Source: Bacteriovoracaceae bacterium | GTDB taxonomy: Bacteria > Bdellovibrionota > Bacteriovoracia > Bacteriovoracales > Bacteriovoracaceae | Length of the DNA stretch: 34,872 nucleotides | Direction of reading: 5' to 3' | NCBI GenBank assembly: GCA_947451425.1 | Contig: CANGAC010000010.1 | Coordinates: forward strand, 1-34,872 | In this document: positions 1 through 34,872 of the stretch, piece after piece | Position numbering within the stretch: position 1 is the stretch's first letter | How the letters are laid out: the number at the start of each line of letters is the position of its first letter | Made by a program: the position numbers and the translations under genes | Notes under the pieces: model-generated | Database searches by the model: none | Seen by the model: only the letters and a program-made list of their open reading frames with translations | Told to the model about the DNA's origin: nothing

Positions 1-2
1 TG

Positions 3-851
3 AAAGACGGGAATAAGTTCTATTTCAATTCAAGCCTTGATCGCGTCGACTATATCTGGGAAGGATTGAAGAACGCTCGTCAGGATCTTATTTCTCCTGT
101 GGCATACGAAGATTTCCGTATTCTTCTTGTTCAGTATGACCACCACCAGAAAAGAAAAGAATGGTTCTTCCGTCATAAGATTCTCGACGCTCTGAACTGG
201 TTCGCTCTTCCCGTCATCTTCCTCTTCAGCGCTTATCTTATTCAGGTGCGTGAAGTTCTCATTCATCAACAGGGAATGTATTTCTTCCGCCTGTTTATGT
301 TCTCCCTTCTTATCATTCTCATGACCACGGTTCTCTTCTCTCTCGGTCTCAAGAAATTTATCTTTGACCGTAAGATTGCTGAACAGCTTGATGATCCTTC
401 GAAAGAAAAAGCGCGTGATCTGGAATTTGAAGGTGTGATCCTTCATCGCTCGAAGCTCCTTCAGATGGTTTTCTCAAGTTTTCTCTTTACCTTCGTGGTC
501 TACTCAGACATCAATCTCTATTCGATCACGAAAGTGAAGGATGATATTGCCAGCATGGATCTCAAGAAAGGTCGCTCAATCGTCATTGATAACCGTTACA
601 ACTGTTTTAACTGCCGCTACGAACTGAAAGATGGTGATGCCGTGATCTTTGGTAAAGGCTACATCGGACAAATCATGGCCAAGGGCGGAGACATGGTCGG
701 TGAAGTGTCACAAGACAAAACTGGTCGTATGATTGCCAGTGAGAACATCCAGGAAGTTCCTGCAGGGTTTGTTGCCATAAAAGCTGCCAACGGAAAGGAT
801 ATCGTTTTTGTCAGGACTGAAGAGTTAATAGGTAAAATCCGCCGAGACTAG
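3..851 (+). CDS. Membrane protein with possible signal peptidase I (S26)-like C-terminal domain; 5' end outside window
   Basis: The frame of ORF 66..851 stays open to the left edge (KDGNKFYFNSSLDRVDYIWEGLKNARQDL...). Three or so hydrophobic segments are followed by a soluble C-terminus (GYIGQIMAKGGDMVGEV...EVPAGFVAIKA...RTEELIGKI). Confidence 0.7.
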   Translation, partial: KDGNKFYFNSSLDRVDYIWEGLKNARQDLISPVAYEDFRILLVQYDHHQKRKEWFFRHKILDALNWFALPVIFLFSAYLIQVREVLIHQQGMYFFRLFMFSLLIILMTTVLFSLGLKKFIFDRKIAEQLDDPSKEKARDLEFEGVILHRSKLLQMVFSSFLFTFVVYSDINLYSITKVKDDIASMDLKKGRSIVIDNRYNCFNCRYELKDGDAVIFGKGYIGQIMAKGGDMVGEVSQDKTGRMIASENIQEVPAGFVAIKAANGKDIVFVRTEELIGKIRRD

Positions 852-858
852 GTCCCTT

Positions 859-886
859 TTCACAAATTTTTATCTCCCGGTATAAT
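859..886 (+). promoter_or_regulatory. Putative sigma70 promoter: TTCACA - 16 nt - TATAAT
   Basis: -35 like 859-864 (5/6 to TTGACA), perfect TATAAT at 881-886 inside the hairpin. Confidence 0.5.
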
Positions 887-918
887 TGAGCAACACTCAT
901 TTTACCGGGAGTTTTTTT
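874..918 (+). terminator. Intrinsic-terminator-like hairpin (CTCCCGGTA...TACCGGGAG + T7) abutting the next start codon
   Basis: Perfect 9-bp arms 874-882 and 903-911, inner TGAG/CTCA pairing, then TTTTTTT 912-918. Confidence 0.7.
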
Positions 919-1515
919 ATGCAAAGGTTTCTCGGATTTCTTCTCATTTCATTCGTGTTCGTTGCTTCACAGGCCAGAGCTGATCTCCTGATTGAGCCAG
1001 TCGTGGGTTACTCCATGGGCATCAATGGAGAATTTGCTAAGGGTAAGGTCTCTGGCGGGGGAACTACCACCAAAGATTCTTTCTCAGGTGGGAGCGGAGG
1101 TTCCTTTGGCGGTCGTCTCGGATTCCAGAAATTAGGTTTCCAGATCGGTGCTGACTATCTCCATAGTTCGATCAACCCTGATGACAAGGCTTTGAAGGGG
1201 AATCTTTCTTTTGATGAATGGGCGGGCTTCGTAGGTTTTGAGTTTCCGATCCTTCTTCGCGTCTACGGCGGATATATTTTCTCAGCGGAAGGTCAGGGGA
1301 AATACGTTTCAGCTGGAACGACTCAGAAGCTAACTTTAAAAGACGGTTCAGGAGTTAAAGCAGGACTTGGTTTTACTCTCTTACCTTTCCTCGATATCAA
1401 CCTTGAATATCGCCACGGAACTTTTGGTGAGTGGAAAGCCGGATCGACGAAAGTCACCGGTGACGTAAACTACAGCGTCTATATGATTGGTCTCTCTCTT
1501 CCGTTCACAATCTAA
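919..1515 (+). CDS. Small outer-membrane beta-barrel protein (OmpA/OmpW-like porin fold)
   Basis: Signal peptide MQRFLGFLLISFVFVASQARA, then alternating amphipathic strands and Gly-rich turns ending in aromatic/hydrophobic residues. Preferred start is ATG 919 rather than 886. Confidence 0.7.
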   Translation: MQRFLGFLLISFVFVASQARADLLIEPVVGYSMGINGEFAKGKVSGGGTTTKDSFSGGSGGSFGGRLGFQKLGFQIGADYLHSSINPDDKALKGNLSFDEWAGFVGFEFPILLRVYGGYIFSAEGQGKYVSAGTTQKLTLKDGSGVKAGLGFTLLPFLDINLEYRHGTFGEWKAGSTKVTGDVNYSVYMIGLSLPFTI

Positions 1516-1526
1516 GCACAAATAAG

Positions 1527-1555
1527 AAGGCCCTCTTTCGAGGGCCTTTCTTTTT
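1527..1555 (+). terminator. Intrinsic terminator AAGGCCCTC-TTTC-GAGGGCCTT + T-rich tail
   Basis: 9-bp perfect stem (1527-1535/1540-1548) followed by TCTTTTT. Confidence 0.85.
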
Positions 1556-1940
1556 ATCCTGCATCTTCTTTTATTTTTTCTGTTTTTTCCTGTTCCTCAA
1601 CATAGAGCTGAGAAGCAATCGTCTCATTCCCCCAGGCGATGAAAGCATCGTCATGTTGGTACATGGTGATGGTTTCCCAGGGACAATCTTGTGAGCAGTT
1701 CTGGCAACCGATACAGCGCTGAAGATCAATCTCCACCATCTGCTGATAGCCAGGGTTCTTCGCATCCGGACCAGGAACAAGTTCGATGCAATCAACCGGA
1801 CAACCGGCAATACAGACTTCACAACCAGTACAGCCTGATTGGTGAACAACTGCGATGAGTTTTGGTGGTTTCTTACCCTTTCTTTGTGGCTTAAAACGGG
1901 CCGTGTGAAACGGGTTCTCTACCTTGATGTTATCGCTCAT
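1554..1940 (-). CDS. 4Fe-4S dicluster ferredoxin
   Basis: CTGCEVCIAGCPVDC and CIGCQNCSQDCP motifs; MSDNIKVENPF start at 1940 chosen over the 2024 start. Confidence 0.85.
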   Translation of the reverse strand: MSDNIKVENPFHTARFKPQRKGKKPPKLIAVVHQSGCTGCEVCIAGCPVDCIELVPGPDAKNPGYQQMVEIDLQRCIGCQNCSQDCPWETITMYQHDDAFIAWGNETIASQLYVEEQEKTEKIKEDAG

Positions 1941-2109
1941 ATTTTTCCTTAGCTTAGAACAATCCCGATTATACACGGGCCGGTAAAACCTATAAAGGGT
2001 TTCCGCTCGATTTCGGGAAGACATTAGAGCGTTCTAGAGATAAAACTTAGTCGACAAAACAGCAACCAAATAATAAATATTTACAGTCTTTTTCCGGGGA
2101 TATTATTCC

Positions 2110-5100
2110 ATGACAACTCGCAAACTCCGCTTTGTCACAGCTGCCAGCCTTTTCGATGGCCATGATGCCTCCATCAACATCATGAGAAGGCTTCTTCAAT
2201 CAAAAGGGGTTGAGGTCATTCACCTGGGCCACAATCGCTCTGCCCTGGATGTGGTGGAAGCAGCCCTTGCCGAAGACGCTCACGCTATCGCGCTCTCGTC
2301 TTATCAGGGCGGGCATATGGAGTACTTCACGTATGTTCGCGAACTCCTGGATCAGAACGGTGGAAAGAATGTCCGGATTTTTGGCGGCGGAGGTGGCGTT
2401 ATCACTCCTCCGGAAATGCATGAGCTTCATAAACGCGGCATCACCCGGATCTATCACCCTAATGATGGAACGGCACTGGGGCTTAATGGAATTATCGATG
2501 ACATGATCGCCAAGTGTGATTACTCAACGATCGATGACTTTGATTTTAAAAAACTTCCGGGTAAAAAGCTTTCATCTTACGAAATGGCCAAGGTCATTAC
2601 CTTCATCGAAGACAAGCGCGAGTTTCCTTTTCCAGTTACCGCCGCGAACATTCCCGTCTTCGGAATTACCGGAACCGGTGGCGCCGGGAAATCTTCTCTC
2701 ATTGATGAACTTCTTCTTCGCTTTCACAGATATTATCCAAACAAAAAAGTGGCCCTCGTTTCTGTTGATCCGACGAAAAAGAAAAACCAGGGCGCCCTTC
2801 TGGGGGACCGGATCCGTCTTGGTTCTGCGAGCTATGATAATTTTTATGTGCGCTCTCTTGCGACCCGCGACTCGTCGAATGAACTTTCTCCGGAAATCCG
2901 GAAAGTAGTTCAATTCCTGAAGTCACAGCCGGTAGATCTTATTCTCGTCGAGACATCCGGTATCGGTCAGGCCTCAGATGAGATCACGAAAGTCGCGGAT
3001 AAAACTTTATACGTGATGACTCCCGAGTATGGGGCTTCTACTCAGCTTGAAAAAATTGAGATGCTTGAAGTGGCGGATTTTATCGCCGTCAACAAATTTG
3101 AAAAACCACGTTCAGAAGACGCTCTCCGTGACGTGAGAAAACAATATCGCAGAAATAAACAACTCTTCGCAGGTCATCCCGGTTCTCCTGAAGACCAGGA
3201 TCTTCCTGTCTTCGGAACCATGGCCTCGAAGTTCAACGACGTGGGAGTCAACGCTCTCTTTCAGGAAATCGTGAAAGCGGTGAACTTCCCTACAGCAGCT
3301 GATCTCGCGAAAATTCCGGTTGAACGTGCCCCCACTAAAAAACAATCGATCATCCCAGCTTCCCGGATCAATTATCTTCAGGGAATTTCCGACACGCTTA
3401 AGACTTACAACAAGAAAACTCAGGAGTCGGTAGAAAAACTCCGTCGCTATGAAGCCCTCGTTGCCGTAGAAAAAATTCTTTCTGAGAAATCTGTGTCAGA
3501 GAATAAGTTGAGTGTAGAAAAAGAACTCACGACAGAACTTTCCGCACTGAAAGAATTCGATAACATCGTCGATCAGTACACTAAAGGCGAATACACTTAC
3601 GTCGTTCGTGGCAAGGATATTAAGTCTTCCACGAAATACGAATCACTCTCGCACTCCATGATCTCGAAAGTGGGATTTCCGAAATTTCATTATCCTTCTG
3701 AGAAATATCATTTTGTCCGGAACCAGAATCTTCCGGGCTTCTATCCTTTTGCGGCCGGAGTCTTCCCGTTTAAGCGTGCCGATGAAGATCCGAAGCGCCA
3801 GTTTGCCGGGGAAGGCGGGCCATCCCGCACGAATGCCCGTTTCCACTACCTCTCGAAAAATGATACGGCCAAGCGTCTTTCTACTGCCTTTGATTCCGTC
3901 ACCCTTTATGGTGAAGATCCGGCGACTCGTCCGGATATTTACGGAAAAGTCGGTGAGTCCGGAGTTTCCATCTGTACTCTTGAAGACATGATGGACCTCT
4001 ATAAAGGATTTGATCTTCTCTCACCTTCAACATCCGTTTCCATGACGATCAACGGACCGGCCCCGATTATTCTCGCGATGTTCATGAATACGGCCATCAA
4101 TCGCTCTCTCCCGGAAAATGACCAGGAGAACAGAGAGAAGATGGTGGAAGTGATGAAGCAGGTCCGTGGAACTGTCCAGGCCGATATTCTGAAAGAAGAC
4201 CAGGCCCAGAACACTTGTATTTTCTCCCTTGAGTTTGCACTCAAGATGATGGGAGATGTTCAGGAATTTTTCTGTAAGCACAAAATCAGAAATTACTACA
4301 CCGTCTCGATTTCCGGTTATCACATTGCTGAAGCGGGGGCGAATCCTATTACCCAGCTTGCTCTCACACTTTCTAACGGCTTTACCTACGTTGAGTACTA
4401 TCTCTCGCGTGGTCTACCCGTGGATGACTTCTGCGAGAATCTTTCGTTCTTCTTCTCCAATGGTCTGGATCCTGAGTACACCGTCCTTGGCCGTGTTGCT
4501 CGTAAGATCTGGGCGGTAGCGATGAAAGAAAGATACGGAGCTTCGGATAAATCACAAAAGCTTAAGTATCACATTCAGACTTCCGGCCGTTCCCTTCACG
4601 CTCAGGAAATCGATTTCAACGACATCAGAACGACTCTTCAGGCGTTCATGGCGCTTTCTGATAATTGTAATTCTCTTCACACAAATGCGTACGATGAAGC
4701 CATCACTACGCCGACAGAAGAGTCAGTGAGACGAGCGATGGCGATCCAGCTCATTATCAACCGTGAATTTGGTCTCAACAAAACCGATAACCCTATGCAG
4801 GGCTCTTACATTGTCGAAGAGCTTTCTGATCTAGTGGAAGAGGCAGTTCTTGCGGAATTTGAAAGAATCTCGGACAAGGGCGGTGTTCTTGGTTCCATGG
4901 AATCTATGTACCAGCGTGGGAAGATCCAGGAAGAATCACTTTATTATGAAACGCTGAAGGACACGGGTGCATATCCGATTATCGGCGTGAACACTTTCCT
5001 TCCGGAAAAACAGGCAGAGTGGAAGCCGATTGAGATGTCCCGGGCATCCAATGAAGAAAAGAATGAGCAGATCAGGCGCCTTGAAGTTTTCAAGGCAAAA

Positions 5101-5262
5101 AACAAAACCCGTTCTGCAGATTGCCTGAAAAAACTAAGAGACACTGCACTCGCCGGTGGAAATATTTTTGAAGAGCTCCTCACAGCAGTCCGTTATTGCA
5201 GCTTAGGCGAGATCACTTCCGTCCTCTATGAAGTGGGTGGCCGCTATAGAAGGAACATGTAA
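2110..5262 (+). CDS. icmF: Fused isobutyryl-CoA mutase (B12-binding domain + G-protein chaperone + mutase)
   Basis: N-terminal DGHDASINIMRRLL B12 domain, GTGGAGKSS P-loop, mutase region PFAAGVFPFKRADEDPKRQFAGEGGPSRTNARFHYLS. Confidence 0.95.
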   Translation: MTTRKLRFVTAASLFDGHDASINIMRRLLQSKGVEVIHLGHNRSALDVVEAALAEDAHAIALSSYQGGHMEYFTYVRELLDQNGGKNVRIFGGGGGVITPPEMHELHKRGITRIYHPNDGTALGLNGIIDDMIAKCDYSTIDDFDFKKLPGKKLSSYEMAKVITFIEDKREFPFPVTAANIPVFGITGTGGAGKSSLIDELLLRFHRYYPNKKVALVSVDPTKKKNQGALLGDRIRLGSASYDNFYVRSLATRDSSNELSPEIRKVVQFLKSQPVDLILVETSGIGQASDEITKVADKTLYVMTPEYGASTQLEKIEMLEVADFIAVNKFEKPRSEDALRDVRKQYRRNKQLFAGHPGSPEDQDLPVFGTMASKFNDVGVNALFQEIVKAVNFPTAADLAKIPVERAPTKKQSIIPASRINYLQGISDTLKTYNKKTQESVEKLRRYEALVAVEKILSEKSVSENKLSVEKELTTELSALKEFDNIVDQYTKGEYTYVVRGKDIKSSTKYESLSHSMISKVGFPKFHYPSEKYHFVRNQNLPGFYPFAAGVFPFKRADEDPKRQFAGEGGPSRTNARFHYLSKNDTAKRLSTAFDSVTLYGEDPATRPDIYGKVGESGVSICTLEDMMDLYKGFDLLSPSTSVSMTINGPAPIILAMFMNTAINRSLPENDQENREKMVEVMKQVRGTVQADILKEDQAQNTCIFSLEFALKMMGDVQEFFCKHKIRNYYTVSISGYHIAEAGANPITQLALTLSNGFTYVEYYLSRGLPVDDFCENLSFFFSNGLDPEYTVLGRVARKIWAVAMKERYGASDKSQKLKYHIQTSGRSLHAQEIDFNDIRTTLQAFMALSDNCNSLHTNAYDEAITTPTEESVRRAMAIQLIINREFGLNKTDNPMQGSYIVEELSDLVEEAVLAEFERISDKGGVLGSMESMYQRGKIQEESLYYETLKDTGAYPIIGVNTFLPEKQAEWKPIEMSRASNEEKNEQIRRLEVFKAKNKTRSADCLKKLRDTALAGGNIFEELLTAVRYCSLGEITSVLYEVGGRYRRNM

Positions 5263-5834
5263 TGAAAAAGATCTATACCAAGACCGGCGATCAGGGAGAC
5301 ACGGGACTCGTGAGCGGGACGCGTATTTCCAAGGCTGATCCCAGGATAGACCTTTACGGTGAACTGGATGATTTCAATTCCCGTCTGGGCTTTGCCATTG
5401 CTCTCATTGATAATGAGAAAGCACTCTCAAGTTCCATTACGATTCTTCACCATCTCCAGTCTGCCGTTTTCGATCTGGGATCCAACCTTGCGTGCGAAGC
5501 CCCTAAAAGATTGGAATACAAACTTCCGCAGATCACAGAGGGTTTCATCAAAGAGCTTGAGCAGGAAATTGACCGTTTGGAAAATGAACTCAGTCCTTTA
5601 AAGCATTTCATTCTCCCTGGCGGAACTCAAGCAGCAGCTGCCTTCCACGTCGCCAGAACCGGTGCCAGGAATGTAGAAAGGAAGTTAGTGAAATTTACGG
5701 CCGAAACCGGGGAAGACGCACCGATTCTGGGACTGATCCTACTGAATCGCACTTCGGATTATCTTTTTGTCCTCGCCCGCTATGTGAATAAAGTGCAGGG
5801 TGGAGCCGAGAAGAGCTGGATTCCAAGAAAGTAA
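5262..5834 (+). CDS. PduO-type cob(I)alamin adenosyltransferase
   Basis: KIYTKTGDQGDTGLVSGTRISKADPRIDLYGELDDFNSRLG N-terminal signature; TAATG overlap with icmF. Confidence 0.93.
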   Translation: MKKIYTKTGDQGDTGLVSGTRISKADPRIDLYGELDDFNSRLGFAIALIDNEKALSSSITILHHLQSAVFDLGSNLACEAPKRLEYKLPQITEGFIKELEQEIDRLENELSPLKHFILPGGTQAAAAFHVARTGARNVERKLVKFTAETGEDAPILGLILLNRTSDYLFVLARYVNKVQGGAEKSWIPRK

Positions 5835-6623
5835 TTACTGCTGCTTCTGATGAAGGTCTTCAATCCCCGAAATCTTCTCTCCGACTGTGTAGCGCATGAA
5901 CTTCTGTGACATGAGATAAGCGGCAATCACCGCAACTTCCATGATCGTTAAGATCACAACTTTACTGGCGGCTATGTTACCCGACGAGATTCCAAGAAAT
6001 CCTCCGCCATTGATCATTTTATTCACAAAATAAACCGGGAGTAAAATCATCGATAAAAGAATCGAGAGATCAATGACGAATGAGAACGAGGAAAGAACCG
6101 GAGACTTGGATTTTATTTCGTCTTTCGACAGTTTAATCCGCGTTCTGGCACGTTTCCTGACATCAACTTCCTGGGCAGAATAGATTGAACTTTTCTCTCC
6201 CGGGTGATTTTTGTTCCAGGTCTGGTTTTTATCCCGCGCACCGGTAAAATCCGCTTTCAGTTCATATTGGACGCGGTCTTTGAATGGTCCAGGGAAAGTC
6301 AGCAGTTCAATTAACCGTTGATCCATCTTGGAGGCGAGAAGCGTAATGAAGGTATCACCCACTTTGATTTCATCGCCTATGAATATTTCTGAATGATCAA
6401 TTCTGATTCCGTTGAGGTAGGTTCCGTTTTTTGAACCCAGATCAATCAGTTCCAGCCGGTCTTCTTTGAGAATGAGCCGACAATGTTTGCCACTCATTTT
6501 TGAATCTTCCAGGACATAATCAACTTCGGAACTCCGGCCAAAAGTCACATACTGAGCGAGGCCCGCTGAAATTTCCGAACGGATGTTGAGTTTCGTATTC
6601 ACGATTTGTAGAACTGCTTTCAA
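5835..6623 (-). CDS. FHA-domain protein with C-terminal RDD-like membrane domain
   Basis: FGRSSEVDYVLEDSKMSGKHCRLIL...LIDLGSKNGTYLNGIRI FHA motif; C-terminal two-TM segment ending YTVGEKISGI. Probable TTG start at 6623, just after the grxB stop. Confidence 0.8.
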   Translation of the reverse strand: MKAVLQIVNTKLNIRSEISAGLAQYVTFGRSSEVDYVLEDSKMSGKHCRLILKEDRLELIDLGSKNGTYLNGIRIDHSEIFIGDEIKVGDTFITLLASKMDQRLIELLTFPGPFKDRVQYELKADFTGARDKNQTWNKNHPGEKSSIYSAQEVDVRKRARTRIKLSKDEIKSKSPVLSSFSFVIDLSILLSMILLPVYFVNKMINGGGFLGISSGNIAASKVVILTIMEVAVIAAYLMSQKFMRYTVGEKISGIEDLHQKQQ

Positions 6624-6624
6624 A

Positions 6625-7257
6625 TTAACTCCAAAGATCCTGATGATAGTTAAACTGACATAACTCTTTGACTGACTGAAGATACGCATGGATCTTGTCA
6701 GGAAATTGAAATTCCGGGACAACGTAAAGTCCCCAAAGATGGGCGGCGATCATAATGTCTTTCAATGTTAAGTTAGCTGATTCAAAAAAAGGTTCAAGAT
6801 TTTTTTCCAGATTCATGAGCAGGGGAAGCAGTTCTTCTTTGAATGCCGGAGCTTTTTTCACCAGATCTTTAAATGGTCCGCGTTTTTCTTCTTTCTGTTT
6901 CTGAAAATAGGCCCGGGCAGACGGAGTAAACTCCGCCGTTTGTATCCAGTAAGGCATCGCGAGTGAATGGACAGCGTTGTTCACGTCTTTGATGAAAGCT
7001 TCAGCTTTTGAAAGATCGGCGTTAGATTGCAGTTTGTTCTTCACATCAAGGCGCCGGATAATATCAAGACTTTCCCGCATGGGAACGGCATCGAAGCTCA
7101 TGATGGGCAGGATTTTTACACCAATCAAATCAGTGGGAGTTTTAAGATCATCATAGGCCAGAGGCCTTGAATCATACGGGAGATTCAGAAATCCCAGGGA
7201 CATCCGGACCCGAACGCAGTACGGACAATGCACATAATGATAAAGGACTAACCCCAT
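6625..7257 (-). CDS. grxB: Glutaredoxin 2
   Basis: LYHYVHCPYCVRVRMSLGFLNLPY with CPYC active site; VPIMxSFDAVPMRESLDII-like Grx2 pattern. Confidence 0.88.
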   Translation of the reverse strand: MGLVLYHYVHCPYCVRVRMSLGFLNLPYDSRPLAYDDLKTPTDLIGVKILPIMSFDAVPMRESLDIIRRLDVKNKLQSNADLSKAEAFIKDVNNAVHSLAMPYWIQTAEFTPSARAYFQKQKEEKRGPFKDLVKKAPAFKEELLPLLMNLEKNLEPFFESANLTLKDIMIAAHLWGLYVVPEFQFPDKIHAYLQSVKELCQFNYHQDLWS

Positions 7258-7268
7258 AAACTTCCCTG

Positions 7269-7306
7269 TTCCTGAGTATTATAGGTCTAAGTGCTCAGGA
7301 ATCCAA
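7269..7306 (-). promoter_or_regulatory. Putative grxB promoter (TTGGAT-N17-TATAAT) bracketed by inverted repeat TTCCTGAG/CTCAGGAA
   Basis: Minus-strand -35 at 7301-7306, -10 at 7278-7283; 8-bp perfect repeat arms 7269-7276 and 7294-7301. Confidence 0.5.
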
Positions 7307-7393
7307 TCCTTCGGGCGCAATTGATCAGTTCAGGACGTTGTAATTGTGGTAAACTGGCTGTACAAAAGTCCCGTATTGCGGAGAAAAACTCTT

Positions 7394-7729
7394 ATGGAAC
7401 AATCACTTATCGAAATCACACCAAAGGCGCTGGAAGAGATCCAGGTCATTGCCCGTAATGAAAATCCAGATGGCAACAAAGGTTTGCGCCTGGCCGTTAC
7501 TGGCGGTGGATGTTCAGGTCTTTCCTATAAGATCGAATTCAGTGAACAGAAGCCCAAAGATAACATTCTCGATTTCAGTGGCGTAAAAGTTTTCGTGGAT
7601 CCTAAGTCACTCATCTATCTCAAGGGTATTGTGCTTGATTATAAAGATGGTCTTAATGGCAAAGGCTTCGTCTTTGATAATCCGAATGCGAAGAACACTT
7701 GCGGCTGCGGAGAATCTTTCTCCGTCTGA
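7394..7729 (+). CDS. Iron-sulfur cluster assembly accessory protein (IscA/ErpA family)
   Basis: LRLAVTGGGCSGLSYKIEF and C-terminal NTCGCGESFSV; A-type carrier cysteines. Confidence 0.92.
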   Translation: MEQSLIEITPKALEEIQVIARNENPDGNKGLRLAVTGGGCSGLSYKIEFSEQKPKDNILDFSGVKVFVDPKSLIYLKGIVLDYKDGLNGKGFVFDNPNAKNTCGCGESFSV

Positions 7730-7731
7730 AC

Positions 7732-9237
7732 ATGATTAATCATTATCGCTATTCCCGCGGACAGTTCACCATCACGTTTGTCGAGCTGCTCCTCAGGGGA
7801 TCTGATGTTGTCTCATTTCTCGATTCACAATCAACTTTGAAAATCAGTCTCCTTTCACCAGATCACTTCCATCTGGCAACTTTTCTTGATCCACAAGGAA
7901 AGGTGGAAACGTATGGATGGCTCCTTCAAAAGAGTGATCATTTTCTTTATCTCGTGCCGAAACTTTTAAAAGAAAAATCTCTCGCGCGCCTGAACCGCTT
8001 CCTCGTTTCAGAAGATGTAGAGATCGAAGACAATGGCCTGAAAAATTGGTCTTTTATTCTTGGCGAACAAGATCGAGGTCTGATTTTCGATGAACCTGCG
8101 ATGCTGGCAGAATTACCTTCCGAGCAGATTGAAATTATTCCAGCACCCGAGCGCGAACTTTGGCGAAAGGTCAACGGCTGGCCTTCTTTTGATGGATCGG
8201 ATTTTACGAATGAACTCGTAAATAACCTGAGACTTTTTGATCTCGCCGTTGTCATGAACAAGGGCTGCTATCCGGGACAGGAAACGGTCTCGAAGATTGC
8301 TACTCACCGAGGAGCTGCTTATTCCCCTGTCCTGATTGAAAGCGATTCAGCGATTGAACCAGGTATTCTGAATCTCGAAGGAAACCGCATCGGAACTGCT
8401 GTTGAATCTCTTTCCTGGGATGGGAAATACTATACCGTCACAAATCTTCTCCGGGACTTCCGCGTCGAAAGAATGAAACTCAACTTCGAGTCTAACGGCA
8501 AACCCCATCAAGGTATTGTTCGTTACTACCCACTTCTGCCAGGAAATAAAAAATCCAAGGCCCTCGAACTTTACGATGAGGCCCTTTCATTATTCCGGGA
8601 TAACAATCTCTCCGAAGCTGAATCACTGCTCAGGAAATCCCTGACACTTGATCCGACACTGGCCGATGCCTATGAGGCCCTTGGGGTCATGCTGGGAAGG
8701 CAGAATCGGTATTCTGAGGCGATCGAGATCATGGAACAGCTTGTACAAGTTGATCCCGATTCCCTGATGGCACACACCAATCTTTCGCTTTTTCTTATGA
8801 AAACGGGAAAGATTGAGGAAGCAGAAAACCACAAGTCTCTGGCCACCCTGAAGTCGTTCTCAAAATTCGGGAATGAGGCAAAAGAAAAAGAACTCGCTGA
8901 AAAAAAAGCCAAGGCCGATGCAGAAGAGTGGGCACGAAGAGAGAAGATGTTTCTCGAGGTTCTGGAAATTGATCCGGAGGATAGTCTCGCCAATTACGGA
9001 CTGGGGTCTCTCGCTGTTGAGCGGGGAGATTGGCAGAAAGCGCGGGATCATCTTGAAAGAGTCTTAAGTGAAGACCCTAAGTATTCAGTAGCGTATCTGG
9101 CCCTGGGAAAAGCTTATAAGGGCCTGGGGCTGGTTGATGATGCGAAAGAAACATTCCGTAAGGGGATTAAAGTCGCTGCCGGAAAAGGCGATCTCATGCC
9201 GGCCAATCAGATGCAAAGTGAGCTGGACCGGATTTAG
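7732..9237 (+). CDS. YgfZ/GcvT-like folate-binding protein fused to TPR domain
   Basis: KGCYPGQE signature at about 8260-8283; tandem TPRs from about 8556 onward. Confidence 0.85.
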   Translation: MINHYRYSRGQFTITFVELLLRGSDVVSFLDSQSTLKISLLSPDHFHLATFLDPQGKVETYGWLLQKSDHFLYLVPKLLKEKSLARLNRFLVSEDVEIEDNGLKNWSFILGEQDRGLIFDEPAMLAELPSEQIEIIPAPERELWRKVNGWPSFDGSDFTNELVNNLRLFDLAVVMNKGCYPGQETVSKIATHRGAAYSPVLIESDSAIEPGILNLEGNRIGTAVESLSWDGKYYTVTNLLRDFRVERMKLNFESNGKPHQGIVRYYPLLPGNKKSKALELYDEALSLFRDNNLSEAESLLRKSLTLDPTLADAYEALGVMLGRQNRYSEAIEIMEQLVQVDPDSLMAHTNLSLFLMKTGKIEEAENHKSLATLKSFSKFGNEAKEKELAEKKAKADAEEWARREKMFLEVLEIDPEDSLANYGLGSLAVERGDWQKARDHLERVLSEDPKYSVAYLALGKAYKGLGLVDDAKETFRKGIKVAAGKGDLMPANQMQSELDRI

Positions 9238-10469
9238 ATTTTTCTGAATTTCTTCTGAGCAGTTGAGAGCTCGCTCTTTAACTTCTGTAGCTCTTTTTTG
9301 TGCTTCTTCAATCGTCTTTCCCATAGCGGGATTTTAGTACGAAATTTCGCGAGTTCTTTCTGCTGATCTGCGATCAGCTTCCAGCCTTTATCGTTAATCA
9401 GCTTCTTCCCTCTTGCCCATTTAAGTTCCTGGAAACTGAAATCAAGCATCCGGAATTCTTCCACTGCTCTCCAGAGAATTTTTTCTTTCTCATCGTCAGA
9501 GAATTTATACCAGATGTTATCGAGATCGGACTTCGCCAGGTCACTGAAAAGCTTGAAGGCCCAAAAAAAAGTAAAGTACGCGTGATAGATTCCCCGAAGT
9601 GGTCTCTGTGATCTTCTCCAGGGACTGTAATAAATCATCTCTGAAGGCTCATCGATAAGCTTTTCGAGGTTCAGGAAATGGTTAAGGTAGTGATGGCCAT
9701 TTTCATGAAGGAGATCATCCAGGAGATCGAGAAAATCCCGGTCGTAGAGATTGATCATGGAAACAGAGGGGAAATTCTGATGAGAGTAACTGACAAATTC
9801 CTTGTCACGGATGGGGATAATCACGTCGGTAAATGCAATGAATCGTTCCCAGGAGCTTGGGGAATACTTTTTTACCAGTTTTAGAGCGAGCTCAATTCTT
9901 TGTGAGAAAATATTCATCTCTTTTAGAGAATGAGTCTTGAGATCAAGCTCCTTCCCTTCAAGGTGAAGAGTCGTTCCAAGCATGGGGGAAATTTTCCCAT
10001 TTCTCATTCTTTCACCGAGGACAGTCTGCACGCGGTAGGAAGAGGAACTGGCCTCAATTTTTTCTACATGCCGTTTCCCAAGAGTGACCAGATGTTTTTC
10101 AAGATGCTTTAAGGTGAACTGAGAGGCTGCGGAAACAGATTTTCCCTTGTTCAGTTGCTTCAGGAAAACATCGGCGAACTCAGAATGGTTCCAGGTCTCA
10201 AAAATTTGATCTTCGTCATGACTGAGAGATGTCTGGGAGCCTGCGGTTGGTTTAATGTTCTGGAGAAAAAAATAGGTCTCAAGTTGAGTAACAAAAAACC
10301 AATTGAAGTTTGTGTACGAGGCGAGAAGTTCATCATTCCCAAGAATCCAGGTTTTCAGGGGGCCCGGTGAAAAATGGCGAAGATTCGCCCGGATTTTTTT
10401 CCACTTGGTTTGGTAGCGTTGACGTGTTCTGGATTTAAGCCGACGAAATTGTCGTGGAGTGAAATTCAT
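9234..10469 (-). CDS. HExxH-motif protein, aKG-HExxH-type peptide beta-hydroxylase-like
   Basis: DDLLHENGHHYLNHF followed by YYSPWRRSQRPLRGIYHAYFTFFWAF; basic coiled-coil C-terminus. Confidence 0.6.
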   Translation of the reverse strand: MNFTPRQFRRLKSRTRQRYQTKWKKIRANLRHFSPGPLKTWILGNDELLASYTNFNWFFVTQLETYFFLQNIKPTAGSQTSLSHDEDQIFETWNHSEFADVFLKQLNKGKSVSAASQFTLKHLEKHLVTLGKRHVEKIEASSSSYRVQTVLGERMRNGKISPMLGTTLHLEGKELDLKTHSLKEMNIFSQRIELALKLVKKYSPSSWERFIAFTDVIIPIRDKEFVSYSHQNFPSVSMINLYDRDFLDLLDDLLHENGHHYLNHFLNLEKLIDEPSEMIYYSPWRRSQRPLRGIYHAYFTFFWAFKLFSDLAKSDLDNIWYKFSDDEKEKILWRAVEEFRMLDFSFQELKWARGKKLINDKGWKLIADQQKELAKFRTKIPLWERRLKKHKKELQKLKSELSTAQKKFRKI

Positions 10470-10475
10470 AAAAAG

Positions 10476-10552
10476 TGGCTGGGAAGGAGAGATTCGAACT
10501 CTCGACCAACAGATTAACAGTCTGCTGCGCTAACCAACTGCGCCACTTCCCA
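10476..10552 (-). tRNA. tRNA-Asn(GTT) with encoded CCA
   Basis: Reverse complement TGGGAAGTGGCGCAGTTGGTTAGCGCAGCAGACTGTTAATCTGTTGGTCGAGAGTTCGAATCTCTCCTTCCCAGCCA; anticodon loop CTGTTAA; 7-bp acceptor stem. Confidence 0.97.
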
Positions 10553-10698
10553 ACTCATAGTCAAAAGGTCTGTACTTTATAAACCTCTGGATTATTTTTG
10601 TCTATCTTCTTTTTAGAAGACCTTACGCGAAATCAACCGATTAAAGTGCTCAAGTTTAATGCCTTTCCGACCGATATGGTCAACAAAGGCAGGACTGA

Positions 10699-11175
10699 TT
10701 GGGTAATAAGCCATCATCTTATGTTTTACGCGCCCTCTGTATTTTAGGACCAGAAGAGATCCTAAAACTCGCCCATGTGCTTAATCGTGAGGAAGTGACC
10801 TTTAAGAAGGCATCTGGCGACGACGGGGTGATTTGGAAACAGGATCGCGCTCCCTCGCAGAAGAGAAAAGAGGCTTCCGCGCCAACAGAGGCCAAAGTTC
10901 TCCCCTTCAGCAGACCCTCAACTCATGTTCCAGAACCTAAGATTGAAACATCTTCAGAAAGCGATGAAGAACCCCAGATTCTCAGTTCGGATGTCATTCT
11001 TCTCCAAAGGGAAATCGCGCGTGAAACCGGAACGGGGGACAAGAAAGCTGCAGCTAGCCGCGGATATCAGAAGGCCACAGAGATGTATGTGGTGAAATCC
11101 CAGACTTTAGATGGGAAAGAAAAAATGCGTATCGCTTCGACTAACGGTGTTCTCGTCAATAAGAAGCAAGCCTAA
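10699..11175 (+). CDS. Hypothetical protein; 5' end uncertain
   Basis: 158-aa ORF with TTG start; helical N-terminus SSYVLRALCILGPEEILKLAHVL, low-complexity middle. Confidence 0.6.
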   Translation: MGNKPSSYVLRALCILGPEEILKLAHVLNREEVTFKKASGDDGVIWKQDRAPSQKRKEASAPTEAKVLPFSRPSTHVPEPKIETSSESDEEPQILSSDVILLQREIARETGTGDKKAAASRGYQKATEMYVVKSQTLDGKEKMRIASTNGVLVNKKQA

Positions 11176-12200
11176 GCAAACGGGATCGCCGTAATCTTCT
11201 GAGGCATCTTGATTCCCAGCTCTTTTACCACCATCGGATCCATCGAAACCTGGCCATCGCCATGAACCTGAAGTGAAGTCCTCAGGGCGAAGAAATCATA
11301 CTCAGGATGCTCGAGAGAAATCATCACGTCGCGTGCTTCTTTGGCATCGTAACTTTTATTTGTGATGAGAACCCCGGTGATTTTTTCTTTGATGGGCTTG
11401 ATTTCTTTCAGAGGACAACGGAAGTGGGGGCCACCATCGAACGGATCAACTTCGAAGGTATATTTGAATCCGATGCCTTCGAGCATTTTTTTAACGGGTT
11501 CAGTTTCCTTGCCGACTTTTCCAATGGCCTCGCGAGCTTCGAGAGGGAGCAGGGTCTGGTAAATATTTTCAGACGGAAACAGACTCAGAATAAACTCTTT
11601 GTTACTTCTACTGAGGATGTCGGCTTCCACGTAATTCATATTGAGAAACTTTCTGCCAATGGCTTCCCAGAGGGGAGAGTTTCCGTGCTTATCCAGCGGT
11701 GGCATGAGCTCTGAGTGAACCATCGGCTTGAAGCGTTCAGGGTTTCTCGCCATGTAGAGAAAACGCACAAACGAAAGCTGCTTTCCGAGTTTTTCTTTGT
11801 GCCCTCGGAATTCAGGGTTGAGAATGAGACCGCCGATTTCTGTCGGGCCATTAGTATCGAGTCCAAGCTTGAGCGTACCGTGAACAAATCCAGTATTGAT
11901 TGTTTGAGAGAATTTTGATTCCTGTCCGACACTCAGATAAAAATGCGGCTCATCTTCCGTCCCGTGTTGGGCATGAATCATCGAGACACCAAGGATTTCA
12001 TTCGTCGATTTGTCTTCCAGGACGAAGATGTAATAGTTCCGGAAAAAATCCGGGCTCGGATTATGAAAACTCTTCATGGAGCTTTTGATCTTGGCACTGA
12101 TCATGTCTTCGTCAGCCGGAAGATTAATAAAGACCATTATCGTACTTAGCTTAAAAAGATCTTTAAGGTCTTTTGGCTGGACCGATCTCAGGATAAACAT
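11172..12200 (-). CDS. astA: Arginine N-succinyltransferase
   Basis: MFILRSVQPKDLKDLFKLS...INLPADEDMI, GxSMIHAQHGTEDEPHFYLSVG, GGLILNPEFRGHKEKLGKQLSFVRFLYMA; AstA-like throughout. Confidence 0.85.
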   Translation of the reverse strand: MFILRSVQPKDLKDLFKLSTIMVFINLPADEDMISAKIKSSMKSFHNPSPDFFRNYYIFVLEDKSTNEILGVSMIHAQHGTEDEPHFYLSVGQESKFSQTINTGFVHGTLKLGLDTNGPTEIGGLILNPEFRGHKEKLGKQLSFVRFLYMARNPERFKPMVHSELMPPLDKHGNSPLWEAIGRKFLNMNYVEADILSRSNKEFILSLFPSENIYQTLLPLEAREAIGKVGKETEPVKKMLEGIGFKYTFEVDPFDGGPHFRCPLKEIKPIKEKITGVLITNKSYDAKEARDVMISLEHPEYDFFALRTSLQVHGDGQVSMDPMVVKELGIKMPQKITAIPFA

Positions 12201-12799
12201 CAGGACTCCTCATTCAGGAACGACTCGATTCTTTTTAAATCCGTGAGTGAAAACGTCCACGGTAAAAGAAGAGTATAAGTTTTCCCGGAAAGATCTCCGC
12301 GGAACGGTGATTTCTTCCAGTCTCTGGCTTCCGACTTCAGGGGATATTGCCCGGGAAGGGGAGGGCCATCTAATAGATTATATTTTTCGAAAAGCCTCAC
12401 TAATCTTTCATGAAATCGTGGCCATTTCCCTTCTGTGCCCCAAAGCTCAGGACTCAGTGCATAATTCAACCATCTCCCCATTCTTTCATCGTTAAGAGGT
12501 TCTGTATGAAGTTTCCGGGAAATTCTTACGCAACCAAGTTGTTCGAAATCAAGTTCGATATCTTCCATGCCCGAAAGAAAGCGGTGAATCTCTACCGGAC
12601 GACCTTTCCGCAGATTGGGAGATTTAATAATAGGAGAAAAGGAAAACTGAGCGTCTTGCGGGGAGCTAGAAGGAGTATTTTTCAAAAGAAAGGGCGGAAG
12701 AAATTCTAAAACCGCCGCCGAAGCAGAGAGGTTAATGACATCAGATTTTTTTTCCATCTGCTTGAGAAGCATTTCAGGCAGAGACTGATCTTCTTTCAT
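12200..12799 (-). CDS. Hypothetical protein, translationally coupled to astA
   Basis: 199-aa ORF; stop overlaps astA start (ATGA). Confidence 0.7.
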   Translation of the reverse strand: MKEDQSLPEMLLKQMEKKSDVINLSASAAVLEFLPPFLLKNTPSSSPQDAQFSFSPIIKSPNLRKGRPVEIHRFLSGMEDIELDFEQLGCVRISRKLHTEPLNDERMGRWLNYALSPELWGTEGKWPRFHERLVRLFEKYNLLDGPPLPGQYPLKSEARDWKKSPFRGDLSGKTYTLLLPWTFSLTDLKRIESFLNEES

Positions 12800-12879
12800 G
12801 GCGTGTTATTCTTGATTAAGTTCCGGGAGCCGGGGGATAATACCCTGACTAATGGGAGGATACTATCAACGGTGACAAC

Positions 12880-13509
12880 TTGAAAACCTTTCAAGGTTTT
12901 TATGCTAGTGGCGACTATGCAAATGCACTTCTTGAACTGGAGAAAAGCAAGGATCAGCTTTCCGCAGGAGTATGGCATTTCAACATGGGGACCGTAAAAG
13001 CGAAACTCGGGCAGCCCGCAGAGGCGCGGTATCACTTTTTAGAATCTCGCTGGAGCGGCTTCACTGACGAGAGACTTGCTAATAATCTGAGTCTGGTGGA
13101 AGACACACTTGAAGTGACGAAGCTTGAAAAGCCTCTGGAGATTGCCGATTACGCCATTAAGTTCGGACTATGGGCGCAGAATGGTTTTTTCACCATGCTA
13201 TCCCTGGTCGTTTTGTTATTCGGATTTTTGATTTTAAGAAGACAAAAAAAATATTCGATCCTGATTTTAACAGCATTCCTCGCCGCTCTCCCACTTGGTG
13301 TGAATTGGTGGGTGAAAAGCTGGCATAAAGCAGTTACTCTCAGCACTCAACAAGTTCAGGATGGCCCCTCAGTGATTTTCGGATCAAGAGGCGAGCTCCC
13401 TCCAGGTGTCATGGTAGTGACAAAAAAGAGTGGAGAATGGGTTGAAGTCATTTTCCCCTCGCGCTTCAGAGGTTGGATAAAAAACGCAAGTCTCAAGGAA
13501 CTGGAGTAA
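12880..13509 (+). CDS. TPR / membrane / SH3-like domain protein (BatE-like)
   Basis: TPR-like FYASGDYANALLELEKSKDQ...WHFNMGTVKAKLGQPAEARYHFLES, two TM segments, C-terminal SH3-like GVMVVTKKSGEWVEVIFPSRFRGWI. Confidence 0.7.
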   Translation: MKTFQGFYASGDYANALLELEKSKDQLSAGVWHFNMGTVKAKLGQPAEARYHFLESRWSGFTDERLANNLSLVEDTLEVTKLEKPLEIADYAIKFGLWAQNGFFTMLSLVVLLFGFLILRRQKKYSILILTAFLAALPLGVNWWVKSWHKAVTLSTQQVQDGPSVIFGSRGELPPGVMVVTKKSGEWVEVIFPSRFRGWIKNASLKELE

Positions 13510-13512
13510 GTC

Positions 13513-14124
13513 ATGAGCTACGAAAAAGAAATGATGGAAAAAATGTCTCAAGGTGAAAACACAACGGATCGTCTGGATATCCCGCTTCTTAAGTATCTCT
13601 GGGAAGCGAGTCCTCTCTCCTTTACCTCGAAAGAAAGTTATCACGAGTTCTTTAAGAAGATTTCTGTTCTCAGTTCATTCTCAGATAACGAAGTCAGGCT
13701 CTTTACGAAATATCTTCACCGCCGGGAATTCACGACGAATGAAGTGATTTTCCGCCAGGGCGATTCCGGCTATGGCTTTTATTTTATCTTCTCCGGCTCC
13801 GTGAATATCTACTCCAATCACCAGACTCTCAATAATGAGGATCCAGGTGATTTGATTGTCCGCCTCGAAAAGAGACAATACTTCGGGGAGATGGGCCTTC
13901 TGGAAGAATTCAATCGTCGATCGGCTACGATCATTGCAGCTGAAAATACGGTTCTTCTGGGAATCTTTAAACCTGATCTTGAGCGGATGCTTGAAGTTCA
14001 TCCGGTTCTCGGAGCGAAATTCTTAAGAGAGACCGCCCTCATCATGGCAAACCGCATGGGTCAGCTCACCCGGGAAATCGTCTCGCTTAAGAAAAAAATG
14101 AAAGAGCTGGAGCAGAGGATATAA
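13513..14124 (+). CDS. Cyclic nucleotide-binding domain protein
   Basis: VIFRQGDSGYGFYFIFSGSVNIYS...YFGEMGLLEEFNRRSATIIA cNBD pattern; no obvious C-terminal HTH. Confidence 0.85.
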   Translation: MSYEKEMMEKMSQGENTTDRLDIPLLKYLWEASPLSFTSKESYHEFFKKISVLSSFSDNEVRLFTKYLHRREFTTNEVIFRQGDSGYGFYFIFSGSVNIYSNHQTLNNEDPGDLIVRLEKRQYFGEMGLLEEFNRRSATIIAAENTVLLGIFKPDLERMLEVHPVLGAKFLRETALIMANRMGQLTREIVSLKKKMKELEQRI

Positions 14125-15153
14125 ATGAGTAAGATCCAGAAAATCAAACTCTACCTTTTTATCTTTTTTGTCACGACAGCGATCGTGTTTGCGATTCTCT
14201 TTCCGAGGCTCACGCTTCCGTTTGGCTTTTCCTACATCGTCTACATCATGGCCCATCCCGTAACAATCCTTCTGACGAAAGGAACTGTTAAGCAAAGGAT
14301 CTGGTATTCTTTCCTCGTCTTTCTGGCCTTTCTCTTCCTGCTTTTCCCGCTGTTCGCCACGATTTACAGCACCAATGCGGATCTGGGAGAACTCTCGACT
14401 CAGCTTCCTCTCATCCAGAAAATTATTCAGGATAAGTTCTTCCTCTTTAAGGTGAACTTCTTCGAGAAGTACGGAATCCGGGTCAATCTCGATCCTGTTC
14501 ACTACATGATGTCGAAGCTCGAATTTTTCGGCACGGATTTTATCAGTCGTTTCCCGGATTACTTATCGTCCATCTTTGAGTGGCTTCTTTTGGTTCCTAT
14601 GTTTCTGTACTTCTTCTTTAAGGAGAGTAAGAACTTCGGCAATAAACTCATGGAAGCCATTCCGAATCCAATCTTCGAGAAGAGTTATGTTTTATTTTCA
14701 CACTTCAACACGAAGTTTGGTGAATACATCATCGCTAAATTCGTCGAAGCTGCCATCTTAGGAACCCTCGTCACGATCGGTCTTCTGATCATTGGCTTTC
14801 CGTATTCATTCCTCCTGGGATTTGTCGCCGGCATTACGAATATTCTTCCCTACATTGGGCCTGTGATTGGTTTTATCCCGGCATTCGGAATTGCCCTCCT
14901 CTCAAAAGACCCGAACGTCTCTATGTGGGGCATGGTCATCATTTATACCATCGCTAATCTCATCGATATGATTCTCGTCTTCCCCTTGCTGGTTTCGAAG
15001 ATTGTTAACCTTCATCCCATTGTGGTCGTCGTGAGTATCATCATCGGTTCCCAGCTTGGCGGCATTGTCGGAATGATTGTGATCATCCCGTTCATTGCGT
15101 TTTTCAAAATTCTTTTCAAAGAGATTTATAAGGACCTGTCGGTAAACATATGA
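14125..15153 (+). CDS. AI-2E family transporter (PerM/YdiK-like)
   Basis: Multi-TM protein; GFVAGITNILPYIGPVIGFIPA and NLHPIVVVVSIIIGSQLGGIVGMIVIIPFIAFFKIL motifs. Confidence 0.9.
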   Translation: MSKIQKIKLYLFIFFVTTAIVFAILFPRLTLPFGFSYIVYIMAHPVTILLTKGTVKQRIWYSFLVFLAFLFLLFPLFATIYSTNADLGELSTQLPLIQKIIQDKFFLFKVNFFEKYGIRVNLDPVHYMMSKLEFFGTDFISRFPDYLSSIFEWLLLVPMFLYFFFKESKNFGNKLMEAIPNPIFEKSYVLFSHFNTKFGEYIIAKFVEAAILGTLVTIGLLIIGFPYSFLLGFVAGITNILPYIGPVIGFIPAFGIALLSKDPNVSMWGMVIIYTIANLIDMILVFPLLVSKIVNLHPIVVVVSIIIGSQLGGIVGMIVIIPFIAFFKILFKEIYKDLSVNI

Positions 15154-15896
15154 TCAAAGCACTCGCCCTGATATTTGTGATTCTGTTCGCATCCTGCTCT
15201 TCCGATGCTCCGAAAGGAAAGACTGAAGCCGAAAGTCTTTACCGTGAAGCCGAAGAGCTGATGGAAGCGGAGAGATATATTCTTGCGACGGAAAAACTTA
15301 ACGCCATAAAAACTCAGCATCCATATTCCTTCTACGCCACACCAGCTGAGTTACTTCAGGCCGATGTCCTTTTTAAACAGGATAATTTTGTGGAAGCAGC
15401 GGCGGCCTATCTGTTGTTCAGAGATTTCCATCCTAAGCACGAAAAAATCCCTTACGTCGTTTTCAAGATCGCTGAGTCTTACTATAAACAAATTCCTGAT
15501 ACGATTGACCGCGACCTGGAACCTGCCATTGAGTCGATTAAATTCTATGATGAAGTCCTTCAGAAATATGGGGACTCGAGCTACTCAAAAGACGCCCATA
15601 CACGCATTGAGAAGGCCCAGAAGATGCTAAGACAGAAGGATCAGTACATCGCTGACTTCTATTTCCGCACCAAAGAGTGGTCAGCCGCAAGATACTGGTA
15701 TCTTGATATGATCGAGCGCTACCAGGATCATCCGACCCTCAAACATCATGCCATGGTGAAGACAGTCGAATCCACCCGTATGCTTAAAGAGTGGGATGCC
15801 TGCAAGGAATACAGTGAAAAGTTTCTCCAAGAGGTTGATAAAGAGGATAAGAAGGCAATAAAATTAGCCTTAGATAACTGTGACAAGAAGATTTAA
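15150..15896 (+). CDS. bamD: Outer membrane assembly lipoprotein BamD
   Basis: Lipobox FASCSS; TPR array with ESLYREAEELMEAERYILATEKLNAIKTQHPYS and ADFYFRTKEWSAARYWYLDMIERYQD. Confidence 0.88.
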   Translation: MIKALALIFVILFASCSSDAPKGKTEAESLYREAEELMEAERYILATEKLNAIKTQHPYSFYATPAELLQADVLFKQDNFVEAAAAYLLFRDFHPKHEKIPYVVFKIAESYYKQIPDTIDRDLEPAIESIKFYDEVLQKYGDSSYSKDAHTRIEKAQKMLRQKDQYIADFYFRTKEWSAARYWYLDMIERYQDHPTLKHHAMVKTVESTRMLKEWDACKEYSEKFLQEVDKEDKKAIKLALDNCDKKI

Positions 15897-15916
15897 TTTT
15901 TCTCAGGAGATCCGCT

Positions 15917-16648
15917 TTGGAGAATGTGAAACTGAACGACCTGTTGAAAAAAGCCAAAGAAGCCTTTCAAAAGAACGACCTTAAAACTGCCAGCCTCTTT
16001 TTAAATGAAATCATCGACCAGAACCCTAATGCGACTGAAGCGTTCTTTTATCTGGCGAATGTCTTTCATGTCAGGGGCGAACTCGGAAAAGCGATAAAAG
16101 CATTCCAGCGCGTTCTGGAGCTTGATCCTAATCATACCGATGCCGCGATTTCTCTTTCCGTTATCTACAACGATATCGGCAAGTACGAAGAAGCTAAGGC
16201 GATCTTTGAGAAGGCCAACAACCAGGTGAAGAACAATCAGGGTCATGGTGTTGCTGATCCTCATCTCAATAAGAAATTTTCTCTGAAGCATTACGAGCTC
16301 GCGGAAATGTACGTTTCCTACAGCCGCTGTGAAGAAGCTCTCTTTGAATACAACAAGGCCCTCGCACTTGATCCGGACAATCTTGAAATCCGCATCAAAG
16401 TTGCTAAGGCCTATACGAAAAAAGGTTTCACTTCGAAGGCCTTCGATGAGCTTCGCCGTCTAAAGAATGAAAATCCTGGATACATGCCGGCGCGGATTGC
16501 CCTCGGTCTTCTCTATTATGGAAACGGCAATATCATTGAAGCACAGGCAGAATGGCAAAACGTTCTTTCTCGTGAACCAAGTCATCCGGAAGCTGTGATG
16601 TATGTGAATCTTTCACGTACTGCCAACGAGACTACCGTTCATCTCTAA
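15917..16648 (+). CDS. TPR-repeat protein
   Basis: Repeated TPR signatures (ATEAFFYLANVFHVRGELGKAIKAFQRVLELDPNH etc.); TTG start after AGGAG. Confidence 0.85.
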   Translation: MENVKLNDLLKKAKEAFQKNDLKTASLFLNEIIDQNPNATEAFFYLANVFHVRGELGKAIKAFQRVLELDPNHTDAAISLSVIYNDIGKYEEAKAIFEKANNQVKNNQGHGVADPHLNKKFSLKHYELAEMYVSYSRCEEALFEYNKALALDPDNLEIRIKVAKAYTKKGFTSKAFDELRRLKNENPGYMPARIALGLLYYGNGNIIEAQAEWQNVLSREPSHPEAVMYVNLSRTANETTVHL

Positions 16649-16663
16649 TCATAAATTCAGCAC

Positions 16664-16704
16664 AAACTAAAAGACCCTCGTAAGAGGGTCTTTTAGTTTT
16701 AAAT
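16664..16704. terminator. Bidirectional intrinsic terminator between the convergent TPR gene and fliW
   Basis: 16-bp perfect stem AAACTAAAAGACCCTC/GAGGGTCTTTTAGTTT, loop GTAA, with T/A tracts on both sides. Confidence 0.9.
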
Positions 16705-16717
16705 CTAAGCTAAGGAA

Positions 16718-17269
16718 TTAGGCTTCGAGAGTTCTTGTTGTCGCAGGAGTTGAAACTTTGATTTCTCCGCCCTCGAGAGCGATAGGAGCTTCATAAGTAG
16801 TTCTGCGAGCATCATCAGAAGAGAAGCTAACGATATACGTTTTAAGCTCTCTGTACATTTCATGCTTCACTGAAAGTTTTGAATCCTGAAGAACGATCTG
16901 CTTACCAACTTTTTTCGCAGAGTTCACAACAACTGGTGCTTTAAGATTTGCCGACATCTCAGTCACATTCGCAGGGATTGTGAGGATGCTGTAAAGCTTA
17001 GCAGTTTGAAGGGTTTCGAGTTCGAGACCGTTCAGATCAGCTGGAAGAAGTTTTGCGATATAGTCTGGCTTGAAGATCTTAGGTTCGATAATTGGAAAGG
17101 CGACTTTGTCATCTTCAGTGCTTTGGAGCCAAAGAATCAACGTGCTATCACCTGGATCAACTACGAAATATTTCTTGAGATTTTCAAAACCCAATAAACC
17201 TTCTGAAAAGGTGATGACGTCATTCGGGTTAACTTCCAGTTCCCCAAATCGAGTGGTTTTGATTTTCAT
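16718..17269 (-). CDS. fliW: Flagellar assembly factor FliW
   Basis: TTRFGELEVNPNDVITFSEGLLGFENLKKYFVVDPG; adjacent to csrA. Confidence 0.92.
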   Translation of the reverse strand: MKIKTTRFGELEVNPNDVITFSEGLLGFENLKKYFVVDPGDSTLILWLQSTEDDKVAFPIIEPKIFKPDYIAKLLPADLNGLELETLQTAKLYSILTIPANVTEMSANLKAPVVVNSAKKVGKQIVLQDSKLSVKHEMYRELKTYIVSFSSDDARRTTYEAPIALEGGEIKVSTPATTRTLEA

Positions 17270-17357
17270 CGAGTTTCCTCCAAAATGAAATAGTAAGGTA
17301 TTCTTACCATAGCACTTTGATGGTATCAGTCAACGGCTTAAATCTGCAAGGAGGAAT

Positions 17358-17588
17358 TTATTTCTTCTTCAGCTCTTCACCCAGACGGGCGATGTCAGAC
17401 ATACTTGCCTGCACTGCTTCTGTGTTTTGATCCTGAATGGCCTGATAAACCTCTTCACGGTGGATTTTAGTCTCTTTTGGAGCCTTAATTCCCAAGCGAA
17501 CTTGTTTACCCTTTATCTGCACAACGACAATTTTGATATTGTCGTCAATAGCGATGCTTTCTCCTAGCTTCCTTGTCAGAACTAGCAT
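17358..17588 (-). CDS. csrA: Carbon storage regulator CsrA
   Basis: [51 protein letters not shown]. Confidence 0.98.
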
Positions 17589-17719
17589 TGGTGATCCTTG
17601 TCTTCGGTGTCAAGAATATGACTAACTCAATAAACTTTTACTGTTGCGTTGATTTAATACGATTTTGGCGGGAACACAAGTGAATTTGAAAGATTTTGTT
17701 AAGAATTTGTAAGAATTTC

Positions 17720-18724
17720 CTAGCGCAGAAAATCCATCAAACTGGTGTTCATGAGATTTGCACTGGCTTGATAGGTAGCCTTAAGGACGTTTTGTTCTTT
17801 CTGGAGATTCCCGAAAATCTCGGTGACGTCGGCGTCTTCGATCTTGGACTTGTGCGCCTCGTTAAGGAGCTTGGTCTTCTCAATATTATTTTCTGAGTTC
17901 GTAACAGTATTGGTGAGCGCGCCAATCTGCGTTCTGAGCTTCACGACTCGCTCAATGCTTGTATCGAGTTTTTCGAGGAGACCCTGGATGATGTTCGGGT
18001 TATCCGTCAGCATCGCGTTCTCAAGCGCACGGAGCTCGTCAAAAATGCTGACCTCAACGTCTTCTCCAACCTCGGCCTGTTGTTCGCTGGCCGGGCCGCG
18101 GATCTGCTGAGAGGCCGTTGTGAGATCGACTTCTTCTTTTTTCAGATTCAGATCATTTCTTTCGAGAGGAGTTTTTCCTTTCGAGAAGAAAAGTTCTTTC
18201 CCGTGAATGTTCACCGGAATGAAAACGTCTTTATTGATCTCGATATTAATCTTGTTTGTGTCACCCTGAAACTTTCCTTCTGTGTCGAAAGGACGGGTGA
18301 GAACTTTGTGTCCGGCGAAGAGGTAACGGTTCCCCATCCGCTTGTTAGCGAGGGAGAGGGCCTGCTGTCTCAGCTGGTGAATTTCTTTTGAAACACCTTC
18401 GCGGATTTCCGGAGAGTAAATTGTTGAAGCACTACCGATGGCGAGTTCTTTTGCCTTCACCAGGATGTCCGTGAGATCTTCGATCACGTTTTCCGTGTAG
18501 GAAAGTTGCGTCTGAGCGAAGTTCAGGTTTCTCATGTACTGTTCGGCATCGATGTTCTGGGAACGGATCGCAAGAAGCTCGACGTTCCCGACAGGATCGT
18601 CCGAAGGCTTCGACACACGTTTCATGGTCGAACCCTTCATTTGTAAATCTTCCACCTTGCCCTTGGTTTTCCCAACGGCGTAGTTGATAGAGTTTACGGA
18701 ACTGTTTTCAGAGACCCTGCTCAT
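17720..18724 (-). CDS. flgL: Flagellar hook-associated protein 3
   Basis: MSRVSENSSVNSINYAVGKTKGKVEDLQMKGSTMKRVSKPSDDPVG flagellin/FlgL N-terminus; follows flgK. Confidence 0.92.
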   Translation of the reverse strand: MSRVSENSSVNSINYAVGKTKGKVEDLQMKGSTMKRVSKPSDDPVGNVELLAIRSQNIDAEQYMRNLNFAQTQLSYTENVIEDLTDILVKAKELAIGSASTIYSPEIREGVSKEIHQLRQQALSLANKRMGNRYLFAGHKVLTRPFDTEGKFQGDTNKINIEINKDVFIPVNIHGKELFFSKGKTPLERNDLNLKKEEVDLTTASQQIRGPASEQQAEVGEDVEVSIFDELRALENAMLTDNPNIIQGLLEKLDTSIERVVKLRTQIGALTNTVTNSENNIEKTKLLNEAHKSKIEDADVTEIFGNLQKEQNVLKATYQASANLMNTSLMDFLR

Positions 18725-18735
18725 TTCCTATATTC

Positions 18736-20199
18736 CTATGGCAGTAGGTTTAATACTGCTTTAAACATTTCGTCGGCGGCTTTCATGACCTTCGCAGAAG
18801 CCTCGTAAGAGTTCTGGTAACGGATCATGTTGGCAGCTTCTTCATCGAGAGACACACCGGCCAGGCGTTCCTTCACGGATTTCGCCTGAGCGAGAATTCC
18901 ACCAGATTGTTCTTCATTGATCCGTGCCTTACCGGCCTGAAGACCAATGTGACCAACTGACTTGAGATATTGCTCTTCAAAAGTTGTGGTTCCACCAGCA
19001 AGAACTTTTTCGTGCTGAAGTTTTGAAATCGCGAGTGCAATCCGGTTATCACCGGGCTGGTTAGGCTCAAGTGCCGTTGCGATGTTATTAACATCTTCTT
19101 TGATCTCATCAGACAGATCGATGTATTCAGCAGCGCGCTTCATATCGAGCGGCTCTTTGAAGAAATTGATTCCTGTAACCTGTCTGCCAGCTGCGTTCGG
19201 CACAGGATTTCCCTGAGCATCGAGCGGAACCGGGTGATTCGCAAAACCTTTTCTGTGAATGGCGTTGGTCGCGTGAACGAGGCCATGAGCAAGTTCGTCG
19301 ATCTGTTTTTCGAGCTGGACCACTTCTTCGTTTCTGGTCTTCAGAAGTGCGCCGAGTGTTCCACCCTTCAGGTTATCTGAGATATGAATGCTCTGGCGGG
19401 AAGCGAAGTAAACTTCGATGTCGCCCTTGTCAGCTGAGTTTGAGCCGGGCTTCACAGTGGAGCCAACTTTCAGTTCCTGGTTAAGACCCCCGGAAACGAG
19501 AGAGCCCAGTCCTTCGACACTCACGACGTACTGACCTTCATCATCTGTGTGAGTCTGAATCGGGAAGTAATCGGCGAGTGTGCGGATCGCCCGGTCCCGC
19601 TGGTCACGAAGATCGTTGGCCGTACTGTCGGTCACTTCTTCGATATTAATTTCTTTATTGAGTTTTGCAATTGTCTTCGTGAGGCCGTTGATGTCATCCA
19701 CAGCGAGCGCGATCTTCTTGTTCATGTTTCCGCGGATGTCATCCAGGCTTGACTGGATCCGGTGGAAATCTCCTACAACGATCTTGGCATTTTCCTTCAC
19801 GACGTTGCGGATTGTTTCATTCTCCGGCTGATTGGAGAGTTCTCTCATAGAGTTAAAGAAACGATTGAGAACTTTGTTCATCCCTTCAGAGTTAATCTCA
19901 TTGAAGACTTCTTCCACATGAGAGAGCTGGAGGTTCCGTTCTTTATCAAAATTATTACTGGTGAGTGAGTTGTTGAGTTTCTTCTCAACGAGTTCATCGT
20001 GCTGGCGCTTGATACTCTGAATCTGAGTACCAGTCCCAAGAACGTAGTTACCTTCCGGGAGAGTGAAACTTGTTTCCTGTCTGACTTCCTGGCGCGAGAA
20101 CCCGTCAGTATTGGCATTCGCAATGTTATGCGAAGTCGTCGCCATTGCGCGCTTGGAAGCGAACAATCCCGATTTACCAATATTAAGTAGGTCGCTCAA
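18736..20199 (-). CDS. flgK: Flagellar hook-associated protein 1
   Basis: LLNIGKSGLFASKRAMATTSHNIANANTDGFSRQ; C-terminus AANMIRYQNSYEASAKVMKAADEMFKAVLNL; TTG start. Confidence 0.95.
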   Translation of the reverse strand: MSDLLNIGKSGLFASKRAMATTSHNIANANTDGFSRQEVRQETSFTLPEGNYVLGTGTQIQSIKRQHDELVEKKLNNSLTSNNFDKERNLQLSHVEEVFNEINSEGMNKVLNRFFNSMRELSNQPENETIRNVVKENAKIVVGDFHRIQSSLDDIRGNMNKKIALAVDDINGLTKTIAKLNKEINIEEVTDSTANDLRDQRDRAIRTLADYFPIQTHTDDEGQYVVSVEGLGSLVSGGLNQELKVGSTVKPGSNSADKGDIEVYFASRQSIHISDNLKGGTLGALLKTRNEEVVQLEKQIDELAHGLVHATNAIHRKGFANHPVPLDAQGNPVPNAAGRQVTGINFFKEPLDMKRAAEYIDLSDEIKEDVNNIATALEPNQPGDNRIALAISKLQHEKVLAGGTTTFEEQYLKSVGHIGLQAGKARINEEQSGGILAQAKSVKERLAGVSLDEEAANMIRYQNSYEASAKVMKAADEMFKAVLNLLP

Positions 20200-20214
20200 C
20201 GCCTATCCTCTTTC

Positions 20215-20718
20215 CTAGCGGTTCAGCTGGCGGGTCATCCCGTCAGCACCGTAGGTCGTATAAGTCTTCTTGCCACTGAAGCCTTGTCTCATCTCGCGGA
20301 TAGAGAGCATGGCCTTGTTCAGGAACATCTGGTTCTTCTTATTCTGGTCCTGAATCTTGTTAATGATATCGATCAGGAGACTGTTGAGGTTCCTGAGAGC
20401 AGGAATCCCGCTTTTTTGATCGATGTCAGCAAAGGCTTCAAGAAGTTCTCCCGCGCGTGAAATTTCCACGGCAAAAAGATTTGATTCGTTAATTTTTTTG
20501 ATCAGGTGAGCGCGTTCTTTTTCAAGTTCGCCGACCCGTCCGATGATTTCTTCCTTGATTGGAAGCATTGTTTCGATTTTATCAATGTCACTGGCGAGAA
20601 GAGTGATGTACTCCTCAGCGGTCAGGTCATAAAGTTCTTTGTGAAGACGGCAGAAGCCTTCCCAAATGGTAACGGCTTGCTGGTAGTAGAGGAGTCGTGC
20701 CTGAGAAGAAGTATCCAT
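20215..20718 (-). CDS. flgN: FlgN-like flagellar chaperone
   Basis: Helical protein in the flgM-flgN-flgK position; FlgN-like N-terminal helix. Confidence 0.65.
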   Translation of the reverse strand: MDTSSQARLLYYQQAVTIWEGFCRLHKELYDLTAEEYITLLASDIDKIETMLPIKEEIIGRVGELEKERAHLIKKINESNLFAVEISRAGELLEAFADIDQKSGIPALRNLNSLLIDIINKIQDQNKKNQMFLNKAMLSIREMRQGFSGKKTYTTYGADGMTRQLNR

Positions 20719-20739
20719 CCTGGACCTCTTTAAGTGTTC

Positions 20740-21066
20740 TTAGAACTCTGAAGTTAAAATCTTATCCGCGAGACCGTCGTAATCGACTTCGTAAGTTCCT
20801 GCCTGGATCTGTGCCTTGAGGCGCGCGATCTTCTCAGTGTTATCAACTTCCGGAGCACTCATTGCTGCTTTTTTGATCCGTGAGAAATCTTTCACACCTT
20901 CAGGGATGTTCACGCGAGCATCACCAGCAGTCTTCGCTGTCAGCTCAGAAGCGCGCTCTGCTGAGTTCGTCTCTGTGCCTTCGACCTGTCTTCCGCCGCT
21001 TGATTTCTCGGCTTGAGCACTCCGGCTTCTTGGAAAGAAGGACGGGCGTGTGTCGATGCTACTCAT
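20740..21066 (-). CDS. flgM: Anti-sigma28 factor FlgM
   Basis: C-terminus EVDNTEKIARLKAQIQAGTYEVDYDGLADKIL. Confidence 0.88.
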   Translation of the reverse strand: MSSIDTRPSFFPRSRSAQAEKSSGGRQVEGTETNSAERASELTAKTAGDARVNIPEGVKDFSRIKKAAMSAPEVDNTEKIARLKAQIQAGTYEVDYDGLADKILTSEF

Positions 21067-21424
21067 ATTTTTTCTCCTTCGTGGAAGCGGTCAATCCTTG
21101 AGTCACTTCCGTGTGCGAATTCTGCTTCAGGTAATGTTTCATATTCTGCGGCACAATCTGATCGAGGATGACTTTCTTCACTCCCAGACCTGTATCTGAT
21201 TTTGCCATAAGCTGCGCTCTTTCGTAATCCAGCAAAGAATTGTAGTAGTCCATGGATGGTGAGTCCTGACCTTCTTTCGGGATCGACTTTCTCATTTCTG
21301 CGAGCATGTGAGAGGTAAAACTCGCTTCCATGCCTTCAGCAATGTCTTCGTAAGGCTTAACCGGATTGGTGCGTTGATTGGCGGGAATAGATTTTGAATC
21401 GATACCGATTTTCACTCTTACCAT
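21059..21424 (-). CDS. flgJ: Rod-binding protein FlgJ (no muramidase domain)
   Basis: FTSHMLAEMRKSIPKEGQDSPSMDYYNSLLDYERAQLMAKSDTGLGVKKVIL. Confidence 0.85.
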   Translation of the reverse strand: MVRVKIGIDSKSIPANQRTNPVKPYEDIAEGMEASFTSHMLAEMRKSIPKEGQDSPSMDYYNSLLDYERAQLMAKSDTGLGVKKVILDQIVPQNMKHYLKQNSHTEVTQGLTASTKEKKYE

Positions 21425-21531
21425 CCTGGTGTTCTGACCTCATCATCCTGATGAGATTCTCTTTAGAGTGTAACATTTTTTAGAGGGGGGGTGTTAGGGA
21501 AAATCCCCCCTGGGCAAATTGTACCTAGGGA

Positions 21532-22530
21532 CTAGATTAGCTCTATATCTGCTACTAAAGAGCCGTTCTTTTTGAGGGCCTGGAAGATCGAAATCAGGTC
21601 TTCCGGAGAGGTGCCGAGGGCATTGAGGGCCTTAACTAAGTCATTGATTGTCGTGGATTGTTCCACCACCTGGATGGATCTGCTGGCCGAGCCTTCTGAT
21701 CCGCCTTTCACTTCAAGCACCATGTCGCGGTGACTGACGGCCGATTTCTTGAGCACAATGTCCCCACCGGCAACCAGGGTTCCGGTTCTTTCATTGATCA
21801 CAATCCGGGCGTAAGTGTCGGCCACGACCCGGTAGTTTTCTACATTAGCGAGAAGCTCAACTACTTTTCTTTCATAATACTGAGGGATGATCAGGTCTAT
21901 GGTTGTGGCATCAGATGCTGTTGCGTATTTCCCACCGAGTTCCTGATTAATCGTTCTTTCCACACGAGCGGCCGTTGTGAAGTCCGGAGAATTCAGCGCC
22001 ATGCGGATCGCTTTTTTATCATTGAACCCAAGCTCGAGCTCTTTTTCGATGGTTCCGCCTGAAGGGATGAGGGCGGTCGTTGCCATTTTCTTACCCTTAT
22101 CGAGACCACCAATGGAAAGTGCTCCGTTTGCCACAGCGTAGACTTGTCCGTCACCACCTTTCAGTGGAGTCACGAGAAGTGTTCCGCCCGCGAGAGAGGA
22201 AGCATCTCCGATAGAAGATACCGTCACGTCGAGGGCCTGGCCCGTTCTTCCGAAGGCAGGAAGTTTCGCTGTGACGATGACTGCAGCGACGTTTTTCGAT
22301 GTGACTTCTTTCTGGGGATTAAGACCAAGAGTCTGGAACATTTTTTTCAGGGATGTATTGGTGATTTCTCCACCACCGTCCCCTGTACCGTTGAGACCGA
22401 TCACCAGACCGTAACCGATCAGGGGATTTTCTCTCACACCTTTGATCGTCACGAGATCTTTGATCCGGCTCTGGTTGGCCAGAGCGGGGAGTGAAAGGGC
22501 GCAAAGAATAAGGGGCAGGAGTTTGTACAT
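21532..22530 (-). CDS. flgI: Flagellar P-ring protein FlgI
   Basis: RIKDLVTIKGVRENPLIGYGLVIGLNGTGDGG. Confidence 0.96.
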   Translation of the reverse strand: MYKLLPLILCALSLPALANQSRIKDLVTIKGVRENPLIGYGLVIGLNGTGDGGGEITNTSLKKMFQTLGLNPQKEVTSKNVAAVIVTAKLPAFGRTGQALDVTVSSIGDASSLAGGTLLVTPLKGGDGQVYAVANGALSIGGLDKGKKMATTALIPSGGTIEKELELGFNDKKAIRMALNSPDFTTAARVERTINQELGGKYATASDATTIDLIIPQYYERKVVELLANVENYRVVADTYARIVINERTGTLVAGGDIVLKKSAVSHRDMVLEVKGGSEGSASRSIQVVEQSTTINDLVKALNALGTSPEDLISIFQALKKNGSLVADIELI

Positions 22531-22531
22531 T

Positions 22532-23305
22532 TTAGTTTTCCCTTCCTAGGATGAAGACCCTCGACTCGAGAAGACGGTCGGAGTTCACGTAATCATTTTC
22601 CATGATGTCCTTGCGCGACACAAGAGCCTGCACTTCAATGGCCCTTTTTTCCTTTTTAAAGATCACTTCCTTGCGACCTTTCAGGACTATGTAATCTTTA
22701 TTCAGTTCCTCGACCACGGTACCGGAGATTTTGTCGTAGACCTTCATGTCCATGTCATGGTCTTCGCCAGGGCGGGCGGCTGGAGCTGCGGGTTCCTTAC
22801 TGGCGGCTTTGTCGTCTTCTTTTTTGCCTTCTTTTTTCTTCACGGGTTTATCCGGGAAAGTGCGCTTGAGCTCTGCGGAAATCTGATTTCTGAGATTCTC
22901 AAGAACATTGATGATGACCATGTCACCTGTATGCTTGTCATTCTGGTAAGTGAACAGCGATGAAGAAGATCCCTGGTTGGCCCAGAGGCTTCCATCACCT
23001 TCATTGTCCTTGAAATCATCTGCCTGGTATCTTTGCGGGCGATAATCACGCTTAACAGGTGGACGAACAGATCCTGATGGGCCGCCGTCACTCAAAGAAA
23101 AAGTCGTGGGATTCTTAATCGGACGTTTGTCTTTTTCCGGCTGGAATCTGTCGCGCCAATAGGGAGCATTAGGATCAGGTCGTTTCTGACGAGGTCCTTC
23201 ACCGCGGGCCATTTTTTCTTCACGGTCCATCTGTTTATGAACTGAGTTCACGTAGTTTGCGCACGAAGTGAAGAGAAGAAGGATAAAAAGAATAACGTGG
23301 TTCAT
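22532..23305 (-). CDS. flgH: Divergent flagellar L-ring protein FlgH
   Basis: Lipobox LLFTSCANYV; SLWANQGSSSSLFTYQNDKHTGDMVIINVLENL; C-terminal EVQALVSRKDIMENDYVNSDRLLESRVF. Confidence 0.88.
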   Translation of the reverse strand: MNHVILFILLLFTSCANYVNSVHKQMDREEKMARGEGPRQKRPDPNAPYWRDRFQPEKDKRPIKNPTTFSLSDGGPSGSVRPPVKRDYRPQRYQADDFKDNEGDGSLWANQGSSSSLFTYQNDKHTGDMVIINVLENLRNQISAELKRTFPDKPVKKKEGKKEDDKAASKEPAAPAARPGEDHDMDMKVYDKISGTVVEELNKDYIVLKGRKEVIFKKEKRAIEVQALVSRKDIMENDYVNSDRLLESRVFILGREN

Positions 23306-24171
23306 AGTTCTACAAGCACTTTGTTATTATCGATGACTCTGCCCTGGTACTTTTTATTTTTTTGCTGGTGATAGACTTCAACCGTGTCACCGAAAGCACC
23401 GTTTCCACGGCTGATCCCGGATGTCTTGATACGAACCATTTCATTCTCAAGGATCACTTCAGTCTTAAGTCCAGCTTTCACAATGTTGATGGCGTTAAGA
23501 TCAGAAATCCGGAGAAGCTCTCCCGACTTGAGGGGCTTGTTGGTTTTGTAGTATTTGAGGTTCTGAACATCCGAAATAAAATCCGCGTGCGGAACTGCCT
23601 CAGTAAACTCTTCTTTGATGTCATAGACCGTGATGTCGGCAAAGGAATTCAGCGGACGAGTGAGGCGGAAAGCGCGAACCATTTTTCCGAAGTCCGCGAC
23701 AGAAATAAAATCGCGGCGTGTTCCATCGAATCCATTGATTGTGACGTTGATCGGTTGCTTTGATCCCCAGAGACAGGCCGAGCAATAAACCATCAGCTGA
23801 TCTCCCGGAGCAAGAGCGAGAAAATTGGAAGAGTTCACAGTGTAGGTTGTTTTCACCTGAACGCCGGCAGGAATCGGAAGCTGGTCACGGATAAATGATT
23901 TGAGATTCTGAATCTGAACAGAGTGCTGATCAATCTGAACGGTGTGACCTTTGGCATTCATCATCTCTGTCAGTTGCGAGGAAGAGATTCTTCCTTCAAC
24001 TCCAGTGAGCGTGCGGTGAAGATCGCGGACCGCTTCTTCAGAGCAATTGGCGGTATTGATCGGACTTTGCCCCGTAATATCATCACCAAGGATGACAAGA
24101 CGGTGAGGCATGTTGATGTCACACGCAAAGGCAGTAGAAACAAAACAGAGCAAAAGAAAAAATAGTTTCAT
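23302..24171 (-). CDS. flgA: P-ring assembly chaperone FlgA
   Basis: Signal peptide; SAF-like C-terminus NKPLKSGELLRISDLNAINIVKAG...VRIKTSGISRGNGAFGDTVEVYHQQ. Confidence 0.88.
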   Translation of the reverse strand: MKLFFLLLCFVSTAFACDINMPHRLVILGDDITGQSPINTANCSEEAVRDLHRTLTGVEGRISSSQLTEMMNAKGHTVQIDQHSVQIQNLKSFIRDQLPIPAGVQVKTTYTVNSSNFLALAPGDQLMVYCSACLWGSKQPINVTINGFDGTRRDFISVADFGKMVRAFRLTRPLNSFADITVYDIKEEFTEAVPHADFISDVQNLKYYKTNKPLKSGELLRISDLNAINIVKAGLKTEVILENEMVRIKTSGISRGNGAFGDTVEVYHQQKNKKYQGRVIDNNKVLVEL

Positions 24172-24174
24172 TTC

Positions 24175-24960
24175 CTACCTGATGTTATTTACAGTCTGGA
24201 GCATCTGATCGGCGACGCCCATAACCTTAGAGTTCATTTCATAGGCACGCTGGGCCTTAATCAAATCTGTCATTTCATTCATCACGTTCACGTTGGAAGA
24301 TTCAATCGCTCCCTGCATGACGATTCCCGATCCGTTTTCACCCGGAGCATTCTGGATCGCCTGCCCAGAACCTACTGTGGCAGCGAGAATATTTCCGCCT
24401 TCCGAGCGAAGACCAACCGGGTTGACGAATGTAAATACCGGAATTTGTCCGAGTGCCATCGGCTCTACTGATTCACGGGTATAAGCTTCAACCTGGCCGT
24501 TTTCAGAAACACCAAGGCGAAGAATATTCGGAGGAACGACAATTCCCGGGAAGACGCGGTGACCTGCACGAGTCACGAGATTTCCCTGGGCATCGACGTT
24601 GAAACTTCCGTCACGTGTATATTTCAGGTCGCCATTTGGGCCGATGATGCCGAAGAAGCCTTCACCGTTTACCATCATGTCGTAAGGGTTATTAGTCATT
24701 TGCGGAGAACCCTGCGAATGAATTTTTCTGGTCGCAGAAACTTTCGCTCCGGAACCAACCTGATGACCGACGTTGTATTCGGTGTTGCCGGAAGATTTTC
24801 CGCCAGCTTCCTGGACAGTTTCATAAAGAAGATCATCAAATTCTGTACGTGCTTTCTTGAATCCCGTCGTATTCACGTTCGCGATGTTATTCGAGATTGT
24901 GTTTACGTTTGATTCCTGAGCGGCCATGCCGGTAGCGGATGTGTGAAGGGCCCTCATCAT
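24175..24960 (-). CDS. flgG: Distal rod protein FlgG
   Basis: MMRALHTSATGMAAQESNVNTISNNIANVNTTGFKKARTEFDDLLYE. Confidence 0.96.
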   Translation of the reverse strand: MMRALHTSATGMAAQESNVNTISNNIANVNTTGFKKARTEFDDLLYETVQEAGGKSSGNTEYNVGHQVGSGAKVSATRKIHSQGSPQMTNNPYDMMVNGEGFFGIIGPNGDLKYTRDGSFNVDAQGNLVTRAGHRVFPGIVVPPNILRLGVSENGQVEAYTRESVEPMALGQIPVFTFVNPVGLRSEGGNILAATVGSGQAIQNAPGENGSGIVMQGAIESSNVNVMNEMTDLIKAQRAYEMNSKVMGVADQMLQTVNNIR

Positions 24961-24969
24961 AAGTACTCC

Positions 24970-25812
24970 TTAGAATTTCCCAATATCATTGGCAGCTTTG
25001 CCAGTGATACTGTCGTATGCGTTTATTGCTTTCTGTATGGATTCAAAATGGCGGTGAGCTTTGATGAGCTCAGACATTTCTTCGATCGCGTTTACGTTTG
25101 ATCCCTCAAGAAATCCCTGATGAACCAAAGTCCTGATGTCATTTCTCTTGATGTTGGCTTCATCCGGAGTGATGTAGAGGGAATTTCCTTCTTTCCGGAG
25201 GGCGTGCTTATCGACAAATTCCACGACAGAGAGTTTTGAAATGGGACCATCCTTGGTCATCACATCGCCTTCCCTGGTAATCGTGACTTTGGCATCAGTC
25301 GGAATTCTTACGACTCTTTCTTCTGGTTTTGGATAATTCGGGAGAGAGGCCGGATCGCGCGTTCCTTCCGGAGCACCAGCAACTGCGCTTAAAACTTTAA
25401 AGCCCTGGTCTGTCACCAGTTCACCTTCGCGATTGATGGAAAAATTCCCCTTTCTTGTGAAGCGAACTCCAGTCGGAGTGAGAACTTCCATGAAGCCCTC
25501 ACCCTGGAGACCTAAATCAAGAGGATTCGAAGTTGGCTGAAGCTGGCCCTGTTCAAAAATCGTATAACTTCCATCAACAGCGACCATGGAATTTTCCGCG
25601 CCCTGTGTGTGATAGAAATCTTCCGGAGCAAATTCCTTCCGGGGAATATCAATATCCTCTACACCTTTCGTAAGTGCAGTGAGGTGCTCTTTAAATACCA
25701 GCTGGTCTTTTTTGAAACCCACAGTGTTGGCGTTTGCCACGTTGTTGGCAATCGTTTCAACTTTTTGCTGTTGGGCCACCTGGCCGGAAAGCGAAACCCA
25801 GATATTACTCAA
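24970..25812 (-). CDS. flgF: Proximal rod protein FlgF
   Basis: VSLSGQVAQQQKVETIANNVANANTVGFKKDQLVFKE; TTG start preceded by AAGGAG. Confidence 0.92.
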   Translation of the reverse strand: MSNIWVSLSGQVAQQQKVETIANNVANANTVGFKKDQLVFKEHLTALTKGVEDIDIPRKEFAPEDFYHTQGAENSMVAVDGSYTIFEQGQLQPTSNPLDLGLQGEGFMEVLTPTGVRFTRKGNFSINREGELVTDQGFKVLSAVAGAPEGTRDPASLPNYPKPEERVVRIPTDAKVTITREGDVMTKDGPISKLSVVEFVDKHALRKEGNSLYITPDEANIKRNDIRTLVHQGFLEGSNVNAIEEMSELIKAHRHFESIQKAINAYDSITGKAANDIGKF

Positions 25813-25921
25813 TTGATGATCTCCTTCATCCTGATGGAGGGGGCGACAGAATCACCCGTAGGCAAATTTTAGCAACGCAGGTGACAGAAACCTAGCATGG
25901 GCAATTTCCACCACCTGACCT

Positions 25922-25951
25922 AAGGCCCTGATAACTTGTCGAAAAGGCCCT
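25922..25951. repeat. Direct repeat AAGGCCCT x2, 22 bp period
   Basis: Identical octamers at 25922-25929 and 25944-25951 in the flgF/xseB divergent intergenic region. Confidence 0.7.
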
Positions 25952-26005
25952 CGTGTGCAATGATCGGCATGACAAATCAGTGTCAAATGAACGACGGGAC
26001 GACAT

Positions 26006-26227
26006 ATGAGTGGGAAAAATGATTCACCTGACTTCGAAAGCTCGCTGAAAGAGCTCGAAAAAATTGTCCGAGAGCTTGAGTCGGGTGACGTGAATCTGGA
26101 CGATAGTTTGAAAAAATTTGAAAAGGGCATCGCTCTTTATAGAGAGTGTCGCCAGACACTGCAGACCGCCGAGAAAAAAATTAAAATCCTGAGCGATAGC
26201 CTCAAAGAAATGGATTACAAAGAGTAA
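26006..26227 (+). CDS. xseB: Exodeoxyribonuclease VII small subunit
   Basis: FESSLKELEKIVRELESGDVNLDDSLKKFEKGIALYRECRQTLQTAEKKIKIL. Confidence 0.95.
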   Translation: MSGKNDSPDFESSLKELEKIVRELESGDVNLDDSLKKFEKGIALYRECRQTLQTAEKKIKILSDSLKEMDYKE

Positions 26228-26287
26228 CCTTTCATAAATCCGGAATTCCCTTAGAATAGACTTAAATTTTCAAACGAAGGATCGTCC

Positions 26288-28993
26288 TTGAAACGTCTGA
26301 TAAAGACACTTGCCGCTCTCGCGGTTCTTTTTCTATTGGGTGTGGGCACCGTCATCGGGATTTTCTTCTACATCTCCATGGATCTTCCGCAGATCAATTC
26401 CCTGAAAGATTATAATCCTCCGATGAACTCGCGCATTCTCTCCCGTGATGGGGAAGTGCTGCTCGATATCGGTGTCGAAACTCGCGATGTCGTTCCTTTT
26501 GATAAAATCCCAAAGAAAGTCGTGGATGCCTTCCTCGCGGCTGAGGACGATAATTTTTATCACCATCAGGGAATTGATTATCTCGGGATCGTTCGCGCCT
26601 TTGCAGTGAATATGAAAGAAGGTCGGCTTGTTCAGGGTGGTTCAACGATTACTCAGCAGGTTGCGAAATCATTTCTTCTTTCAAAAGAAAGAACGATCTC
26701 AAGAAAAGTAAAAGATCTTCTCCTCGCTCGGAAAATAGAGGAAAAATTCACGAAAGAGGAAATCCTCTTTCTCTATCTGAACCAGGTTTATTTGGGTGGC
26801 GGCTATTACGGTGTGAAAGCTGCGTTCAAAGGCTACTTTGATAAAGACCTCACCGAAGCAACTCCGGCGGAGTGTGCACTTGTGGCAGGTCTTCTCGTGG
26901 CTCCCGGCAAATATTCTCCCTACGTAAATCCTCATCAGGCTAAAATCCGTCAGCGCTACGTTCTGAAGCGTCTTTATGAGACAGGAAAAATCCCGAAAGA
27001 AGAATACGAGAAATCCATCACGGAAGATATCAAGATGCGGATTCGCCGCACGAATGAATTGAAAGGTGGACACTTCACAGACTGGGTTCGCCAGGAAGTC
27101 AGTAAGACTGTGGGCTCTGATGAGTTCCTTAACAATGGTTTCACTGTTCAGACGACTCTGGATTGGTCACTCCAGTCTAAAGCCGAAAAAGCTGTGAAAG
27201 AAAAAGTGAAAGAACTTGATAAGAGACAGGGCTACCAGGGTGCAGTGAAACACTTTGAAGCTGAAGAAGAAATTTCTCAGTTCATCGTTGAACAGAGAAA
27301 AAAAATCCTGAAAGAGCAGTCATCATTCTTTATGTTCAGTCCTGAAGGGAAGAACATTTTTGAGTTCCACGAAGACGACGATGCTCTTCAGAAGAATATT
27401 TCTTACTATGAGGCTGAACGCGAAAAACTCAATGAACGCTTCCGCGGATTAGTCGACATCGGAAATCTTCCAAAAGACCCGTTCCTGGAATTTCTCCAGA
27501 TTGGTAAAACCTATCCGGCGATTGTCCTGAACGTGGATGATAACAAACGCACTGTTCTCGTCAGTATCGGCGGAACAAGAGCGATCATTCCGGAAACTGG
27601 TTTCGACTGGGCCCACGAAAGAAAATTCAGCGAGAACCCTCTCTATTTTAATCCGGTGAAAACGCCTTCGAAAATACTTAAGCGCGGAGACCAGATTCTC
27701 GTTCAGATCGACGATAAGAGTGTTTCTCTTGATCAGATGATCGCCGCTGATTTTTTCAAGAAGTACAAAGACGCTACTTTGAAGTCACTTCTTAAGAAGC
27801 AGGTTTTCTTCAAAGGAAAACTCGACCAGGAACCTGAAGTGGAAGGGGCCCTCATTGCCCTTAACGCCAACAACGGTGAAATTATCACGCTCGTAGGAGG
27901 AGTGGATTTCCAGAAGTCCCAGTTTAATCGCGTGATCCAGTCTTCGCGCCAACCGGGTTCATCGTTCAAGCCTTTCATCTATGCTGCTGCTCTTGAGAAC
28001 GGTTACAAGCCCAATACAACTCTGATGGATTCACCACAGGCCCTCGGAGGCGTCGATAATTCACTCAGCTGGAAGCCAAGAAACTACGACGGTGAGTTCA
28101 TGGGTCCCATGACTTTCCGTCACGCTCTCGAAGTCAGCCGAAACATCCCGACAGTAAGGCTTGTTCAGGATCTTGGTGTGACTAAGATTCATAATTTTGT
28201 GGAAAGGTTTCATATTTACGCCGACATCCCGAAAGATATGAGTTTATCCCTCGGATCATTCGGCATCAGTCTGGCCGAACTCACGAAGGGCTATGCCATT
28301 TTCCCGAATGGTGGTCGTGCCATCCGCCTCGTTCACATTACGTCGATCAAAGACCGGAACGGGAAATCCTATCCACCACCAGCCGCAGACCAGGCCTGGA
28401 AAGCAGAGACTCCAAAACCTGAAGTCGCCGATGGTGCAACTCCGGAAGCAGCTCCATCCGGAAATCCATTCCTTTCTAATCTTGGTGGATCCCAGGTTTA
28501 TGATCCGAAACTCGCTTACATCATGACGAATCTTCTTCGCGGAGTAACGATTTACGGAACTGCTGCTGCTGCGGCCGTTCGTCTCGGAACAAATATTGGT
28601 GGAAAAACCGGAACGACCAATAATTACGTAGATGCTCTTTTTGTTGGTTTTACCAATAACATCGTCGCCGGTGCGTGGGCAGGTTTCGATGATAACCGTC
28701 CTCTGGGATACGGTGAAACCGGCGGAAAAAGTGCGCTTCCGATCTGGATCGAATACATGGAAAATGCCATTCCCAAATATGGTGCCCCCGAGTTTCGTGT
28801 TCCTGAAGGCATTACTCAGGTAATGATTAATAAAGAAACGGGTAAGGTTCTTCCGCCAGGTTCTGCTGCAGGCTTTATGGAAGCCTTCGTAGAGGGCTCA
28901 AATCCTGAATCCGGACCGGATTCATTTGACCAGAATGGTAACTCATCAGAAGCGACCGCCACCGAGGACGACGACTACTTTAAGAATCAATAA
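26288..28993 (+). CDS. mrcA: Penicillin-binding protein 1A (transglycosylase/transpeptidase)
   Basis: FLAAEDDNFYHHQGIDYLGIVRA, GGSTITQQVAKSFLLS, SRQPGSSFKPFIY, GGKTGTTNNYVDALFVGF; an OB-like insert is present. Confidence 0.95.
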   Translation: MKRLIKTLAALAVLFLLGVGTVIGIFFYISMDLPQINSLKDYNPPMNSRILSRDGEVLLDIGVETRDVVPFDKIPKKVVDAFLAAEDDNFYHHQGIDYLGIVRAFAVNMKEGRLVQGGSTITQQVAKSFLLSKERTISRKVKDLLLARKIEEKFTKEEILFLYLNQVYLGGGYYGVKAAFKGYFDKDLTEATPAECALVAGLLVAPGKYSPYVNPHQAKIRQRYVLKRLYETGKIPKEEYEKSITEDIKMRIRRTNELKGGHFTDWVRQEVSKTVGSDEFLNNGFTVQTTLDWSLQSKAEKAVKEKVKELDKRQGYQGAVKHFEAEEEISQFIVEQRKKILKEQSSFFMFSPEGKNIFEFHEDDDALQKNISYYEAEREKLNERFRGLVDIGNLPKDPFLEFLQIGKTYPAIVLNVDDNKRTVLVSIGGTRAIIPETGFDWAHERKFSENPLYFNPVKTPSKILKRGDQILVQIDDKSVSLDQMIAADFFKKYKDATLKSLLKKQVFFKGKLDQEPEVEGALIALNANNGEIITLVGGVDFQKSQFNRVIQSSRQPGSSFKPFIYAAALENGYKPNTTLMDSPQALGGVDNSLSWKPRNYDGEFMGPMTFRHALEVSRNIPTVRLVQDLGVTKIHNFVERFHIYADIPKDMSLSLGSFGISLAELTKGYAIFPNGGRAIRLVHITSIKDRNGKSYPPPAADQAWKAETPKPEVADGATPEAAPSGNPFLSNLGGSQVYDPKLAYIMTNLLRGVTIYGTAAAAAVRLGTNIGGKTGTTNNYVDALFVGFTNNIVAGAWAGFDDNRPLGYGETGGKSALPIWIEYMENAIPKYGAPEFRVPEGITQVMINKETGKVLPPGSAAGFMEAFVEGSNPESGPDSFDQNGNSSEATATEDDDYFKNQ

Positions 28994-29034
28994 GAATTTT
29001 TGCAAAATGCCGATAGGACTTCTGTGGAGGTCCT

Positions 29035-29922
29035 ATGGCCCTAGATCGCAAAACTTTTTATTACTTTCTCGTGGGTGTTTTTCTCCTCCACGCTTCGCTT
29101 ATGGTGGTTCAACTCCGCGATCACCTGAAAAATGTAACTTTCACTCCTTCGAAGCCCATTAAAGTAAAACTTATCCAGGAAGCCCTGAAAGAAATGACGA
29201 CGACGCAGAAACGTCAAATCGTTCAATCCGAAGATTCTGAATCTCATGAAAAAGTTGAGAAAGCTTTTCTCAGCGATAAAGACAGAAGCTTCGAGCGCGA
29301 AACCATGGCCAAGCAGATCGATAGTTTCCAGAAAGCGGCTAAGGGTAATGCCTCTGTCACTCAGCCCGAGATGTCGAAAACTTCCAAAACTCAGAAGAAA
29401 GCCATCAAAGATCTTAAGCTCTCCGACTTCGGCATGCTGGCCGGAGATCCGCTTCCCGTGGAAAAAAGTCGTGCTCCCGCTTCAGAAAGTATCAAGGGAA
29501 TTGAAAACGGCGATATCGCAAGCCAGGGACTTTCGGCGACAAACGATTACGTTGAAGAGGTTAAGCTGGGAGATTTCACCCATCTCAATACCGTTGAATA
29601 CAAGCATTATGGATTCTTTCACCGGATCCGTCAGAAACTCGAGCAGTTCTGGGGCAAGACTCTTCATGAGAAAGCGGCAAATATCTTCCGTTCCGGCCGC
29701 CGACTTCCAGCAAGTGACAATCTCATCACTTCACTTCAGGTGACGCTGAATACGAAAGGCGAAATCGTAGGTGTTAAAATCATGGGCTCTTCCGGAGTTC
29801 GTGAGCTAGATGATGCCGCTATTGAGTCTTTTAATGAAGCAGGTCCCTTTCCGAACCCACCCAAAGATCTTCTGGTGAATGGCCAAGCCACGATTGAATG
29901 GGGCTTTGTCGTAAAAAGCTAA
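29035..29922 (+). CDS. TonB C-terminal-domain protein
   Basis: N-terminal TM anchor; C-terminus LQVTLNTKGEIVGVKIMGSSGVRELDDAAIESFNEAGPFPNPPKDLLVNGQATIEWGFVV. Confidence 0.85.
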   Translation: MALDRKTFYYFLVGVFLLHASLMVVQLRDHLKNVTFTPSKPIKVKLIQEALKEMTTTQKRQIVQSEDSESHEKVEKAFLSDKDRSFERETMAKQIDSFQKAAKGNASVTQPEMSKTSKTQKKAIKDLKLSDFGMLAGDPLPVEKSRAPASESIKGIENGDIASQGLSATNDYVEEVKLGDFTHLNTVEYKHYGFFHRIRQKLEQFWGKTLHEKAANIFRSGRRLPASDNLITSLQVTLNTKGEIVGVKIMGSSGVRELDDAAIESFNEAGPFPNPPKDLLVNGQATIEWGFVVKS

Positions 29923-29968
29923 ACTAATCCAGCTGGCGTACATTCGTACGCCTGAGATTAGTTATTTC
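29922..29968 (+). terminator. Hairpin after TonB-like gene
   Basis: AACTAATC...GGCGTAC-ATTC-GTACGCC...GATTAGTT; only a weak T tract. Confidence 0.6.
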
Positions 29969-29985
29969 TTCCATGAATTTTTTGA

Positions 29986-30264
29986 TTAGTGGGTATTACG
30001 AAGAAGTGTCTTGAGGCGATCAATCCCTTCCATCACAACATAGTCAGACCAGATCGAATCTAATTCTCTGATCGCTTCAATCACCTGAAGTGCGGCCTGA
30101 TCGCGGGAAATTTTCTGAGTTTCCGCAAACTGCGAAATGCTTTTGTTCAGGACTTCAATCACCGGTGAATTACAAACCTGATTAAGGCGTTCTTCGAAGG
30201 ATTGATTAAGTTTCTTTTCTTTGCTTTTGATGATGGCCGTATTCAGAAGCTGGATGGATTCCAT
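29986..30264 (-). CDS. Hypothetical helical protein
   Basis: 92-aa ORF with ATG start; no recognised family. Confidence 0.6.
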   Translation of the reverse strand: MESIQLLNTAIIKSKEKKLNQSFEERLNQVCNSPVIEVLNKSISQFAETQKISRDQAALQVIEAIRELDSIWSDYVVMEGIDRLKTLLRNTH

Positions 30265-30435
30265 TAAAACTTTTCCTTAACTACTAGCAAATATCTGGGT
30301 TGGGAGAGGCAGTATCGTCAAACAACGAAACTTCGTAAAGACGGATTTGATGATGAAGAAAAAATTTTAGAATGGAGTTCGAGGAGCGCTTAGAATGAAT
30401 CTGATCTAAATAAAAATTTTAATTCTGAGAGTGAA

Positions 30436-30462
30436 ACCGCCACAAATTTTCATTGTGGCGGT
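30436..30462 (-). terminator. Hairpin downstream of gcvH (CCGCCACAA/TTGTGGCGG)
   Basis: 9-bp perfect stem just past the gcvH stop; short T tract (TTT). Confidence 0.5.
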
Positions 30463-30470
30463 GATTATGT

Positions 30471-30860
30471 TTAGTGAGAGGTGTTGCAAAATTCCTGATA
30501 CTGCTGTGCCGTTAAAAGATTATTAAGTTCAGCGGTATTTTTAACCTTGACTTTGATGAGCCACGATCCGTACGCATCTGAATTAATTTTTTCTGGTGAT
30601 CCTTCAAGATCACTGTTCTTTGCGATTACTTCACCAGTTACAGGTGCATAAAGATCAGAAACAGATTTGATCGATTCAACGACGCCAAAAGTGTTTCCTG
30701 ATTTAAGCTCAGAACCTACATCGGGTACCTCAAGAAAAACGATGTCACCAAGTGCTGATTGCGCGAAATCGGTGATTCCGACAGTGACTGTGTCACCTTC
30801 AACCAGCGCCCATTCGTGCTCTTTGGTGTATTTCAGATTGGCTGGGATATTTGTGCTCAT
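30471..30860 (-). CDS. gcvH: Glycine cleavage system H protein
   Basis: KYTKEHEWALVEGDTVTVGITDFAQSALGDIVFLEVPDVG; lipoyl-lysine region FGVVESIKSVSDLYAPVTGEV. Confidence 0.97.
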   Translation of the reverse strand: MSTNIPANLKYTKEHEWALVEGDTVTVGITDFAQSALGDIVFLEVPDVGSELKSGNTFGVVESIKSVSDLYAPVTGEVIAKNSDLEGSPEKINSDAYGSWLIKVKVKNTAELNNLLTAQQYQEFCNTSH

Positions 30861-31933
30861 TTATGTCCTCCGGTTACGAATGGTTTCTTCGTGAGTTGTG
30901 CGGGATAGGCCTTTTGGCGGATATCAACATTAAATACTTCATCTTTCGGGGCTTTTTCAATTTCAATACGGGCAAAGGCGATACCTTTTCCGGTGATCAC
31001 CGACATTGTTCCGCTGGTCACAGTTCCAATCACAGTACCCTGACCGTCGAGGACCGGGTAATTCTCGCGCGGAATACCTTTATCGAGAGTGAGCTTCACT
31101 GTTTTATACTTGGCCTTCTTGGATTCGAGCGCCGACTTGCCAATAAAATTTGTTTTCGTCAGTTTTACTGTCCATCCGAGACCTGCGTCAAACGGATTAA
31201 TCTCATCATTGAGCTCGTGACCATAAAGCGGATAACAAACTTCAAGTCTCAGAACATCGCGTGCGGCAAGTCCGCATGGGGTGACTTTTTTCTCCATAAA
31301 CATTTGCCACATTTCTTTAATGGCGATGTGAGATCCAAAAATTTCAAATCCATCTTCACCGGTGTACCCCGTACGAGCAATGATGACCGGGTGATTACCA
31401 AAGCTTGTTTCATAGACTGAATAGTACTCAATATCGGGCAGGTCTTTCAGAAGTGGCTTCAGGGTAGAAAAAGCCTCCGGGCCTTGTAGGGCAAGAAGTG
31501 AAAAGGCACCCGATTTGTCAGTGAAGACACAATCAAAACCTTTATGATGAGAGTTCATCCACTCAAAGTCTTTATCAATGTTGGAAGCATTCACACAAAC
31601 AAGAACGCGTCCTGGATGGAGTTTATAAACGATCAGATCATCCACCACAGTGCCATTTTCACGGCAGAGAGGAGAGTAAATAGCTTTGCCCTGGGGGGCA
31701 CTGAGAATGTCATTTGTTACCAGATAGTCCGCAAATTTTTCAGCATCAACGCCTTCAATGAAAAACTCACCCATGTGACTGACATCGAACACACCGACTT
31801 TTTGCCTGACGGCGAGAACTTCATCTTTTACAGACGTATATTGAACCGGCATATCCCACCCGCCAAACGGAACCATTTTAGCTCCCAGTTTCACGTGTTC
31901 ATTATGCAGGCTCGTTTTTAAAAGCTCAGTCAT
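30857..31933 (-). CDS. gcvT: Aminomethyltransferase (glycine cleavage T protein)
   Basis: LHNEHVKLGAKMVPFGGWDMPVQY; ARTGYTGEDGFEIF; CGLAARDVLRLEVCYPLYGHELND. Confidence 0.97.
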   Translation of the reverse strand: MTELLKTSLHNEHVKLGAKMVPFGGWDMPVQYTSVKDEVLAVRQKVGVFDVSHMGEFFIEGVDAEKFADYLVTNDILSAPQGKAIYSPLCRENGTVVDDLIVYKLHPGRVLVCVNASNIDKDFEWMNSHHKGFDCVFTDKSGAFSLLALQGPEAFSTLKPLLKDLPDIEYYSVYETSFGNHPVIIARTGYTGEDGFEIFGSHIAIKEMWQMFMEKKVTPCGLAARDVLRLEVCYPLYGHELNDEINPFDAGLGWTVKLTKTNFIGKSALESKKAKYKTVKLTLDKGIPRENYPVLDGQGTVIGTVTSGTMSVITGKGIAFARIEIEKAPKDEVFNVDIRQKAYPAQLTKKPFVTGGHK

Positions 31934-31934
31934 A

Positions 31935-32801
31935 TTATCCTTTTATCTGCTTTTCAGCGGCAGTGATGAGATTTTCTATTAACGAAAGTACAGTCATGGG
32001 GCCCACTCCACCTGGAACAGGACTGACTGCACTGACAACTTCAGAAACATCTTGAGTGTGAACATCGCCCACGAGTTTTCCATTCTGGCTGTTCATTCCG
32101 ACATCAATCACGACAGTCTTTTTCGCTGAATCAAAGAAGGTCTTATCCAGAAAATGCGCCTTGCCGATGGCGGCAACAACAATATCGGCATTTCTGGTGA
32201 AGTGTTTCAGGTCTTTGGTTTTGGAATGAGTAAGAGTAACTGTCGCATTGAGATTTGTGAGAAGAAGAGAAAGAGGTTTCCCCACAATCAGGCTTCTGCC
32301 GACAATGACAATATTTTTGCCTTCTACCGGATAACCATAATACTTCAGAAGATTCACCACTCCCTTGGGTGTACAAGGAAGGAGAAGCTTCATATCGGTA
32401 GAGCCTTCGAAAAGCTTTCTGGTGTTTTCGCCATGAAATCCGTCGATATCTTTTGAGGGAATCACTAACTGCGGGAGATCCAGCACGGCGAGGTGATCAG
32501 TCACCGGAAGCTGGATGATGATCCCGTGTGTGCCTGGGTCATTGTTGAGCCCCTGCACGACTTTCAGAAAATCATCCGGAGAAATTCCCGGAAGAAGCTG
32601 GTGAAGAGTGAACTTCGCCCCGATTTCTTCGCAGAGTTTTTTCTTATTCCTGATGTAGCTGAGTGAGGCTGGATTATCGCCGACGAGAACTACGCTCATG
32701 GCAGGATGACAGCCACGGGCCTTAAGAGATTCGCATCTCTTTTTCAGTTCCAGTTTTACTTCTTCAACACAGGGTTTTGCGGAGAGGATTCTTGCAGTCA
32801 T
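31935..32801 (-). CDS. folD: Bifunctional methylenetetrahydrofolate dehydrogenase/cyclohydrolase
   Basis: VVLVGDNPASLSYIRNKKKLCEEIG, HGIIIQLPVTDHL, VIVGRSLIVGKPLSLLL, VSPVPGGVGPMTVLSLIENL; MTARILSAKP start at 32801. Confidence 0.95.
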   Translation of the reverse strand: MTARILSAKPCVEEVKLELKKRCESLKARGCHPAMSVVLVGDNPASLSYIRNKKKLCEEIGAKFTLHQLLPGISPDDFLKVVQGLNNDPGTHGIIIQLPVTDHLAVLDLPQLVIPSKDIDGFHGENTRKLFEGSTDMKLLLPCTPKGVVNLLKYYGYPVEGKNIVIVGRSLIVGKPLSLLLTNLNATVTLTHSKTKDLKHFTRNADIVVAAIGKAHFLDKTFFDSAKKTVVIDVGMNSQNGKLVGDVHTQDVSEVVSAVSPVPGGVGPMTVLSLIENLITAAEKQIKG

Positions 32802-32876
32802 AATTATGCAGTTAATATAAATTCCCCACGCCAAAAAGTCCTTTCTTATTTCATTCCTGTTTAGTATCTCTGAAGA

Positions 32877-33056
32877 ATGAAAACCCTTTTTTACGTCGGT
32901 CTTGGCATGCAGCTCTTCGGACTGACTGCTGTGGGCCTTTGCTTTTTTTCCGGAATCAAAAATGGGGATTACGGACAGTTAGAGCTGATTCAGCTTGTTC
33001 TCGGTTCATTCGTGTTTTACGTCGGAAATTATCTCAAGGGCCGGGCGAGTAGCTAG
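32877..33056 (+). CDS. Small 59-aa hydrophobic (two-TM) protein, absent from the ORF track
   Basis: ATG..TAG translates to MKTLFYVGLGMQLFGLTAVGLCFFSGIKNGDYGQLELIQLVLGSFVFYVGNYLKGRASS. Confidence 0.65.
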   Translation: MKTLFYVGLGMQLFGLTAVGLCFFSGIKNGDYGQLELIQLVLGSFVFYVGNYLKGRASS

Positions 33057-33110
33057 ACGTGGCCAGAATTCTTTAGGTACAATCTTCCTAACATCACCCA
33101 GGAATTTTTT

Positions 33111-33677
33111 TTGATTGTCCTTGCCATCGATCCAGGTTCTGTCACTGCGGGTTACGCTCTTTTAAAAAAAGAGGGTCGCAAAATCACCTATATTGCTTCC
33201 GGTATTTTAAAGTTCGATGCGAACGTTGAGTTTCTGCACAGGGTAAAAGATATCTTCGGGCAGACTCAGAAACTTCTCTCCGCTTTTACGCCGGATGAAA
33301 TTGCGCTCGAATCTCTCATCTTCGTGAAAAGTCCGACCGCGCTCATGAAACTCGCTCAGTCGCGGGGTACCATGCTCGCGGCTTTGTCCCAGGATTATCA
33401 CGAGAAGATTTTCGAATATTCACCCAACCTCGTGAAATCGACTGTCACTGGTCATGGCCATACAGATAAAGAAGGGATCCAGAAATTTTTAAAGCAATAT
33501 CTTGGTCTCTCGGATTTTAAAACCCATGATGAAAGTGATGCCTGTGCCATCGCCCTTTGCCATCTACTCTCGCGAGACATGCGCATCCCGGTTGAGAAAA
33601 AGAAAAAACCGTCGAAGAAGGCTGGTAATGGTCTCGCCGCTGCCCTCGCTCACAGAATTAAGGAACCAGCTCTATGA
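33111..33677 (+). CDS. ruvC: Crossover junction endodeoxyribonuclease RuvC
   Basis: VLAIDPGSVTAGYALL; ALESLIFVKSPTALMKLAQSRGTMLAAL; HDESDACAIALCHLL; TTG start. Confidence 0.95.
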   Translation: MIVLAIDPGSVTAGYALLKKEGRKITYIASGILKFDANVEFLHRVKDIFGQTQKLLSAFTPDEIALESLIFVKSPTALMKLAQSRGTMLAALSQDYHEKIFEYSPNLVKSTVTGHGHTDKEGIQKFLKQYLGLSDFKTHDESDACAIALCHLLSRDMRIPVEKKKKPSKKAGNGLAAALAHRIKEPAL

Positions 33678-34282
33678 TCGGATACATTTCAGGAACGGTA
33701 ATTTATTCGGACTCTCAAAAGTCCATCATCCTCACCGCCCAGGGGATTGGTTACGAAATTCATACCGCAACTCCTCTGGTTCCCAACAAAGACACATCCC
33801 TTTTTATTTCTCACATCATCAGAGAAGATGCGCAGAACCTTTTTGGCTTTGAAACAGCTGACGATAAAAAGTTTTTTGAAATGCTCCTGAGCGTGAATGG
33901 GATCGGCCCTAAGTCGGCGTTTGCTCTGGTCTCTCATCTCGGGATGTCTCAGATCATTACGGCGATCATCCTGGAAAATGTCGACGTCTTAAAATCAGCT
34001 CCAGGTGTCGGCAAAAAAAGTGCAGAACAAATCATTCTCTCTCTGAAAGATAAAGTCTCGAAACTTGAAGTTGGTCTTGTCACAAAAGACAGACCGGTCG
34101 TTGCTGGTGCCAAAGGCAAAGAAGACAATCAGCTTGATGCTTTCCTGGTGAAAGAAACTCTTGCTGCCTGCCAGGGCCTTGGTTTCCGCGACCAGGATGT
34201 GCTTCCGATGATCCAGAAACACATGGCCAATGTCTCTAAGCCTGAAGAGCTCCTGAAACTCATTCTGAAAGAGCTGAGGTAA
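33674..34282 (+). CDS. ruvA: Holliday junction DNA helicase subunit RuvA
   Basis: MIGYISGTVIYSD...FFEMLLSVNGIGPKSAFALVSHL...APGVGKKSAEQIILSLKDK. Confidence 0.96.
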   Translation: MIGYISGTVIYSDSQKSIILTAQGIGYEIHTATPLVPNKDTSLFISHIIREDAQNLFGFETADDKKFFEMLLSVNGIGPKSAFALVSHLGMSQIITAIILENVDVLKSAPGVGKKSAEQIILSLKDKVSKLEVGLVTKDRPVVAGAKGKEDNQLDAFLVKETLAACQGLGFRDQDVLPMIQKHMANVSKPEELLKLILKELR

Positions 34283-34285
34283 TTT

Positions 34286-34872
34286 ATGGAAAGACTCGTC
34301 GATGGAGATGTCACTCACTCCGACCGTGAACAGGAAGCCCAACTTCGCCCTCAGAATTTCTCAGAATTCATCGGTCAGAACAAAGTCGTCGATAATATCG
34401 ACCTGATGGTGAAATCCGCGATTGTCCGCAAAGCGGCAATGGATCACGCTCTTCTTTCCGGTCCTCCGGGACTCGGAAAAACATCGCTTGCGATGCTCAT
34501 CGCAAAAGCTCTCGGGTCTGAGCTCCACGTGGTTTCCGGTCCTGCCATTGAGAAAAAAGGCGATATTGCTGCCGTTCTCACGAATCTCAAGCCACGCGAC
34601 GTTCTCTTTATTGATGAGATCCATCGCATGCACATATCTGTCGAAGAAATTCTTTACTCTGCGATGGAAGATTTCCGTCTCGACATCCTGATCGGTCAGG
34701 GTGCTTCGGCCCGCACGATGCAAATTGAACTTATGCCTTTCACTCTCATTGGAGCGACCACCCGTTCTGGCCTTCTCTCCAATCCTCTTCGTGACCGCTT
34801 CACCGCTCACTTAAACTTTGATTACTATGAGCCGGAAAAAATCGCCGAGATCATTCTGAATAACTCAAAGAA
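34286..34872 (+). CDS. ruvB: Holliday junction DNA helicase RuvB (3' truncated by window)
   Basis: LRPQNFSEFIGQNKVVDNIDL...LLSGPPGLGKTSLAMLIA...VLFIDEIHRMHISVEEILYSAMEDF...LIGATTRSGLLSNPLRDRF; open to the right edge. Confidence 0.97.
   Translation, partial: MERLVDGDVTHSDREQEAQLRPQNFSEFIGQNKVVDNIDLMVKSAIVRKAAMDHALLSGPPGLGKTSLAMLIAKALGSELHVVSGPAIEKKGDIAAVLTNLKPRDVLFIDEIHRMHISVEEILYSAMEDFRLDILIGQGASARTMQIELMPFTLIGATTRSGLLSNPLRDRFTAHLNFDYYEPEKIAEIILNNSK

Follow-up and report, generated by a model that had tools for sequence, protein, structure and literature searches.

The characterized members of the recently described aKG-HExxH oxygenase family that are covered by PMC12636437 and PMC13060819 are Fe(II)/2-oxoglutarate-dependent peptide hydroxylases and serve as RiPP enzymes. 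ChlH hydroxylates His and Asp residues of a cyclophane RiPP (Morishita et al. 2024, as cited in PMC12636437), PflC and PosC β-hydroxylate Gln/Asn, and PesO acts on Pro (PMC12636437, PMC13060819). PflC also hydrolyzes peptides when the leader is missing (PMC12636437). The JmjC protein RoxA (YcfD) makes β-hydroxyarginine on ribosomal protein uL16 (PMC4295552, PMC5862935), and it thereby carries out the same type of chemistry, β-hydroxylation, as the HExxH family (PMC4295552, PMC5862935; PMC12636437, PMC13060819). We analyzed a 34,872-nucleotide stretch of DNA from a Bacteriovoracaceae bacterium (the window) that encodes a 411-residue HExxH protein, here called Q. We consider it fairly likely that Q is a stand-alone, cytoplasmic Fe(II)/2-oxoglutarate hydroxylase with a ChlH-type HExxH fold that acts on an endogenous protein or peptide and does not belong to a RiPP cluster. 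The features of the locus are as follows.

9234..10469, minus strand: Q, an HExxH-type predicted peptide/protein hydroxylase of 411 amino acids (open reading frame, TIGR04267, orthologues, model)
9930..10469, minus strand: N-terminal part of Q, residues 1-180 (model secondary structure, orthologue alignment)
9693..9707, minus strand: HENGH (H255-H259), the HExxH metal-binding motif (invariant in 46 orthologues)
9582..9626, minus strand: SPWRRSQRPLRGIYH (residues 282-296), with the candidate third ligand His296 (invariant residues, alignment with ChlH)
9249..9497, minus strand: C-terminal helices of Q, residues 325-407, with invariant R334, E337 and E338 (alignment, model)
10476..10552, minus strand: tRNA-Asn(GTT), whose CCA end lies 6 nt before the Q ATG
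10699..11175, plus strand: P, a divergent orphan protein of 158 amino acids with the conserved tail GVLVNKKQA (synteny)
7699..9237, plus strand: YgfZ-TPR protein, a convergent neighbor conserved in position
7346..7729, plus strand: ErpA/IscA-type iron-sulfur carrier, a conserved neighbor
11172..12200, minus strand: AstA (arginine N-succinyltransferase) family protein, a conserved neighbor

The Q gene begins with ATG, and its stop codon overlaps the 3′ end of the convergent YgfZ gene by 4 bp. The earlier note had read this frame as an HEXXH-family protein with an SPWR/RPLRGxxH segment downstream of the HExxH motif and with YgfZ-TPR and tRNA-Asn as neighbors; its coordinates, motifs and neighbors are all correct, and the family membership is borne out by a profile search, by the fold comparison below and by the invariance of the motifs. 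TIGR04267, the NCBIfam model of aKG-HExxH peptide β-hydroxylases, matches Q with 65.5 bits (E = 5.9e-18) against a curated cut-off of 40 bits, the match covering residues 193-307 and positions 2-122 of the 177 in the profile rather than its full length. A Pfam search with Q gave no match and hence no JmjC (PF08007) domain. Six consecutive residues, H255, E256, N257, G258, H259 and H260, are identical in all 46 aligned orthologues, as are S282, P283, W284, R285, R289, R292, G293 and H296, with 22 residues separating H259 from S282; the HExxH and RPxRGxxH motifs, whose loss among orthologues the earlier note had named as evidence against its reading, are thus essentially invariant. R334, E337 and E338, nearer the C-terminus, are likewise invariant, and the motif conservation was seen again in a second set of 42 sequences. 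Invariance across 46 orthologues argues that these motifs did not arise by chance, and the assignment of Q to the aKG-HExxH peptide β-hydroxylase family is well supported. Residues 1-180 lie outside the profile match but are common to the orthologues. The long basic coiled-coil C-terminus described in the earlier note does not hold up: this region carries a net charge of +14 here, but beyond the window's own lineage most genera have values from -7 to +4, and the modeled structure consists of several helices in place of one long coiled coil. The basic character is therefore a local trait, and we dropped the tail as a clue to nucleic-acid or ribosome binding because its charge is not conserved.

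The AlphaFold2 model of Q is confident (pLDDT 93.5, pTM 0.88) and places helices followed by strands in residues 1-180, ahead of the HExxH domain. Sequence searches of the PDB with Q matched only ChlH (E = 1.7e-7) and the HExxH enzyme of entries 22nu/22ob (SjiH), and a profile built from 28 Q orthologues raised the ChlH match to E = 5.9e-12. The same two proteins came first when the model was searched with Foldseek (E = 2e-7 to 4e-7; SjiH at 3e-7), while aminopeptidases and other zincins followed at E = 0.03 or worse; a search of a viral fold library returned nothing at E below 0.001. Structure prediction, which the earlier note had suggested could expose a gluzincin fold, instead finds the best solved match in the ChlH oxygenase, with every protease ranking below it. 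The whole-chain superposition on ChlH is modest (TM 0.39-0.57), and the part that Q and ChlH have in common is therefore probably the HExxH core. The SPWRRSQRPLRGIYH segment aligns with SPWREDLRPPSGLLH of ChlH, His296 falling on a His in that protein, and SjiH has a Gln at this position. Both His296 and E337/E338, the candidates for a third metal ligand, are invariant among the 46 Q orthologues, and the model carries no metal.

Across most genera the genes follow the order AstA, P, tRNA-Asn, Q, YgfZ, ErpA, FHA protein, PduO and IcmF, with AstA often accompanied by an aminotransferase and an aldehyde dehydrogenase. Q shares no operon with a protein-coding neighbor, given that P is divergent and YgfZ convergent. 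Neither RiPP precursor genes nor RiPP enzyme genes were met beside Q, whose neighbors are housekeeping genes across the class; MNIO was not found in the window's own genome and shows no significant association with Q across the class genomes. This survey of orthologue context strengthens the stand-alone, non-RiPP reading of the earlier note, with Q emerging as a syntenic core gene of the whole class. P has no Pfam or NCBIfam match, but 113 of the 129 class genomes contain a member of its family, which is marked by the conserved C-terminal tail GVL[VI]NKKQ[AYF]. Both tRNA-Asn and P stay in place in genomes that lack Q. Because P is retained, tail included, in genomes without Q, it is not an obligatory precursor, and we abandoned it as the leading candidate for an obligatory partner or substrate.

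Only 6 nt (CCA CTTTTT ATG) separate the CCA end of tRNA-Asn from the Q start codon. Spacings of 5-17 nt recur in many genomes, including those of loci L054, L056-L058, L060-L063, L070 and L072, and others have 50-70 nt or more. No ribosome-binding site is visible before Q (window positions 10470-10552). The tRNA-Asn gene is the only strong match in its own draft genome, where there is no second full-length one. The short distance to the tRNA end suggests that the Q message may be released by tRNA 3′ processing; judged from sequence, it may be a near-leaderless mRNA derived from a joint tRNA-mRNA transcript.

Shorter HExxH family members of 261-290 amino acids occur in the class in other operons. 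A 261-residue member (L114:6628-9316, also L120) lies beside an exported protein with SESRVEIL-type repeats, an epimerase-like protein and a histidine kinase, and this locus is possibly a RiPP-like system. Other short members (L115-L119, for example L116:3114-9158) share an operon with a sigma54-type response regulator, a small exported protein, an oligopeptide-binding-like protein and a histidine kinase.

To describe the distribution of Q we used a Bacteriovoracia-type group (the NCBI class, phylum Bdellovibrionota), assigned by inference from the names of named relatives (Bacteriovorax, Halobacteriovorax and Bacteriovoracaceae MAGs). The Q profile matches in 92 of the 129 class genomes: 86 of these matches were taken as Q (some copies being cut by contig ends or carrying an internal stop in the draft), three are weak matches to other proteins (G033, G081, G125), and three are copies without the motifs, in genus g41. 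A contig edge in one further genome, G062, carries the start of Q, for a total of 86-87 of 129. A search of 340 genomes of the phylum gave matches outside the group in only three, all weak and partial. The presence of Q requires four or five changes on trees of the locus markers, and the best reading is therefore that the ancestor of the group had the gene and that it was lost several times. The Q tree has 19 of 38 splits in common with the marker tree, with a distance correlation of 0.74, which fits mainly vertical inheritance with some transfer possible; in genus g53, Q resides at a different locus. Q is thus a class-wide core gene of Bacteriovoracia, though its repeated losses indicate that the function is dispensable.

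The three g41 orthologues occupy the same locus (L087:6289-7725, L088:5969-7447, L089:3690-5190). Each has QSSAL or QSNAL in place of HENGH, and SPWR, R289, R292, G293 and H296 are gone. The gene is nevertheless open at about 480 amino acids in two genomes and is interrupted in the third at a run of unresolved bases. Between any two copies, 38-48% of the aligned residues differ (dN 0.26-0.42); because synonymous sites are mostly saturated, we relied on dN and the open frames in place of dN/dS. Structure prediction still recovers the fold (pLDDT 86.1, from an alignment that included active orthologues). These observations suggest that in g41 selection maintains Q, now a pseudoenzyme, for a role other than catalysis.

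RoxA/YcfD offers a comparison with a stand-alone enzyme of similar chemistry. RoxA orthologues were checked for identity against solved YcfD structures, and a clear gap in score sets them apart from other JmjC proteins. They are present in 5 of the 87 genomes with Q and in 15 of the 37 without it (Fisher p = 6e-6, the genomes not being independent; five genomes with missing or cut Q loci were left out as of unknown state). Phylogenetic correction leaves about three independent pairs, 1.9 of them in the expected direction, which is not significant, and the anticorrelation is therefore a lead only. The orthologues (L126-L147) are patchy in the class and lie mostly in genomes without Q. No RoxA turned up in the rest of the sampled phylum, and its confinement to the class does not support the idea that it is an ancestral phylum trait displaced by Q. 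The RMGKGKG target loop of uL16 is present in 12 of 15 sequences (the pattern used missed the other three); its core is the same in all Q/RoxA states, so we set it aside as a discriminator.

Because Q is encoded by a core gene that stands alone and has descended mostly vertically, it probably hydroxylates one of the cell's own proteins, and its most likely reaction would be hydroxylation of a β-carbon in an endogenous Bacteriovoracia protein or peptide. The HExxH histidines would coordinate iron, probably with His296 as a further ligand, the SPWR/RPxRG segment would give the pocket for 2-oxoglutarate and substrate its shape, and the N-terminal part would recognize the substrate. Several observations weigh against this reading: the partial profile match, the modest superposition on ChlH, the peptidase activity of PflC, which makes a protease side activity of Q possible, the repeated losses and the pseudoenzyme. 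Q might also be a zincin-type metalloprotease, a reading to which the HExxH motif, the zincins trailing ChlH in the fold search and the peptide cleavage by PflC without its leader lend some weight. However, the TIGR04267 match is specific, the SPWR/RPxRGxxH residues are invariant, and ChlH and SjiH lead the zincins by five orders of magnitude in E, which together make a protease quite improbable. The pseudoenzyme bears on a different proposal, that Q is mainly a structural or regulatory binder for which catalysis is secondary: in g41 the gene was kept at its locus with intact frames and a predicted fold after its motifs were lost. We give this very little credence as a general account, the motifs being invariant in all other orthologues and the pseudoenzyme belonging to one lineage.

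The remaining alternatives concern the substrate. Q could tailor in trans a RiPP precursor whose gene lies elsewhere in the genome, as might be expected from the characterized family members, which are RiPP enzymes, and from the shorter members in the class that adjoin exported small or repeat proteins. We regard this as unlikely, since a RiPP pathway would not usually be conserved across a whole class, keep a fixed place among housekeeping genes and give a largely congruent tree, and MNIO, the RiPP enzyme class that was searched genome-wide, is absent from the window's own genome and is not associated with Q. A special case of the favored reading makes Q a ribosomal oxygenase that would do the work of RoxA/YcfD with an unrelated fold, hydroxylating the β-carbon of the uL16 arginine (Arg81) close to the peptidyl transferase center, or modifying another ribosomal residue. 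The shared β-hydroxylation chemistry, the presence of the RMGKGKG loop and the distribution of RoxA, which MNIO does not mirror, are consistent with this, yet the contrast comes down to some three independent pairs, five genomes carry both Q and RoxA while many lineages carry neither, RoxA was seen in the sampled phylum only within this class, and the core of the uL16 loop does not vary with either enzyme. We therefore hold a ribosomal target to be very unlikely. If it were correct, a second, unrelated enzyme fold would serve the same kind of ribosome modification. The broader reading, in which Q hydroxylates an endogenous protein or peptide, would mean that a class-wide, non-RiPP member of the family applies the same fold to ordinary cell proteins, and it would give a group that includes predatory bacteria a further protein modification. 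The several losses and the pseudoenzyme offer a route to the substrate of Q, which a comparison of related strains could reveal.

Among proteins of known structure, ChlH, the HExxH domain of ChlBH (PDB 8s5f), has the HExxH motif and the SPWR..RP..G..H segment of Q and is its best match in sequence and fold, but it is fused to a radical SAM enzyme, whereas Q stands alone in a housekeeping locus. SjiH (PDB 22ob/22nu) shares HExxH and the PWR..RP..G segment but differs in its Gln at the place of His296, and the name of its PDB chain is that of a radical SAM core domain-containing protein. PflC, PosC, PesO and BpmH, set beside Q here by description, are stand-alone family proteins as Q is, yet their genes adjoin precursor peptides and other RiPP enzymes. 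RoxA/YcfD, a stand-alone protein β-hydroxylase whose distribution is partly complementary to that of Q, is a possible functional analogue, although its JmjC double-stranded β-helix is unrelated to the fold of Q.
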